Assembly (NCBI GenBank): GCA_016214895.1
Contig: JACRMR010000003.1
Span: 186,001-250,000, forward strand
Source: a candidate division KSB1 bacterium
Lineage (GTDB): Bacteria > Electryoneota > RPQS01
Direction: 5' to 3'
DNA length: 64,000 nucleotides
The notes under the pieces are model-generated. The model was not told the origin of the DNA and searched no databases. It saw only the letters and a list, made by a program, of their open reading frames with translations. Positions 1-64,000 of this stretch are shown in pieces. Positions within the stretch are counted from its first letter, which is position 1, and each line of letters opens with the position of its first letter. The position numbers and the translations under genes are program-made.

Positions 1-1
1 G

Positions 2-1396
2 ACCTCGGAGGATCCGCGCTACGATCCGTATCCACCGAATATTGACACGTACATGATCTACGGACCGGTGAATTTGTCGAGCGTGGTGGCGGCGCATGTG
101 CTCTTTTTCTATTACAATCGCTCGGAGCCTTCGCACGACTCCCTTTACTGGGGCGCGGCCACGGACTTCAATTTGACGCCGGCGAACATGCAGGTTGCGG
201 AGAGCAATTGGGGCCGGATGGTTGGCTTGGATTTTCAGGAGACGACGATGGATCTGTCGAATTTGCGGAACTATTCGACGGGCGATTCGGTGTCGATGAT
301 CGGTGAATCCACGGTGTATGTATTCTGGCGGTTCAAGGCGGACGGGAACGCGAATCCGGCGCCGCCGCAGGGGGACATCGGCGCGTTTGTCGATCAGGTG
401 ATTTTCGCGTATGATGACGGCGGGATCGACCTGCGCTCCGGGGCGTTGCGTTTGATGCGCACGGACTCCAGCGACTTTCCGGTGGAACCGCAATTGGGGG
501 ATAGTGTCTGGGCGAGCTTCGACTGGCAGACCTGCGACGGCGGTGTGGAAGAGTACCCGGACTTTCAGGTGATCGGCACGGTGAACGAGCTGGTGGTGCT
601 CGATACGGTGCTATCGCAGGTGCAGCCGGACACACGGATCACGCTGTACACCGATTTCTGGGTGAATAGCGCGCCGGGCGATTACCACGTGCGGATCAAG
701 CTCGATACGTTAGGTCAGGTCGGCGAGACCAACGAGAACAATAACGCGGCAAACGCGTCGTACTATGTACCGCCGCCGAATCCGGCGCCGGTGTTTACCT
801 GGGTGGATCCGGCGACGGACACGCTGTTCGCGGATTCGATTGCGCTGTTGCGCTGGACTTGTTTTGATCCCGACGAGACGGCGTTGATCTCGATTTACTA
901 CGATCAGGATCAGATCGGCTGCATCGGCGTGACGATCCCCGGCGGCTCGAATCGGCCGGAGCTGGATGGTCCGGATTCGCTGGCCTGGGACGTTCACGCG
1001 CTGCCGCAGTACCGCACGATGTACGTTTACGCGGTCGTGACGGATGCGCAGAATCAGGCGTGCATTTACGGTCCGTTTCCGGTGACGATCGACCACGTCC
1101 GCGCGGCGAATGAGCCGCGCGGCGGCTTGCCGACCGCGCTGACGCTGGGGCGGAACTATCCCAATCCGTTCAATCCGGTCACGACGATTGAGTACAGCAT
1201 TCCGGTGTCCGGCCCGGTGACGCTGCGGGTGTTTGATATCGCCGGACGCACGGTGGCGACGCTGGTGAATGAGCCGCTGGCGCCGGGAAACTACCGTGTG
1301 GAGTTCAACGGTCGCGGGCAGGCCTCCGGGATCTATCTCTATTCGCTGTCCACTCCCGGCGCGACGTTGACGTCCAAGATGGTCTTGCTGAAGTAG
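2..1396 (+). CDS. T9SS-sorted secreted CARDB-type protein, 5' end cut by window edge
   Basis: Partial gene: the reading frame is open from base 2 with no start, and the first residues align with residues about 105 onward of the complete paralogue that follows, so about 100 N-terminal residues including the signal peptide lie outside the window. The middle carries a CARDB-like Ig module (about 30 percent from the C-terminus of the visible part, with the typical VRIKLDTLGQVGETNENN stretch), then a second beta-sandwich region, then a C-terminal type IX sorting domain with NYPNPFNPVTTIEYS, a DIAGRTVATL strand and the terminal KMVLLK. The family predicts export across the inner membrane by Sec, then T9SS passage and surface attachment or release. 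Function of the N-terminal domain is not recognised. The next gene, 85 bases downstream on the same strand, is a close paralogue, so the pair arose by tandem duplication. Confidence 0.85.
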   Translation, partial: TSEDPRYDPYPPNIDTYMIYGPVNLSSVVAAHVLFFYYNRSEPSHDSLYWGAATDFNLTPANMQVAESNWGRMVGLDFQETTMDLSNLRNYSTGDSVSMIGESTVYVFWRFKADGNANPAPPQGDIGAFVDQVIFAYDDGGIDLRSGALRLMRTDSSDFPVEPQLGDSVWASFDWQTCDGGVEEYPDFQVIGTVNELVVLDTVLSQVQPDTRITLYTDFWVNSAPGDYHVRIKLDTLGQVGETNENNNAANASYYVPPPNPAPVFTWVDPATDTLFADSIALLRWTCFDPDETALISIYYDQDQIGCIGVTIPGGSNRPELDGPDSLAWDVHALPQYRTMYVYAVVTDAQNQACIYGPFPVTIDHVRAANEPRGGLPTALTLGRNYPNPFNPVTTIEYSIPVSGPVTLRVFDIAGRTVATLVNEPLAPGNYRVEFNGRGQASGIYLYSLSTPGATLTSKMVLLK

Positions 1397-1481
1397 GGGC
1401 CGGTTCGGTGCACGATAGCACGTTTACACCCATTGCACAACTTGACAGGCACATTTTTTTACCGCGGGGGGAATTCGGAAG

Positions 1482-3194
1482 ATGGCAACTCAGAATCACG
1501 GTAGTCGGAGACATTCCGGTGCCGGGCGATTGCTCGCCGGGGCCGTGCTGATTTTCAGTTTGGTCGCGCTGGTGACGGACGAAGCGCGGGCGTGTTGGAC
1601 CTCGCTGTTGACGGAGTGTTTTTCGCGTCCGGCGACGCAATGGCCGTGGGCCGGACCGGCGGGTTCGGGCGCGCAGTGGCGGCATTCGCCGAATGATCCG
1701 ATGCTGCACTGGGGGATTCAGGCGCAGTATTACGATCAGCGGATCTGCGCGACGGACCAGCAAGCGGCGTGGATCATCGGGGATCCGACGACGGAGGATC
1801 CGCGTTACGACGGCTATGCGCCGAATTTGGACACGTATATGACTTACGGTCCGATCAATTTGTCGAACGTGGTCGCGGCGAATGTCTTGTTCTTTCTGTA
1901 TTGCCGGTCGGAGCCGTCTCACGATTCGGTCTATTGGGGTGCGGCGACGGCGTCCGGCCTGACCGCCGCCAATATGCAGGTGTCCGGCAGCTTCTATGGC
2001 CGGATGCAGAGTATCGACTTTCAGGAATACACGATGGACCTGTCGAATCTGCGGAATTACACGACGCATGATTCGGTGTCGATGATCGGTGAGCCGGCGG
2101 TGTTCATCTTCTTCCGGTTCAAGGCGGACGGCAATTCGAATCCACCGCCGCCGACCGGGGACGTTGGCGCGTTTGTTGACGAGGTGATCATCGCGGTGGA
2201 CGACGGCGGGATCGATTTACGCGCGGGTTCGCTGAACCTATTGCGCCCGGATTCCAGCGATTTTCCGACGACGCCGCAGTTGGGCGACACGGTGTGGGCG
2301 AGCTTCGATTGGTCCACCTGTGACGGCGGCGTGCTCGAGTATCCCGAGTTTCGGGTGACGGGCACGGTGACGACGTCCACCCAAACGCTGGTCGTGCTCG
2401 ATACGGTGATGACGGGAGTGCAGCCGAACACGCGGTATCGGTTCTTCACGAACACGTGGGTGAACGAGACGCCCGACGATTACTGCGTGCGGGTGAAGTT
2501 GGACACGCTCGGGGAGGTGGGGGAGACCAGCGAGATCAATAACCAGTCGTACCAGTGCTATTACATTCCGGCGCCGAATCCGGCACCGGTGTTTACGTGG
2601 GTAGCGCCCGCGACGGACACGCTATTGGCGGACACGATCGCGATGATCCGCTGGATTTGTACGGATCCCGACGAAATCGCGCACGTGTCCCTGTATTACG
2701 ATCAGGATCAGTTTGGCTGCGTGGGCGTGAACCTGCCCGGCGGAGTCAATCGCGAGGAGCACGATGGTCCGGATTCGCTGGCGTGGGATGTGCACACGCT
2801 GCCGCAGTTCCGCACGCTGTATGTGTTTGCGAATGTGGTTGACGAGCAGAATCAGTTCTGCACGTACGGACCGTATCCGGTGGTGATCGACCATCCCAAC
2901 GCGGTTGGCGAGCGGCGCGACGGCCTGCCGGCGGAGTTTGCGCTGGAGCAGAACTATCCGAATCCGTTCAATCCATCGACGGAGATCCGTTACAGCGTGG
3001 CCGCGGCGGGAGCGGTGAAGTTGCGCGTGTTTGACATCCAGGGCCGGGACGTGGCGACGTTGGTGGACGAGGCCCACGCACCGGGGAACTACCGCGTGCA
3101 GTTCGACGGCAGTGCGCTGGCGTCGGGCATCTACCTGTATCAGCTTACGGCTCCGGCGACGACGCTGACGCGGAAGATGGTGTTGATGAAGTAG
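1482..3194 (+). CDS. T9SS-sorted secreted CARDB-type protein, tandem paralogue
   Basis: Complete 570-residue paralogue of the preceding partial gene; the two match over their whole shared length, including the unusual pair of segments MDLSNLRNY and GDVGAFVDEV. A hydrophobic stretch at residues about 17-35 ending ARA looks like a signal peptide, although the basic N-terminus before it is long, so translation could begin at a later codon. After an unrecognised beta-rich N-terminal domain (about 40-280) come a CARDB-like module (about 290-370), a second beta domain and the type IX sorting domain (about 490-570) with the NYPNPFNPSTEIRYS motif and terminal KMVLMK. Two cysteines in the N-terminal part (CWTSLLTEC) are absent from the visible part of the first copy. 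No strong ribosome site is visible before the ATG. It may be expressed with the upstream copy, since no terminator hairpin separates them. Confidence 0.85.
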   Translation: MATQNHGSRRHSGAGRLLAGAVLIFSLVALVTDEARACWTSLLTECFSRPATQWPWAGPAGSGAQWRHSPNDPMLHWGIQAQYYDQRICATDQQAAWIIGDPTTEDPRYDGYAPNLDTYMTYGPINLSNVVAANVLFFLYCRSEPSHDSVYWGAATASGLTAANMQVSGSFYGRMQSIDFQEYTMDLSNLRNYTTHDSVSMIGEPAVFIFFRFKADGNSNPPPPTGDVGAFVDEVIIAVDDGGIDLRAGSLNLLRPDSSDFPTTPQLGDTVWASFDWSTCDGGVLEYPEFRVTGTVTTSTQTLVVLDTVMTGVQPNTRYRFFTNTWVNETPDDYCVRVKLDTLGEVGETSEINNQSYQCYYIPAPNPAPVFTWVAPATDTLLADTIAMIRWICTDPDEIAHVSLYYDQDQFGCVGVNLPGGVNREEHDGPDSLAWDVHTLPQFRTLYVFANVVDEQNQFCTYGPYPVVIDHPNAVGERRDGLPAEFALEQNYPNPFNPSTEIRYSVAAAGAVKLRVFDIQGRDVATLVDEAHAPGNYRVQFDGSALASGIYLYQLTAPATTLTRKMVLMK

Positions 3195-3205
3195 GGGGGG
3201 GAAGA

Positions 3206-3245
3206 CTTCACCCCCCTTGATCCCCCACAAGATGTGGGGGAGATA
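3206..3245. repeat. Dispersed GC palindrome, family A copy 1
   Basis: A run CCCCCCTTGATCCCCC is followed by a perfect 9-bp inverted repeat (TCCCCCACA at 3221-3229 and TGTGGGGGA at 3233-3241). The same arrangement recurs before groES and between groES and groEL. It overlaps the last codons of the minus-strand zinc-ribbon gene. Confidence 0.7.
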
Positions 3246-3588
3246 CCGAGAATATGAAAGAGGCGAACCATCGGGTTCGCCTCTTGGCGTCTCTACAGCC
3301 CTCGACGCACGCTGGGAACACATGCCGCTGCAGTTCATGCAGGAATTCGGCTGTGATCGGGAGGTGCGTGGAATCGGCCAGCACGGCGGCTTCGCCGCAG
3401 TGCGGGCAGAGGGCGGTGATTCCCGCGTGCCATTGCCGGATTTCTTCGGGGAAGAAGACCCGCAGGCAGTGGAAGCAGCCGCAGACGAAGCTGTCGTTCA
3501 GATCGTCGCGGTTGAGCGTGGACTCATAGCGCGCGTGACTCACGAGTTCGCGGCCGCGGATGTGGAGGGGTTGGATGTACTCGGCCAT
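3208..3588 (-). CDS. Small zinc-ribbon protein (cytoplasmic, CxC-FHC...CPHCG type), second of pair
   Basis: A 126-residue protein whose core reads C-x-CFHC, then about 18 residues, then CPHCG, a four-cysteine zinc ribbon seen in small bacterial proteins usually annotated only as cytoplasmic protein; no function is established. The start chosen (3588) follows CCGGAG eleven bases upstream and leaves 17 bases after the stop of the paralogue, giving a two-gene operon. The upstream ATG at 3789 would overlap the paralogue almost entirely and was not used. The last 25 or so residues are encoded by a terminator-like hairpin and a dispersed GC palindrome, whereas the paralogue stops just after the matching FLxxxxxHxF segment. 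A lost stop codon or a one-base frameshift near 3295 would explain this, since another frame ends there in TAG just before the hairpin. Confidence 0.7.
   Translation of the reverse strand: MAEYIQPLHIRGRELVSHARYESTLNRDDLNDSFVCGCFHCLRVFFPEEIRQWHAGITALCPHCGEAAVLADSTHLPITAEFLHELQRHVFPACVEGCRDAKRRTRWFASFIFSVSPPHLVGDQGG
3258..3285 (-). terminator. 12-bp hairpin at end of zinc-ribbon gene pair
   Basis: Perfect 12-bp stem with a four-base loop (GGCGAACC - ATCG - GGTTCGCC core). Read on the minus strand it is followed by TTTCAT, so it looks like the intrinsic terminator of the two zinc-ribbon genes. It lies inside the present reading frame of the second gene, which therefore reads through its own terminator. 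Confidence 0.6.
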
Positions 3589-3605
3589 GTTGAATGGTCT
3601 CCGGT

Positions 3606-3899
3606 TTAGTGAAGGTTGAACCAATGCTTCCGCATGTCGCAGAGAAAACGGCGACGGATAGGCAGGCCGGCGGCGCCGGGCAGCACGGCGTCGATGCCGC
3701 AGCGCGGGCAGAGCGCGGTTTGTCCGCTGTCGCTCCACTTCTGGATTTCGCGTCTGGAGAAGACGGCCAGACAGTGGAAGCAGGCGCACCGGCGGCTGCG
3801 ATCAAGCCATTCACGGTGGCGCTGGCTGAGGCTGAACGCGGACTTGATGGCGTTTGCGCGCGCTGCCTGTCGGAGGGTGACAAGCAGGTAGTGTCTCAT
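3606..3899 (-). CDS. Small zinc-ribbon protein (CFHC...CPRCG type), first of pair
   Basis: A 97-residue protein with a four-cysteine ribbon, CACFHC at about residue 38 and CPRCG about 20 residues later, plus a basic helical N-terminus. It is a paralogue of the gene 17 bases downstream; both keep the tract F-x-x-x-E/R-I-x-x-W between the cysteine pairs. The family is widespread but uncharacterised; zinc binding is inferred only from the cysteine spacing. The start at 3899 was chosen because an intrinsic terminator at 3947-3968 interrupts the longer upstream frame, so the 152-codon version starting at 4064 is unlikely. The gene therefore has a leader of about 265 bases counted from a near-consensus promoter at 4172-4199, with that terminator 48 bases before the ATG, which suggests transcription attenuation. 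Confidence 0.7.
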   Translation of the reverse strand: MRHYLLVTLRQAARANAIKSAFSLSQRHREWLDRSRRCACFHCLAVFSRREIQKWSDSGQTALCPRCGIDAVLPGAAGLPIRRRFLCDMRKHWFNLH

Positions 3900-3946
3900 G
3901 ATAAGGATACACCTGTAATCTTTTCGGTAGTGAGGGTCTTGGCAAC

Positions 3947-3968
3947 AAAAAAGGCGGCCGCAGCCGCC
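3947..3968 (-). terminator. Intrinsic terminator/attenuator in leader of zinc-ribbon operon
   Basis: On the minus strand GGCGGC - TGCG - GCCGCC (6-bp stem) is followed directly by six T residues. It lies between the only obvious promoter (4172-4199) and the first zinc-ribbon ATG (3899), so full transcription of the operon would need read-through or antitermination. Confidence 0.7.
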
Positions 3969-4165
3969 GTGACAGAAATGTCGCGGGGTACTGTGGGGAT
4001 GGCTTACCTGGAACTCAGGGTACGGCCCGGCCAGCGGGCATCGACGGCTCGCGTCGGCCGGCATAGTGTCGTTGGATTCAGCATTCTGATCAGTCTGATT
4101 TTCATTTTGCTCGAAAAAGGCTCCCGGTTTTGGATTTGAACTCGCGCGATGGTGGATTGGTTCCC
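3969..4165 (-). ncRNA. Candidate structured leader RNA or small RNA upstream of zinc-ribbon operon
   Basis: About 200 bases between a strong minus-strand promoter and a U-tract terminator, with no convincing reading frame. Visible pairings include CGACG - CGAGC - CGTCG near 4045-4060 and a CTGATCAG palindrome near 4088. I do not recognise a known riboswitch, 6S, SRP or tmRNA consensus in it. It could be a stand-alone small RNA or a regulatory leader of the zinc-ribbon genes. Expression is inferred from the promoter and terminator only. Confidence 0.4.
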
Positions 4166-4171
4166 GGAGCT

Positions 4172-4199
4172 AATATAGAAAAGGAAGTGTGATTGTCAA
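4172..4199 (-). promoter_or_regulatory. Near-consensus sigma70-type promoter
   Basis: Read on the minus strand: TTGACA, a 16-base spacer and TATATT; predicted start near 4165. It is one of the best promoter matches in the window and points leftward into the leader of the zinc-ribbon gene pair. Confidence 0.65.
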
Positions 4200-4550
4200 C
4201 ACATACTCGACTCACATTCGCATGGCGGCCGACTTCATCGATGATCGCGCCCGCCAAATTCTTGCGCCGAGTCACCTCCGGCCGGACGCTTGCGGCAACT
4301 CGGTGCAGACTGCCACACGTGTGAAACGGTCTTCGCTGCCTCTCGACTGGGACGAAAAAGTCCCGCTCGCCTGTCGTGAAGATGCTGTAACATATGCTAT
4401 AACAAATATTTGACGTGCGGGCATCCCCGTGTGACCGCTTCTTAAATTGCGGGCAGAGTAGGCCCCGCCACTCGGATTCTGAGCGGATGGAGGTCTGACC
4501 TTATCAAACCTGCCGCACTGCGCGGCGAACAAATGGTAAAGGAGAGCCCG
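4200..4550. other. Intergenic region before LamG protein
   Basis: No credible gene. A 74-codon open frame (4189-4413) lacks a ribosome site and family resemblance. The right part (4381-4450) is locally AT-rich and may hold the promoter of the following gene, but no clear -35/-10 pair was found. Confidence 0.5.
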
Positions 4551-7463
4551 ATGAAGCACTCACTCAGTGCCGGAATGTTGCTGTGCCTGATGTTTAGCCT
4601 TGGCTTCGGCCAGCCCTACACACCTGATGCGAACACCATTGCCCTCATTCATGCCGACGAGATGAGCGGCGTCACCGCCTATGATGCCACGCCGAACCAT
4701 CTCGATGGCACGCTGGGCGGGAGCACCAGTTGGTCCACAGGGATGTTCGGCGGTGGGTTTCACTTCGCGCCCGCGGCGAACTGCGAGATTGCTCTCGATG
4801 GGAGTACGTCGTATGTTGAGATGGCGGATCGTCCGAGCCTGAACTTTGGCAGCGGGGATTTCACGCTGGAGTGCATGATCAGAATGGACAATACAGGTGG
4901 ACTCTATGATCTGCCGGTGCTGTTCAAGTCACAGAGTTCGACCATCGGGGGCTACGGGCTGCAGATCATGATTGGAGGATACCCGCAGTTCTTCGGCAGT
5001 CACAACAGTGTCGAGTGGCACGTGACGGCGACGACGCCGCTCACAACCGGGTCGTGGCATCACATCGCAGGAGTACGGTCGGGCAACGACTACTTCCTGT
5101 ACGTGGACGGCGTGCCGGGAGGAAGCAGTCATTTGGTGGTCGGGAGCACGGATAACAATCAGCCCCTTCATCTCGGCTACTGGCCGCATGGGATTCCTGC
5201 GCGATACTTCCCCGGTGATTTGGACGAAGCGCGAGTGTGGAGCGTGGCGCGGAGCGCCGGAGAGATCGCGGCGGACGCATTTCTCGCTTTGACGGGAAAT
5301 GAGGGCGGGTTGGTCGGGTTGTGGGACTTCGACGATTGCTCGGGGACGACGGTGCCGGATCGGTCCACCGCCGGGAATCACGGAAGCTTGCACGGGAGTT
5401 ACTCCTACGAGCCAGCCTCGTGGGGTCCGTCCTCCGCCGGAATTGCCTACGTTGACATGGGCAGTTCCGCGCTCCTGAAACCGTCACAGCTCACCGTAGA
5501 ATGTTGGGCCAAGGCGGACTCGATTCGCCCGAGCACGATGTTGATCGTCACGAGCGCCAAGGATTACCAGGGCTATCGCCTGTACCTAGCTGACGGCGGC
5601 AAACCCGCGTTCGACTGTCAGAGTGGCGGCTCAAACATCGCGATGTCGCCTGATGCGATTCTCCCGGGTGAATGGCATCACTTGGCGGGCACGTTCGACG
5701 GCAGTACGGTACGCGTCTATGTTGACGGGGCGTTGAAGGCCAGCACGGCCGGTAGTCTGTCCGCAGCGACGTACCCGCTGTTTGTCGGCGCAGATGTTAC
5801 GCCGCCGTTCGCTTCCGATCCGTTTCGCGGGGACGTGGATGAGATTCGTCTCTCGGACGTGGCGCGGGCTGCGTTTATCGAGACGCTCACGGTGGTCGGT
5901 CCCGGCTTTGGTGACGAATGGCGAATCACGCAACCGGATGCCTCGTGCGTACAATGGGCATACTCAAATCCGGGCGGGACGCTCAGAATCGACCTCCTTC
6001 AAGATAACTCGTTCGTGATGAATATCGCGGACAACGTCAACACGACGGATTCGGTATTCTGTTGGACGGCACCGTACTCGCTGGCGCCAGGCTCCGGTTA
6101 CCAGATCTACATCGAGAGCAACACGAATTCGGCCGTAAACGACCTCGGCGATCCGTTCGTGATTCTTCCGTGCGGCGGCCTGCTTGGGTCGGATGCCAAC
6201 ACGCTTTGCTACTACGATTTCAACGAGTGCGAGGGAACCATCGCTCACGATGGGTCAGGAAACGGCTTTGACTTGGCGTTGCAGGACGGGGCAGCATGGA
6301 CGCCGCATTTCACATGCGGATGTGCCGCGGACCTGAGTGCCGCCACGGCAAAGTTGAGCTCGCCGCACATTGTGGGCAACGGGTTGAATCAGTTCACGGG
6401 CGAGGCTTGGATCTATGCCACGGAGATTCAGTCCGGCACGCACCACACCATTATCTCCCGCTACAGTTACTACACATCGAATCCGGCCTACATCTTCGAG
6501 CTGCAGGGTAACGGCGCGCTGGCGGCGAATGTTTACACGACAACGGGCCAGGCGGCGGCCTATACCGACTCCGGTTTGATCCAGACCGATCAATGGTATC
6601 ACGTTGCGTTCGCCTGGACGAGCGGCGGCCATGTTCGCGTGTTTGTGGATAGTCTGCTCGCCGGCAGCAGTCTCGCGACGTTGGACGGTGCGATCAACAA
6701 CTCGGTGGACCCGCTCACAGTGGGCTGGTACCACGACACGAGTTACGGGAACTTCTACTTCCAGGGATATGTGGACGAAGTGCGACTCTCGAATGTGAAT
6801 CGTTATGGTCCGACCCTGGCCGTAGTTGGCCCCGGCTTTGGCGACGAATGGCGAATCGGGCAATATGGCGCGGGTGTGGAGTGGACGTCGGCGCGGTTGG
6901 ATAGCTGCATCAAGATTGATCTCTATCGCAACGGGAGTTTTGTGACAAATATTTCGAATGCCGTGCCGGTTGAACAGGACACCCTGAGCTGGGATGTGCC
7001 GTGTGACATTGAGCTGGGCGGCGGTTACCAGATTTACGTGGAGAGCTGCATTGATGCAACGATCAACGATCTTGGCAATCCGTTCCTGATTCGGGAGCCG
7101 TATCCGGCTGACGCGGTCGATGATTTGGTGATTCAGCAGTCGTATCCGAATGCGCTGCTCAACTGGTCACCGGTTGCGACGGACACGCTCGGCAATCCGC
7201 TGTGTCCGCATCTCTACCTGATCTACTTTGAGAGCAGGTTCAACGAGACGGAAGACTTCCTCGCCTGGACGACCGACACGAGTTATGTTCACTCCGGTGT
7301 CATGCAGTTCAGTCCGGCGATGTACTACTCGGTGGAAGTGTTCATTGGTACGGTCGCTACGGTCGCGGGCGCCCAGCGAGATTTGGGTCCGCACTTCAGC
7401 CGGGCCGAGTTCCACCACTATGCTGAGAAGCAGACCGGAACGCAGCTTCCTTCAATGAGGTAG
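4551..7463 (+). CDS. Large secreted LamG (concanavalin-like) multidomain protein without T9SS tail
   Basis: A 970-residue secreted protein. The ATG at 4551 follows AAAGGAG with six bases spacing and opens a good signal peptide ending in GFGQ; the in-frame ATG at 4533 is less likely. Three LamG-like jelly-roll modules can be seen (about 85-245, 300-445 and 600-745), each with the GxWHHxAG or QWYHVAFAW strand and FxGxVDExRxS end typical of LamGL/Laminin_G_3. Two further modules beginning VVGPGFGDEWRI (about 455-545 and 765-855) look like the Kre9/Knh1-type beta domain. The protein ends in a fibronectin-III-like module (about 860-950) and a short tail, LPSMR, with no type IX sorting domain, unlike most neighbours. 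Carbohydrate or surface binding is plausible for LamG modules but not shown. Confidence 0.85.
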   Translation: MKHSLSAGMLLCLMFSLGFGQPYTPDANTIALIHADEMSGVTAYDATPNHLDGTLGGSTSWSTGMFGGGFHFAPAANCEIALDGSTSYVEMADRPSLNFGSGDFTLECMIRMDNTGGLYDLPVLFKSQSSTIGGYGLQIMIGGYPQFFGSHNSVEWHVTATTPLTTGSWHHIAGVRSGNDYFLYVDGVPGGSSHLVVGSTDNNQPLHLGYWPHGIPARYFPGDLDEARVWSVARSAGEIAADAFLALTGNEGGLVGLWDFDDCSGTTVPDRSTAGNHGSLHGSYSYEPASWGPSSAGIAYVDMGSSALLKPSQLTVECWAKADSIRPSTMLIVTSAKDYQGYRLYLADGGKPAFDCQSGGSNIAMSPDAILPGEWHHLAGTFDGSTVRVYVDGALKASTAGSLSAATYPLFVGADVTPPFASDPFRGDVDEIRLSDVARAAFIETLTVVGPGFGDEWRITQPDASCVQWAYSNPGGTLRIDLLQDNSFVMNIADNVNTTDSVFCWTAPYSLAPGSGYQIYIESNTNSAVNDLGDPFVILPCGGLLGSDANTLCYYDFNECEGTIAHDGSGNGFDLALQDGAAWTPHFTCGCAADLSAATAKLSSPHIVGNGLNQFTGEAWIYATEIQSGTHHTIISRYSYYTSNPAYIFELQGNGALAANVYTTTGQAAAYTDSGLIQTDQWYHVAFAWTSGGHVRVFVDSLLAGSSLATLDGAINNSVDPLTVGWYHDTSYGNFYFQGYVDEVRLSNVNRYGPTLAVVGPGFGDEWRIGQYGAGVEWTSARLDSCIKIDLYRNGSFVTNISNAVPVEQDTLSWDVPCDIELGGGYQIYVESCIDATINDLGNPFLIREPYPADAVDDLVIQQSYPNALLNWSPVATDTLGNPLCPHLYLIYFESRFNETEDFLAWTTDTSYVHSGVMQFSPAMYYSVEVFIGTVATVAGAQRDLGPHFSRAEFHHYAEKQTGTQLPSMR

Positions 7464-7528
7464 GACGGCGAGCCTGGACTGGACGCGGAATCACTGCGGC
7501 AGACCCGCGGTATTGGCCCAAGTGAAGA

Positions 7529-7559
7529 AACGGCGGGCAGCGCGATGCTGTCCGCCGTT
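7529..7559. terminator. Bidirectional 13-bp hairpin between LamG gene and bipA
   Basis: Thirteen paired bases (one G-T) with a five-base loop, lying between convergent genes. On the minus strand TTTCTTC follows, so it best serves as the bipA terminator; it may stop both transcripts. Confidence 0.65.
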
Positions 7560-7583
7560 GCCAAAACGGGAGCCATCGCGATA

Positions 7584-9413
<1,830 letters not shown>

Positions 9414-9446
9414 TTAGCTCTGGGATTGTGACTATGAAGAACCCTC

Positions 9447-9475
9447 AATATACGGATTTCTGGTCAGAATTCCAA
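9447..9475 (-). promoter_or_regulatory. Candidate bipA promoter
   Basis: On the minus strand TTGGAA, a 17-base spacer and TATATT; predicted start about 34 bases before the bipA ATG at 9413. Confidence 0.5.
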
Positions 9476-9510
9476 ACTCGCGCGGTTGGCCATGAGGTCG
9501 TACTATGAAG

Positions 9511-9535
9511 GCGGGCGGCCCGATGGGTCGCCCGC
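9511..9535 (-). terminator. 11-bp hairpin after large secreted protein gene
   Basis: GCGGGCGGCCC - GAT - GGGTCGCCCGC, one G-T pair, 44 bases beyond the stop codon of the minus-strand gene at 9579. It belongs to the recurrent gene-end hairpin type with a GAT/GGT loop. Confidence 0.55.
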
Positions 9536-9578
9536 GATAGAAATAGTCCTGCTTTCTCGCGGGTGCCGGGAAGCCATA

Positions 9579-12500
9579 TTATCGCAGCAACACCATCTTC
9601 TTCGTCGCGGTGAAGCCCGCGGTTTCGAGGCGGTAGAAATAGATCCCCGAAGCCAGGGCGGCGGCATCGAACAGCACGGTGTACTCGCCCGCGACAACTT
9701 GTCGATCGACCAGCGTGGCAACTTCGCGGCCCAACAGATCGAAGACGCGCAGCGTGACGTCCGTTGCCCGCGGCACCGTGAAGCGGATCTCGGTGACGGG
9801 ATTGAACGGGTTCGGATAATTCTGCGCCAGCGTGTACCGCGCGGGAGCATGGACAGCCGGATGATCCGCGGCATCCACATAACCGTCGTAGATCCGTTGG
9901 ACGTACGCGCTCATTACGGTGTCAACAGATCCAGCGGAGCGATACTCGTAGCTCGTGAGGATGAAGCCGCCCACTCCGTCCGATGTCGGAGGATTGTAGA
10001 ACGGCATTTCACCCGCGAGGCCGAGATCACCACCCTGCCGTGGAGTCCACCATGGATCAGTGACTTGGCCATTCCCGCCGATGTGAGTCCCGCGATAGGA
10101 TGTGTGAAACATGTAGTCATCATACGCCCACGTGACCAGCACATCATTGCTGATCCCGGCGACAATGTCGACGCGCGAATAGCGTGGTAGTGCGGGTGCC
10201 AGTAGCTGACCCGCCTCCGGCCACACACGCTCACCCGGCGGAGTTACGCGTTGAGCCCAAACGCTGAGCACCGTATCGCCGGGCAGGCTATCGGACCAAG
10301 CTACAAACAGATCACCCCCCGCAAGCAGCACCCCTGACGCCAAACTCTGATCTCGCGGTTCCGAGCAGACGGCCAACCCCGAGTCGCCCCACAGGCGCTC
10401 TCCGTTCGCATCGATGTGCTGCGTGAAGATATCCTGTCCAGCCTGACCCGTTCCTTGTGCAACCACGTAGATTCCCCCCGCGCCGTCACCGAAAGACCCG
10501 ATGTACCTCGGCAGAACGGCCGGGAACAGAGCGGTCTGCCAGATCGTCGTGCCCGCATCGTCATAACATGTGACGGAGTAGCCGGTGGAGCGACTGCCGT
10601 GTCCAAGGATGATCCGTTCCGGCGTGGACAAAATCGGTACGCCCCAAAGCTCTTCCGGCAGCGTCAGCGTTGGCCGCAGCAATTCGCATTGTGCATTGAC
10701 GTGAGCAAGTCTGCGAGTCGCGGTGTGATGTACGTCATCCCGTCGCCACCAAACGATGTGACATCCACCCGCTCCATCCGAAACACACCTGACCGAGGTC
10801 AGGTTGCCATCCTGAATTCCATCGAGCACTATGCCGTTTGGGCCGCCGATCACGTTCAGAGTCGCGCTCACATGGACCACGCTTACATCGACGAGCAGCG
10901 GTGACCCTGGGTTGAACCACCACGTTGTCCACGCGGCAAAGAACCCCCCGTTTCCATCCGCGCACGCGTCAAAGTAGTCCACCCAGCGCGGCTCAGCATC
11001 CGGCAGCAGGTCGAGGCCGCTCGGTCCGAACTCACGATTCCCCAAAGTGTCAAAGATCTGAATCTGCAAGTATGGCGTCATCGTCACAAAGCGATTGGGG
11101 CTTAGTCGAGTGAGCCAGGAGTAGTCGCCGGTCCACGGGGACGCGCTCGCCAACGTATCAACGTGATCGGGTGACGCGGTTCCGTCGAGCGTGCTGACGA
11201 GATGGGAGACTAAGACGCGAGCATTGCCCCATCCGGCCTCGTGAATGAGATGCAGCCAGTCATCGTCGCCCCAGTGAATCTGAAACGTGCCGTATTGTGG
11301 ATCGGTTAGCACTTGCACGCCGCCCTCACCGCCCCAGATGAAGTTTCCGGCCGCGTCTATCCGGGCAGCGCGGAGGCTGTTGCCGACCAACCAATTCACG
11401 ATAGCGCCACCGTAGCGGTCTGAGACAATCGGTGGGCCAGAACCGTCTAAGTCCCTCGCGATGGTCACCGGTAATCCGTGTTCCGACCAACGTATCGTAC
11501 CGTCGTCCGCCAGCTTCTGGACGAACAGCGTTTCCGGATCCTGGTAGTTGTGATAATCGCGCCAAGTCAACAGCATTCCATCTTCAATCCCGGCATGCTG
11601 GCTTGCGCATGTCCCCGTTAGTGAAGCGGTTCCCGGAACACCAGAGATTGTGACGCCCCCGACCGGCCACATCGCTTCGCCCCACGCATCGAGCCGCTGC
11701 GCGAAAATGTCGCCGTGGGAATCATTCCGGTCATCCCCGAACACGACGTAGGCCCCCGCCTCGACCGGGTGGATTGCCATTGCCCATTGGCTGCTGTCTC
11801 CGGGTGCGACATGGACCCCGCCCGTGCCGTTACCCCATTGAAGCACCCCGTTTGGCAATATCTTCGACGCGTACACGCGGTACTGGTACGCCGGACCCTG
11901 CGTCCAGACGAGATAGAGAGTGCCGCCGGCGTCCGCTGCCGCACTCAGTCCCACCACGTTGGAATCCGGATCGACGATGACCGGAGGTACCAACCACACC
12001 AGTTCGCCGTTGGCAGAAACGCGCCTCGCGTTCACGGCGACTCCGTCATCGTCACCTCGCCACGCCAACAGGGCACCGCCACTTCCGTCATCACTAATGA
12101 AGACGTCCGGGAATGATTCGTCAAGATCTTGTGTGACTAACAGCCCGTGAAAGTCGGCAACCGGCCACTGCGGCTCACCGTGCGCATCGAGCTTCTGTAA
12201 CCGTAGCGCGTATTCCCATCCCACCGTCCGTTCTTCGTAGGCAAAGAGCCAGCCGTCCGCCGTCGGTGCGATGATCTGAATATCACCGTACGGACTGTAA
12301 CCGTATTCCAAGGCTGCCCGCGTCAACAAAACGCGCCCGGAGTCTGCCCAGGCGCGCGTACCATCCGCGTGAATCAACTGTCCCTTCCAGATATCCCGAT
12401 CCGTGTGCGACTCCCGCCAGACGCACAGCTCATCTCCCGCGCTGTTACTCGCGCAGGTCGCGCCCGACTGAATATTGTATCCATCCCCCCAGCACACCCC

Positions 12501-12584
12501 GTGCTCGCCCAATTGCCGTGGGTCAGCCCAAGTCAGGCTGATGAGGGAAACGACCGCCACCGCTACTTGCCAGAAGTGTCTCAT
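9579..12584 (-). CDS. Large T9SS-sorted secreted protein, probable beta-propeller
   Basis: A 1001-residue secreted protein. The start at 12584 gives a clean signal peptide ending in LTWA; the longer frame from 12710 is not needed and would cross the promoter at 12709-12738. The body repeats, every 50-60 residues, blocks of the style GxxLxW/DxxGxxxxxW (for example GALLAWRGDDDG, GAYVVFGDDRND and LFVAWSDSLPGD), which suggests a many-bladed beta-propeller made of sequence-divergent blades. The C-terminus is a complete type IX sorting domain with NYPNPFNPVTEIRFT, DLLGREVATL and the terminal KMVLLR. No enzymatic motif was seen. It stands alone in its transcript, with a promoter upstream and a hairpin downstream. 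Confidence 0.85.
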   Translation of the reverse strand: MRHFWQVAVAVVSLISLTWADPRQLGEHGVCWGDGYNIQSGATCASNSAGDELCVWRESHTDRDIWKGQLIHADGTRAWADSGRVLLTRAALEYGYSPYGDIQIIAPTADGWLFAYEERTVGWEYALRLQKLDAHGEPQWPVADFHGLLVTQDLDESFPDVFISDDGSGGALLAWRGDDDGVAVNARRVSANGELVWLVPPVIVDPDSNVVGLSAAADAGGTLYLVWTQGPAYQYRVYASKILPNGVLQWGNGTGGVHVAPGDSSQWAMAIHPVEAGAYVVFGDDRNDSHGDIFAQRLDAWGEAMWPVGGVTISGVPGTASLTGTCASQHAGIEDGMLLTWRDYHNYQDPETLFVQKLADDGTIRWSEHGLPVTIARDLDGSGPPIVSDRYGGAIVNWLVGNSLRAARIDAAGNFIWGGEGGVQVLTDPQYGTFQIHWGDDDWLHLIHEAGWGNARVLVSHLVSTLDGTASPDHVDTLASASPWTGDYSWLTRLSPNRFVTMTPYLQIQIFDTLGNREFGPSGLDLLPDAEPRWVDYFDACADGNGGFFAAWTTWWFNPGSPLLVDVSVVHVSATLNVIGGPNGIVLDGIQDGNLTSVRCVSDGAGGCHIVWWRRDDVHHTATRRLAHVNAQCELLRPTLTLPEELWGVPILSTPERIILGHGSRSTGYSVTCYDDAGTTIWQTALFPAVLPRYIGSFGDGAGGIYVVAQGTGQAGQDIFTQHIDANGERLWGDSGLAVCSEPRDQSLASGVLLAGGDLFVAWSDSLPGDTVLSVWAQRVTPPGERVWPEAGQLLAPALPRYSRVDIVAGISNDVLVTWAYDDYMFHTSYRGTHIGGNGQVTDPWWTPRQGGDLGLAGEMPFYNPPTSDGVGGFILTSYEYRSAGSVDTVMSAYVQRIYDGYVDAADHPAVHAPARYTLAQNYPNPFNPVTEIRFTVPRATDVTLRVFDLLGREVATLVDRQVVAGEYTVLFDAAALASGIYFYRLETAGFTATKKMVLLR

Positions 12585-12708
12585 ATTGAACACTTCGCTC
12601 GTTAGTTCTCCGGCACAGAAGACACCATCCGCAAGATAGTTGCGCTGGCCGGGAATTGCAAGGGTTGTGGCGCTCGCGTGTGCTGAATCGGCGGGGTGCA
12701 TTGCCAAC

Positions 12709-12738
12709 AATGTACAAGTCGGGAGATGCGGTTGTCAA
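12709..12738 (-). promoter_or_regulatory. Promoter of large secreted protein gene
   Basis: On the minus strand TTGACA, an 18-base spacer and TACATT. The start would be near 12702, leaving a leader of about 118 bases before the ATG at 12584. Confidence 0.55.
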
Positions 12739-12836
12739 CTGGCTGCCTCCTGGCCGCCGCTGAAAATACGGGGTGAGGTAACGAGATCGGGCAAGTCCAG
12801 CTTCAGGAGACGTGCCACCGCCGCGTATGAGCCGCA

Positions 12837-12857
12837 CAGGCTCCCCGCGGGAGCCTG
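12837..12857 (-). terminator. 9-bp hairpin after chemoreceptor gene
   Basis: CAGGCTCCC - CGC - GGGAGCCTG type stem, 33 bases beyond the chemoreceptor stop codon at 12891. No U-tract follows, so termination strength is uncertain. The rest of 12585-12890 holds the promoter of the next gene and nothing else recognised. Confidence 0.45.
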
Positions 12858-12890
12858 CGCCAAGTTATACACGCGAGTTTGCGCGCGCGT

Positions 12891-14435
12891 CTACGCGCTG
12901 CCGCCGTTGACGAGCTCGGCGAGCTGCTTGACCGAGGCGTGCATGTGCTCTGCTTGTCCGCTGAGTTCCTCGGCGGCGGAGGCGCTCTCTTCGGCGGTGG
13001 AGGCGTTATGCTGTGTGACCGTGTTCATCTGATGGATCGCGATGCTGATCTGCTCGACGCCTTTCGACTGTTCATCGGATGCTGCTGCGATCTCTCGCAC
13101 CAGACTGGAGACCTTTTGCGAGGCGTTCATCACGTCATCCAGTGAGCCTTTGAGTTGGCTGACCATATCGACTCCACCGGCCACGCGCTGAATCGTGTCT
13201 TCAATGAGCGAGCTGGTGTTCTTGGCGGCCTCGGCGCTGCGCATCGCGAGATTTCGGACTTCTTCGGCGACGACGGCGAAGCCTTTTCCGGCTTCACCGG
13301 CGCGGGCCGCTTCAACAGCGGCATTCAGCGCCAGCAGGTTGGTTTGGAAGGCGATCTCGTCGATGGTTTTGACGATCTTGGAAGTTTGATCCGAGGCGGA
13401 CTTGATGTCGCGCATGGAATTGTCCATGGTGTGTGCGCCCTGGGAAGCTCGTTGGACGAGATCCTGCGACTCGTTAACGATCACGGTGGCGGTGGCGAGA
13501 TTCTGCGCGTTATGACGACTCATGGCGGCCATCTCTTCGAGGCTGGCGCTGGACTGCTGGATGGCGGCGGCGGATTCGTTTGCCCCTCCGGCGAGGGACT
13601 GGCTGGCGGCGGAGACTTCGGCGGCGGCGGCGGCCACTTGGTCGGCGCCTCGGTTCAACAATGCGGTCAGCCGGTTGATGGGAGTATCGACGGACTTGGA
13701 AATGGCGAGCACGAATGCCGCGGCGCAGGCGAGCAGACCGAGCAGAATCACCAGTCCCGCTTTGCTGGTCGTCGCCGCGAGCTCGGCGTCCGCTGCGGTC
13801 AAGGATTGGACGACCTCGAAGGCCCCGTGGATTTCGCCGACCTTCCAATTTTCCATTTTCATACCCGTTCCGTCGAGGCCCTGGCTGTTGCCCCAAACGG
13901 TCTCGGAGGTAGCGGGGTCGCCGTGACAGAGCATGCAGGTCTCGGTCAGTTTGACGGGCCGGAAGTAACGTACGGCGTTCTTTTGTTTGTCGATCTCGTA
14001 GTACTCGCTGAGTTTCCGGGTTTCCATTTCCTTGAGCGCGCGCAGCTCGAGTTCATCGGGCTGGTTACCGGGATTTCGGGGCTGTATTTTGGGTACGCGG
14101 AACTCGTAGTCTCCCTCTTTTGCCTTGCGCGAAGCGGCCTGCCAGGCGGAGACGACAGGTACGGCTTTCAGCACCTTATCCAACTGCCCGGCCTCCGACC
14201 ATTGGCGCAGTTCAGCGGCGGTAAACAACCCGGCCTCCCATTTGTCTTCCATCTCTTGCCGGGTGGACTCAGCGGTGAGGCAGATCGCGCGCGCTTTTCC
14301 AAGATAGGCCGAGACGGTCTGCTTGCGGGAGTGTGAGTGGAAGATCAGCAGCATGGCGCTGGCCAGTACGGCTGGAAGCGCGATGCCGATGAATGCGATT
14401 TTGAAGCGCAGGGATCGGTTGGATACGAAAGACAT
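12891..14435 (-). CDS. Methyl-accepting chemotaxis protein with haem-type (Tll0287-like/DUF3365) sensor
   Basis: A 514-residue chemoreceptor. A transmembrane helix at about 12-33 is followed by a periplasmic domain with the signature of the Tll0287-like (DUF3365) family, including a c-type haem site CMLCH at 167-171 and the conserved YFRP stretch just before it. A second membrane helix lies at about 226-246. The cytoplasmic part is a long coiled coil with the highly conserved MCP hairpin tip around residues 370-405 ([20 protein letters not shown]). There is no clear HAMP domain. Covalent haem is inferred from the motif; related domains sense redox state or small gases. No other chemotaxis gene is adjacent; CheW-like and CheA-like proteins lie elsewhere in the window. 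A hairpin follows the gene. Confidence 0.93.
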
Positions 14436-14927
14436 TTGACAACCTCATGTTGGGGAGTTGAGTCGGGCGTTGTGAAGCGGGATTCGGCGAGGAGCACGGC
14501 GGGCATGTTGCTCATCGTCATCTATTTCCTTCCAATGCACGGATCTAATTCTCCCGTCCAGCAATTCTTGTTCCACGAGTCCCTGGTGCGGTTCACAGGC
14601 GGAAACCGTTGCCCGGCATCGACATTCAGTCCTGAACCGGCCACGGTGCACTTGCCACCTTGGGCATGGGCGACGTTTGCCACGCGGCATCGATGCCTCC
14701 TCTATTCTCGGAAGCGCGGTGTCGCGATGTATGCGAGTGACGATGACAAGTGCCGAATGCGCGGCATTGCAACAGCTTCTCGGAATTCGGTGGACGGAAC
14801 TGCGCAACCGGGGTCTATGTCGATTCGTGTAACAAATACGATAGGGAACGATTCATCGGACTCATACCGGTGCAAAATCCAGTTCTCGTGCCGGTCGAGT
14901 CCACCACGAACAGCCAAGGAGGCAGCC
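14436..14927. other. Intergenic region between divergent chemoreceptor and T9SS gene
   Basis: About 490 bases without a credible gene. The plus-strand frame that continues upstream from the following gene has no family resemblance and low coding character. No strong promoter pair was recognised, although both flanking genes must start here. Confidence 0.5.
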
Positions 14928-16082
14928 ATGAGACGGTCCAGTCTTGTTTGCGCGCTGCTGGTTCTGTTCACTCTTGCCGCAGTTGCATCAGGCTCAGGGA
15001 TTGAGCGCGACATCGTGAAGGTCCAGCCGCTGCTCACATTAATCTCGCCCAATGGTGGCGAGATTTTCTCTATTGGAAAGCCGATTGAGATTCACTGGGG
15101 ACTCGGTTGTCCGGCGCCGGCCTGTACCGAGATTTGGCTTTCCACGGACGGTGGACTCAGCTATCCGATCCTGCTGAACAAACTGACCAAGCCCACCGAC
15201 GAGGGAGCGGATCGCGGGCTTGACGGATATACTTCATGCTGCTGGGTCTGGCCTGCCGCGGATGTACGCGGCGATCACTTGCGGATCAAGGTGCGCGGCG
15301 TGTCGCCGCTCACGGTGCTGATGGAAGACATGAGTGACAAGGACTTTGTGATTCTGCCGAAGCGCGACGACTTAGGCGCGCTGGCGCCGGCGCCGCGATG
15401 TGCCGTTGACGGCGAGCATCCGCACGTCTGGGCACCGGGCTGGTACCCGGCCTCACCGTCCGGTTTGGAGCCGGGGGAGCCTCCGCCGCAGCACGTCGTT
15501 TTGCTGAGTCCGAACGGGTGTGAGGTGTACGATTTTGGCGCGCCGGTGGAGATTACGTGGCTCTCGAAAATCGCCCTGCACGCCTGCCTCGAGATCACGC
15601 TCTCGACGGACGGCGGAAAGAGCTTTCCGATCTTCCTAACGCATCTGGATTGGCCGGTGAAACAGACATCGTGGACCTGGAACAACCACCAGTACTTCGG
15701 ATCCAACCTGAAGATCATGTTGACCTATTATTGCGAGAAGTTCGTCTGCCCGGATATGTCGGATATGTGCTTTACGATTCGTGATCCGGGGACGGGCGAC
15801 GGGCCGCCGACGTCCTTGCAGCGCGCGCCGGGATTGGTGCCCGCTCCGAATCCGTTCAATGCGATGACCCGGATTTCGTATGCGGTAGCTTCGCCCGGAA
15901 CCGTGAACATGACGATCCATGACCTTGGCGGGCGGGTGATAGCCGAACTGCTGAACGGTTGGCAGGATGCCGGCGAGCATGCGGTTTCGTTCAATGCGGC
16001 AGGCCTGGCCAGCGGCACGTATTTTTGCCGGCTGACGACGCCGGGTAACGTCACGACGACGCGGCTGGAGTTGCTGAAGTGA
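14928..16082 (+). CDS. T9SS-sorted secreted protein with two SPNGGE-type Ig modules
   Basis: A 384-residue secreted protein. The ATG at 14928 follows AAGGAGG with six bases spacing and opens a signal peptide ending near VASG; the much longer upstream frame is rejected. Two related modules start LISPNGGEIF (about 35-140) and LLSPNGCEVY (about 175-280), each with an IxW strand and LSTDGG segment, matching the Kre9/Knh1-like or SPNGGE domain common in surface proteins. The C-terminus has a slightly divergent type IX sorting domain, PNPFNAMTRISY followed by HDLGGRVIAELL and the terminal LELLK. Function unknown. A strong terminator follows within 55 bases. Confidence 0.85.
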   Translation: MRRSSLVCALLVLFTLAAVASGSGIERDIVKVQPLLTLISPNGGEIFSIGKPIEIHWGLGCPAPACTEIWLSTDGGLSYPILLNKLTKPTDEGADRGLDGYTSCCWVWPAADVRGDHLRIKVRGVSPLTVLMEDMSDKDFVILPKRDDLGALAPAPRCAVDGEHPHVWAPGWYPASPSGLEPGEPPPQHVVLLSPNGCEVYDFGAPVEITWLSKIALHACLEITLSTDGGKSFPIFLTHLDWPVKQTSWTWNNHQYFGSNLKIMLTYYCEKFVCPDMSDMCFTIRDPGTGDGPPTSLQRAPGLVPAPNPFNAMTRISYAVASPGTVNMTIHDLGGRVIAELLNGWQDAGEHAVSFNAAGLASGTYFCRLTTPGNVTTTRLELLK

Positions 16083-16136
16083 GGCTTTCGACGACAAGGT
16101 CCCGGCTCACCGTGCGACCGACAGGGGTCAGGTGTG

Positions 16137-16169
16137 AGAAGGTCGCGCTTTCGGGCGCGGCCTTCTTTC
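16137..16169 (+). terminator. 12-bp hairpin terminator
   Basis: AGAAGGTCGCGC paired with GCGCGGCCTTCT (one G-T) over a six-base loop, followed by TTTCC; ends the transcript of the T9SS gene at 14928. Confidence 0.7.
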
Positions 16170-16195
16170 CACGGGGGGAGTTCGACGGTGGAGTC

Positions 16196-16223
16196 TTGAC
16201 CACAAACTGCTGTATATTATATT
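16196..16223 (+). promoter_or_regulatory. Promoter of the menaquinone operon
   Basis: TTGACC, a 16-base spacer and TATATT in an AT-rich patch; predicted start near 16230. The leader before menF contains a 7-bp hairpin (GGCTACG at 16253 with CGTAGCC at 16276) followed by six A residues. Confidence 0.6.
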
Positions 16224-16301
16224 ATTAGCAGGTATCTGTGACCCCAACCAAAGGCTACGGTGGCAGACATTGCAGCGTAGCCAAAAAATTCGTAAACTAC
16301 T

Positions 16302-17573
16302 ATGTTTGCTAAATTGCTCAATCGCCGCACGCAACCCTCCCCAGTGCCGACCACCCACCCTGCCTCACTGATAACTGTTGACCAATTCGTCTGCCCGTCG
16401 CCGTGGCAGCTGTTGCCGCGCACGGGAGAGTTCTGGGCCTGGCGTAGTTGTGGATCACCGGCGACCTGGATCGCCCTTGGCAGCGCGAAGTCCACGACGT
16501 CTCTGGGGCTGTGCCGCGAGTGGCTGAAGCAGCTTCCGTTGCGCACGCTGCCGTTTTCGCCGCGTTGTTTCGGCGCGGTGGCGTTTGACGATCGCGCCGA
16601 AATGCAGGACGAATGGTCGGGATTTGCGGTCCGGAAGTTCGTGCTCCCGCGCACGCTGATTCGCTGGATTTCCGGCACGGCCACGGCCGTACACCTTGGC
16701 GATCCGGTTGCGCTGGAGCCGGTTCCCGAGTCCCGCCCGGCGGCTCCGCCGCGGCTGGCATCGGAGCAGGCGAGTTTCGCGCTGCCGAATTGGCGGCGCG
16801 CGGTCGGGGCAGCATTGGCGGAATTTGAGCAGGGTGAGCTCGACAAGGTGGTGATCGCGGAGCGCGTGCGGCTCGCACTGTCCGGCGTCGTCGAACTACG
16901 GGATGTGCTTGGCGTCCTCGGCAACGTCGAGGATTGTGCGCTCTTCGCCTGTCGCGACACGGCCAGTGGGATATTTCTCGGCGCGTCACCGGAGCGCTTG
17001 TTCCGCATGCAGGGACGTGAGCTCGAAGTGGACAGTCTGGCCGGAACGCGACCGCGCGGGGCGACGGTCAGTGACGACGATCGGCTCGCGCTGGAGCTTG
17101 AGCGCTCGGCGAAGGAGCGCCGCGAGCAGGCCTGCGTCACGGAGTTTTTGCGCGCACAACTTGCGGACGTGTGCGAGCAAGTCCACGAGGACACGGCCGC
17201 AGCGGTCCGGCGTTTGGCCAACGTTCAACACTTGCAGACGCGCCTGCGCGGCGTCCTTCGCGCGGAGGTTACACCGGATCAACTCCTGCGACTGCTGCAT
17301 CCGACGCCGGCGGTCTGCGGCAATCCGGTTGCGCCGGCCCGGGAATGGATTCGCTCGCACGAGCCGCACGCGCGCGGCCTTTACGCCGGAGCGGTAGGTT
17401 GGATTGACGTCCAGGACGCGGAGTTCATGGTGGCGATTCGCTCCGGGCTGTTGCGGGACCATCACGCCTATCTCTATGCCGGAGCGGGAATCGTTCCGGG
17501 CTCGCGGGCCGAAGCGGAGTACGCGGAGTGCGGCTGGAAGATGGCCGGCATGCGCAGCGCGCTCGGCGTGTGA
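16302..17573 (+). CDS. menF: Isochorismate synthase MenF
   Basis: A 423-residue member of the chorismate-binding enzyme family that converts chorismate to isochorismate, the first committed step to menaquinone. The conserved C-terminal core contains LDKVVIAERV (catalytic lysine region, about residue 188), GASPERLF, LAGTRPRG, a KERREQ segment, LHPTPAVCG (near 335) and the closing AGAGIVPGS segment. The N-terminal 120 residues are variable, as in the family. It opens a seven-gene operon in which every following step of the pathway up to demethylmenaquinone is encoded, so the isochorismate synthase reading is preferred to anthranilate or salicylate synthase. No Shine-Dalgarno sequence is visible before the ATG. 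menD begins 62 bases downstream. Confidence 0.95.
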   Translation: MFAKLLNRRTQPSPVPTTHPASLITVDQFVCPSPWQLLPRTGEFWAWRSCGSPATWIALGSAKSTTSLGLCREWLKQLPLRTLPFSPRCFGAVAFDDRAEMQDEWSGFAVRKFVLPRTLIRWISGTATAVHLGDPVALEPVPESRPAAPPRLASEQASFALPNWRRAVGAALAEFEQGELDKVVIAERVRLALSGVVELRDVLGVLGNVEDCALFACRDTASGIFLGASPERLFRMQGRELEVDSLAGTRPRGATVSDDDRLALELERSAKERREQACVTEFLRAQLADVCEQVHEDTAAAVRRLANVQHLQTRLRGVLRAEVTPDQLLRLLHPTPAVCGNPVAPAREWIRSHEPHARGLYAGAVGWIDVQDAEFMVAIRSGLLRDHHAYLYAGAGIVPGSRAEAEYAECGWKMAGMRSALGV

Positions 17574-17635
17574 TCGAGTTTCATCGGACTACCGTGCGGT
17601 TCTCAGCGACTTAGCGACTCCAGAGCAACACATTT

Positions 17636-19348
17636 TTGTATCCGAATCCGAATTACGCGCTGGCCGCAACTCTGCTCGCGCAGCTTCAGCACTGCGGTTG
17701 CCGGCGCGTCGTGATCTCGCCCGGCTCGCGCTCGACTCCGCTCGCGCATACGGCGCTGGAGCTATCCGGGTTTCAAACGTATGTGCTGACGGACGAACGC
17801 AGCGCCGCCTATTTTGCGCTGGGGTTGTCGCGGGCCGAGCGGACGCCCGCGATCCTGATCTGCACGTCGGGTACGGCGGCGGCCAACTATTTTCCGGCGG
17901 TGATCGAAGCGGCACAAGGCATGGTGCCGCTTTTGATGCTGACGGCGGATCGCCCACCGACGCTGCGACACCGCGGGGCGCCGCAGACCATCGATCAGGT
18001 CGAACTCTACGGGCGCTATCCGCGTTTTTTTGGCGAAACCCCGTCGGCCACGGAGGCGAACATGGTCGAACGCGTGCGTGCCCTGGCGTTGCGGGCCTAT
18101 CTGGCGGCGGTCGCGCAGCCGGGCGGTCCCGCGCATTTGAACGTACCGTTCGACGAGCCGCTTGCTCCGGTCGCGTCGTCCGCGGCGAACGCCGCCTTCG
18201 CCGCCGCGACTCCGCTGGATCCGGCCGTCCGGCCTCCGCCGCGGTTTGAACTTCGCGCGGCAACGCTGCAAATCGTTCGCGACTCGCAGTGCGGACTGAT
18301 CGTTGCCGGGCCGGGGGCGGCGGGGGATGAACGCGCCGCCCATGCGCTGCACTTTCAGGCGCGGCAGCTCGGCTGGCCGATCTTCGCGGATGTGCTCTCC
18401 GGGCTTCGCTTTGCGGGAGACCCGGTCATTCCGTGTTATGACATTCTGCTGCGGAACGCGGAGCTGAGCACGCTGTCGCCCGACGTCGTGCTTGCGTTCG
18501 GCGCGCATCCGACCTCGAAAGTTCTGAATCAATGGCTGGATGCTCAGCGTGAGGCGTACACCCTGCGCGTGCAGCCGCACGGGCTGGTTCAGGATCCCAC
18601 GCACCGGGCCACGGAGACAATCGTGGCCGAATGCGAAGAGTTCTGCGCAGCACTCACGGCGGGCGTGACCGCCGCGCGCGATTCGTGGTTGCTGGAGCCG
18701 TTTCAGCGGGGCACGGGAGCATTAAACAGCCTGCTTTCGGCCTGGAATCCGGACGACGACGCGGCCGCGGAGCTGGCGTATGTCTTTGCCGCGCTGCGGA
18801 GTCTGGCCCCGGACACGCGCGTGATCCTTGCGAATAGCATGAGCATTCGCTACGCAGACGCGATCGCCGGGCAGTCCGGCACCCGCTTGCAGGCGTACGG
18901 CTTGCGCGGGGCGAACGGGATCGATGGCACGCTCTCGCACGCCGCGGGCATCGCGGCGGCGGCAACGACCGCCGCTGTGCTCTTTACCGGCGATCTGGCG
19001 TTCCTGCATGATCTGACCGGCCTGATGGCGGCGCGGCGGTTCGCGGGAAACCTGAGTGTCGTGTTGTTCAACAATGACGGCGGGGGGATCTTTCATTTTC
19101 TGCCGGTGCACGAAACGGGTCGTCACTTCGAGACACTTCACGGCACGCCGCACGGGCTGCATCTGCGCGCTGCCGCGGGACTATTCGATCTGGATTGGGA
19201 GTTCGCGGCCTCACCGTCGGAACTGGCGGCGCGATTGCAGACTCCCGCGCGGCGCGCGCGCGTGCTGGAAGTGCGGACCAACCGCGATGCAAATTACGCA
19301 GCGCAGCAGCGGCTGATGGCGCGCTTCGCGGCGGCGGCGGCGACATGA
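17636..19348 (+). CDS. menD: SEPHCHC synthase MenD (TTG start)
   Basis: A 570-residue thiamine-diphosphate enzyme that joins isochorismate and 2-oxoglutarate. The signature ISPGSRSTPL is at residues 27-36, TSGTAAANYFPAV near 80-93, TADRPPTLR near 103 and the diphosphate-binding segment GDLAFLHDLTGL plus NNDGGGIFHFLP in the last quarter. The frame is closed by a stop 21 bases upstream and contains no ATG or GTG, so TTG at 17636 is the only usable start. Length is normal. It overlaps menH by 4 bases (ATGA), which implies translational coupling. Confidence 0.96.
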   Translation: MYPNPNYALAATLLAQLQHCGCRRVVISPGSRSTPLAHTALELSGFQTYVLTDERSAAYFALGLSRAERTPAILICTSGTAAANYFPAVIEAAQGMVPLLMLTADRPPTLRHRGAPQTIDQVELYGRYPRFFGETPSATEANMVERVRALALRAYLAAVAQPGGPAHLNVPFDEPLAPVASSAANAAFAAATPLDPAVRPPPRFELRAATLQIVRDSQCGLIVAGPGAAGDERAAHALHFQARQLGWPIFADVLSGLRFAGDPVIPCYDILLRNAELSTLSPDVVLAFGAHPTSKVLNQWLDAQREAYTLRVQPHGLVQDPTHRATETIVAECEEFCAALTAGVTAARDSWLLEPFQRGTGALNSLLSAWNPDDDAAAELAYVFAALRSLAPDTRVILANSMSIRYADAIAGQSGTRLQAYGLRGANGIDGTLSHAAGIAAAATTAAVLFTGDLAFLHDLTGLMAARRFAGNLSVVLFNNDGGGIFHFLPVHETGRHFETLHGTPHGLHLRAAAGLFDLDWEFAASPSELAARLQTPARRARVLEVRTNRDANYAAQQRLMARFAAAAAT

Positions 19349-20151
19349 ACGTGCCGGCCGCCGATGTCGAGTGGCATGTCGAGACGGTCGGTGATCCGGC
19401 GGCTCCGGCCCTGCTGCTCCTGCACGGTTTCGCAGGTTCGCATCGCACCTGGCTGCCGGTCGCGGCGGAGCTTGCCCGGGACCGCTATCTGATCATGCCG
19501 GATCTGCCGGGGCATGGCGCGACGCCGGTCTGTGACGCGCTCGGCTTGAACGAGCTGGCTGACGCGCTGGCCAGACTGTGCCGCGCAGTAACGAAGTCTG
19601 CACTATCGCTCTGCGGTTACAGCATGGGCGGTCGGATCGCGCTGCATCTGTTGCTTCGGCATCCGGCGGCGATCAGATCGTCCGTCCTGCTTGGAGCGTC
19701 GCCGGGGATTCCAAATCCAGCTGAGCGTTCCGCACGCCGCGCGCGGGACGATGCGCTCGCGGAGCGGATTCTCTCGCAACCCCTCGCGTGGTTTGTCAAC
19801 TACTGGGAGCGGCAACCGATCTTCGCCTCGCAGCACGCACTGGCTCTCGCGGATCGGACCGCCCTTCGCGCCGAGCGACTGGCCTGCAATCGTGACGGCC
19901 TGGCCGCGGCGTTGCGCCAGTGGGGCACCGGCGTGCAGGAGGACCTGCTGCCCGCGCTGAATCAGTCGCGGTCCCCCGTGCTGTTGGTGGCGGGCGAACA
20001 CGATCAGAAGTTTCGCGCGTCGAACGTGCGGCTGGAATCCGTGCTGCCGCAGGCGCGCCTCGCGATCATTCCCGGCGCCGGACACGCCGCGCACCTCGAG
20101 CAGCCCGCGGCATTCGGCAATTCCGTGCGGGCGTTCTTGTCTGGTTTCTAA
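19345..20151 (+). CDS. menH: SHCHC synthase MenH (alpha/beta hydrolase)
   Basis: A 268-residue alpha/beta hydrolase that eliminates pyruvate from SEPHCHC. The oxyanion-hole motif LLLHGFAGS lies at about 26-34, the nucleophile elbow GYSMGGR at about 92-98, the acid in GEHDQKF and the histidine in GAGHAAHLE near the C-terminus. The start was chosen because its ATG overlaps the menD stop by 4 bases; the longer upstream frame lies inside menD. Operon position between menD and menB supports MenH over a generic hydrolase. Confidence 0.92.
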
Positions 20152-21002
20152 TGTCTCATTTCCAATTTCTCAGATCGCCCATGTCCCTCTTTCCCTGGCA
20201 CTCCGCCGGCAATTATCAAGACATCCTCTATCACAAGTGGGATGGCATTGCCAAGATTACGATTAACCGGCCGGAGGTTCGCAACGCCTTCCGTCCGCGT
20301 ACGCTGTTCGATATGCAGCACGCGTTTCTGGATGCGCGCGAGGATCCGCAGGTCGGCGTGATTATCCTGACCGGTTCCGGCGATCTCGCGTTTTGCTCCG
20401 GCGGCGATCAGTCCATTCGCGGCGACCAGGGCTACGTCGGCGACGACGAAGTCCCGCGCTTGAACGTACTGGATCTGCAAAAACAGATTCGCAGCTTGCC
20501 CAAGCCGGTCGTCGCGATGGTCGCGGGCTATGCGATTGGCGGCGGCCACGTGCTGCACGTGGTGTGCGATCTCACGATTGCCGCGGACAACGCACGGTTC
20601 GGCCAGACCGGTCCGCGCGTCGGTTCGTTCGATGGCGGATTCGGCGCGGGTTATCTGGCGCGGATCGTCGGCCACAAGCGGGCGAAGGAAATCTGGTTCC
20701 TCTGTCGCCAATATGATGCGCAGCAGGCGTTGGCGATGGGGCTGGTGAACACCGTGGTACCGCTGGCCGAGTTGGAATCGACCACGGTCGCATGGTGCCG
20801 CGAAATGCTCGCGCTGTCGCCGCTGGCGTTGCGCTGTCTGAAGGCGGCGTTCAACGCGGAGACCGACGGTGAAGCCGGGCTACAGGAACTCGCCGGGAAT
20901 GCCACACTGCTCTATTACATGTCGGCGGAAGCGCAGGAGGGCCGCAATGCGTTCCGGGAGAAGCGTTCTCCGGATTTCTCGAAATTCAAGCGGCTGCCGT
21001 GA
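20151..21002 (+). CDS. menB: 1,4-dihydroxy-2-naphthoyl-CoA synthase MenB
   Basis: A crotonase-fold enzyme that cyclises O-succinylbenzoyl-CoA. It shows the MenB-specific segments [57 protein letters not shown] (the conserved Asp-rich loop) and the C-terminal [17 protein letters not shown]. The ATG at 20151 overlaps the menH stop by one base. A second in-frame ATG at 20181 is also possible and fits the family N-terminus well; the 30 bases between the two are a pyrimidine-rich stretch (CATTTCCAATTTCTC) resembling the leaders of other genes here. The stop overlaps the menA start by 4 bases. Confidence 0.96.
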
Positions 21003-21880
21003 CAAAGTTCCGCATTTGGCTGCTCGCTTCTCGGCCGAAAACGTTGCCGGCGGCGATCATGCCCGTGTTATTGGGAACGGCTTGCGCGATGCGTGGGGGT
21101 GCGATTGACGGTTGGATCTTTGCCTGTGTATTGTGCAGTGCGATGGCGATTCAAATCGGCACGAATTTCGCGAATGACTTTGCGGACTTCAAGTCCGGCG
21201 CCGATACTTCCGAACGACTGGGGCCGACGCGCGTCACGCAGGCGGGGTTGCTCTCGCCGGGCGCGGTCAAGGTGGGAGCGAATGTCGCGTTCTTGCTGGC
21301 GTTTCTTTGCGGAATTCCGTTGATGCTGAAAGGCGGCTGGCCGATTGTGGCGATTGGTCTGGCCGGCATCAGCTGCGGCTGGGCCTATACCAGCGGGCCG
21401 TATCCGCTGGGCTACAACGGTCTCGGTGAACTCGCTGTGATGCTCTTCTTTGGTTTCGCGGCGGTGATGGGGACTGCATACTTGCTGACTGGAGCGTGGA
21501 GCGCGCTCAGCGCAGTCGTGTCCGTTGTTCCGGCGTGTCATGCCGCGGCGCTACTGGCGGCAAACAATTTGCGCGACCTCGACACCGATGCAGCGGCGGG
21601 CAAACACACGCTGGCGGTACGGTTCGGTCGTACATTTGCGCGGTGGGAGTTCGCCGTTTTGTTGTTGCTTCCGTTCGCCGTTCCCCTGTATCTTGTGAGC
21701 GCGGAACCGTGCTCCGCGTGGCTGCTGCTGCCATTGCTCACGATGCCGGTAGCCCTGCGCGCCACACTGATTGCGTCGCGCGCGGGCAGCGGACTTGCCA
21801 TCATTCCCGTGTTCCGCCTGACGGCCCTTCTGTTGGCGTCGTTCGGGCTGTTGTTCACGGTCGGTCTGATCGTCGCATGA
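20999..21880 (+). CDS. menA: 1,4-dihydroxy-2-naphthoate prenyltransferase MenA (GTG start)
   Basis: A 293-residue integral membrane UbiA-family prenyltransferase that adds the isoprenoid chain to DHNA in the inner membrane. Eight or nine hydrophobic helices are visible. The first Asp-rich motif is [14 protein letters not shown] (about 57-70) and the second [18 protein letters not shown] (about 188-205), both as in MenA. The N-terminal [12 protein letters not shown] matches the family. The GTG start overlaps the menB stop by 4 bases, and the gene overlaps menC by 4 bases. Confidence 0.95.
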
Positions 21881-22977
21881 GACCGCCGCGTCTGACGTGG
21901 ACGAATTACGCGCTGCCCTTGCGTGAGCCGGTGCAGACGGCGCGCGGAACGATTGTCCGGCGCGACGGAGTATTGATTGCGCTGCGTGACGACGACGGGA
22001 TCACCGGCATCGGTGACGCCGCCCCCGATTCCCGCTTCGGCTCCGAGACACTGGACGAGTTGCGCTCCGCGCTGGCGGGACTTCAATTTTCCGCTGCCCT
22101 CCCGCCTGCGGTTAACAAGCTTCCCGAGTGGCTGCAAGCATGCGGTGTCTCGCCCTATGTTCACCCGGCGCTCAGCTTCGCGCTGGAGTCCGCCGCGTTG
22201 GCGATGCTGTGTCAACGACTCCACACTCCGCTGCACGTGGCGTTGCGCGCCGGCGCGCCAGCGGAGGTGATGGTCAACGCGCTGATCGGCGGCGCTTCCT
22301 CGCCGCAGCGATTCGAACAGGCGGAAGCGGCACTTCGCGGCGGCTTCCACGTCCTGAAGTTCAAGTGCGGCGGTCGCGGCACGGCGGACGAAGTTGCCTG
22401 GTTGCGCAGAGTGACGGAGCGCCACCCGACCGTTGAGTGGCGCGCCGATGCCAACGGGCGGTGGTCGCTGCCGGAAGCCCTCGCGTTCTGCACGACGGCT
22501 CGCGGCTTGCCGCTCGAATACATCGAAGATCCGCTCGCGCATGCGCACCCGGAGTCGCTGGCCCTGCTGAGGCGCGAGACCGGCGTCCGCATCGCGCTGG
22601 ACGAATCGTCGCGCGATGATGTCTGGCGCGCGGCGCGGATTGCCAATCGTGTGTTTCACACGTTAATCATCAAGCCCACCATCTTCGGAATCACGACGCG
22701 GGCACCGGCGCTAATCGCGAAGGCCGCAAGCGCGGGCATGCGCGTGGTCATGAGCAGTTTCTATGAATCATCGGTGGGCCTTTCGTACGTCGCTGCCGCC
22801 GCTGCCGCCCTGCCCGGTCCGACGGTCGCGCACGGGATCGGCACGGCGACGCACTTTTCCGAAGACGTGACGGAGGATCCGCTGCTTCCGGAAAGCGGAA
22901 TGCTGCGGATTCCGGACGTCCGGGAACTTCCAGGCATGTTAAGATCCGCGTACCTGCGCAAACTTCAATTGAGCTGA
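21877..22977 (+). CDS. menC: o-Succinylbenzoate synthase MenC
   Basis: A 366-residue enolase-superfamily enzyme that dehydrates SHCHC to o-succinylbenzoate. The expected catalytic set is visible: the LKFKCGG lysine pair, RADANGRW (first metal aspartate), YIEDP (glutamate), ALDES (aspartate) and the IIKPT lysine. The length is typical. The ATG lies in a 4-base overlap with the menA stop, and menE starts 8 bases after its stop. Dipeptide epimerases share the fold, but the operon context makes OSB synthase the clear choice. Confidence 0.93.
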   Translation: MRPPRLTWTNYALPLREPVQTARGTIVRRDGVLIALRDDDGITGIGDAAPDSRFGSETLDELRSALAGLQFSAALPPAVNKLPEWLQACGVSPYVHPALSFALESAALAMLCQRLHTPLHVALRAGAPAEVMVNALIGGASSPQRFEQAEAALRGGFHVLKFKCGGRGTADEVAWLRRVTERHPTVEWRADANGRWSLPEALAFCTTARGLPLEYIEDPLAHAHPESLALLRRETGVRIALDESSRDDVWRAARIANRVFHTLIIKPTIFGITTRAPALIAKAASAGMRVVMSSFYESSVGLSYVAAAAAALPGPTVAHGIGTATHFSEDVTEDPLLPESGMLRIPDVRELPGMLRSAYLRKLQLS

Positions 22978-22985
22978 ACCCTACC

Positions 22986-24344
22986 ATGGCGGCTGCAAAC
23001 CAAACGGTTGAGGAACTGGCGCGCGCACTCAGCGCGCGCTTTCCGGTTCGTGGTTCGCGGATCGGGCTATGGGGTCGCAACTCCGCGGACTACGCGCTGG
23101 CGATCCGGGCGATCCTGCGCGCGGGACAAACAGCAGTGCCGCTCAGCACGCGATGGGATTCCACGGCGCTCGCGGCGGCGCTTGCGCGCACGGAGTTGAG
23201 CGGCATCATCGACTTCGACGAACGATGTCCAATTGCCGATACGACAGCGTGCCTGAGCCATGGCGAACTCGCTCAAGACGTTCGAACGCCGGCGGTGATC
23301 CCTGGCCACCCTGCGGCAAACGAGATCGCGGCGCTCGTCTTCACGTCCGGATCGAGCGGCGAGTTGAAAGTTGTCGCACACACGTATGGATCGCTGCTTG
23401 CGCATGCCCGTTCCGTCTGTGCGCATCTGAAATTGACGGCGTCCGACTGCTGGTTGGCCTGCTTGCCGCTGTATCACATCGGCGGTTTGGCGATTCCGCT
23501 GCGCTGCGCGGAAGTCGGAGCCGGCTGTTGCTACTGTGACTCGTCGGATCTTGACGGGATCGAGCGCCGGCTCGACAGCGGGGAGATTAGCATCGTGTCG
23601 CTCGTCCCGACGCAGCTTCAGCGAGTGCTCGACCGCCGCGCGGAGCGGCCGTTCCATCGGCGGCTTCGCGCCATTATTGTTGGCGGTGGCACGGTCTCAC
23701 CGGCGCTGTTGGAGCGGTGTTCGATTGCGTATCCGACCTACGGCTTGACGGAGTCCGGCTCGATGCTCACGTGCGCGCGACCGGGCGCGGACGCGCGCGA
23801 GCGCAATAGCGCGGGTGCAGCCTTGCCGGGTGTAGAACTGCGCATCGTCAATGCGCACGGCGGGGTCCTGCCGCACGGTGAGCGTGGCGAGATTACCGCC
23901 CGTGGTCCCGGGCTTGCGCGCGGCTATTGGAAAGATCCCAACGCAACAGCCCTCGCATTTCGCGAGGGCTGGCTGTGGACCGGTGATCTCGGGCAGCTGG
24001 ACGAATCCGGTTATCTGCATCTGCACGGGCGGGCGGATTTGCAGATGAAATCAGGCGGCGAGAAGATTCATCCGGCGGAGCTTGAACGCGCGTTGGAGCA
24101 GATCGCCGGCGTGCGGCAGGCGGTGGTGCTGCCCGTCGCGGATGCGGAATGGGGACAGCGGCCCGTCGCGTTTGTCGCGCTACGCCCGGGCGCGACGCGG
24201 ACCGGCGAGGAATTGCGCACGGAGTTATCGCGGCTGCTGCCGGCCTGGAAGCTGCCGCTGCGGATCGAGCTCGTGGCCGCGCTGCCGCTGCTGGACAACG
24301 GCAAGGTGGACTTGTCGGCACTGCGCAATCTCCTTCGCATGTAG
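22986..24344 (+). CDS. menE: o-Succinylbenzoate-CoA ligase MenE
   Basis: A 452-residue adenylate-forming ligase that activates o-succinylbenzoate with CoA. The ATP-binding loop FTSGSSGELKVV is at about 119-130, the YGLTESGS motif near 254, the hinge segment WTGDLGQLDESGYL near 331, GRADLQMKSGGEKIHPAELE near 350-369 and the catalytic lysine in NGKVD near the end. It is on the short side of the family, as MenE usually is. It is the last gene of the plus-strand men operon and ends only 5 bases before the stop of a convergent thioesterase gene, with no room for a terminator between them. Confidence 0.94.
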   Translation: MAAANQTVEELARALSARFPVRGSRIGLWGRNSADYALAIRAILRAGQTAVPLSTRWDSTALAAALARTELSGIIDFDERCPIADTTACLSHGELAQDVRTPAVIPGHPAANEIAALVFTSGSSGELKVVAHTYGSLLAHARSVCAHLKLTASDCWLACLPLYHIGGLAIPLRCAEVGAGCCYCDSSDLDGIERRLDSGEISIVSLVPTQLQRVLDRRAERPFHRRLRAIIVGGGTVSPALLERCSIAYPTYGLTESGSMLTCARPGADARERNSAGAALPGVELRIVNAHGGVLPHGERGEITARGPGLARGYWKDPNATALAFREGWLWTGDLGQLDESGYLHLHGRADLQMKSGGEKIHPAELERALEQIAGVRQAVVLPVADAEWGQRPVAFVALRPGATRTGEELRTELSRLLPAWKLPLRIELVAALPLLDNGKVDLSALRNLLRM

Positions 24345-24349
24345 CCGGG

Positions 24350-24778
24350 TCACACTCCGTTCGGCACGAAGTGCTTGCCGAGCGCTTGCCGGAAGTCGTC
24401 GGGCAGCTCAAGCGGTCGATAGGTTTTCAGTTCGACGCAGACATGCACCGTCGCGGCTTTCGCGGCGGTTTTTTCATTGGCGGTCATGAGCGCAAACTCG
24501 ACGCGATAGGAACTGCTGCCCAGCTCGGTGACGCGGGTCACGATATCCACGTCATCACCGCAGCGGAGCGGAGCGAAGAAATCTCCTTCGATGTGCGCGA
24601 GCGGCAGGCCGAACGGGCGTTCGCGAAACAGCCGCGGCAAGCCGTAACCGATGTTCTTCATCATGGCTTCATAAGCCTGATGGCAGATGCGGGTCAGGTT
24701 GGCGGAGAACAGCACGCCGGCCGCATCGGTATCGTGCAGCCCGAGGGAATAGTGGAAATGAAAGGGGACGCCGGGCAT
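24350..24778 (-). CDS. Hotdog-fold thioesterase, probable DHNA-CoA thioesterase
   Basis: A 142-residue protein of the 4-hydroxybenzoyl-CoA thioesterase family. The active-site segment reads HDTDAAGVLFSANL at about residues 14-27, with the aspartate typical of this family, followed by HIEGDFFAPLRCGD and VELKTYRP. Cyanobacterial and plant relatives hydrolyse DHNA-CoA to DHNA, the step between MenB and MenA; with the complete men operon convergent and only 5 bases away, that role is the best inference. It is on the opposite strand, so it is not co-transcribed with the operon. A different acyl-CoA substrate cannot be excluded. Confidence 0.8.
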   Translation of the reverse strand: MPGVPFHFHYSLGLHDTDAAGVLFSANLTRICHQAYEAMMKNIGYGLPRLFRERPFGLPLAHIEGDFFAPLRCGDDVDIVTRVTELGSSSYRVEFALMTANEKTAAKAATVHVCVELKTYRPLELPDDFRQALGKHFVPNGV

Positions 24779-24808
24779 GGTAAAGGGGAAAGCTGGTGTG
24801 GCAAAGCA

Positions 24809-24837
24809 GACAGGCCGCGAATCGCTCGCGGCCTGTC
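24809..24837 (-). terminator. 12-bp hairpin after P-domain T9SS gene
   Basis: GACAGGCCGCGA paired with TCGCGGCCTGTC over a five-base loop, 28 bases past the stop at 24866; TGCTTTGCC follows on the minus strand. It sits between that gene and the thioesterase gene on the same strand. Confidence 0.6.
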
Positions 24838-24865
24838 GCCGTTTTGCACGTATGCGGTCAGCGGC

Positions 24866-27800
24866 TCAGCGGAGCAACATGACTTTGTTGGTGAAGACGT
24901 GTCCCTCGGATCGCAGTTGCACGATATAGAGACCGGTGCCGACATCGAGGCCGCGCGAATCGCGACCGCTCCAGGTGACGACGTGGTGACCGGCATTCAG
25001 CGAGCCATTGACCAGCATCGCGACCTCTTGTCCCAGCAGGTTGTAGATCATGAGCGAGACCAGGGCCGTCTGCGGAACATCGACGCGCAACTCGGTGGAC
25101 GAGTTGAACGGATTCGGGTAGTTGTTCAAAAGCGCGAATTCGGTCGGCAGATTGACGACCGGATCGTCCCCGCTCGAAGAGACGTCGAGGGAGACCGGAA
25201 TCTGGTACGGGCTGCCGGTCGCGGAGTGCGTGACGGTGATTCGCGACAGGTGCTCGCCGATGCTCAGATTCCCGGCATCAAAGATGACGGTGATTTCCAC
25301 AGCTTGCGAGGCCGGCAGATTCCCTTGCGCCGGGTTTTCAGTCATCCACGCCGAGGTATCGGCCAGCGACCAGGTCAGGGGGCAATTCCCGGCATTGGTG
25401 ATCGTGAAGGTGGTCGAGGATACGTCGCCGATCACGACCTGATGGCTGATGGAGGTCACGCTGAAGGCGGCGGCCGGATTCAGCATCTCGATATCGAGCG
25501 TCGTCGTGATCTCGTCTTCGATGACGACCCCGGTCGCGGCAAAGTCGCAGAAGCCGTCGCGGTGCACGGAAACCGAATAGGTGCCCGCTTCGATACTGTG
25601 GAAGGAGTAGAATCCGTTTTCGTCGGCGGTTTCAGTTTCGTCGAGTTCAACAATCGTGACGACGGCGCCGGCGACGGGCAGTTGCGATTGCAGTCCGGTC
25701 ACGGTGCCTTCGAGATCACCGCGCGGACCGATGGAGCCGCCGAAGATCACCTGCCAACTGTTGATTGCGCCCTGATCGGCGCCGGCGGCATCATAGACGA
25801 TGAACGTCCAGTTGCCCATAGCCGGCTGCGCATTGAATGCGGACAGGGGTTGTTCGGGCAGGAAGGTGCCCGTAAACGGCGCGACGCCCTGTGCGATCGG
25901 CGTCGTCGCTTGATCCGTGAAGATGGTCTCGATGTAGTTTTCGCCGGTACCGCCGTGCCGGTTTGAGAGCTGCACGCGCTCGCCCGCGGGGTTCTCGATC
26001 CAGAGAATCAGGTCGCCGTCGAAGGTATGCGTCAGGCTGACAATCCGCACGACGACGTATTCGAGATCGAATTCATCCGGTACCGTGATCGGCGCGTAGG
26101 ACGTGTCGTTGTCCGTGATCGGCACGGGGTCGCCGGTGTAGTCATAGAGGATGACTCCCGACTGCATCTCGGCATTGACCGTAATGACGTCGCCATCGCC
26201 GACGGAGACGTTGGGCACCGATTCGCCTTCAAAGAAGACCGCACTGAAATTTACGGTGTAGGTTCCCGGCGTCACGAAGCCAAAGCGATACTGGCCCGCG
26301 GCATTCGTATGACGGGACAGGTTCGTGCCGTCGATTGTGACTTCGGCGTTGGGTATCGGCTGATCGTTTTCCGCGCTCGTTACCGTACCTTGAATCGTTC
26401 CGCCGAGGTCGGAGCCGGGCGTGATGAACAATTCCCAGGCCAGCAACTGGCCGCTGTCGGTGGCGTCGCGGTCGTCGATGGTCAGAATCCAGGTGCCGAG
26501 GGCGTCCTGCCCGTCGAGGACGGACAGCGGGGATTCCGGAATAAAGTCGCCGGTATAGGGGGCGGTGCCGTTGGCGATGGGCGTGGTTGCTTCATCGTCG
26601 AAAGCGGTATTGGTGAAGTTGTCGTTCACACCTCCGCGACGGTTGACGAGCGTAACCACGGAGCCTTCGGGCGACGTGAGCGTAACGATCAGGTCGCCGA
26701 CGGACGTATGCGCGACATCGAGCACAACGTCGAGATCAGAGATATTGATCGACTGATCGATGACGATTTCCGACGTGACCACACCTTGCAACGGAATATC
26801 GACGGGCACATTGAAGGACGGGAAATTCAGGAGTCCGAGGTTCACCAATGTCAGATCGACGGTGGTATTCTGATTGGCATTGACCTGAACCCCGAAGGCG
26901 GTGTCGGACTCGAACCCGCGCTTGGTGGCATAGATGCTGTAGGTTCCGACGGGCACGAGCGGGAAGCTGAAATCACCCTGATTGTCGGTGAACGTCTGGG
27001 CGCCGGCGATTCCCGGATTAATCACCCGTGCCTGAAACAGCGGTTGGCCGCCGTCATCGCTGACGTGGCCGGAGATGGAACCGGATTCGCCGAGCGTGAA
27101 CCAGATCGCGAGATCATTGACCGGCTGGATTCCGGTGGTATTGCAAACATAGTGCAGAGCGGGGCCGGTGCCGGTCGCCTGAATGCCGATGGTCATCGAG
27201 CTGTCGGTGGCGGCCAGCCAGACCAGATTCTGATACTGGAACTTCATGCGGCCGTCCGCGAACAGCAGCAGCTCGAACTTGACGGAGGTGCCGGGCGAGC
27301 AGCAGTGCCCGATGGAATCGTATTCGATGACGACGTAATCGCCGAAGTTGCGCCACGCGATGACATTGGAGCCGGAGTTGCCCTGTCCGCCGTAGTCGAG
27401 ATGCAGGTCATCCCAGTAGGGGAAGATCGTCGGCCCGGCATAGAGACTGGTGGGCAGGCAGGCGTTGACGTAGGGATGGATCGCCGTGGTGAACTGGATC
27501 GTGCCATTTGTCGCGATTTGACACGTTGAGTAGCTTGCACCGTAGAACGGGAAGTCCATCGCGAAGTTGAGCGCCTGGTGGTTGTCGTCGTGACTGCCGG
27601 TCCAAGCGAGCCAGGTTGCCAACGGGTCGCCGCTGAGTTCGATCCACTCGAAGGTTGCGGTGTCCCCGCCCTGATTATCGACGAATTGATAGCCGAAGGC
27701 ATCGGGGCCGCCGACATTATCGAGACCGCGGGTATCGCGCAGCGGTTCCTCAGGATAGCGGGCCGTCAGCTCTTCCAGTCGCATTTTCTCGGCAAAGCTG

Positions 27801-27994
27801 AGTTCCTCGCCGCGATTCATGCGGTCGAGGATCGATTCCAGCTCCTTCATTTCCTGTTTGGCAAGCGAGTTCTGCTGGTCCTGCCAGGATTTCGTGTACA
27901 GCGGGTCGGCGGCGGTTCCGGCGCTGAGCACACCGAACATCCACACGATGCCGATCAACAGAACCGCGGGCACAAGGTAACGTGCGAGTTTCAA
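24866..27994 (-). CDS. T9SS-sorted secreted protein with P-domains and carboxypeptidase-regulatory modules (TTG start)
   Basis: A 1042-residue surface or extracellular protein. TTG at 27994 is taken as start because GGGAGG stands six bases upstream and a membrane-spanning signal sequence follows (residues about 8-28). In order: an N-terminal domain with FDFPFYGxxY and IFPYWDDL segments (about 95-300), a carboxypeptidase-regulatory-like fold (about 312-390), a proprotein-convertase P-domain (about 400-535, LIVTLTSPEG and GTWILTIDD), a second regulatory-like module (about 545-610), a second P-domain (about 620-755, LILWIENPAG and GNWTFIVYD), a third regulatory-like module (about 765-850), an Ig-like module and the type IX sorting domain with NYPNPFNSSTELRV and terminal KVMLLR. 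No peptidase domain is present although P-domains often accompany one. Confidence 0.88.
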   Translation of the reverse strand: MKLARYLVPAVLLIGIVWMFGVLSAGTAADPLYTKSWQDQQNSLAKQEMKELESILDRMNRGEELSFAEKMRLEELTARYPEEPLRDTRGLDNVGGPDAFGYQFVDNQGGDTATFEWIELSGDPLATWLAWTGSHDDNHQALNFAMDFPFYGASYSTCQIATNGTIQFTTAIHPYVNACLPTSLYAGPTIFPYWDDLHLDYGGQGNSGSNVIAWRNFGDYVVIEYDSIGHCCSPGTSVKFELLLFADGRMKFQYQNLVWLAATDSSMTIGIQATGTGPALHYVCNTTGIQPVNDLAIWFTLGESGSISGHVSDDGGQPLFQARVINPGIAGAQTFTDNQGDFSFPLVPVGTYSIYATKRGFESDTAFGVQVNANQNTTVDLTLVNLGLLNFPSFNVPVDIPLQGVVTSEIVIDQSINISDLDVVLDVAHTSVGDLIVTLTSPEGSVVTLVNRRGGVNDNFTNTAFDDEATTPIANGTAPYTGDFIPESPLSVLDGQDALGTWILTIDDRDATDSGQLLAWELFITPGSDLGGTIQGTVTSAENDQPIPNAEVTIDGTNLSRHTNAAGQYRFGFVTPGTYTVNFSAVFFEGESVPNVSVGDGDVITVNAEMQSGVILYDYTGDPVPITDNDTSYAPITVPDEFDLEYVVVRIVSLTHTFDGDLILWIENPAGERVQLSNRHGGTGENYIETIFTDQATTPIAQGVAPFTGTFLPEQPLSAFNAQPAMGNWTFIVYDAAGADQGAINSWQVIFGGSIGPRGDLEGTVTGLQSQLPVAGAVVTIVELDETETADENGFYSFHSIEAGTYSVSVHRDGFCDFAATGVVIEDEITTTLDIEMLNPAAAFSVTSISHQVVIGDVSSTTFTITNAGNCPLTWSLADTSAWMTENPAQGNLPASQAVEITVIFDAGNLSIGEHLSRITVTHSATGSPYQIPVSLDVSSSGDDPVVNLPTEFALLNNYPNPFNSSTELRVDVPQTALVSLMIYNLLGQEVAMLVNGSLNAGHHVVTWSGRDSRGLDVGTGLYIVQLRSEGHVFTNKVMLLR

Positions 27995-28199
27995 GGCAAC
28001 CTCCCGGAAATATGAGTGAATCTCGATGGTCTCAAGGCCGCGCCTCCGTGAAGTCGGAAGCCGTCCCCCGTCCTGACCTTCCTATTGCCAGAATCTACGA
28101 ACCCGGCGTGAAACAAGCAATAGTGCATAGCGGATGAGATACGACGGCGGGGTACGAGCCTCAACATCGCGGGTCAGAGCAATTTTCGTGGCAACCACG

Positions 28200-28220
28200 G
28201 GCGGCCTCCGCAAGGCGGCC
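28200..28220 (-). terminator. Imperfect hairpin after glycosyltransferase operon
   Basis: An 8-bp stem with one internal mismatch, 23 bases beyond the GT4 stop codon; a second small hairpin (CGTGG-CAA-CCACG) lies just beyond it. No U-tract. The rest of 28015-28243 shows nothing recognisable. Confidence 0.4.
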
Positions 28221-28243
28221 AACGACGGGAGCTTAACGGTGAT

Positions 28244-29425
28244 TCAGCGGCGGGCAGGACTCAACGATTTGTCATAAAATTCAACATATCGTTGAGCACA
28301 CGCGGCCATGCTGAACTCGTGCTCAGCGCGCTGCCTGGCGTGTTCTGCCAAGTCCGCAGCAAGTAGGTCGGACAACAGCAGTCGCTCCAGTGCTCCGGCG
28401 AGCGACACAAAATCTGGAGAAACATACATTAAGGATTCGATTTCAGGTCGAGCGACTTCGCGGCAGCCGCCGGCTGAAGTAATCACAGCGGGAAGTCCGT
28501 GCTGCATAGCCTGCAACAGGGCGAGCGAGAAGCCCTCGGACCTGGAACTGACAACGAAGATGTCCAGACCGGGCAAGAACTCCCGGTCCGGATCGGTCGC
28601 GTGCGTGAGGACGGCTCGACCGCCGACTTGAGTCTTGACGATCAGGGCTTCGAGTTCATCTCGCTGCCGCCGGTCGCCCATCACGTCTCCCCCGGCAATG
28701 CGCAGGCGAAGCCGGGGGAATCGGTCGGCCAGGAGCGCGAAGCCCCGAATCAGGATGTCAAACCCCTTCACGGGCGCGAGGTGTCCGAGCGCGCCAATCA
28801 CAATCGCATCCGCTTCGACCTGCCAGCTTTGCCGGATCTCATCACGCGAGCCCGCCTCCGCGGGCGGATTCATACCGTTATGGACGACATCCATGCGAGC
28901 GGCGGGGACGCCGATCTGTTGCAACGCCTTGGCCACATAGTGGGAGTTGGCGGCGATCCGCGCGGCGGAGCGCGTGATCCAGGCGTCGCCGGCGGCGTGT
29001 CGAGCCATCAGATAGGGTCTCAACCACGGACGACCGACAGTGGCCGGACCGTAACCGAAGTTGCGCCACGAACTGTGGATCGTGCACACCCACGGCACAC
29101 CGCGCGGCGAGAGGCTGCGATGACAGATCAGATTGGTGAGCGGCACGTGCGAGTGCACGAGGTCGGGCCGGAATTCCGCGACCGCCGCACTCAACGCCAG
29201 CCCCAACCGATGCCAACGTCGTCCGCGCGATTCGTGGGGTTTGCTCGCGAGTTCCGCGAGCGTCACGGGCAGGTTCCGTTGTCGCGCCACTTCGAGCGGT
29301 CGTCCGTCGGCGAACGCCAGCAGCCGGGCGTCGATTCCGCGCTCTCGCAGCGACTCCACCAAATTGATGGAGACGATTTCGGCTCCGCCGAGATGCGGTG
29401 AGCCGATCAGGTGCAGCACCTTCAA
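28244..29425 (-). CDS. Glycosyltransferase family 4 (TTG start)
   Basis: A 393-residue GT-B fold glycosyltransferase. The N-terminal acceptor domain starts with LHLIGSPHLGGAE, and the C-terminal donor domain has GALGHLAPVKGFDIL near 230 and SSRSEGFSLALLQAMQHGLPAV near 305-325. The usual E-x7-E motif of GT4 enzymes is E-x7-Q here, as the second glutamate is replaced by glutamine. The TTG start overlaps the stop of the upstream GT2 gene by 4 bases, so the two are translationally coupled. The likely role is in surface polysaccharide or lipid glycosylation; donor and acceptor cannot be told from sequence. Confidence 0.88.
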   Translation of the reverse strand: MKVLHLIGSPHLGGAEIVSINLVESLRERGIDARLLAFADGRPLEVARQRNLPVTLAELASKPHESRGRRWHRLGLALSAAVAEFRPDLVHSHVPLTNLICHRSLSPRGVPWVCTIHSSWRNFGYGPATVGRPWLRPYLMARHAAGDAWITRSAARIAANSHYVAKALQQIGVPAARMDVVHNGMNPPAEAGSRDEIRQSWQVEADAIVIGALGHLAPVKGFDILIRGFALLADRFPRLRLRIAGGDVMGDRRQRDELEALIVKTQVGGRAVLTHATDPDREFLPGLDIFVVSSRSEGFSLALLQAMQHGLPAVITSAGGCREVARPEIESLMYVSPDFVSLAGALERLLLSDLLAADLAEHARQRAEHEFSMAACAQRYVEFYDKSLSPARR

Positions 29426-30360
29426 CGGTTGCCCTCCGCCGGTTCACGGTAGATCTTGCGTTCGGCTCGCGCTCCGGCGATCCGCAGGCGCATGGTATCG
29501 CCTCCCGCGAACGGCAGCAGCACGCGCGCTCCGATTTCCCGGATCCAACCGGCGGCGATCATCCAGCGTCGCAGGCTGCGCAGACCGCGTTCACCGTAGT
29601 GTTTGCGAAAGTAGGCCTGCGCGCTGCGGGCATGGTAGCTCCGCGACTGCACGAAGAAGCGCGACATGGTGGTGGCCCGGTGATGCACGATCCGCGCCGA
29701 CTGCACGACATGGATCTCCAACCCGGCGGCTTTGACGCGGCGGCACCAGTCCACCTCTTCGAAGAACACGAAGAACTGCGGATCAAGATCACCGACCTGC
29801 TGGCGCGCGGCGCCGCTGATCATCAGGGCGCTGCCTTCCACCTGCTCGACCGCATCGAGTGTTTCGGGCGCATGTTCACCGTAGAAATAGCGGGCGAACC
29901 ACCGCGACCGCGGAAACCAGTTGGCGAGGTGCAGCTGTTCGCAGAACAGATCGAACGGCCGGGGAAAGCGGCGGGCAGCGGTGTAAAGCTTGCCGCTGCC
30001 GTCCACCATCCGTGCGCCGACGATGCCCCAGCCGGGGTGTTCGTCGAGGGCGCGGACCATCCCGGACAGCGCCCCGGCGCAGACTTCGGTGTCGGGATTC
30101 AGCAGCAACGCGTGGCGTCCCGCGGCCCGTTCCAAGCCGCGGTTACAGGCGGCGGCGAATCCAAGATTTGCTCCGGCGCGGATCAGTTGAACGGCGGTGA
30201 AATCGTGTTCGATGCGCTCGCAGCTGCCGTCACTGGAACCATTATCGATGACGATAATTTCACTCTCAACCTCGCCGGACACGCGTTCGAGCGCTCGGAG
30301 ACAGCGCAGCGTGTCCTCGCCGCCGTTGAAATTGACGACAATGACGGAGAGCTCGATCAT
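29422..30360 (-). CDS. Glycosyltransferase family 2 (rhamnosyltransferase-like)
   Basis: A 312-residue GT-A fold enzyme. It has the nucleotide-binding start SVIVVNFNGGEDT, the IDNGSSDGS segment near 37-45, NLGFAAACNRG and the LLNPDTEV metal-binding region near 88, and the FFVFFEEVDWCRRVKAAG segment near 205 that is typical of WbbL/RfbF-like rhamnosyltransferases. The ATG follows GGTGAGG. It is the first gene of a two-gene operon with the GT4 gene. It is divergent from the multi-receiver regulator, with 329 bases between. Confidence 0.9.
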   Translation of the reverse strand: MIELSVIVVNFNGGEDTLRCLRALERVSGEVESEIIVIDNGSSDGSCERIEHDFTAVQLIRAGANLGFAAACNRGLERAAGRHALLLNPDTEVCAGALSGMVRALDEHPGWGIVGARMVDGSGKLYTAARRFPRPFDLFCEQLHLANWFPRSRWFARYFYGEHAPETLDAVEQVEGSALMISGAARQQVGDLDPQFFVFFEEVDWCRRVKAAGLEIHVVQSARIVHHRATTMSRFFVQSRSYHARSAQAYFRKHYGERGLRSLRRWMIAAGWIREIGARVLLPFAGGDTMRLRIAGARAERKIYREPAEGNR

Positions 30361-30689
30361 GAGGCCTCACCACGGCAAATGCTGTGGCGGAAGCCAGGGC
30401 GCAGTCGAGCCGGAACGGTCTGAGGCGCGGGGCACCGGGGTGGGTCAGAACTCATGCGGGGCAAATTACGCAATTCCGTTCACAGTCGCAAGGATGCCGC
30501 CGTGGGGATCGGTCTTGACCGGTCTTTCCCTGCGCGGGAGCCGGGAGGCGTCGGATTGGGGGGTCGGCAACGGCGTGCGGGCACTGGCAAGTTTCTTGCA
30601 AACTTTGGTGGTGAATATAGGACTATGGAGCCTGTGCGGCTGAATAAGTCCGAACAAATTGCCGATCACCGCGGGAGAGGAATTAAAAG
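30361..30689. other. Intergenic region between divergent GT operon and multi-receiver regulator
   Basis: No gene seen. It must hold two divergent promoters. A possible plus-strand element is TTGCAA near 30594 with TATAGG about 14 bases later, but the spacing is poor and I do not call it. Confidence 0.4.
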
Positions 30690-32498
30690 TTGAGTACCAA
30701 GATACTGGTCTGCGAAGACGAGAAGATTTCCCACGAAGCGGTAGCCCGCGTGGTGAAGTCGCTGGGTCACGAGGTGCTGAGTGCCTGGACCGGTGCGGAG
30801 TCGATTCAGATGTGCACCGAGCATCGGCCCGATCTGGTGTTGCTGGACATGTTGTTCTCCGACACCGACGGCGTCTCGGTGTTGAAGCAAATGCGCAGCA
30901 ACCCGGACACGCGCTCGATTCCGGTCATTTGCATGAGCGCGTCGTCTCCCGAGTCCACGCGGCAGCGGTTGGGCGCGATGTCGGTCTCGGGCATCATTGC
31001 CAAGCCGGTTCGTCCGGGCGAGTTGAAGGAGCTGATGGATCAGTTGCTGAACAAGCAGGAAGAGACGAAAGCCGGTGACCATTTGGTGTTGTGCATCGAT
31101 GAGAGCGCGGTTCAACGCAAGGTCTTCGAGCGCTTGCTGACGGAGATGGGCATGCGCACGGTGTTCGCGACGACGATCACCGAGGCGCGGGTGTTGCTGC
31201 AGAATGTGCTGCCGCACGTCATCCTGTTTGACGTCAAGCAGAACTACCGGGAAGTGCTCGATCTGGCTCGTAAGCGCGGGGCCAACCTGCGTCGCGAGAT
31301 TCCGATCATCGCCGTCATGAGCGCGATCGATCACAAGCGGTTGCAGGTGCTTTACCAGAACGGAGTGACGGACATCCTGCTCAAGCCGATCGCCTCGGGT
31401 CGCCTGCAGCATGCGGTCGAGCAGGCTCTGGTCAAGGACCAGCAGAAGTCCAAGGACTTGTCCGCGATCAAGACGGTAATGGTCATTGAGGATTTTACGA
31501 TCACGGCCAAGAGTCTGGAAGCCTTGTTGAAACGTGCCGGGTACAAGCCGCTGATGGCGCGCACGGCTGAGCTGGCGTTGGGGATGATTGCGTCGCAGGT
31601 TCCCGATCTGATTTTGCTGGACTACAATCTGCCCGGGATGAACGGGGACGAGTTCATCGCCCAGCTTCGCAAACAGGACTTAGACGTGCCGTTTGCGGTG
31701 ATCACCAGCTCCCGCGAGCCGTCGATTGTCTATCAATTTCGCAAGTTGGGGGCGATCAAGGTGCTGAACAAGCCGATCGACCCGGAGATGCTGGAAAGTC
31801 TGATTCAGTCGCATTTTGCGTCCGGCGCCGCCGGTGCGGAGGGCGAGTCCTCGGTGCAGGTGCTGCTGGTGATGCAGGATGCGGCGGGGGCGGAGATTCT
31901 GGGCGACGTGTTGATGAAGAACAGCATCACGCATCGTCCGATCAACAACGTGCATCAGGCGTGGGCGGAGCTCGAACACCGTCCGCGGGTCGTGGTGATT
32001 GACTCGATGCTGGACAGCATGGAGGGGATCGACTTCGTCCGGCGCATTCGGGAGTCGTTCAAGAGTTCGGTGATTCGCATCGTGGCATTGCAGGAGATGA
32101 ACAGTGCGGCCTCCAAGCGGGATCTGTTCGAGGCGGGGGCCGACGAATTGGTGAGCAAACCCGTCGATCTGCCGCGATTCGTGGACACGGTCAAGCAGTG
32201 TCTGGCGCCGTCCACGGCGGGGGTTACGATTGAGGAGTTCTGCTCGGCCTTTTCGACGGAGATTGGCGGGATTCCGGGCAGCGGCGACCCCAACTTTCGC
32301 GCGCATGTCAAGCGACTGGGTCACAATCTGGCGGGCAGTGCCGGCTTGATCGATCAAGCCGAGCTCGAAGAGTTGGGTCGCGGGCTGGAGACCCAGGCGG
32401 ATCAGGAAACCATCGAGAAACTGCAGGCCTCGATCACGGCGGTTCAGCGACTGCTCGCCGAACTCGCGCCGGCCGGAGGCCCCGCGAAGCGTGATTGA
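30690..32498 (+). CDS. Response regulator with four receiver domains and a C-terminal HPt domain (TTG start)
   Basis: A 602-residue signalling protein. Four CheY-like domains follow one another: phospho-acceptor candidates are D53 (VLLDML), D181 (ILFDVK), D311 (ILLDYNLPGMNG) and D438 (VVIDSM); conserved lysines are near 105, 361 and 490. Domain 2 has lost the usual acidic loop pattern less clearly than the rest, with the DVKQNYRE acceptor loop being atypical. The C-terminal domain contains LGHNLAGSAGLI with H545 in the HxLxGxAxxxG context of a histidine phosphotransfer domain. TTG at 30690 is preceded by GGAGAGG. There is no DNA-binding or enzymatic output. It overlaps the next gene, a CheA-like kinase, by 8 bases, so the two probably form one phosphorelay. 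Confidence 0.88.
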   Translation: MSTKILVCEDEKISHEAVARVVKSLGHEVLSAWTGAESIQMCTEHRPDLVLLDMLFSDTDGVSVLKQMRSNPDTRSIPVICMSASSPESTRQRLGAMSVSGIIAKPVRPGELKELMDQLLNKQEETKAGDHLVLCIDESAVQRKVFERLLTEMGMRTVFATTITEARVLLQNVLPHVILFDVKQNYREVLDLARKRGANLRREIPIIAVMSAIDHKRLQVLYQNGVTDILLKPIASGRLQHAVEQALVKDQQKSKDLSAIKTVMVIEDFTITAKSLEALLKRAGYKPLMARTAELALGMIASQVPDLILLDYNLPGMNGDEFIAQLRKQDLDVPFAVITSSREPSIVYQFRKLGAIKVLNKPIDPEMLESLIQSHFASGAAGAEGESSVQVLLVMQDAAGAEILGDVLMKNSITHRPINNVHQAWAELEHRPRVVVIDSMLDSMEGIDFVRRIRESFKSSVIRIVALQEMNSAASKRDLFEAGADELVSKPVDLPRFVDTVKQCLAPSTAGVTIEEFCSAFSTEIGGIPGSGDPNFRAHVKRLGHNLAGSAGLIDQAELEELGRGLETQADQETIEKLQASITAVQRLLAELAPAGGPAKRD

Positions 32499-33522
32499 GC
32501 CGGACTGCCCACGCGGAGTTTTCCGCATTCCGCAGTCGCTGGATCCGGCGTTCTTGCGCGATTTTCAGGGCGAAGCGGCGGAGCGGCTGGCGCGCGCGGC
32601 GATCGCGTTGACGACGTTGGCCCGCGATCCGTCGAACGAGGACGCGCTGAACGCGACATTCCGTGCGTTTCATACGATGAAGGGGATCTCCAGCTTCCTG
32701 GGGTTGACACCGATTACGCATCTGGCGCATTTGACCGAGAGTTGTTTGTTGCGCGTGCGGGACTCCGGTGAGGTCGAGGCGGAGGAATGCGTATCGCTGG
32801 CGGCCGAGTCGCTGCAACTCATTCGTTATCTGATCACCGCGATCGGCGAATTGTCGCAGGCCGGAGCGTGGGAAGCGACGGCGGAATACAGCCGGCTGGA
32901 AGCGCGGCTCGTCGAACTTGGCGACGCTCTGAATACGAGTTCGCGGCGGCAGATTCGCGAGGCGCGGGAAGCGCGGCGGCAGCGGATCGAGCAGCTGATC
33001 GAACAGACGGAAGCGACGGTTGAGGTGCTGCGGCCGGTCGCGGTGCACGGCCTGCTGGAGCGGCTGGAGCCGCTCGTGCGCGGGTTGGCCCTGCGGCTGA
33101 ACAAGCAGTTGAAGCTGACGATCAAGTCCGAGGCGATTGAAATCGATCATGCACTCGGCGCGGAACTCGGCGATGCGTTGGTCCACTTGCTGCGGAATGC
33201 GGTCGATCATGGCATTGAACCTGTCGCGGAGCGCGAGCGAAGCGGGAAGCCACCTGTGGGCACCATCGAAATCCGGGCGACGCGTCAGGCCGGTTACCTG
33301 GTGCTCGAAGTGCAGGATGACGGCTGCGGGATCGCGGCATCCGATCGTCAGCATCTCGGCGAGCCGGGCTACTCGACATCCGCGGCGGTGACGGAGATCT
33401 CCGGTCGGGGTATGGGGCTCAATGCCGTGATTTCGGCGATGGAGGCGCTGGGCGGTGCCGTGGAAGTGGAGTCCGAAGCGGGGCGTGGATTGAACGTTCG
33501 GCTGCGGCTCCCGCTCGGCTAA
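32491..33522 (+). CDS. Minimal CheA-like histidine kinase (HPt plus ATPase, no CheW domain; GTG start)
   Basis: A 343-residue kinase. The N-terminal HPt domain has FRAFHTMKGISSFLG with H61 as the phosphorylation site. A charged coiled-coil segment (about 150-175) follows, then an ATPase domain with the CheA-type N-box LLRNAVDHGIEP (about 233-244), G1 box VQDDGCGI (274-281) and SGRGMGLNAV (304-313). The protein ends right after the ATPase fold. The P2 response-regulator-binding domain and the P5 CheW-like domain of normal CheA are absent, so coupling to chemoreceptor arrays through CheW is unlikely. GTG overlaps the upstream regulator gene by 8 bases; the two gene products probably exchange phosphate. 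Confidence 0.87.
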   Translation: MIEPDCPRGVFRIPQSLDPAFLRDFQGEAAERLARAAIALTTLARDPSNEDALNATFRAFHTMKGISSFLGLTPITHLAHLTESCLLRVRDSGEVEAEECVSLAAESLQLIRYLITAIGELSQAGAWEATAEYSRLEARLVELGDALNTSSRRQIREAREARRQRIEQLIEQTEATVEVLRPVAVHGLLERLEPLVRGLALRLNKQLKLTIKSEAIEIDHALGAELGDALVHLLRNAVDHGIEPVAERERSGKPPVGTIEIRATRQAGYLVLEVQDDGCGIAASDRQHLGEPGYSTSAAVTEISGRGMGLNAVISAMEALGGAVEVESEAGRGLNVRLRLPLG

Positions 33523-33546
33523 GTCATGAATATTAGCGACTTCGCG

Positions 33547-33568
33547 ACGGGGCCAATGGCCCCGTTTT
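33547..33568 (+). terminator. Intrinsic terminator of the phosphorelay operon
   Basis: ACGGGGCCA - A - TGGCCCCGT followed by TTTTC, 25 bases after the kinase stop codon. Confidence 0.7.
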
Positions 33569-33689
33569 CACTCGTAAGCATCGCGAACTGCCGCCTCAAT
33601 GGTGGATTGTGGTCTATCGCTTGCATGTGAACCCCAAATCGGCTAACTTTTCGACTCAGGCTGTTCCCTATCGGTTTAACCAATTCCCC

Positions 33690-34340
33690 ATGAAACCTAT
33701 TCTGATTCTTGCTCTGATGCTGAGCATAGTGGCCGTTTCGTGCGTTCCCAAGCGACCCGAGGCAAAAGACACGAAGATGCCGGAGATGCCGGCGGGTGTT
33801 CCGAATCCCCACGCCACGCCGAACCCACACGGTGCGGACGCGGACGCGGCGGCAGGCGGCGGTGGTGTCGATATCGCGGCGATGTTGGGGGCGCTTCCGG
33901 AAGGCTGGAAGTCCGAGCCGCCAGCCTCGAACATGCGGCTCGGTCAGGTCGTGATTCCGACGGTCGCCGGTGATCAGGGCCGGGCGGAGATCGCCATTTT
34001 CCATTTCCCCGGCTCGGGCGGTTCGTCGTCGGCGAATATCCAGCGGTGGCAGGGCCAGATGACCGGCCCCAAGGGCGAACCGGGCGCGTCGGTGGCGAAG
34101 ACGGATACGTTGAAGCTGCCGAAGTTCACGGTGATCACCACGGACGTGACCGGCACACTGTTGGCCAGCACGATGGGTACCGGTCCGAGCAGCGACGTCG
34201 CGAATTCGCGGATGATTGCGTCAGTAATCGAGACTCCGGCGGGCAATTGGTTTGTGAAGGCGACGGGTCCGATCAAGACGATTGCCGCGGCGGAGCCGAA
34301 GTTCCGTGAGTGGGTGAAGAACGCGAAGTTGAAGGGGTAG
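33690..34340 (+). CDS. Predicted lipoprotein of unknown function
   Basis: A 216-residue protein with a lipoprotein signal peptide; lipobox VAVSC places the lipidated cysteine at residue 18. A low-complexity proline/alanine linker (about 20-55) leads to a compact domain of about 150 residues starting LPEGWKSEPPASNMRLGQ, with alternating strands and GPIKTI near the end. This pattern occurs in uncharacterised lipoproteins of planctomycetes and FCB bacteria; I do not know a function. The start at 33690 has no Shine-Dalgarno sequence but is the one that gives a proper signal peptide. Confidence 0.75.
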   Translation: MKPILILALMLSIVAVSCVPKRPEAKDTKMPEMPAGVPNPHATPNPHGADADAAAGGGGVDIAAMLGALPEGWKSEPPASNMRLGQVVIPTVAGDQGRAEIAIFHFPGSGGSSSANIQRWQGQMTGPKGEPGASVAKTDTLKLPKFTVITTDVTGTLLASTMGTGPSSDVANSRMIASVIETPAGNWFVKATGPIKTIAAAEPKFREWVKNAKLKG

Positions 34341-34360
34341 CGTTGAGGGATAGAAAAACG

Positions 34361-34394
34361 AAGCGGCGAGTCCGGTTGGGCTCGCCGCTTTTGT
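34361..34394. terminator. Bidirectional terminator between convergent genes
   Basis: Thirteen-pair stem built on AAGCGGCGAG / CTCGCCGCTT with a GGTT loop. TTTTG follows on the plus strand and CGTTTTTC on the minus strand, so it can end both the lipoprotein and the T9SS gene. Confidence 0.75.
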
Positions 34395-34420
34395 ATCCCA
34401 AGACCTGCGCGGCAAACCAC

Positions 34421-35272
34421 CTACTCCACCTTCCGGAGCATAATCACACCGCTTCTGTACGAGCCGTCTGCGCGGAAGAAGTAGCTTCCGGCGGGGACGT
34501 TGTTCAGTGAGACCTTTGACCGCGCGTCCGCGAAACCGGAGGCGATTTCTCGCCCCAGGATATCGTAGATGCGAAATCGTGTTCGCGGACCATCATAAAC
34601 AAACGAATCCACGAACGGGTTCGGGTAAACGGTGATTCGCGCAATGGGTGATGTCGGTCGTGGCTCCGGCGCAGCATCCAACGCCTGCGTGGTCCAATAC
34701 AGCGTCGACGACAAAACGAAATGCGTGTCGTTCGATAACGTCGGTGAAATGGCCATGATCAAATCACGACAGGTGGGATAGTCGCGGTTCAGAATATACC
34801 GGAAGTACGTGTCGAGGTTAAGGTAGGTTCGGTGGACGGCGGTGTCGCCGTACCGCAGCGTATCGTATGTGTAGTAATGTCCCCAATGAGTATTGGGAAA
34901 GTAAGAGAACTGCAAAGTGTCCGTCGAATCATGTGGAAAGAAATCCATGCTGATGCCGGTCTGACCTCCCGACGGATCATACGAAAGATTGACGGCCGCA
35001 ACAGTCACGTAGAGACAGTCACAGGCGGCAACGGTGGTCGGCAAGTGGAAAGAAACGAACTTCCACTGATGCGACCACACCGTGTAGCCGGAATCGATAA
35101 CCGTGTACACTGTATCTGCCGCGGTGGTATCCAGCGGCGTGTAAGGGATGCCCGGCCCGGTGTCGAAGACCAACGTATAGAGCGGCTCGGCGGATACCTC
35201 GACTTCAACGGCGAAGGCCGACCCCCATAGCGTCAACGCCGATAGTAGGCCGTAAGCGTATCGCCGCGCCAT
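34421..35272 (-). CDS. Short T9SS-sorted secreted protein
   Basis: A 283-residue protein. The signal peptide (ALTLWGSAFA) ends at about residue 21. The middle part (about 22-205) is beta-rich and unrecognised, with many aromatic and aspartate residues. The last 70 residues form a divergent type IX sorting domain: VYPNPFVDSF, then RIYDILGREIASG and the terminal GVIMLRKVE. The terminators on both sides, at 34361-34394 and 35370-35399, share a nearly identical stem, so the gene is flanked by matching hairpins. Function unknown. Confidence 0.8.
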   Translation of the reverse strand: MARRYAYGLLSALTLWGSAFAVEVEVSAEPLYTLVFDTGPGIPYTPLDTTAADTVYTVIDSGYTVWSHQWKFVSFHLPTTVAACDCLYVTVAAVNLSYDPSGGQTGISMDFFPHDSTDTLQFSYFPNTHWGHYYTYDTLRYGDTAVHRTYLNLDTYFRYILNRDYPTCRDLIMAISPTLSNDTHFVLSSTLYWTTQALDAAPEPRPTSPIARITVYPNPFVDSFVYDGPRTRFRIYDILGREIASGFADARSKVSLNNVPAGSYFFRADGSYRSGVIMLRKVE

Positions 35273-35369
35273 GTGACATAGCCCTCATAACGGATAAGTA
35301 CCATGTTGCTGCAATAGACAAAGTACGGTTGGCGCGGGTTGCATGCAACTCCTCTCGTCCAACAACCGA

Positions 35370-35399
35370 AAGCGGCGAGTCCCCCCGGACTCGCCGCTT
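35370..35399 (-). terminator. 13-bp hairpin after CBS gene
   Basis: Perfect stem AAGCGGCGAGTCC / GGACTCGCCGCTT with a four-C loop, followed by TTTCGG on the minus strand. It is about 95 bases past the CBS-protein stop; the stem arms match those of the hairpin at 34361. Confidence 0.65.
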
Positions 35400-35494
35400 C
35401 GCATTTAGATTGAACCGTGCTTGTGATTCGGACGGGCGATGCCATCAGCCGCTTCAAAGCGCGGGCGACGCCGTCGGCCGCTCGGGTCTCATCC

Positions 35495-35935
35495 TCAGCC
35501 CGGATATTTTCCGGTGATGAAGGAGGTGAGCTGTTTGGCGTCGAACTCGACTTCATCGAGTTTTGATTTGACGAGGTCGCCCTGCGAGATGATGCCGAGC
35601 AGGATTCCGTTTTCGACGACGGGCAGATGGCGGATTCGCGCATCGGACATGACGGCGAGGGCCTGATCGATGGAGTAGGCGAGTGTGGCGGTGATGACTT
35701 CGCGCGTCATGAACTCAGCGACGCGGAGTGTGGCGAGGTTCACGGGACTCTGGACATGCAATCTGAGGACATCCCGTTCGCTGATGACTCCGACGAGTTT
35801 ACCGCCGTCATCGAGCACGGCGAGCGCGCCGATATTGCGAGCGACGAGTGTATGCACAGCATCCAGCACGGAGTCGCGCGGACGGATTGTGAATACATGC
35901 TTCCCTTTGGTGTTGAGGACTTCGAGCAGCGTCAT
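35495..35935 (-). CDS. CBS-domain pair protein
   Basis: A 146-residue protein made of two CBS motifs forming one Bateman module: the first at about 10-65 (VARNIGALAVLDDGGKLVGV followed by SERDVLR), the second at about 75-135 (MSDARIRHLPVVENGILLG and SQGDLV). Stand-alone CBS pairs bind adenine nucleotides or other ligands and regulate a partner protein; the partner is not apparent here. It ends with a short helix, TSFITGKYPG. It is transcribed alone. Confidence 0.92.
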   Translation of the reverse strand: MTLLEVLNTKGKHVFTIRPRDSVLDAVHTLVARNIGALAVLDDGGKLVGVISERDVLRLHVQSPVNLATLRVAEFMTREVITATLAYSIDQALAVMSDARIRHLPVVENGILLGIISQGDLVKSKLDEVEFDAKQLTSFITGKYPG

Positions 35936-36069
35936 CTCGACCTCCTTAGTGGTGCAGGCGTGTCAGTTGTGGCAACCCTGCCCGCCGGGTGTATCCGACC
36001 AGTTTCCCTATCAATTTAATGCACAACTCGCGCCAAAGCAAGTGGTTCAAAACGCGTTGTTGATATTCT

Positions 36070-36133
36070 GAGTTGAGCAAAAACAAGAACTCAGTGGACC
36101 CGATGGCATGACTTGCGACAATTTGCTCAACTC
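36070..36133. repeat. 12-bp perfect inverted repeat with 40-base spacer
   Basis: GAGTTGAGCAAA at 36070-36081 and its exact complement TTTGCTCAACTC at 36122-36133, between the CBS gene and the end of the transporter gene. It may form a long hairpin that ends the transporter transcript or be a protein-binding site. Confidence 0.5.
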
Positions 36134-36162
36134 CGCTTGACCCACCTCTCGTTACGGTCCGG

Positions 36163-37101
36163 CTAATCGCGGCGGCCAGAGGCGGTCGTTCCGGAGCGCA
36201 CGGGGACCTTGGCGGGCGCGGGCAGGGAGGCGGAGGCGATGCCGAGGATGACCAGCACTCCCGCGATGACAAACGGCCATGTGACGGGCTCATCGAGGAA
36301 GACGGCCCCGAGGGCCACGGCCCAGACGGGGAAGAAGTAGGTGACCATGCTGATCCGGCTGATGGGCCAGACGGTGAACAGATAGTATAGCGCGTGGAAG
36401 GCGAGGGCCATACCGAGCACGCCGAGCCAGCCGAGCGCAAGCCAGGTCATAGGCTGTGCAGGGATTTTCAGAGGCCATTCGATCCAGAGGGCGGCGAAGG
36501 TCTGATAGACGAGCGAGCTGGTGAGGGCGGTCGCGGACATGAGAATGGGCGGCATGCCCTTGATGAAACGTTTGGTGTACACACCGGCCGCCGCATAGGA
36601 TAATACGGCGAGCAGCATGGCGGCGATGCCGAGCGTACTGCCGGAGATGCCGTGTTGAAGATCATCGTAGAGCAGGATCAGCATCCCGGCGAAACCGGCG
36701 ATCAGGCCGAGAATCTTGTTGCGGTTGAATTTGTCGTCGAACAGGAAATAGTGCGCGGCGACCATGGAGAAGAGCGGGAGCGTGCCGTTCAGCATTCCGG
36801 CGAGTCCGGAGCTGATGTGAATCTCGGCCCACGAAATTGCGGTCATGGGGATGGTGGCGTTCACCAATCCGACGACGGCGAGATGTTTCCACTGATCGCG
36901 CGTGATGGGCGCAAGCTGCCTGGTGACGACGGCAATGATCCAGGCGGCGACGGCGCCGATCAGGATGCGATAGAAAACGAGCGTGAACGGACCGACCTCG
37001 CGCAGGGCGACCTTGATCCAGAAGAACGACATCCCCCAGCCCAGGCAGCCGAGATAGAGGAAGATGAGCCAGGGTTTGAGTCGGGAGGGGGAGGAAGGCA
37101 A
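36163..37101 (-). CDS. EamA/DMT-family inner-membrane transporter (TTG start)
   Basis: A 312-residue drug/metabolite transporter with ten hydrophobic helices arranged as two EamA repeats (about 12-145 and 155-290). The first repeat has the SFFWIKVALREVGPFTLVFYR segment and the second ends LDEPVTWPFVIAGVLVILG, both characteristic of the family. Substrate unknown. The frame begins with TTG at 37101; no ATG occurs before residue 24, inside helix 1. The bases just upstream form a direct repeat (TTTCTGATTTCCGATTTC type) and no Shine-Dalgarno sequence is present. Confidence 0.9.
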   Translation of the reverse strand: MPSSPSRLKPWLIFLYLGCLGWGMSFFWIKVALREVGPFTLVFYRILIGAVAAWIIAVVTRQLAPITRDQWKHLAVVGLVNATIPMTAISWAEIHISSGLAGMLNGTLPLFSMVAAHYFLFDDKFNRNKILGLIAGFAGMLILLYDDLQHGISGSTLGIAAMLLAVLSYAAAGVYTKRFIKGMPPILMSATALTSSLVYQTFAALWIEWPLKIPAQPMTWLALGWLGVLGMALAFHALYYLFTVWPISRISMVTYFFPVWAVALGAVFLDEPVTWPFVIAGVLVILGIASASLPAPAKVPVRSGTTASGRRD

Positions 37102-37104
37102 AAT

Positions 37105-37140
37105 GGGAAATCAGAAATCGGAAATCAGAAATGATGAAAT
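37105..37140 (-). repeat. Short direct-repeat leader before transporter gene
   Basis: On the minus strand repeated units TTTCTGATTTCC, ending at the start codon. Similar direct repeats precede secG, tpiA and groES. Confidence 0.55.
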
Positions 37141-37647
37141 TTGAGAAAGATTAACGAGCGAGATCAAAATACTTTTGACCAAACGAACTGCTTTACGCTT
37201 TATGAATTAACGAAGTAGGTGAAAATTGGTTGCGCACGAAGTGGACAAATTGCGAGCGAAGGCGGGGCAGTTGGATTTTTGGTTTTCACTGACATGAGGT
37301 TAATATACTGAGCAAACACGCAAAAAGCAATAGAAATGTTTATTAAATACGTAAGTGGTTGTTCATGAAGGCAGTATACGAAGTCGGAAGGGTGCGGGGT
37401 GCCGGACCCCCCCCTACCCCCCTAAGTCGGTTTTTTTTGGGGGGGGGAAGCCGATTCCGGGTAGGTCAGGAGATGCAGCCCAGGGAGAGTGGGGGTCTGA
37501 GAGGCATACTGGTCGGGGTTGCTCAGGAACTTAACAATGGCGAACACACGCAAGCATTCATGTTAATATGACAAATCATATCATATTGCTAATTACATAT
37601 GCAACTCCGTAACTTGTGATCAGACCCAACTAATTCAGGAGATCATG
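37141..37647. other. AT-rich intergenic region
   Basis: About 500 bases without a gene between divergent genes, far richer in A and T than the rest of the window apart from one GC palindrome at 37405-37455. It has several TAATAT-like words but no clear promoter pair that I can defend. Confidence 0.5.
37405..37455. repeat. Dispersed GC palindrome, family B copy
   Basis: C8-TA-C6 followed by TAAGTCGG, a T8 run and G9. The same plan (C-run, TA, C-run, spacer, T-run, G-run) occurs at 40274-40317 and, more weakly, near 59138. Confidence 0.6.
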
Positions 37648-40263
37648 ATGAAGCTATCGCTATTCATTCTGCTGACTGTGCTTATGGGAAGCACATCGAT
37701 TTTGGCCCAAGGGCCGGACACCGTATGGACGAGGACGTACGGAGGAACGGCGGATGAAGATCATTGTGCCGTTGTCATTTCCGTTGGAGCAGGAGGGTAC
37801 GCATTTGGTGGCGTTACGCGTTCCTACGGGGCGGGCAGTGCCGACATGTGGCTCATTCGCACCGACGATCAGGGGAACACGGTATGGACACGAACCTATG
37901 GTGGCAATTCGTCGGATGATCTGCGGGACATGGTTGATACACAAGCGGGCGGATTCGCGATGGTCGCGGGCAGCTACCTTGATGGCGGGTATCAAAGCGA
38001 CGTCCGATTGATCATCACCGACGCTCTTGGAAACACACTGCACGATGTCTCGTTTGACGGTGGCTTTGGAGGCGCGGGAAACGACTATGGACACGCGATC
38101 GTTGCCCTGCCCGACGGAGGCTTCGCACTGGCAGGTCGAAACGAACTTGGAGTTCATGAGGGACCTGCGGATTTCTGGTTGATTCGCACGGATTCCGCGG
38201 GCGATTCACTGTGGTCGCGGACCTACGGCGGCGGTGGAAACGACATCTGCTGGGATATTGCGCGCACAACTGATGGTGGCTTTGTTCTCGCAGGTTGGAC
38301 GAATTCCTTTGGAGCGGGTGGATACGACCTCTTCCTCGTGCGGACTGACGGCGATGGTAACACACTCTGGACTCGCACATTTGGAGGAGCGGGCAATGAC
38401 GGATGGCCCTATGGGGTTGGCCTCGCGACGACGTTTGACGGCGGGTTCGTTGTCACGAGTTACACGGAGTCTTTCGGCACCGGAGGGGACGTCTATCTGG
38501 TGAGGACCGATGCAAACGGCAATGCGCTCTGGACCAATGCATTCGGCGGGTCGCTCGGTGACCGCGGTTCAGCAGTTGCGCGGATGGCTGACGGAGGGTT
38601 CGCCGTTTTCGGGACTTCAGATATTGCAGGCCCACCGGCTAACTTCTACCTTGCCAGAACCAATGCTGACGGTCAATTGCTGTGGTCAAGGACGTACGGT
38701 GGTCCGCAAGTAGAGGATGCCGCAGCAGGCATCATCACTGCAGACGGTGGCTTTGTTTTAGCGGGAATGACCAACTCTTTCGGAGCCGGGAGTTCAGATT
38801 TCTATGTTGTGAAGACTGCGCCTGATCCGACTTTGTGCGACACGCTGTCAGGGACACTGGGGGCGGCGGGTTCGCCCTACTTTGTTGCTTGCGATCTGCT
38901 GCTGCCGGCCGGTGACACGCTGGTGATCGAGCCCGGGGTTGTGTTGAATTTCATGGGGCCGTACAAGTTCGAAGTGCGGGGGACCTTGTTGGCGCAAGGC
39001 ACGGAAGAGGATTCAATCGTGTTTACGACGGACACGTTGGCGAATCCGGGAAGGTGGCGGGGATTGCGTTTCTACCATGGAAGCAACGACGCCTCGGAAC
39101 TCGGCTACTGCATCGTTGAGCACGTCGTGAACAGCACATGGGCCTGGCCAGAAGTATATGGAGCCATCTGGGTCGATTCAGCAAGTCCGGCGATCAGCCA
39201 TACGACAGTTCGACACAACTATGCCAATCGTGCGGGTGGGATAGGTGCTACCGGGGGCAGTCTTGTCCGAGTCAGCGATTGTGTGTTCCTTGACAACGGC
39301 ACTGACGAGGCTGGCGGAGCGATTGAAGCTCTGGATGGAGGCTATCCGACAGTGGAACGCTGTCTGTTTGTTGGCAACTACGCTCTGAATAACGGTGGCG
39401 CCATCGGGATTGGTGTCAGCGGTTCCGGCGCCAACTTCAATTACTGCATCTTCCGTGAGAACTCGTGCGAGGCTGTAGGCTCCGCTCTAGCCCTTGGCGA
39501 AGGGACAACGGTTGTACTGAATCACTGCACAATGTTCGGCAATACGAGCGGTAATGGACAGATCGGCGCATTCAGCGGCTGCGATCTCACGCTTCGAGAT
39601 TGCATTGTTGCCGCGGGTAACGGCAGTGCTCTCTACTGCGAGGCGAGCAGCTTCGTGAGCGTTGGGTATACCGATTTCTACGGAAATCCTGCGGGTGTCT
39701 GTTCTGGATTCTGCCCACCGAGTCTCGGCCAAGTCGTCACGACCAATCGCAACGGTGATCCGTGCGACCAGTACTACAACATCTTCCTTGACCCACAGTT
39801 CGTGAATTCTACCGGCGGTGACTTTCATTTGACGGCGAACTCGCCATGCATCGACGCGGGTGATCCGACTCTGTATGACCCGGATTGCACGATTTCGGAT
39901 ATCGGGGCGTACTTCTACTATCACCTCGCGCAGCCGGAGTCGCTGGTGGTGTGGCAGGACGGGAGCGCGATGGCGATGTGCTGGAGTGTGGTGGACAGCA
40001 CGGACTGCGCGGCGCCCTCGCCGATTCGTTCGTACGTGATCTACTACGAGGAAGAGGTGAACGAGAACTGGGATTTTCTGGCGGTCACGACGGATACCTG
40101 CTATCGCCACGAGCATGTGCTCCCGTTTTCGCCGCCGTCGCATTACTATGAAGTGGTGGCGACGGATTACGAGCCGGCGGCCTTGAATCTGATTGTTGAA
40201 TCGCTGGGCGGACGTCCGACGCGAGAGGAACTGACGCAGGCGATCAGAATGCGCGGCCGGTAG
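37648..40263 (+). CDS. Large secreted propeller plus beta-helix protein without T9SS tail
   Basis: A protein of 871 residues. Two ATGs stand in a row; the second (37648) has the better spacing to AGGAG. The signal peptide ends near SILAQ. The N-terminal half (about 20-390) has seven repeats of about 50 residues built on LWxRTYGGxxxD and DGGFxxxGxTxSFGAG, which suggests a seven-bladed propeller. Residues about 395-720 look like a right-handed parallel beta-helix with DxG-rich turns (CIVEHVVNS, CVFLDNGTDEAGGAI and similar) and the DAGDP ending common in such proteins. A fibronectin-III-like module (about 745-830) and a basic tail, IRMRGR, close the protein. There is no type IX sorting domain. 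Function unknown; the C-terminal layout matches that of the LamG protein at 4551. Confidence 0.85.
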   Translation: MKLSLFILLTVLMGSTSILAQGPDTVWTRTYGGTADEDHCAVVISVGAGGYAFGGVTRSYGAGSADMWLIRTDDQGNTVWTRTYGGNSSDDLRDMVDTQAGGFAMVAGSYLDGGYQSDVRLIITDALGNTLHDVSFDGGFGGAGNDYGHAIVALPDGGFALAGRNELGVHEGPADFWLIRTDSAGDSLWSRTYGGGGNDICWDIARTTDGGFVLAGWTNSFGAGGYDLFLVRTDGDGNTLWTRTFGGAGNDGWPYGVGLATTFDGGFVVTSYTESFGTGGDVYLVRTDANGNALWTNAFGGSLGDRGSAVARMADGGFAVFGTSDIAGPPANFYLARTNADGQLLWSRTYGGPQVEDAAAGIITADGGFVLAGMTNSFGAGSSDFYVVKTAPDPTLCDTLSGTLGAAGSPYFVACDLLLPAGDTLVIEPGVVLNFMGPYKFEVRGTLLAQGTEEDSIVFTTDTLANPGRWRGLRFYHGSNDASELGYCIVEHVVNSTWAWPEVYGAIWVDSASPAISHTTVRHNYANRAGGIGATGGSLVRVSDCVFLDNGTDEAGGAIEALDGGYPTVERCLFVGNYALNNGGAIGIGVSGSGANFNYCIFRENSCEAVGSALALGEGTTVVLNHCTMFGNTSGNGQIGAFSGCDLTLRDCIVAAGNGSALYCEASSFVSVGYTDFYGNPAGVCSGFCPPSLGQVVTTNRNGDPCDQYYNIFLDPQFVNSTGGDFHLTANSPCIDAGDPTLYDPDCTISDIGAYFYYHLAQPESLVVWQDGSAMAMCWSVVDSTDCAAPSPIRSYVIYYEEEVNENWDFLAVTTDTCYRHEHVLPFSPPSHYYEVVATDYEPAALNLIVESLGGRPTREELTQAIRMRGR

Positions 40264-40273
40264 CGTGCGAGGG

Positions 40274-40317
40274 ACCCCCCCTACCCCCCCCAAAGCGGAA
40301 TTTCTTTTGGGGGGGAT
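40274..40317. repeat. Dispersed GC palindrome, family B copy
   Basis: C7-TA-C8 then AAAGCGGAATTTCTTTT and a G7 run. It is the closest relative of the element at 37405; the two flank the same gene. Confidence 0.6.
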
Positions 40318-40322
40318 AGCAG

Positions 40323-40348
40323 CAACGGCGGCCGATGGGCCGCCGTTG
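40323..40348 (+). terminator. 11-bp hairpin after propeller/beta-helix gene
   Basis: CAACGGCGGCC paired with GGCCGCCGTTG over a GATG loop, followed by TCGTTTGG; 60 bases past the stop. Confidence 0.6.
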
Positions 40349-40411
40349 TCGTTTGGAGTGTCGTTGTCGTGAAGCCTAAGCCGCGCTTAGTGCAAAATCA
40401 CACGCCGTGTG

Positions 40412-40493
40412 TGCCCGAGCCCGGATTCGAACCGGGATGCCTTGCGGCGCTACCCCCTCAAGATAGTGTGTCTACCAATTTCACCACTCGGGC
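40412..40493 (-). tRNA. tRNA-Leu(GAG)
   Basis: Minus-strand cloverleaf of 82 bases. The acceptor stem GCCCGAG pairs with CTCGGGC, the D-arm contains GGTAGACAC, the anticodon stem CTATC/GGTAG holds the loop TTGAGGG with anticodon GAG, a class II variable arm GCC-GCAA-GGC follows, and the T-arm is CCCGG-TTCGAAT-CCGGG. The discriminator base is A. The CCA end is not encoded. It reads codons CTC and CTT. It lies downstream of secG on the same strand. Confidence 0.95.
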
Positions 40494-40559
40494 TGGAAGT
40501 CAAATGCGGAACGTCGGAAATTCGGAAATGCAGAAGATCCGATGCTGGCCGAAGCGCGC

Positions 40560-40922
40560 TTAGTTGCCGCCGGAGGGGGGCGTGGCGTTGTTGCCTTCGG
40601 GCATGGTGGCGCCGCCGGGGATCTGCGGGACCGGGCTATTGGCGGGTTCGCCCTGCACCGCCTGTTGAGTGACGGAGACTTTCTGTTTACCGGTCGTGGA
40701 GAGCACGGCCATGCCGAGACAGTTCAGCATGAAGAGCGTGGCCAGCACGGTGGTCGCCCGGGTCAGGAAGTTCGCGGCACTGCGTCCGCCGAAGACGGTG
40801 GATGACATCATACCGCCCGCGATGCCGGCGAGTCCGCCGCCTTTGGAAGCTTGCAGCAGAATCGAGACCACGAGCAGGACCGAGATGATCATCTGCAGGG
40901 CGATAAGGATACCGTAGATCAT
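40560..40922 (-). CDS. secG: Preprotein translocase subunit SecG
   Basis: A 120-residue protein with two membrane helices (about 3-25 and 58-78) separated by the conserved SecG loop, LLQASKGGGLAGIAGG followed by FGGRSAANFLTRAT. SecG aids SecYEG-dependent export, which feeds the type IX cargo seen in this window. The start at 40922 was chosen because the helix begins there; the extra upstream codons are a direct-repeat leader (CAAGTTTCAAGTTCC type). The C-terminal tail (about 85-120) is proline- and glycine-rich. It follows tpiA on the same strand. Confidence 0.95.
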   Translation of the reverse strand: MIYGILIALQMIISVLLVVSILLQASKGGGLAGIAGGMMSSTVFGGRSAANFLTRATTVLATLFMLNCLGMAVLSTTGKQKVSVTQQAVQGEPANSPVPQIPGGATMPEGNNATPPSGGN

Positions 40923-40937
40923 GTGTCTTTCCGAAAA

Positions 40938-40964
40938 CTTGGAACTTGAAACTTGAAATCTGAG
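40938..40964 (-). repeat. Short direct-repeat leader before secG
   Basis: On the minus strand TTTCAAGTTTCAAGTTCCAAG, ending 15 bases before the start codon; the same word family is present before groES at 59223-59250. Confidence 0.6.
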
Positions 40965-41010
40965 ACCTGAATTCGAACCGGACAAGCCCGGTGATCGAAA
41001 TCCGCGCGAG

Positions 41011-41793
<783 letters not shown>

Positions 41794-41800
41794 GGGGAAT

Positions 41801-41831
41801 TAAGTATGAAGTATGAAGGATGAAGTATGAA
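41801..41831 (-). repeat. Short direct-repeat leader before tpiA
   Basis: On the minus strand repeated TTCATAC/TTCATCC units ending about 8 bases before the tpiA ATG. A related CTTCATACTTCATG word occurs at 41890-41903 at the end of pgk. Confidence 0.55.
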
Positions 41832-41903
41832 ACAGAAAGACCGACTCCCCGTGATCCCCCGGCTGCGTTGAGTGAGCACGCGGGCGGCTTCATACTTCAT
41901 GAT

Positions 41904-43100
41904 TCATAGTTTTTCAGAGAGGGCTACGACGCCGGGCAAGGCCTTGCCTTCGAGGAATTCGAGGCTGGCGCCGCCGCCGGTGGAGACATGGGAGACGGCA
42001 TGGTCGAGGCCGAATTTTTTCATGGCTGCGGCGCTGTCGCCGCCGCCCACCACCGTAATCGCGCCGTTTTTGGTGGCATCGGCCATGGCCTGGGCGACAC
42101 ATTTAGTGCCGTGGGCGAACTCGTCGATCTCAAATACCCCCATCGGACCGTTCCAGATGATGGTCTTGGCGGCGCGGATGATGTCGGCGAATTGATTTTC
42201 ACTTTCGCTGCCAATATCCCCGGCGACCTGCTCTTGGGGAATCGCGCCCGAGGGCGCGATGGCAGTTTTCGCGCCGGCTTTGAGTTCATTCGCGACGCGC
42301 GAATCGGGCGGCAGCATGAACTGCGTGCGGCTGGACTTGGCCCGTTCGAGAATGTCGTGCGCGAGATCGACCTTATCGGTTTCGAGTATCGAGTTGCCGA
42401 TCTCCTTGCCCATGGCTTTGTAGAAGGTGTAGGCCATGCCGCCGCCCACGAGAATGGTATCGACTTTTCCGAGCAGGTTTTCGATGACGTCGATCTTGCC
42501 GGAGATCTTGGAGCCGCCGAGCACGGCGACGAACGGCCGCGCGGGTTGGGCGAGCGCCTGTCCGAGGTACTTCAGCTCTTTCTGCATCAGGTAGCCGGCG
42601 ACGGCGGGCTTGATGAACCTGGTCACGCCTTCGGTGGACGCATGGGCACGGTGGGCGGAGCCGAACGCATCGTTGACATAGAGGTCGCCGAGTTTGGCGA
42701 GTTTCTCCGCGAAGCCGGGCTCATTCTTCTCTTCCTCGGCGTAGAAGCGCAGGTTTTCGAGCAGAATGACGCCGCCGGCGGGGAGTTTGCTGACGGCCAG
42801 TTCGACGTCCGGGCCGATGCAGTCGGAGGCCATGACCACGGGCTTGCCAAGTAGTTCGGCGAGCTTTTTGGCGGCGGGGGCCAGCGAGAATTCGGCGGTC
42901 TTTTTGCCTTTGGGCCGGCCGAGGTGACTCATCAGAATGGCCATTCCACCGCTCGCGATGATCTTCTGGATGGTGGGCAGACTCTCGCGGATGCGGATGT
43001 CGTCGGTGACGACATCGCCGTCGAGTGGGACATTGAAATCGACACGAACAAGCACGCGCTTGTGCTTGAGATCCACCTGGTCAATGGTGAGTTTGTTCAT
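41904..43100 (-). CDS. pgk: Phosphoglycerate kinase
   Basis: A 398-residue two-domain kinase that makes ATP from 1,3-bisphosphoglycerate. It has the N-terminal RVDFNVPLD at about 17-25, HLGRPKG near 60, the GSAHRAHAS substrate loop, the hinge [11 protein letters not shown] near 198-208 and the nucleotide-binding PMGVFEI and GGGDSAAA segments near 325 and 365. All expected regions are present at normal length. It lies between a tandem-repeat array (upstream) and tpiA (110 bases downstream). Confidence 0.98.
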
Positions 43101-43230
43101 GGGATGGACTGGGGAGGCAATGGGCGAACTTGAGAGAATCCCGGATTGAAGGACGGCACATGAAGATTCGTTTCGCGGCGAAGGAGTTGCACAGCAAGAT
43201 TCCGGCGGGGGCCGGAGACACGGCTCGGTT
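43101..43230. other. Spacer between pgk and tandem array
   Basis: Pyrimidine-rich on the minus strand close to the pgk ATG (CCCATTGCCTCCCCAGTCC); no promoter seen. A continuous minus-strand open frame (43097-43807) spans this spacer and the whole array but is composed of the repeat and is not called. Confidence 0.4.
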
Positions 43231-43703
43231 TGGAGCGGTCAGCGGAACCCCCCTGTTGTCCCCCCTTGAAAGGGGGGACGGCTTCGTTCGGGCGGTTTGG
43301 AGCGGTCAGCAGAACCCGCCTGTTGTCCCCGCTTGGAAGGGGGGACGGCTTCGTTCGGGCGGGCGTGGAGCGGTCAGCGGAACCCGCCTGTTGTCCCCGC
43401 TTGGAAGGGGGGGACGGCTTCGTTCGGGCGGGCGTGGAGCGGTCAGCGGAACCCCCCTGTTGTCCCCCCTTGGAAGGGGGGGCGGCTTCGTTCGGGTGGT
43501 TTGGAGCGGTCAGCGGAACCCCCCTGTTGTTCCCCCTTGAAAGGGGGGACGGCTTCGTTCGGGTGGGTGTGGAGCGGCCCGCAGAACCCCCTGTTGTCCC
43601 CGCTTGGAAGGGGGGACGGCTTCGTTCGGGCGGGTGTGGAGCGGTCAGCGGAACCGCCCTGTTGTCCCCCCTTGGAAGGGAGGACGGCTTCGTTCGGGTG
43701 GTT
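43231..43703. repeat. Tandem repeat array, seven units of 67-69 bp
   Basis: Units start at 43231, 43298, 43366, 43435, 43502, 43570 and 43637, with no unique spacers between them. Each begins TGGAGCGGTCAGCGGAAC, then CTGTTGTCCCC, a C-run facing a G-run around TTGAA or TTGGAA (potential hairpin), then GACGGCTTCGTTCGGG. Units differ at scattered positions and by one or two bases in length. The array separates the DUF4920 lipoprotein gene from pgk in an otherwise co-directional glycolytic cluster. Confidence 0.92.
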
Positions 43704-43745
43704 TGGAGATCGGGCTCGGAGGAAAGCGGGATCAGACGCGGTGTG

Positions 43746-44219
43746 TCAGATTCCCTTAACGCGTGCGCCTTTGAGGCTGACCATGACTTTGGGAGCGGGG
43801 CAGGCATGCGCTTCGCCGCCTTCGTGCGATTCTTTGACTTCGCCGGGCGCGGCTTCGTCCCACAGCAGCGTGCCCTGCAATTCGATATCCTTGCCCATCA
43901 CGTCCTGAGTGAAGTGGACGGATTCATCGACGCTTTTGCAGATGATGGTGGACTTATCGGCCTGTTCGATTTCGACCCAGCAGCCCATGTGCTGGCACAT
44001 CGCGACGACCTTGCCGGTGACGAGTACGTCTTGATCTTTGAACTTCGCGGGTTCGGAGTTCACGGCGGCGATGGAGACTGGCTCTTTGAGGGTTGGTTCG
44101 GTGCCGAAGACCTTTCCTTTGGCATTGCCGTTGTGGGCGGAGCAGCCGATCAGGGCGATGGCGACGAAGAGGCTGAGGATGGTGATGATTTTCTTCACGG
44201 TGATGTGTTTCCTTGACAT
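43746..44219 (-). CDS. DUF4920-type lipoprotein
   Basis: A 157-residue predicted lipoprotein. The signal peptide ends in the lipobox ALIGC (cysteine 26). The core VTGKVVAMCQHMGCWVEI and the following ICKSVDES and GKDIELQGTL segments fit the DUF4920 family, small OB-fold-like periplasmic proteins with a conserved C-x3-GCW motif that could bind metal. The C-terminal stretch HEGGEAHACPAP adds histidines and a cysteine. GTG at residue 8 is an alternative start with a fair AAGGA site and a neater signal peptide. The gene sits between gap and pgk on the same strand. Confidence 0.82.
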   Translation of the reverse strand: MSRKHITVKKIITILSLFVAIALIGCSAHNGNAKGKVFGTEPTLKEPVSIAAVNSEPAKFKDQDVLVTGKVVAMCQHMGCWVEIEQADKSTIICKSVDESVHFTQDVMGKDIELQGTLLWDEAAPGEVKESHEGGEAHACPAPKVMVSLKGARVKGI

Positions 44220-44266
44220 GTTTATCGTGTTCCCGGATGCTGCGCCGGGAGATCAGTTGAGCGAGA

Positions 44267-44299
44267 TTCCGGCGGGGAAGGAATCCCCGCTCGGCGGAA
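44267..44299. repeat. Dispersed palindrome, family C copy 1
   Basis: TTCCGGCGGGGA-AGGA-TCCCCGCTCGGCGGAA, imperfect palindrome between gap and the lipoprotein gene. Consensus with other copies: TTCCGGC(A/G)GGGA - 4 bases - TCCC(T/C)GCTCGGCG. Confidence 0.65.
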
Positions 44300-44320
44300 C
44301 GGATTGAGGTATGGTGCGGA

Positions 44321-45325
44321 CTACGCACCCATGCGGCCGAGGATGTCGATGCAGCGCATGGAATAGCCCCATTCGTTGTCGTACCAGCCGAAGACCTTGA
44401 GCATGCGCGGTCCCATGACCATGGTGGACTTGGCGTCGAAGATACAGGAGTGCGAGTTGCCGACGATGTCGCAGGAGACGATCGGATCTTCGGTGTATTC
44501 GAGCACGCCCTTCATGGGTCCGTTGGCGGCGGCCTTGAAGGCGGCGTTGATGGATTCGACAGTGACGTCTTTCTGGACGTTGCAAACGAGGTCGGTAATC
44601 GAGCCGTCCACGGTCGGCACGCGGAGCGCGGTGCCATCGATCTTGCCCTTGAGGTCTTTCATGATCTTGCCGACGGTGCGGGCGGCGCCGGTCGTAGTCG
44701 GGATGATGCTCTGGGCGGCGGTGCGGGCGCGGCGCAAATCGGAGTGCGGCGCGTCGAGAATATTTTGATCGTTGGTGAACGCGTGGATCGTGGTCATGAA
44801 CGCGTATTCGATGCCGAAATTCTCGTGCAGGATCTTGGCCATGGGCGCGACGCAGTTGGTCGTGCAGGAGGCGTTGGAGACGAGTTTGTGTTCGGGTTTG
44901 AGCACGGAGTCGTTGACACCGCACACGATCGTGGCGTCGATTTCGTCTTTTGCCGGCACGGTGAGCAGCACCTTCTTCGCGCCTTGATCGACGTGCTGCT
45001 GAATTCCGGCGCGATCGCGGAACGACTTGGCGCCGGTGGATTCGACGACGATATCGATGCCGAGTTCACCCCACGGCAATTTTTTCGGGTCTTTTTCGGC
45101 GAGGACTTTGAGGAACTTGCCGTCCACTTTGAAGCCGCCTTCGACGACTTCGACTTTGCCGGGGAAGCGGCCGTGTGTGGAGTCGTACTTGAGCAGGTGT
45201 GCGAGGGTGGCGGCGTCGGTCAGATCGTTGACGGCGACGAAGTCGAAACGCGGGTCTTTGAAGGCGCCGCGATACACCAGACGACCGATGCGGCCGAAGC
45301 CGTTAATCGCAATGCGGATAGCCAT
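44321..45325 (-). CDS. gap: Glyceraldehyde-3-phosphate dehydrogenase, type I
   Basis: A 334-residue enzyme oxidising glyceraldehyde 3-phosphate. The NAD-binding start is INGFGRIGRLVYR (about 7-19), the catalytic cysteine lies in SNASCTTNC near 152, the catalytic histidine in MTTIHAFTND near 178 and the closing WYDNEWGYS near 313. An aspartate in VAVNDLTD suggests NAD rather than NADP use. It is the first gene of the glycolytic cluster, with a near-consensus promoter at 45375-45403 and GGGAG eleven bases before the ATG. Confidence 0.98.
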   Translation of the reverse strand: MAIRIAINGFGRIGRLVYRGAFKDPRFDFVAVNDLTDAATLAHLLKYDSTHGRFPGKVEVVEGGFKVDGKFLKVLAEKDPKKLPWGELGIDIVVESTGAKSFRDRAGIQQHVDQGAKKVLLTVPAKDEIDATIVCGVNDSVLKPEHKLVSNASCTTNCVAPMAKILHENFGIEYAFMTTIHAFTNDQNILDAPHSDLRRARTAAQSIIPTTTGAARTVGKIMKDLKGKIDGTALRVPTVDGSITDLVCNVQKDVTVESINAAFKAAANGPMKGVLEYTEDPIVSCDIVGNSHSCIFDAKSTMVMGPRMLKVFGWYDNEWGYSMRCIDILGRMGA

Positions 45326-45374
45326 GAGCGGTGGGTTCTCCCTATGGAAGGTTCAGGCGGTTCGTACAACACAG

Positions 45375-45403
45375 AATTTACCGATTCCGCACGGGAAAGT
45401 CAA
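45375..45403 (-). promoter_or_regulatory. gap promoter
   Basis: On the minus strand TTGACT, a 17-base spacer and TAAATT; predicted start near 45368, 43 bases before the gap ATG. Confidence 0.65.
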
Positions 45404-45540
45404 CCACGGCAATCACTGAAACGGTCGGAACGGCTGCTCGCATGAAGCGTAATAATTTGTAAATGCTGGAGTTAACTGCCTCCGTCTCGGAGCGAGACAG
45501 GTGAAAACATTCACATGCCTCCGCGGGGCGGGTAACGCAA

Positions 45541-45565
45541 GCGGCGGCCCTGACCGGACCGCCGC
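45541..45565 (-). terminator. Hairpin after acidic-protein gene
   Basis: GCGGCGG/CCGCCGC stem (7 bp plus two inner pairs), 36 bases past the stop at 45602; TTGCGTT follows on the minus strand. Confidence 0.5.
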
Positions 45566-45601
45566 CGTGTATGCTGCCGCGCGAAGGACTGGTCGCGGGT
45601 C

Positions 45602-46096
45602 TCAGCGCGTCTCTTTGGTATCGTCGTCCTCGTCATCGTCTTCATCGCCATCGTCGATGGTGTCTTCGTCCTCATCCTCATCCCCATCCTCATCCTCATC
45701 GTCATCATCGTCGTCGTCCTCGGCGTCCACGCTGAATTCGGAGTGATAGATTCCGATCTCTTCGCTTTCGTTGCGATAGACCCAGATGAACTCGTCGGCG
45801 GTGGCGCCCTTACAGAGCAACACGGAGCCGCTGTGTTCGTCGGCGACTTCGAATTCGAGTTCACGATAGAGATCAAAGAGCTCCGCGATCTCCGCGTTCA
45901 GGTCGAGTTCCCGGTCGAACACGCAGAACCGGAAGAGCTCGTCGGTATCTTCGCGCACGATATCAATGGAGACGATTCCGGTTTCCTCGTCGAAGACTTC
46001 CGTCTCTCCGATCTCGAGGTCTTCGAAATCCTCGAATTCAAATAATTCTCCGGCCTGGCGAACAAACTGGGTCAGCTTTTCAGCGACCTGCGACAT
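45602..46096 (-). CDS. Hypothetical protein with extremely acidic C-terminal tail
   Basis: A 164-residue protein that I do not recognise. The ATG follows AGGAG with seven bases spacing. Residues 1-120 are a folded-looking, already acidic domain with alternating strands (ETGIVSIDIVRED, FRFCVFDRELD, SVLLCKGATADEFIWVYRN). The last 40 residues are almost only aspartate and glutamate (more than 30 acidic residues), ending TKETR. The tail is encoded by a simple repeat of GAT/GAC/GAG codons. Such tails occur in chaperone-like, nucleic-acid-mimic or cation-binding proteins, but none of these can be assigned. There is no signal peptide, so it is probably cytoplasmic. It is transcribed alone, upstream of the glycolytic genes on the same strand. 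Confidence 0.75.
   Translation of the reverse strand: MSQVAEKLTQFVRQAGELFEFEDFEDLEIGETEVFDEETGIVSIDIVREDTDELFRFCVFDRELDLNAEIAELFDLYRELEFEVADEHSGSVLLCKGATADEFIWVYRNESEEIGIYHSEFSVDAEDDDDDDDEDEDGDEDEDEDTIDDGDEDDDEDDDTKETR
45608..45725. repeat. Low-complexity Asp/Glu codon tract
   Basis: Imperfect trinucleotide and hexanucleotide repeats (TCGTCC, TCATCC, TCATCG on the plus strand) encoding the acidic tail; such tracts tend to change length by slippage. Confidence 0.7.
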
Positions 46097-46263
46097 GGGC
46101 TAACTCCTGAAAATTGATTGAAGGGACAACAGCAGACTGTCCGCCAATCTAAGGATTTGCCGAAAGAGAAGCAAACTCATTGAAAATGCTGAAGTTTGGA
46201 TGTAGGAAGTTGCCGAGCGGCTCACGAACCGCTATGAAGCATGTTGAACGTGGCGACGCGAGG

Positions 46264-46331
46264 TTCCGGCAGGGACACAGTCCCTGCTCGGCGGAAGGTT
46301 CCGGCGGGGACGGCGTCCCGGCGCGGCGGAA
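46264..46331. repeat. Dispersed palindrome, family C, two copies in tandem
   Basis: Copies at 46264-46296 and 46299-46331, separated by GG, just past the stop of mntH. Both follow TTCCGGC(A/G)GGGAC - TCCC and end GCGGAAG; the second copy is more diverged. Confidence 0.65.
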
Positions 46332-46338
46332 GCGACGT

Positions 46339-48222
46339 TTACGCTTCCACGCGTACCATGAAGACCGGGACCTGCACCCGGTGCCGGACGCGCGTGGCGG
46401 TTGCGCCGAAGAGAATGTCCTGCGTGAAGCGGTGGCCGTGCGTGCCCATGATGAGCAGATCAATGTCTTCATCATGGACGATGCGCACGATTTCGTCAGG
46501 CGGATTACCGTAGCCGAGCACGACTCGAACGTTGACGCCGAGTTTCGCGACTTCGTCTCGCAGATTGGCCATGTAGGCTTCGTCGCCCACGACTTCGTGG
46601 TCGCTGGACTGTTCTCTCCAGAAGCGGGGACCGAGTCCGTCCATGACGTGAATCAGGGCAAGTTCGGAGTCATAGCGCTTGGCCATGGCGACACCCTGAC
46701 GCACGAGCTTGGCATCGGTTGCGGAGACTTCGATTGCGACTCCGACGCGACGATAGACGGCTTCGGGCACGGCTTCGAGATGGAAGGTGGGCAGGGCTTC
46801 GGCGCGTTTGCGGGTTCGGCGCAAGATCGGCACCATGGCCAGATACAGGAGCAGCACGGCGAGGCCGGCGGCAATGAGGAGGACCAGCACATGATACCAC
46901 TGCGGACCGGCGGGACTTGCGGAAATCCAGTTGCCAAGGATACTGCTGACCAGCCGCACGTTCAGCCCGATAATCAGAATGGCGGCGATCCAGGCGAGCA
47001 TCTTGACCCACGTGCGATTGGCGAATTCGCCCATTTTGGATTGGTCGCTGGTGAAATGGATCAGCGGCAGAATGGCGAACGGCAATTGCATGGAGAGCAC
47101 GACCTGCGAGAGAATCAGCAGTTGATAAGTCCCGGAGTCGCCGAGGACGAGCAGGGTGAGTACGGCGGGGACGATGGCCAGCGAGCGGGTGATCATGCGG
47201 CGCAGCCAGGGGCGGATGCGCAGATTGACGAAGCCTTCCATCACGACCTGCCCGGCCATGGTCCCGGTGAGCGTGGAACTCTGGCCGCTGCAGAGCAGGG
47301 CGATGGCGAAGGCGGCGCTGGCGACGGTGGTGCCGAGCAGCGGCGCGAGCAGTTGATGCGCCTGCTGAATTTCGGTGACTTCGACGGCGTTGCGATGAAA
47401 GACGGCGGCGGCGAGAATGAGGATTCCGGCATTGACGAAGAAGGCGGCATTGAGGGCGATGGCGGAGTCCACGAGATTGTATTTGCAGGCCTGTCGCACG
47501 AGGGCGCTGGTGTTGCCGACCTTGCGCGTTTGCACGAGCGCGGAATGCAAGTACAGATTGTGGGGCATGACGGTGGCGCCGAGAATTCCGATGGCGACGT
47601 AGAGGCTTTCCTGATTCAGCCGGGGCGTGAATCCCAAGGCGATCCCGCCGAAGTCGGGTTTACTCAGGAACATTTCGAGCACGAAACAGGCGCCGATGGT
47701 GAGCACGAGCGCGAGGATGAAGGCTTCGACCTTGCGGATGCCGAGGTGTTGGAAATAGAGCAGCAGCAGCACGTCGAGCGCGGTGAGCACGACCCCCCAG
47801 AGCAGCGGCAGTCCGAAGAGCAAATTGAGGGCGATGGCGGTTCCCAGGACTTCGGCGAGATCGCACGCGACGATGGCGATTTCGCAGACGACCCAGAGCA
47901 TCAGTCCGACGGGTCGCGGATAGGCTTCGCGGCAGGCGCGGGCGAGATCGCGGCCGGTGACGATGCCGAGGCGGGCGCTGAGGGCCTGCAGGAGCACGGC
48001 GATCATGTTGCTCATGAGGAGGACCCAGATCAACTGATAACCGAAGCGCGAGCCGCCTTCGATATCCGTGGCCCAGTTGCCGGGGTCCATATAGCCGACG
48101 CTGACGAGATAGGCCGGACCGGCGAATGCCAGCAGCCGGCGGAAGGCGCTGACTTTGTCGGGAATTCCGACGGTGCGGTGGACCTCGGAGAGCGAGGCGG
48201 GCGGGGTGGAGCGAGTGTTCAT
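46339..48222 (-). CDS. mntH: Nramp-family Mn/Fe transporter MntH fused to a universal stress protein domain
   Basis: A 627-residue fusion. Residues about 25-460 form an Nramp transporter with eleven likely helices; the metal-site motifs DPGNWATDIEGG (46-57) and MPHNLYLHS (219-227) are intact, so proton-coupled Mn2+ or Fe2+ uptake across the inner membrane is expected. Residues about 480-627 form a UspA domain with the nucleotide-binding segment DLLIMGTHGHRFTQDILFGATA near the end. The ATG overlaps the mntR stop by 4 bases and follows GGAG. Fusion of transporter and Usp domain on one chain suggests that ATP or another nucleotide tunes uptake, an inference. A trailing family C repeat pair stands right after the stop. 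Confidence 0.94.
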   Translation of the reverse strand: MNTRSTPPASLSEVHRTVGIPDKVSAFRRLLAFAGPAYLVSVGYMDPGNWATDIEGGSRFGYQLIWVLLMSNMIAVLLQALSARLGIVTGRDLARACREAYPRPVGLMLWVVCEIAIVACDLAEVLGTAIALNLLFGLPLLWGVVLTALDVLLLLYFQHLGIRKVEAFILALVLTIGACFVLEMFLSKPDFGGIALGFTPRLNQESLYVAIGILGATVMPHNLYLHSALVQTRKVGNTSALVRQACKYNLVDSAIALNAAFFVNAGILILAAAVFHRNAVEVTEIQQAHQLLAPLLGTTVASAAFAIALLCSGQSSTLTGTMAGQVVMEGFVNLRIRPWLRRMITRSLAIVPAVLTLLVLGDSGTYQLLILSQVVLSMQLPFAILPLIHFTSDQSKMGEFANRTWVKMLAWIAAILIIGLNVRLVSSILGNWISASPAGPQWYHVLVLLIAAGLAVLLLYLAMVPILRRTRKRAEALPTFHLEAVPEAVYRRVGVAIEVSATDAKLVRQGVAMAKRYDSELALIHVMDGLGPRFWREQSSDHEVVGDEAYMANLRDEVAKLGVNVRVVLGYGNPPDEIVRIVHDEDIDLLIMGTHGHRFTQDILFGATATRVRHRVQVPVFMVRVEA

Positions 48223-48920
48223 TTGCTGCTCCGGGGGAGGGTGGTTTTGGCGGACTTGGGCTTCGGTTCGGTTTCGAGGAGAATTTGATCGGCGAGAGGT
48301 TTGCCGAGCGTAACCGGTTTGCCGTTCACTTCGAGCTGCAGTACGCTGTCATGTTCGGGGCTATCGGTGACACGCACGCGGGCGCCGGGTTTGAGGGCGA
48401 GGCCGGCGAGGTAGATCAAGGTTTCCGGCTTTTTGCCATGCACGCGGGCGACGACGGCTCGCTGATCGACGGCGAGTTCCGAGAGTCGGACCAGCGCCCG
48501 CGCGACTTCGTTGCCGTCGCTGGACGGGATGGGATCGCCGTGGGGATCGAAGGCGGGATTGCCGAGCTTGGCGTTGATCGCATCGACGAAGCGTTCGGAG
48601 ACGGCGTGTTCGATGCGCTCGGCTTCGGCATGGACTTCATCCCACGAGTAGCCGAGGTGTTCACAGAGGAAGCACTCGATCAGGCGGTGGCGGCGGATCA
48701 ATCGCGAGGCGATTTCGCCGCCTTGCCGGGTGAGGGAGATCTCGTGGCGCGGTTTGTAGTGGAGCAGCCGTCGGCGGGCCAGTTTTTGGATCATGGCCGT
48801 GACGGTGGAGTCGGTGACGCCGAGTTCGCGGGCGAGGTTGGAGGTCGAGACCGGTTCGGCGCGTTCGCGGAGCCGATGGACGAGCAGCAGGCAGTCTTCG
48901 GCGGGTGCGGATAGTTCCAT
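48219..48920 (-). CDS. mntR: DtxR/MntR-family metal-dependent repressor
   Basis: A 233-residue regulator. The N-terminal winged helix-turn-helix (about 5-65, SNLARELGVTDSTVTAMIQKL) is followed by the metal-binding and dimerisation domain (about 65-140, with HRLIECFLCEHLGYSWDEVHAEAERIEH patterns of metal ligands) and a FeoA-like SH3 domain (about 155-215). This three-domain form resembles IdeR/SirR/MntR. It probably senses Mn2+ or Fe2+ and represses the mntR-mntH operon through the palindrome at 48940-48957, which covers the predicted transcription start. No Shine-Dalgarno sequence precedes the ATG. Confidence 0.92.
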   Translation of the reverse strand: MELSAPAEDCLLLVHRLRERAEPVSTSNLARELGVTDSTVTAMIQKLARRRLLHYKPRHEISLTRQGGEIASRLIRRHRLIECFLCEHLGYSWDEVHAEAERIEHAVSERFVDAINAKLGNPAFDPHGDPIPSSDGNEVARALVRLSELAVDQRAVVARVHGKKPETLIYLAGLALKPGARVRVTDSPEHDSVLQLEVNGKPVTLGKPLADQILLETEPKPKSAKTTLPRSSK

Positions 48921-48939
48921 TCGACAGCTTTAGATTAGA

Positions 48940-48957
48940 ATTTCGATACATCGAAAT
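48940..48957. promoter_or_regulatory. MntR/DtxR-type operator
   Basis: Perfect 8-bp half sites ATTTCGAT and ATCGAAAT around a 2-base centre, 20 bases before the mntR ATG and overlapping the -10 box and start point. The TTTCGAT/ATCGAAA form is like known DtxR-family boxes. Confidence 0.75.
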
Positions 48958-48983
48958 ATACACACAGATGGGGCGAAAGTCAA
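48955..48983 (-). promoter_or_regulatory. mntR-mntH promoter
   Basis: On the minus strand TTGACT, a 17-base spacer and TATATT; predicted start near 48948, inside the palindromic operator. This geometry predicts direct autorepression. Confidence 0.75.
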
Positions 48984-49155
48984 GGGGTTTTGGCTCAGCG
49001 GGGCGGCTCGGCGCGTGCGATCTCCTTCGCCACAAATGGCTACAAGTGGCGAGGAATGTCCACAACTTGATAATAAGACAAATATTATCCCAATTGATCC
49101 GCGGCGGCAGATGTTATTGTTTTTAGTTGATTATGCATAATAATTCAGTAAGGGC
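48984..49155. other. Divergent regulatory region between mntR and cytochrome-porin gene
   Basis: No gene. The right part is strongly AT-rich (GATAATAAGACAAATATTAT, and a TTATGCATAA palindrome near 49130) and may bind regulators of the cytochrome-porin promoter. Confidence 0.5.
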
Positions 49156-49184
49156 TTGACAAAGGAGATAAAGAATCCTATATT
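49156..49184 (+). promoter_or_regulatory. Promoter of the Cyc2-like gene
   Basis: Exact TTGACA, a 17-base spacer and TATATT; predicted start near 49191, giving a leader of about 138 bases. It is the best sigma70-type match in the window. Confidence 0.75.
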
Positions 49185-49328
49185 AAACTCGTTAGTAACT
49201 TTTTTCACAAGCGGGAGTGTAGATTGCATGGCCTTGCAGCGGCGGCCGACGCCGGTTTGAGCGGCGTTCCGCCTGTGCCTGGCGCGCTCCCGCCCGGGAC
49301 CGGTTTCACTTTACGATGGAGAACCCCC

Positions 49329-50675
49329 ATGCACAAGTCGACTGGTTTGGTTGGATGGCTGGGCGCCGTCGCGCTCGGCATCGGATTGTTCTTACTGCCC
49401 ACCTTGCTGCCTTACGCCAGCAGTGGCGATGTGTTGGCGATTCCGGCGTGGAGCCGCAAGTACGACGTGACTTGCCAGATGTGTCACGCGCCGAACTTCG
49501 CGCGCCTCAATTACTATGGCGAGCGGTTTCTGGCCAACGGCTACCAAAGCCCGGACCTGAAGGAGGCGGACGGGGACACGGAAGGTAAGAAGAAGTACAG
49601 CGATCACCTGTCGCTGGACAATGAGATCGGTCACTGGTTCACGGCGCGGCTCAATCTGACACCGGTTCAGCTCGAGACGAAGGCGCTGACGGTGAAGGGG
49701 GAGAAGAAGGACAAGCTGACGATTGGCAACACCAACTGGCTGCAACTCTTTGTGGCGGGTTCGTTGTCGAAGAACACATCGATCTACATCGAGAACGAAT
49801 TTTCCGCCGGGTCCGAACCGTTCCATCAAGCCTGGTACTACCTGGGTCTGCACAATCTCGGCAACACCTCATGGCTTAACTTTCAGGCGGGTCGTCTCAG
49901 TCCCGTCGTGTTCGCGCCGTATCCGGATCGGCTGCCGCAGCTGCCTCCGATCGGCGGAGGCGCCCTTCGCGTGACCTCGTCGAACGGTGGCGGGGTTTCG
50001 TCGGTCGATATGCGATCTCCGCGCTATGGGATCCAGTATTACGGATATCAAGGTCCGGTCTCCCTCTATGCGGGCGTGACGCCGGGGTCGAAGAACTCGA
50101 ACGCGGCGAATCAGATCGGGGTGTGGGGCGGCTTGCGATTATGGATGCCGGAGAGTGGCGCGGAAGCGCTTAAAGGCTCGTCGCTGGGTATTCATTTTGA
50201 CTCGGGCACGGATGCAAAGAACCCCGCGAACAAGCCGACGGACTCGCTGGCCTATGCCGAGAATTCTTTCGTGCGCATCATGCCGGGGTTGAACCTGCGC
50301 TGGAAGGACAAGTTTGATTTGCAGGCGGCCTATGTCATGGGCACCGAGGACAACCGCAAGCTGGTCGGGACGGGCGCGAAGGAGATCGCGTATAACGGGA
50401 TCCGCGCGGTCGGCAGTTACTTCGTGAATGAGCGCTGGATTCTGTCGTTCCACTATGACAACGTCACAACCAGCGACGAGGACAAGGCCAATCTGGCGGC
50501 CGCCGATCCGCTGAAGACCGACTACCAGTTCCTGTATATTCCGGTGGTGACCTACCTCATGCGCGAGAATATTCGCGTGAGCCTCTATCCGGGACTTGAT
50601 TTGCGTGACAAGGAGAAGATCTCCGACAAGGAGAATCACCACCTCTTTTACGTGAATATTCGCGCCGCCATCTAA
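49329..50675 (+). CDS. Cyc2-like fused monohaem cytochrome c - outer-membrane porin
   Basis: A 448-residue protein. The ATG at 49329 follows GGAG and opens a signal peptide (residues about 1-32). Just after cleavage comes AIPAWSRKYDVTCQMCHAPN with a single c-type haem site C49-x2-C52-H53, then NYYGERFLANGYQ; this I-P-x-x-x-R...C-x2-C-H...L-N-x-x-G...GY pattern is the hallmark of fused cytochrome-porins such as Cyc2. The remaining 370 residues alternate polar and hydrophobic residues in many amphipathic strands and end in a strand with an aromatic pattern (HLFYVNIRAAI), as expected for an outer-membrane barrel of about 16 strands. Cyc2 proteins pass electrons from Fe(II) across the outer membrane; the broader family has unknown substrates. 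No other haem protein is adjacent. It is divergent from mntR. Confidence 0.8.
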   Translation: MHKSTGLVGWLGAVALGIGLFLLPTLLPYASSGDVLAIPAWSRKYDVTCQMCHAPNFARLNYYGERFLANGYQSPDLKEADGDTEGKKKYSDHLSLDNEIGHWFTARLNLTPVQLETKALTVKGEKKDKLTIGNTNWLQLFVAGSLSKNTSIYIENEFSAGSEPFHQAWYYLGLHNLGNTSWLNFQAGRLSPVVFAPYPDRLPQLPPIGGGALRVTSSNGGGVSSVDMRSPRYGIQYYGYQGPVSLYAGVTPGSKNSNAANQIGVWGGLRLWMPESGAEALKGSSLGIHFDSGTDAKNPANKPTDSLAYAENSFVRIMPGLNLRWKDKFDLQAAYVMGTEDNRKLVGTGAKEIAYNGIRAVGSYFVNERWILSFHYDNVTTSDEDKANLAAADPLKTDYQFLYIPVVTYLMRENIRVSLYPGLDLRDKEKISDKENHHLFYVNIRAAI

Positions 50676-50791
50676 AGGGCAACGTTTCCCGCTGCGCGCT
50701 GCAAGGGGGTTGGGGAAAACCAGTCGGAGACTTTTCCGGTCTCTACCCTTGTGGAGCGCCTTGGAGCCTCCTGACAGGCTCTGAGTGAGCA

Positions 50792-50822
50792 ACGAACCCC
50801 GTCCAAACTGGACGGGGTTCGT
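50792..50822. terminator. Bidirectional 13-bp hairpin
   Basis: Perfect stem ACGAACCCCGTCC / GGACGGGGTTCGT with an AAACT loop between the convergent cytochrome-porin and GT39-TPR genes; no long U-tract on either side. Confidence 0.65.
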
Positions 50823-50863
50823 CGTGTTGCCGATAGTTCGCGGGCATGTGCACGCTCGCCGAT

Positions 50864-52930
50864 TCACCCGGTCGGCGGGCCGATGTGCAAGCGGCGGGCG
50901 AGGTCATCGACGTGGGCTTTGACGGAATCGTCGCGGATGCGGATGCGCAGGAGTTCGTCGAGTTGTTGGCGGGCGGCGGTGGTGTCATGGCGGCTGAGCG
51001 CGGCCTCTGCGATCGCGATGCGGGCGGGCGCATAGGCCGGGTAGAGCTTGATTGCGGCGTGCATGAGGGAATCCGCGAGGGGGGCGTTTCTGCTGAGCTC
51101 CGCGATCACGCCGGCCTTATGGAGCAGTTCCGGCGACTCGGGCTCCTGCTCATGCGCGCGCAGGAGTGAGCCCACCGCTTCCGCGAACATGCGCAGCCGG
51201 GTTTCGATGCGGGCGCGGGCGAGCCAGACCTCTGTGGGCGCGTCGCCGGACTTGGGGAAGCGCTCGGCGACAAAGGCATAGGCGCGTTCATCATCCTGCG
51301 CCAGAACATAGCGGTCGAGTTCTTCGAGAAAGGTCTGCAAGGGCGCCCCGAGGAGGGAATCGGGTGCGCTGACTCCGGCCAGTTCATACTCTCGCCGCGC
51401 GTCGTCAAAGGAGCCGAGCTTCCAGAGGCAATCGGCCAAACCGACGCGCGCGTCGCGCAGGCTGTCATTGGAGGCGAGCGCTCGCGCATAGAGCGGGACC
51501 GCATCGGCGATCATGCCGCGATCGACGGCGATGGTGGCCATGTTGGCGAAGTCCATGCTCGGTTTGGTCATGCGCTGCACGGTGCTTGACGGCCAGTTGG
51601 CCACCGCGAGCATGAGCAGATAGACCCAGGCGCCGAGCAACAGGCGCTTCCAGTTCTGCTCGACGATCAGTTGCCATAGTCCGGCGACAAAGCACGCGGC
51701 TCCGAGCAACAGCACGAGCGTCAGCGGAAACCGATACTCGCTTGCACTGAAGAAGATTAGACAAGTCAGCACATAGGCGGCGGCGTAACACCAGAGCAGC
51801 GCGAGCCGTCTCCAGATCGGCCAGGCGAGGAAGATCCCGGCGACTGCCAGCGGGAACAGGAGTCCCCAGCGTAGGGGCAAGGCTCCGACGATCGGGCAGT
51901 AGCTGGCGACGGCGCGAAAGGAGAGATTGTTGGCGATCTCCGCGTTCTGGGTGACGAGCCAGAGTTTTTTCACAAAGAGCACGACCCAAGGTCCCGGCCA
52001 GCGTGAGATTTCGGTCAGCGCGCGACGACCCCAGTAGCGGTTAGCCTCGGCGAGGGTGAGGCTGTCGTGGGCGAGGCGCGAGGCTTCGTCGCGAAACGCT
52101 TCGGCCTCGCGGATCGGATCGGCGGAATACACAAACGGCAAGTCATCATAGGCGCCACTCGCTCCGTAGCGGTTGCCGATATAGAAGTTGACGCCGCCGG
52201 AGGAGGTAGTGAGAGCGGGCGTGCCGGTTACGGTCCAATTGCGGATCAGCGCCGGGGCCAGCGTCACGCAGGTTGCGGCCAGGAACAGCAGCGCGAAACG
52301 CCGCAGATCAGCGCGCTTCCGGAGCAGCCACGCCACCAGCAAGGCCGCAAACAGCAACACCGACGGCCGGGTGAGAGCAGAGAGTCCGGCCAGTCCTCCG
52401 GCCAGAATCCAGCCGAACGGCCGGGCCTCCTGCTCGCGGTCCACGGTGTTGGTCCGCGTGACGAGTACGTAGATGAGGGCGGAATTAAGGAACAGGATCA
52501 GCGAGGCGCTGAGCAGGACACCGTCATAATAGAGCCACGGCGCACAAAAAACGGCCAGCGCGCCCGTAATCAGAGCCACACGCCGGCCGAACAGATTATC
52601 AGCGGTCAGGATCAGCAATCCGCACGACCCGATCGAGAGCAGGAACTGTGCGATGACCACCAGCCCTGTCGCTTTCGAGCCGGAGGCGGCAAACAGCCCG
52701 GCGAGGAAATACGGGTACCCGGGCGAGAGCCAGAACGGTCCGGGCGGGTTTCCCTGCCCGGTGACGAGCATTTTCGCCCACGTGAGATAGAACTCGCTGT
52801 CGAGGAACAGCAAGTTCAGCAGCGGCGAATGGAGCAGTTGCCGCAGGTAGATGATGCGAACGGCAAGGAAGAGGGCCGCGATGAGCGCGAGCCAGCGCCA
52901 TTCCTTTGGTGAGTAGTTCCCCCTGAACAT
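50864..52930 (-). CDS. GT39-like membrane glycosyltransferase with C-terminal TPR region
   Basis: A 688-residue protein. The start at 52930 was chosen because an intrinsic terminator lies at 52957-52988, inside the longer frame that begins at 53062. About ten to twelve membrane helices fill residues 1-460. The first loop holds FLDSEFYLTWAKMLVTG, with the acidic motif of GT39/ArnT-PMT-type enzymes that use lipid-linked sugar donors on the periplasmic side, followed by SPGYPYFLAGLF. Residues about 480-688 are soluble helical repeats of TPR type (SLRDARVGLADCLWKLGSFDDARREYELAG and similar). Joining a GT39 membrane part to a TPR tail is known in several phyla; substrate unknown. Confidence 0.8.
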   Translation of the reverse strand: MFRGNYSPKEWRWLALIAALFLAVRIIYLRQLLHSPLLNLLFLDSEFYLTWAKMLVTGQGNPPGPFWLSPGYPYFLAGLFAASGSKATGLVVIAQFLLSIGSCGLLILTADNLFGRRVALITGALAVFCAPWLYYDGVLLSASLILFLNSALIYVLVTRTNTVDREQEARPFGWILAGGLAGLSALTRPSVLLFAALLVAWLLRKRADLRRFALLFLAATCVTLAPALIRNWTVTGTPALTTSSGGVNFYIGNRYGASGAYDDLPFVYSADPIREAEAFRDEASRLAHDSLTLAEANRYWGRRALTEISRWPGPWVVLFVKKLWLVTQNAEIANNLSFRAVASYCPIVGALPLRWGLLFPLAVAGIFLAWPIWRRLALLWCYAAAYVLTCLIFFSASEYRFPLTLVLLLGAACFVAGLWQLIVEQNWKRLLLGAWVYLLMLAVANWPSSTVQRMTKPSMDFANMATIAVDRGMIADAVPLYARALASNDSLRDARVGLADCLWKLGSFDDARREYELAGVSAPDSLLGAPLQTFLEELDRYVLAQDDERAYAFVAERFPKSGDAPTEVWLARARIETRLRMFAEAVGSLLRAHEQEPESPELLHKAGVIAELSRNAPLADSLMHAAIKLYPAYAPARIAIAEAALSRHDTTAARQQLDELLRIRIRDDSVKAHVDDLARRLHIGPPTG

Positions 52931-52956
52931 AGTTGAAAAATACGCGAAAAGGAGGA

Positions 52957-52988
52957 GAAAAACAAGCCCCCGCAGGAGGACGGGGGCT
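52957..52988 (-). terminator. Intrinsic terminator upstream of GT39-TPR gene
   Basis: On the minus strand AGCCCCCG - 8-base loop - CGGGGGCT followed by TGTTTTTC. It ends the transcript of the FG-GAP gene (stop at 53199) and marks the left limit for the next start codon. Confidence 0.7.
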
Positions 52989-53198
52989 AAACCGGGCGCG
53001 CAGGTGGGAGGAACCCGCCACGCCCGAATCTTGAATGGACGGCCGGCGGTCGAGGTCCGCAACGTACCTCAACCGCCCGGCCTGGTTCGGTTCTCCGCCG
53101 TGTCAGGAGTAACGCGACGGAAGAGCCAAGACATTTTCAACACGACTTTCCGTGGGGTGGGGTCGGCCGCGGCCCCCCCCGCTGGGAATTCGACGGTT

Positions 53199-54947
53199 TT
53201 ACTTGAGCAGCATCATGCGGTGCACGACGTTGGTGGAGGGTCCGGTCAGGCGGACGAGATAGGTGCCTGAGGGCAATGCGCCGGCCTCGAAATTCAGCGT
53301 GTGCTCTCCGGCCGCGAAAACCTCATCTGCCAGTGTCGCCACATTTCGGCCGGTCAGGTCGAAGACATTCAGCCGGACCTGTCCGGCAGCAGGCAGGTTG
53401 AAGGAGATGCGGGTGGACGGATTGAACGGATTCGGCGCGTTGCTGATGCTGCGAGGGTCTCCCCCTGTGGACTCGAATGCGACCTGTTGGATTTCGGGCG
53501 AGCTGGTGGGTTTGTGCAGCCAATTGTGTTTGTTCATCTGGATCTGATCGATCGAGTACGTGGTGACCTCGCCTCCCGGCCAGGTGACTTCGCAGTTGAT
53601 CACGGACGACTTCATGACGGATTCGCTGACCAGCGTAATCGCGGCGCCATTGCCGCTGTTCATGCTGGCCAGACTCGCGGAGGAGCCGATGTCCTTATCG
53701 TGCTCGAAATCGAAGCGGACCTGGCAATTGGGGAGCGGCGTGCAATCATTGGGACCGCAGAGGTGCAGGACCACGAATTCATGATCGAGGGTGGTGTTAT
53801 TGCGATAGAGCCGGACGCCAAGACCTTCCTGCGCGATGGCGAGATCGGGATCCGCGTCGCCGTCGCAGTCGCCCCAGGCGGCTCCGTTATTGCGGTCGGC
53901 GCGCTGGGCGATGCCCATCTCTTCGGCGACATCCGACCACGGCAGATCGGGGCCGGGGTTCTTGAGGAGCGCACAGCCGTAACCCATCTTGCGCAGGACG
54001 AACAGCTCTTTGGTGCCGTCCATGTTGGCGTCCACCGCGCAGGCGTAAACGCCCTGTTCGGCGAGATTACGTACATTCAGCTCGTCGGTGACGGACTTGT
54101 AGTTGTGCCAGCCGTTATCGGGGTAATAACAGAGCAGATGAGTGTTCTCGGGCGAGCCGGGGGAGAACAGATCGAGTTTGTGGTCGCCGTTGAAATCGAA
54201 CCAGCAGGAACCGGTGGAGCCCATGTGTTTGGGCAGATCGACGCGGTTGGTCCAGTCGAGCAGATTTCCGTCCACATTCATGTACAGGCGCGGGCCTTGA
54301 TCGACGCGGTGGGCGCCGAGGAAGAGATCGAGGTCGCCGTCGGCATCCCAGTCCACCCAGTTCATGGCGCCGATTTCGATATCCGGCGTGGGCAGCTCGT
54401 CACTGCGCACCTGATTGAACTCGGTGGTTTCCTGGCGGAGGACGGTCATCCCGCTTTCCTCCGTTTCGCCGTTGCTGAGGATCAGGTCGAGCTGTCCGTC
54501 ATGGTCCTGATCGACCCACGCGGTGCTGCGCACGGGGATTCCGGTGCCGCTGAGATTCAAGTTAACCGGCTGGAAACGCTGTCCGCCGATTTGACGGAAG
54601 AGCTGGACGCGGATACCGGTCTCGACGAGGCAGAGCAGGTCGAGGGATCCGTCCTGGTCGAAATCCACGAATTCCGCGGATTTCACGTCGGTGACCCCGG
54701 TCAAGCTGGCGGATTCCGTAACGTTGAGGAAGCTCCCGCGGTGGCTCTGATAGAGCGCGCTTTCGGAGCCATTGTGGCCGCCGACGAACAGGTCTTGATC
54801 GCCGTCGCTGTCGATGTCTCCCCAGGCCACGCAGGCGGCATTTTCGGGGCAATTTTCGAGTTGGAGGGAGATTTCCTGGAAATCCCAGGCGAAGGCATTC
54901 AGCGCACAGAGGGCGAGCACAAGGGGCAGGGTCATCAGCCGTTTCAT
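53199..54947 (-). CDS. FG-GAP/VCBS repeat protein with UnbV domain and T9SS tail
   Basis: A 582-residue secreted protein. The ATG at 54947 follows AGGAGA and gives a signal peptide ending in NAFAW. At least seven calcium-binding loops of the form D-x-D-x-D-G-x-x-D-L are visible (DIDSDGDQDLFVGG, DFDQDGSLDLL, DQDHDGQLDLIL, DWDADGDLDLFLG, DFNGDHKLDLF, DANMDGTKELFV, DCDGDADPDLAI), indicating an FG-GAP beta-propeller. Next comes an ASPIC/UnbV-type domain (about 385-490) with VTWPGGEVTTYSI. The C-terminal type IX sorting domain has NAPNPFNPSTRISF, DLTGRNVATL and terminal RMMLLK. It is probably a surface or released binding protein. Confidence 0.9.
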   Translation of the reverse strand: MKRLMTLPLVLALCALNAFAWDFQEISLQLENCPENAACVAWGDIDSDGDQDLFVGGHNGSESALYQSHRGSFLNVTESASLTGVTDVKSAEFVDFDQDGSLDLLCLVETGIRVQLFRQIGGQRFQPVNLNLSGTGIPVRSTAWVDQDHDGQLDLILSNGETEESGMTVLRQETTEFNQVRSDELPTPDIEIGAMNWVDWDADGDLDLFLGAHRVDQGPRLYMNVDGNLLDWTNRVDLPKHMGSTGSCWFDFNGDHKLDLFSPGSPENTHLLCYYPDNGWHNYKSVTDELNVRNLAEQGVYACAVDANMDGTKELFVLRKMGYGCALLKNPGPDLPWSDVAEEMGIAQRADRNNGAAWGDCDGDADPDLAIAQEGLGVRLYRNNTTLDHEFVVLHLCGPNDCTPLPNCQVRFDFEHDKDIGSSASLASMNSGNGAAITLVSESVMKSSVINCEVTWPGGEVTTYSIDQIQMNKHNWLHKPTSSPEIQQVAFESTGGDPRSISNAPNPFNPSTRISFNLPAAGQVRLNVFDLTGRNVATLADEVFAAGEHTLNFEAGALPSGTYLVRLTGPSTNVVHRMMLLK

Positions 54948-55507
54948 CGTTTCTCCTTTCGTCGGTCGAGTCGCACGCTCGGCGCGCGAATCTTCCGTCA
55001 TCATGCGTATCAGTGCAAACCACAGCAACAAATCAGATCAGGGAATTTGGGGTTTGAATCTCCTTTGCAGGTTTGAATTTGGCAACGCGACGCGATATTT
55101 CCGGTCTCGGTAGGCAATCAGGCAAGAGCTGCACCAGCGAGGATGAGGCTCAGGATCCGGGTTAAGTTGAATGTCGAATCAGTTTGGACAACGGACCCGT
55201 GCGTGGGTATGCTGGAGGATTACAACGGGTTGTTGAAATGCCCGAATGAAAACAACCGCAGGTTTGAATTCGTCAACATGAATGGAGTGTGACCGCCGCG
55301 GGAAACGGGGGCGAAACAGGCGAGGTGCGGAATCGGAGTTGGCTTGGAGAGCATGCGGAGCGGGCAATTGATCACATTGGATGAAGGTCAGAGCACAAAG
55401 CCTGCCAACGACGTCCTTGCGGAATGCAAGGCCGGAGTTCGGATGCTGTTGACGTGCTCAGGGTATCCATTTGGAGCGGAAGGCCGAAGTGGAATAGCCG
55501 ATGCGAA
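54948..55507. other. Long intergenic region with short direct repeats
   Basis: About 560 bases with no credible gene; the 101-codon frame at 55344-55649 has no ribosome site or family resemblance. It contains a 13-base direct repeat, GCAGGTTTGAATT, at about 55066 and 55258, with related GGTTTGAAT at 55053. It should hold the promoter of the FG-GAP gene, but none was recognised. Confidence 0.45.
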
Positions 55508-55532
55508 GCAGGCGGCCCGGTGGGTCGCCTGC
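55508..55532 (-). terminator. 11-bp hairpin after CheW-CZB gene
   Basis: GCAGGCGGCCC - GGT - GGGTCGCCTGC with one G-T pair, 53 bases past the stop at 55585; same hairpin type as 9511 and 40323. Confidence 0.5.
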
Positions 55533-55584
55533 CTGATTAAGGCCGTTTGCGGAAGCGTGAGCCGCGGCCGTGGCCGTCGATACG

Positions 55585-56397
55585 TCACGCGTATTCGGTC
55601 TGTGGGATCAGCTGCGGATAGAGCTGTGCGGGGTCGAGCAGCATGGTGAATTTGCCGCGCGATTTTTCGGCGACGAGTCCGACCAGACCGGGGAACTGTT
55701 CGATGGCGGGGATGGAATCGGGCGCCTGAATCTCGTCGTCGGCGCAGCGAATGACCGCATTGATTTCATCGACGGCGACGCCGAGCGTACAGGCGGAGCT
55801 GCCGACAATGACGAGTGTGGGGCGGGCGCTGGCGATGACGTACTCGCAGGCCTCCGCAAAAATACCGATGAGTTGGTTTAGACTCGTGCTGCGCACGTCT
55901 TCGATCATACGCAGCGCGCTCTGCTGTTGGCCGTCAGCGAGTTCGCGGGACACGCGTTCGGCGAGCGCGTGGATGAGTTTGTGGGGCTGGTTGAAGCGTT
56001 TGATGATGCGATCCAGAAACGGATCGTCGGTTGAGTAGCTGTCATACCAGAGTCCGAACTTGCATTGATGGGGATCGGTGGTCAGTTTGAATTCGCGGTT
56101 TTCGCGGACGGATGCTTCGAGTTCTTTCAACCAGTTTTCGTGATCTTGCTGGCGGGCTTTCAGGGTTTCGACGAGTACGGCGGCCTTGTCCTGGCGCGAT
56201 TCGAAGCCGAATTTCCGGCGCAGGTCAAAGACGGGGATGGTGCGGTCGCGCAACAGGATGACGCCGAGGTTATCGGGTGCGGCCTGCGGGACGGCGTGGA
56301 CGTCGGGCATTCGCAACATTTCTTTGACATATTCGATTTCAAAGCCGAACATTTCATTACCGACTTTGAAGGTGACCCATTGGGATTCGGCGGGCAT
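55585..56397 (-). CDS. CheW-like protein with an inserted CZB zinc-binding domain
   Basis: A 270-residue protein. The start at 56397 follows CCGGAG with eight bases spacing. Residues about 1-70 match the first half of a CheW domain (FKVGNEMFGFEIEYVKEMLRM, VILLRDRTIPVFDLRRKFG). Residues about 85-165 form a CZB (chemoreceptor zinc-binding) domain with the ligand set H in DHENW, C in CKFGLWY and the two histidines of PHKLIHALAE. The CheW fold then resumes (about 190-265, LVIVGSSACTLGVAVDEINAVI, FPGLVGLVAEKSRG and FTMLLDPAQLY). So the zinc sensor is inserted into the scaffold protein rather than at the end of a receptor. It is transcribed alone; no receptor or kinase gene is next to it. Confidence 0.87.
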   Translation of the reverse strand: MPAESQWVTFKVGNEMFGFEIEYVKEMLRMPDVHAVPQAAPDNLGVILLRDRTIPVFDLRRKFGFESRQDKAAVLVETLKARQQDHENWLKELEASVRENREFKLTTDPHQCKFGLWYDSYSTDDPFLDRIIKRFNQPHKLIHALAERVSRELADGQQQSALRMIEDVRSTSLNQLIGIFAEACEYVIASARPTLVIVGSSACTLGVAVDEINAVIRCADDEIQAPDSIPAIEQFPGLVGLVAEKSRGKFTMLLDPAQLYPQLIPQTEYA

Positions 56398-56599
56398 GGC
56401 TGGGCTCCGGTGTGTAGTACTGGCGACATATCGAACAGGATGGAGCGAGAAGTGTGCCGAAGGGGGGCGGCGAACGGGGAATGCGCGCCTTGCCGCCCGG
56501 TTGTCGCCGCCGTTGTCAGCGGGCACCGGCGCGCCGAGAACTTCGAGCGCGGTTGCTGGCAGTGTAGTCTACGGAACCGGCCGATTGGAAGGCCAAGCA

Positions 56600-56628
56600 A
56601 ACGGCCACGGAGGAAATCCGTGGCCGTT
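56600..56628 (-). terminator. 12-bp hairpin after beta-helix T9SS gene
   Basis: AACGGCCACGGA paired with TCCGTGGCCGTT over a GGAAA loop, 38 bases past the stop at 56666; TTTGCTTGG follows on the minus strand and GTTCTTGTTT on the plus strand. Confidence 0.65.
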
Positions 56629-56665
56629 GTTCTTGTTTGCCTATCGCAGAGTGGAGCCGCGCCAG

Positions 56666-58309
56666 CTACTTCAGAAAGAGCAGCTTTCTGAATTGCGCGT
56701 GATGGCGGTCTGCGACGCGCAGGAAATATATCCCGGTCGCTACTGAGGCGGGGGGGCGGTAGGTGACGATCTGACTCGACAATGGGCCTTCCTGAATGAG
56801 TGCGGCGCGGCGTCCGAGTAGATCGAACAGTTCCATGCGAAACGACTCCGTCGTGAATCCGGCGATGGCGATGTGGAAAGCGCTGTTGAAAGGGTTTGGA
56901 TAGACGGCGAGGATGTCCCACGTGGAAAGCACCTCCGGCGGCGAGCCATTCACGGTGTTGAATGTCGTGTCGGGAGGAGCGGTGAGCCAGGGCGAAAACT
57001 GGACTCCGACCCACAAAACGGTATCTCCGCGACCCTGCGGGTTCAGTGTCGGGTGGTACGGTCCGGACACGTCGCCCCACCAGTTATTGCGGGCATTAAC
57101 GGAATCCGGACCATTGAAGAAAGGGGTGATAGTCTGACCGGAGTTTCCTCGAATGATATTGGAATCGATAGTGGGTTGGGCACCGCTGACCGCAACGCAC
57201 ACCGAGCCATATGTGGAGTCTTCCGACAGATTGCTGTCAAACACATTGTGGTGAATGTGCGGTCTCGCTCCGGCATAGGCGTACACGACTCCGCCGTGGC
57301 GATTTATGTTATTACGAAACACGTTGTAGGCAATCTGGCTGGGCCCGTGAGCCGCGCTCAGCGTTCCAGTCGTCACTTCAGCAAGGAGGTTCTCGAAAAT
57401 GTTGCCCACGACATATCCGGGGTGCCTGTTGTCGGTATCGATCGTGAGTGAATGCTGTGTGGTCCGGTTGTTCCGGAAATGATTCCCGGTGATAGTGCAA
57501 TTTCCGCGCACCACTTCAAGATCGCAGGCGCCTTCCAGGGCCTGGGCGTACAGCGAGTTCTCTTCAAATAAACAGTTGGATACGTGGCCGAGACACTCCC
57601 AGAAACTCAGTCCTCCCGATATGCCGATTCCGTGCGCGAATCGGCAGGAATCAATCGTTGCATCCGCGTGGTCCACCCACATCCCGGGTCCGAGAGCGCC
57701 GCATTGGTTGCTGTCGAAGTCGCAACCGTTCACGCGCAATGAACAGAACGGCGCGTACACAGCCCCGCCGTAGTATTCAGCAAAGCAACGGGTGAAGCGG
57801 CAATGGTCAAGCGTCAGGAGGCCATGCAACTCAAACGCGGGGAAGACGATGGCAGCTCCTCCACCCACTTGAGCTTCGCAGTTCATAAATCGACAATGCT
57901 CGATTGTCACCGCGCTGAGAAAGGAGTATACGCCTCCGCCGGCGATTTGGTCTTGATGACCCCAACGCGTACCCCGTCCACTTTCGATTGTGAGCCCGAT
58001 CAATCTGCTCCGGCGGTCCTCTCCATAGGCGTAAACGAAACAGCTAACCGTATCCGTGCGATTGGAGTCGGGGCGAATGATCGTGCTGCCAATGTGAGTC
58101 GAGTCGAGGTCGAGCAGAAACTCGCTGGCGATCACGACCGACTTGCCGTAGAGGACAGTCGTTTCGGTGTACACGCCATCATGGATGAGCACAGTGTCGC
58201 CGTCGGAACACTGGGCTACCGTGGAGTCGATAGAGGTTCCAATCTCGACACCGTGAGTCACGCCGAACGAGACGCTAGCACAAGCAAAGAGAAGTATCAG
58301 GTAGGGCAT
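56666..58309 (-). CDS. T9SS-sorted right-handed beta-helix protein
   Basis: A 547-residue secreted protein. The start at 58309 was chosen because it gives the signal peptide and lies just downstream of the terminator at 58327-58354. Residues about 20-60 carry the typical opening of parallel beta-helix proteins (IDSTVAQCSDGDTVLIHDGVYTET). Repeated coils of 20-30 residues with N-x-F-x-x-N turns (CLFEENSLYAQ, NHFRNNRTTQ, NVFDSNLSED) continue to about 420, ending with NARNNWWGDVSGPYHP. The last 85 residues are a type IX sorting domain with VYPNPFNSAFHIAI, ELFDLLGRRAAL and terminal KLLFLK. Some beta-helix proteins are polysaccharide lyases, but no catalytic residues could be assigned. Confidence 0.88.
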   Translation of the reverse strand: MPYLILLFACASVSFGVTHGVEIGTSIDSTVAQCSDGDTVLIHDGVYTETTVLYGKSVVIASEFLLDLDSTHIGSTIIRPDSNRTDTVSCFVYAYGEDRRSRLIGLTIESGRGTRWGHQDQIAGGGVYSFLSAVTIEHCRFMNCEAQVGGGAAIVFPAFELHGLLTLDHCRFTRCFAEYYGGAVYAPFCSLRVNGCDFDSNQCGALGPGMWVDHADATIDSCRFAHGIGISGGLSFWECLGHVSNCLFEENSLYAQALEGACDLEVVRGNCTITGNHFRNNRTTQHSLTIDTDNRHPGYVVGNIFENLLAEVTTGTLSAAHGPSQIAYNVFRNNINRHGGVVYAYAGARPHIHHNVFDSNLSEDSTYGSVCVAVSGAQPTIDSNIIRGNSGQTITPFFNGPDSVNARNNWWGDVSGPYHPTLNPQGRGDTVLWVGVQFSPWLTAPPDTTFNTVNGSPPEVLSTWDILAVYPNPFNSAFHIAIAGFTTESFRMELFDLLGRRAALIQEGPLSSQIVTYRPPASVATGIYFLRVADRHHAQFRKLLFLK

Positions 58310-58326
58310 GGCTGGATCGGTAGAGA

Positions 58327-58354
58327 AGAAAGCCCGGCGTCGGCCGGGCTTTCT
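58327..58354 (-). terminator. Intrinsic terminator of small orphan gene
   Basis: A 12-pair stem (AGAAAGCCCGGC / GCCGGGCTTTCT with offset) and GTCG loop, starting four bases past the stop at 58358 and followed by TTTCTTCTC on the minus strand. Confidence 0.75.
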
Positions 58355-58357
58355 CAC

Positions 58358-58768
58358 TTAGTTTCCTCCCCCGCCACTGCAAAGCTGTATGGGAGGTGAT
58401 TGCGCGTCTTGACCCCATACCCATGCCTTTGCAACGCCGCTCGTCACGTCCGCAAATGAGATGAACTCATAGGTGTCGACGGTAAGCGGTTCCGTATCGC
58501 AACATGTCCCACCGGCGGATATCGAACAGCTTGCGACGTTGTTACCATCCAGCCGGATCGCAGCAAACATCCCGCCAATTGTCGGTGCCTTAATGCCGAC
58601 CTTATGAGTTTGCGTCGTACCCACAAAGTTTTCTGTTTGTGTAGTCTGTCCGACTCCGTGTTGGTGATACAAGAGGAAAGCGTGCGCGAAGCCTGCCAAC
58701 AGGAAGACGACTGTCACCACGGCCGCAGTCGTCAGCGGCAGGTACTTGGAACCATTCGAGTGTTCCAT
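58358..58768 (-). CDS. Small membrane-anchored or secreted protein of unknown function
   Basis: A 136-residue protein that I do not recognise. The start at 58768 lies close to GGAG-type sequence and gives an N-terminal hydrophobic helix (residues about 12-36, AAVVTVVFLLAGFAHAFLL) that anchors it or acts as signal. The rest is a small polar domain of about 100 residues with five cysteines (CSISAGGTCC and a final C in LCSGGGGN), so disulfides are likely in the periplasm or outside. It has its own promoter (58814-58842) and its own terminator, so it is an independent, probably real gene. Confidence 0.72.
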   Translation of the reverse strand: MEHSNGSKYLPLTTAAVVTVVFLLAGFAHAFLLYHQHGVGQTTQTENFVGTTQTHKVGIKAPTIGGMFAAIRLDGNNVASCSISAGGTCCDTEPLTVDTYEFISFADVTSGVAKAWVWGQDAQSPPIQLCSGGGGN

Positions 58769-58813
58769 ACTCCACTTCACTCCACTTCCTTTCGTGACAA
58801 AGAAACTTACGCG

Positions 58814-58842
58814 AATATACGCTTTACCAACGAGGAAATCAA
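58814..58842 (-). promoter_or_regulatory. Promoter of small orphan gene
   Basis: On the minus strand TTGATT, a 17-base spacer and TATATT; predicted start near 58807, about 40 bases before the ATG at 58768. Confidence 0.6.
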
Positions 58843-58974
58843 GACCATCTGGCTGCTCCACGAGAATTCAAATCTGTCAGGAAACGGCACAGAGCGCCAG
58901 TGGAACATCTGTTCCTGTGCCTCTCCTCTTTCCTAAGTCCAGCATTTTCAGTGGTCGTGGTATGCATTTTCGAG

Positions 58975-59003
58975 TTGAACTTGGGAACTTTTGTTGTTAT
59001 ATT
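58975..59003 (+). promoter_or_regulatory. groES-groEL promoter
   Basis: TTGAAC, a 17-base spacer and TATATT; predicted start near 59010, three bases before the CIRCE element. Confidence 0.7.
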
Positions 59004-59012
59004 GTAGTCTGA

Positions 59013-59039
59013 TTAGCAGTCACCGGGATAGAGTGCTAA
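59013..59039 (+). promoter_or_regulatory. CIRCE element (HrcA operator)
   Basis: TTAGCAGTC - 9 bases - GAGTGCTAA. It differs from the CIRCE consensus TTAGCACTC-N9-GAGTGCTAA at one base of the left arm. Its place just after the promoter predicts HrcA repression of groESL outside heat shock. hrcA itself is not in the window. Confidence 0.85.
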
Positions 59040-59050
59040 CAGCAGACTGA

Positions 59051-59086
59051 CCCCCTTTGGTCCCCCAATTGGATGTGGGGGGAAAG
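59051..59086. repeat. Dispersed GC palindrome, family A copy 2
   Basis: CCCCCTTTGGTCCCCC, then ATTGGATGTGGGGGGA; lies in the long groES leader between CIRCE and the start codon. A family B-like element (C7-TAT-C8 ... GGAGGGGGA) follows at 59137-59169. Confidence 0.6.
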
Positions 59087-59222
59087 AAGCAGCTCGATTC
59101 CAGTCGGCATGCAGAAGTCGCGAACCCGGGTCGGCGGCCCCCCCTATCCCCCCCGTGAACGGAGGGGGACCCGAGCAGCAAAGATCGCGCACGGCTGTGC
59201 GGGCGCTGCCTCCGTATTCCAC

Positions 59223-59250
59223 GTTTCAAGTTTGAAGTTTCAAGTTTTCT
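59223..59250 (+). repeat. Short direct-repeat leader before groES
   Basis: TTTCAAGTTTGAAGTTTCAAG, 40 bases before the groES ATG; same word family as the secG leader. Confidence 0.55.
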
Positions 59251-59286
59251 TCCCACCGACAACCAATTCACACAGGAGTCCCCCCC

Positions 59287-59583
59287 ATGAAGATTCGTCC
59301 GATTGACGAGCGCGCATTGATTAAGCCGCTCAAAGAAGAAGAGCGCAAGGTTGGCAGCATTATCATTCCTGATACGGCGAAAGAGCGTCCGCAGATGGGC
59401 GAAGTGGTCGCGCTGGGCGATGACATCGAAGTCGCGGATCGCAAGCAGAAAAAGATGTCGGAAGTCTTGAAGGTCGGCGATCAGATCGTCTATGCGCGCT
59501 ACGGCGGTACGGAGATCAAGATGGACGATCAGGAGTACCTGCTCGTGGGCCGCAATGACATTCTGGCGGTCGTGCAGAAGTGA
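59287..59583 (+). CDS. groES: Co-chaperonin GroES
   Basis: A 98-residue co-chaperonin forming the heptameric lid of GroEL. It starts MKIRPIDERALIKPL and has the mobile loop near residues 16-32 (EEERKVGSIIIPDTAKERP, here with a SIIIP hydrophobic contact) and the closing VGRNDILAVVQK. Slightly unusual is the insertion-like IEVADRKQKKMSEVLKVGDQI region. The ATG follows AGGAG. It is the first gene of the heat-shock operon, with a leader of almost 280 bases containing CIRCE and two GC palindromes. Confidence 0.97.
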   Translation: MKIRPIDERALIKPLKEEERKVGSIIIPDTAKERPQMGEVVALGDDIEVADRKQKKMSEVLKVGDQIVYARYGGTEIKMDDQEYLLVGRNDILAVVQK

Positions 59584-59630
59584 ATGGGGATGTGAGCGGC
59601 CGCTGAGTCGATTCGGGTCGGCGTGCCATT

Positions 59631-59663
59631 CCCCCCTTGATCCCCCCACAGCGTGGGGGGAAA
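59631..59663. repeat. Dispersed GC palindrome, family A copy 3
   Basis: CCCCCCTTGA followed by a perfect 9-bp inverted repeat (TCCCCCCAC and GTGGGGGGA) between groES and groEL; nearly identical to the copy at 3206-3245. Confidence 0.7.
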
Positions 59664-59695
59664 CCAGAACAGACAACAACACAAAGGAAACATAA

Positions 59696-61345
<1,650 letters not shown>

Positions 61346-61645
61346 TCTCGTAGGGGCGGGTCCGCGACCCGCCCGTAACGCCGAGCAGGAATTCCCTCGC
61401 ACTATCGTCGCCGAGCAGGGATTCCTTCCCTGCCGGAAGTGGTGAACAACCGTAGCGACCGCCTTGGCGGGCGAGTCAAGGATTCGTAGTACCGCATGGC
61501 GTGCGCTCGGAGCGACAGACTAAGGTAGGGGCAGCCCCGTGTGGCTGCCCCTATTCTGTTGTCGGCGAGTCGGATTTCTCCGGATTCAGGACCCGCTGGC
61601 ATCGGGTTTGCACACAAACCATGGTCAATAGCGGAGGCAAAGGTA
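61346..61645. repeat. Intergenic region packed with dispersed palindromes
   Basis: After groEL come a 9-bp hairpin (61354-61374, GGGCGGGTC/GACCCGCCC), a truncated family C copy (61379-61400), a full reversed family C copy (61409-61438) and an 11-bp hairpin (61526-61553, GGGGCAGCC core). One of the hairpins probably terminates groESL, but none has a U-tract. No gene is seen. Confidence 0.6.
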
Positions 61646-62056
61646 ATGGCGATTCAATGGGTAGACAGCATGGCCACGGGTTTGGCCTGGCAGGACGAGC
61701 AGCATCAGAAGTTGATCCATCACGTCAATGTTTTTCTGGAGGCGATGGGTCGGCGTGAGGGGCAGGAGGAAGTCGGAAAGCTGCTGACGTTTTTGCAGGA
61801 ATACGCCGTGGAGCACTTTGGCCACGAAGAAACCTGGATGCGCGAACACAGCGACCCGGAGCTGAAGCACCATCACACGGAGCACGAGCGGCTGCTCGAA
61901 GAGCTGAACAAATTCGTGGCGGACTTCAGTAGTCACGGCGGCTCAACGATGCTGGTGATGCATGTCCAGAGCTGGATGCGCGACTGGATACTCCATCACG
62001 TGATCTTGGAGGACCGGAAGATGGCGGGCTTTGCGCGCGCCAACGGCCTAAGCTGA
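61646..62056 (+). CDS. Bacteriohemerythrin
   Basis: A 136-residue four-helix-bundle protein. The start at 61646 follows GGAGG with eight bases spacing. The di-iron ligands expected for hemerythrin are in place: H20 (DEQHQKLI), H57/H60-E61 (HFGHEE), H75-H76 with H80 (HHHTEH) and H117 with D123 (HHVILED). The N-terminal W-x-D-S-x-x-T-G-L-A-W-x-D-E-Q-H pattern is typical of bacteriohemerythrins, which bind O2 reversibly for storage, sensing or delivery. Single-domain, cytoplasmic. A strong terminator follows. Confidence 0.93.
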   Translation: MAIQWVDSMATGLAWQDEQHQKLIHHVNVFLEAMGRREGQEEVGKLLTFLQEYAVEHFGHEETWMREHSDPELKHHHTEHERLLEELNKFVADFSSHGGSTMLVMHVQSWMRDWILHHVILEDRKMAGFARANGLS

Positions 62057-62092
62057 GGCCTGCGCGCAGCGTTGCGGCATACGGGAATGTAC

Positions 62093-62130
62093 AACCGGGC
62101 GAGTCGTGAGACTCGCCCGGTTCTTGTTTG
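62093..62130 (+). terminator. 13-bp hairpin terminator of hemerythrin gene
   Basis: Perfect stem AACCGGGCGAGTC / GACTCGCCCGGTT with a GTGA loop, followed by CTTGTTTG. Beyond it (62150-62250) lie further GC-rich inverted repeats (GACCCCGCTCGGGGT and GACCCCGCTTGGGGT). Confidence 0.7.
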
Positions 62131-62266
62131 TGCAAAATTGTTTGTCTGTTGCGGCGGGGTCTGGAGACCCCGCTCGGGGTGATTACGCTCAGGGGACCCC
62201 GCTTGGGGTGCGCGGGGGTCGGCCACGCCGGGCCGACTCTACGATGGATTTTGGACGGGGTGAGGG

Positions 62267-63502
62267 TTAGAAGATCACCGTTGCGCCGCGGGCCTGGAGT
62301 TCGGGGATGTAGAGGTCCTGTGACCGCGAGCTGAGCGGATTGCCCGTGAGATAGATCACGTCGCCGCTGCCGAGGCCGTTGTTCTGAGTGAGCGGGAAGA
62401 TATCGGAGATCAGGTTGGACCGGTCTTCAGCGGTGCCGAGATAGAGATAGACGAGTTGGTTCAGGCCCGAAATGGCGCTGACATCGGTGATGTGGTTGCC
62501 ATGCAGGGCGAGATAGTAGAGCGCTGGGTGGTCGGTGAGCGGCGTGATGTCGATCACACCGTTCTGGGACGCATCGAGCAACTGGAGCAACGGCATCTGC
62601 GAGATCAGCTCGATGGTCTCCTGATGCAAGCCCGAAATCCCCAGATTGCGCATGCCGGTCATGCCGAGCAGCGGAGTCAGATCGGTGATGAAGGAGCGGG
62701 AGAGATCGAGCCGGAGCAGTCCGGTCAGGCCTTGCAGCGGTCCGGCCGAGAGCAGCGGATTGTCCTGCAAGTCGAGTTCCGTGAGATTGGTCAGCCCGGC
62801 AATCGGAATCAGCTCATTGATGTTATTGTGATCGGCAAACAGTCGCCAGAGCGACGTCGCATTCGAGATCGGGTTCAGGTCGGCGATCAGGTTAGACGAC
62901 ACGTAGAGCTGTTCGAGCGCTCCCAGAACATGCAGCGCGGTGAGATCGGAGACGGAGTTGCCGCTGAAGTCGAGTACGCGCAGCCGGGACAGCGATTGCA
63001 GCGGGGCCAGTTCGCTGATCTCGCAACCGGCGAGTTCGAGCCATTCGAGACTGTCGAGTCCAGCCAGCGGCGACAGATCGGCGATGGGGTTCCCACTCAG
63101 AATCAAGGTGACCATTCCGGTCAGATTGCTCAGCGAACCGACGTCCCGAACGGAGTTGTAGGACAGGTCGAGGTATTGCAGCGACGTGAGCCCGGCCAAC
63201 GGCGACAGGGTGGCGAGGAAATTGCCGCTGAGGTCAACGAGTCGCAACGCGGTCAGATGCTGAATGCCTTCGAGGTTCCGGATTTCGCGGCTGCTGGCAT
63301 CCAGCACGGTGATCGTATCGACATCCGCCTGAGTGAGCGGTCCGTCGGGCTTGTTGATGATGATGCGGACGCGCAATTCGAGGGCGGGGTCGGCGAAAAA
63401 CGTACCGTCGTCCGCGTCGCTGCCCGTGGACTTGTCGCGGCAGGAGCACAAAAAGGCGCCGCAGAGGAGCAGCGCCAACAGAGTTTGCATGAGAGATTTC
63501 AT
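62267..63502 (-). CDS. Leucine-rich-repeat lipoprotein
   Basis: A 411-residue protein. The start at 63502 follows AAGGGG and gives a lipoprotein signal with lipobox LCSC (cysteine 21); the longer frame up to 63733 is rejected. After a short N-terminal cap (ADPALELRVRIIINKPDGPLTQADV, with the pattern found before internalin-like LRRs) come at least twelve leucine-rich repeats of 22 residues of the form LxxLxLSxNxIxDLxPLxxL (about 65-400). The protein ends soon after the last repeat (IPELQARGATVIF). Internalin-like LRRs mediate protein contacts at the cell surface; partner unknown. It has no T9SS tail, so it is probably held by its lipid. Confidence 0.9.
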   Translation of the reverse strand: MKSLMQTLLALLLCGAFLCSCRDKSTGSDADDGTFFADPALELRVRIIINKPDGPLTQADVDTITVLDASSREIRNLEGIQHLTALRLVDLSGNFLATLSPLAGLTSLQYLDLSYNSVRDVGSLSNLTGMVTLILSGNPIADLSPLAGLDSLEWLELAGCEISELAPLQSLSRLRVLDFSGNSVSDLTALHVLGALEQLYVSSNLIADLNPISNATSLWRLFADHNNINELIPIAGLTNLTELDLQDNPLLSAGPLQGLTGLLRLDLSRSFITDLTPLLGMTGMRNLGISGLHQETIELISQMPLLQLLDASQNGVIDITPLTDHPALYYLALHGNHITDVSAISGLNQLVYLYLGTAEDRSNLISDIFPLTQNNGLGSGDVIYLTGNPLSSRSQDLYIPELQARGATVIF

Positions 63503-63763
63503 CGCCGCCCCTTGGATGGAAGCCGACACCGGAAGGGCCATCCGTACCACCGGCTGTCCCCCCGGTATCCCGGCCAAATTACAGTGTTGTGAACGGGAAC
63601 TGCCGCGGTCGGCAACCACGGCAGTTCGCAATATACGGACGAATCCGTGGATAGTCAAGCACGAAATTCGGAACGGCGGACCGCGGCGGCCGACTCGCCC
63701 GTCCGCCCCCGGCTCCGGCAACGACCGGCCCAAGTCCGATCCCGGGTGTGGAGCACGGATCGC

Positions 63764-64000
63764 TCAGTTGTCGATCGCAATGACCTGATAGAAGGTGGTG
63801 AGTCCGCCGGTGCTGATGATGTTGACGTGCGAGTAAGTGGAATCGGTCGTCGTGGTCAGCAGCGTAAAGCCGGAATCGAAGCTGGTGGTGGATAGCACCT
63901 GATATTGTTCGATCGTGGCCGGGCAGCCGCCGGCGGTTTCGGTGACGCGGAACCAATTCAGCACGGCGTCGTTGCCGGAGCGACGCACGGTGACGATGGG
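63764..64000 (-). CDS. C-terminal end of a secreted protein with a fibronectin-III-like module
   Basis: Partial: the frame is open to the right edge of the window and has no certain start inside it (the GTG at 63988 is internal). The 78 visible residues form one fibronectin-III-like module, with LNWFRVTE, YQVLSTTSFDSGFTLL, DSTYSHV and FYQVIAIDN strands. It lacks a type IX sorting domain at the end. The same kind of module closes the large secreted proteins at 4551 and 37648. The 260 bases between this stop and the LRR lipoprotein start hold no gene. Confidence 0.7.
   Translation of the reverse strand, partial: PIVTVRRSGNDAVLNWFRVTETAGGCPATIEQYQVLSTTSFDSGFTLLTTTTDSTYSHVNIISTGGLTTFYQVIAIDN

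Follow-up and report, generated by a model that had tools for sequence, protein, structure and literature searches.

Cyc2-like proteins serve as markers of microbial iron oxidation. The locus considered here raises the question of whether a gene of this general kind, found in a stretch of 64,000 nucleotides analysed as a whole (the window), encodes an outer-membrane electron conduit, and whether such a conduit would act on iron. A preliminary description of the window had proposed a Cyc2-like cytochrome-porin that hinted at Fe(II) oxidation or other extracellular electron transfer. We examine this proposal from the gene itself, its haem segment, its predicted fold, its relatives and their neighbours, and the electron-transfer genes of the genome.

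Gene and upstream signals

The open reading frame is intact, as previously described, and the gene is present in one copy in its 3.2 Mb genome (G000). Its features are the following.

49156 to 49184, plus strand: sigma70-like promoter of the porin, TTGACA-N17-TATATT (11/12 match)
49318 to 49321, plus strand: ribosome-binding site GGAG, read from the sequence, with the ATG 7 nt downstream
49329 to 50675, plus strand: coding sequence of the fused monohaem cytochrome-porin, 448 aa (ATG at 49329, stop codon ending at 50675)
49329 to 49439, plus strand: signal-peptide-like N-terminus, residues 1-37 (sequence, and a hydrophobic AlphaFold2 helix at residues 5-31)
49437 to 49544, plus strand: haem segment AIPAWSRKYDVTCQMCHAPNFARLNYYGERFLANGY, residues 37-72 (conserved in both homologue alignments; motif table)
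49473 to 49487, plus strand: CQMCH codons, residues 49-53, the sole CXXCH of the protein
49638 to 50669, plus strand: predicted 16-strand beta-barrel, residues 104-447 (AlphaFold2 pLDDT 80.5, pTM 0.79; Foldseek)

The hydrophobic helix agrees with the signal peptide noted earlier, and signal peptidase would plausibly cleave between VLA and IP, which is the likely site. The promoter had been called the strongest in the window; it does hold the top sigma70-like score, in a tie with a promoter at 4199 on the minus strand (16-nt spacer). Sequence searches of Pfam, NCBIfam and the PDB with the porin returned nothing significant.

Haem segment and Cyc2 motifs

The single CXXCH lies in the context AIPAWSRKY-DVT-CQMCH-APNFARLNYYG-ERFLANGY, which the preliminary description had recognised as Cyc2-type. 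A degenerate peptide drawn around it, [AQ][FW][AS]RKYx[MVF][ST]C, matches 263 stretches in 84,980 genomes, and because 246 of these encode relatives of the porin, the context is more than chance. The 246 relatives came from a scan of the same genomes with a 12-sequence alignment; a contig scan with the window sequence alone as query gave no relatives. CXXCH is present in every homologue obtained by whole-protein searches of the phylum. Among 44 diverse homologues, many of them recruited by a pattern that reaches the first Cys of CXXCH, this motif never varies, nor do RKY, G64 and G71 around it, while the barrel sequence does. Besides CXXCH, neither a Met nor a His that might serve as sixth haem ligand is conserved across the family.

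The protein was then compared with what is published for Cyc2. Directly upstream of the haem motif, the Cyc2 consensus is AXPXFAR[QK][TY] (PMC8406198); the window porin, with AIPAWSRKY, agrees at 5 of the 7 specified positions and carries W for F and S for A. Downstream of CXXCH, the PXL of Cyc2 is replaced by ARL (P to A) with a one-residue insertion, an insertion common to the L039 and Nitrospira proteins, both of which retain the P. The length of 448 aa lies above the Cyc2 minimum (at least 365 aa), there is a single CXXCH, and the predicted structure contains a 16-strand porin barrel. An adjoining periplasmic cytochrome gene, usual for Cyc2 if not strictly defining, is absent within two genes of the porin. 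General porins of the haem-less kind have no conserved haem motif; in this family CXXCH is conserved. Since the sequence departs from both AXPXFAR[QK][TY] and PXL, we do not call the protein Cyc2; on its sequence we assign it to a divergent subfamily within the Cyc2-like fused cytochrome-porins, set apart from Cyc2 by the published consensus motifs.

Predicted barrel

AlphaFold2 was run on an alignment of 44 homologues and modelled short helices around the haem motif followed by exactly 16 strands. Foldseek comparison of the model with the PDB retrieved the 16-strand porins chitoporin, PorB, OmpU and OmpF, with E-values down to 7e-12. Published models of Cyc2 and Cyt572 likewise have 16 strands, their nearest structures being PorB and PhoE (PMC8406198, PMC10654088). 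A long conserved loop at about residues 191-231 (YPDRLPQLP) joins strands 5 and 6. If the modelled strands alternate as usual, this loop would be extracellular, and His175, which is conserved in the subfamily and is the first candidate for a sixth haem ligand, would lie at a periplasmic turn.

The barrel-like C-terminal part proposed from the sequence is thus a porin fold in the model. Its final strand, HLFYVNIRAAI, had been described as aromatic; this is right only in part, since the strand contains F and Y but its terminal residue is Ile. A failed barrel prediction, or a place among porins without haem, had been named as grounds against the proposal: the prediction did not fail, and the gene is not among the haem-less porins.

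Relatives and phylogeny

Full-length relatives among 39 genomes of the phylum were found in G035 and G013 only (42-46% identity, E about 1e-80 to 1e-90), and eight further genomes match the window porin mainly at the haem segment. In the tree, the window porin groups with the G035 and G013 proteins (support 99/97), and these three are nested in an 11-sequence clade, hereafter WSRKY (support 100/100). The clade also carries labels of Kiritimatiellota, Acidobacteriota, Campylobacterota, Myxococcota, Chlamydiota and Elusimicrobiota, which were taken from MAG titles, so that some bins may be mislabelled. Within the window's own family, WSRKY is carried by 1 of 11 genomes and is therefore accessory, and the FARKY proteins of that family form a separate clade.

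The nearest group outside WSRKY comes from Nitrospirota and Gammaproteobacteria, with weak support (80/67). A plasmid search with the window protein gave no match; using a relative as query, two FARQTG-type proteins were retrieved from Caballeronia and Methylocystis plasmids, both with c-type cytochrome genes downstream. These two proteobacterial proteins, which are the whole FARQTG-type representation in the tree, lie far from WSRKY.

Cytochrome genes beside relatives

We next consider the neighbourhoods of the relatives. A c-type cytochrome gene on the same strand lies within two genes of the porin at 6 of 12 WSRKY loci and at 59 of 76 other loci of the superfamily, compared with a background of 11 among 409 genes five or more positions away. 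Neither the window porin nor that of G013 has a cytochrome gene as neighbour. A small monohaem cytochrome is encoded directly downstream of the WSRKY porin at L035, L037, L039, L041 and L042; at L035 (the same locus as L013) its gene overlaps the porin stop codon. Multihaem proteins occur near the porin at L037, L038 (on the opposite strand), L039, L041, L042 and L043. The richest arrangement, in an Elusimicrobia MAG (L042:6663-17841), places in a row a decahaem protein, MtrB_PioB (1.5e-104), the cytochrome-porin, a monohaem protein, 7-, 14- and 5-haem proteins and Rieske/cytochrome b.

Other observations concern these neighbourhoods. The L042 run appears to be a gene cluster for extracellular electron transfer in which outer-membrane conduits of two kinds occur together. 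FARKY porins of Ignavibacteriota, Aminicenantota, Zixibacteria and the window's phylum stand at most loci directly behind a gene for a 4-5-haem c554-like protein of about 440-510 aa, forming a conserved two-gene module (L015-L017, L020-L023, L051, L056, L059, L060, L063 and most of L066-L114). In Nitrospirota and Gammaproteobacteria, the gene directly after the porin encodes a dihaem cytochrome of about 260-300 aa (L045-L047, L053, L070, L080, L081, L098, L110), an order reminiscent of cyc2-cyc1.

Electron chain of the genome and proposed role

The window genome was examined family by family. An Alternative Complex III and haem-copper oxidase operon lies on the window's own contig, cytochrome c maturation genes are present, and further haem proteins of the genome are a lipoprotein, small and with one haem, and a protein with 5 haems. 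RuBisCO and MtrB/PioB (PF11854) were not detected in this genome. A multihaem cluster on contig C1 (L213), comprising a 13-haem protein, a 4-haem c7-like protein and ResB/CcsA, was left out of the evidence: its tetranucleotide composition stands apart (0.255 versus 0.09-0.20 for the main contigs), and it may be contamination. C1 shares outlying tetranucleotide composition with a second short contig of the genome, C10 (L215), which points to possible bin contamination or recent transfer.

Taken together, sequence features, homology, the predicted fold, the neighbourhoods of relatives and the cytochrome chain of the genome suggest that the window porin is probably an outer-membrane single-haem electron conduit, Cyc2-like in its working, a judgement that covers either direction of electron flow. 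In such a conduit, the single c-type haem of the short N-terminal segment would sit either within the 16-strand outer-membrane barrel or at its mouth on the periplasmic side. One redox partner would be small and either extracellular or reachable through the pore, with dissolved Fe(II) as first candidate and Mn(II) as second. Single electrons would pass between this partner and a periplasmic c-type cytochrome, and the latter would in this genome supply the chain of Alternative Complex III and haem-copper oxidase. Of this picture, we infer the attachment of the haem, the location in the outer membrane, the direction of electron flow, the substrate and the partner.

The conduit in the preliminary description is accordingly upheld as a candidate by homology, fold and relatives' neighbourhoods, and its interpretation as a whole is partly supported. 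Fe(II) oxidation itself is no more than possible, given that the Cyc2 motifs are partly matched, that an electron-carrier gene does not adjoin the porin and that the genome lacks a detectable RuBisCO. Inward oxidation of Fe(II) or Mn(II) by the window porin is thus a tentative reading, and we regard it as rather doubtful.

Linkage to a metal regulator and transporter

The porin is divergent from what had been described as an Mn/Fe regulator, and Pfam identifies a DtxR-family regulator and a Nramp-Usp protein at this position.

46339 to 48222, minus strand: Nramp (Mn/Fe) transporter fused to a C-terminal Usp domain (PF01566, 7e-139; PF00582, 8e-24)
48219 to 48920, minus strand: DtxR/MntR-family metalloregulator with Fe_dep_repress, Fe_dep_repr_C and FeoA domains (Pfam), divergent from the porin
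48940 to 48957: perfect palindrome ATTTCGAT-AC-ATCGAAAT covering the -10 box of the dtxR promoter; putative operator for DtxR
48955 to 48983, minus strand: promoter of the dtxR-nramp operon, TTGACT-N17-TATATT (10/12 match)

This arrangement bears on an alternative in which the haem-porin acts on Fe or Mn at the outer membrane, by reduction or otherwise, and so lets Fe2+ or Mn2+ into the periplasm for import by Nramp under DtxR, electrons flowing outward in small amounts for nutrition and not for respiration. It is a live alternative because in 3/3 WSRKY members of the phylum, despite differing arrangements, both DtxR and Nramp are encoded no more than about 5 kb away from the porin, and DtxR was seen near the porin in 0/7 phylum members that have a FARKY porin and a DtxR of the same type (contigs being short in several of these). 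In own-family genomes, the neighbour of the orthologous DtxR is Nramp in G006 and an ABC metal transporter in G001 and G010, as gene names read from the sequence indicate, and what stands between the TPR protein gene and dtxR differs from genome to genome. The lack of a detected RuBisCO and the position of FeoA-FeoB in L038, some 7 kb away from the porin, also agree with metal supply.

Against this, no second copy of the palindrome at 48940-48957 occurs in the window at up to 3 mismatches, including the porin promoter. WSRKY members in other phyla adjoin c-type cytochromes and not metal transporters, and the DtxR-Nramp linkage may reflect shared ancestry. We know of no haem-porin with a metal-supply role. 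On balance, metal supply seems an improbable main function of the window porin. The more general version, in which DtxR/Nramp-linked WSRKY porins are outer-membrane metal reductases or gates feeding Fe2+ or Mn2+ to a dedicated importer, would be a long shot, and to our knowledge the Cyc2 architecture has not been described in nutritional metal supply.

Control of the porin by DtxR was considered and rejected: the window holds a single copy of the palindrome, and the sequences upstream of the porin in L013 and L014 showed no operator copy. The adjacency of DtxR to the porin is conserved, but control is not supported. The metal regulation proposed earlier thus holds in that an Mn/Fe regulator adjoins the porin, and falls short in that the likely operator lies on the regulator's own promoter, with no copy at that of the porin. 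Feo linkage as a pattern was likewise set aside, L038, L058 and L107 being too sparse to count.

Further features of these loci were recorded. A Nramp-Usp fusion of similar length is present in L014 and is apparently split into two genes in L013. Upstream of dtxR in G035 (L013:12860-12940) lies TTATGTTAGGCTAACCTAA, which is unlike the window palindrome and appears close to the textbook DtxR box. At 53202-54950 the window encodes an FG-GAP repeat protein with the T9SS sorting tail Por_Secre_tail (PF18962), in line with the T9SS mentioned in the preliminary description; it adjoins a TPR membrane protein, and the order of this pair seems conserved beside DtxR in G001 (L218).

Outward respiration and a pore function as less likely readings

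A conduit could also serve outward respiration, with electrons passing from menaquinol through multihaem cytochromes and the haem-porin to an extracellular acceptor. The WSRKY relatives at L038, L041 and L043, which stand beside NapC/NrfH-like or other membrane multihaem cytochromes, and the L042 porin, beside MtrB_PioB and a decahaem protein, are consistent with this. The window genome itself has an oxygen-reducing chain, lacks MtrB/PioB, and contains as its sole large multihaem cluster found the C1 cluster, a composition outlier and possible contamination. Moreover, soluble donors are considered the better match for a small barrel with one haem (PMC9040806). We hold outward respiration unlikely for the window porin. 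A further reading, in which the protein is an ordinary porin that serves as a pore and its haem site is structural or vestigial, would fit the general-porin fold and the changed Pro of PXL and Phe/Ala of the consensus, but is made very improbable by the invariance of CXXCH, RKY, G64 and G71 in 44 sequences with a variable barrel and by the strong association of the family with cytochrome genes.

With the WSRKY subfamily one can ask whether an architecture of the Cyc2 kind implies iron oxidation in every case. Its members lie outside the published consensus motif, occur in many uncultured lineages, and are tied to multihaem electron-transfer clusters or metal-uptake genes; motif-based surveys could therefore miss or misread WSRKY porins.

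Comparison with known systems

The concept of an outer-membrane haem conduit is common to the window porin and MtrAB/PioAB/MtoAB, which differ in combining a decahaem cytochrome with a separate 26-strand barrel; the window porin has one haem motif and is without a Pfam match. The Cyc2 of Candidatus Manganitrophus (Nitrospirota) is, like the window porin, a monohaem cytochrome-porin, and its part in Mn(II) oxidation is a hypothesis, proposed beside a porin-dodecahaem complex (PMC9040806). Unlike Manganitrophus, the window genome has no porin-dodecahaem complex that we could find (MtrB_PioB absent). Leptospirillum Cyt572 (cluster 3), compared here by its published description, is also a cytochrome-porin with structural matches to PorB (PMC10654088), and is distinguished by an unusual haem and an acidophile context (PMC8406198).

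Closer to hand, the FARKY porins of the same phylum, Ignavibacteriota, Aminicenantota and Zixibacteria have the architecture and haem segment of the window porin; they differ in forming a distinct clade, in usually standing behind a 4-5-haem c554-like gene, and in having about 20% identity to the window protein. The comparison extends to Cyc2 itself (Mariprofundus Cyc2-PV1, Acidithiobacillus Cyc2; McAllister/Keffer clusters 1-3), for which function is uncertain in homologues outside cluster 1 (PMC8406198). Unlike Cyc2, the window porin matches the consensus motifs in part (AIPAWSRKY, ARL), has no adjoining cytochrome gene and lies far from the FARQTG type on the tree. Like Cyc2, it has a signal peptide, one CXXCH, a predicted 16-strand barrel to which a short cytochrome segment is fused and a length above 365 aa, and its conservation is highest around the haem (PMC8406198).
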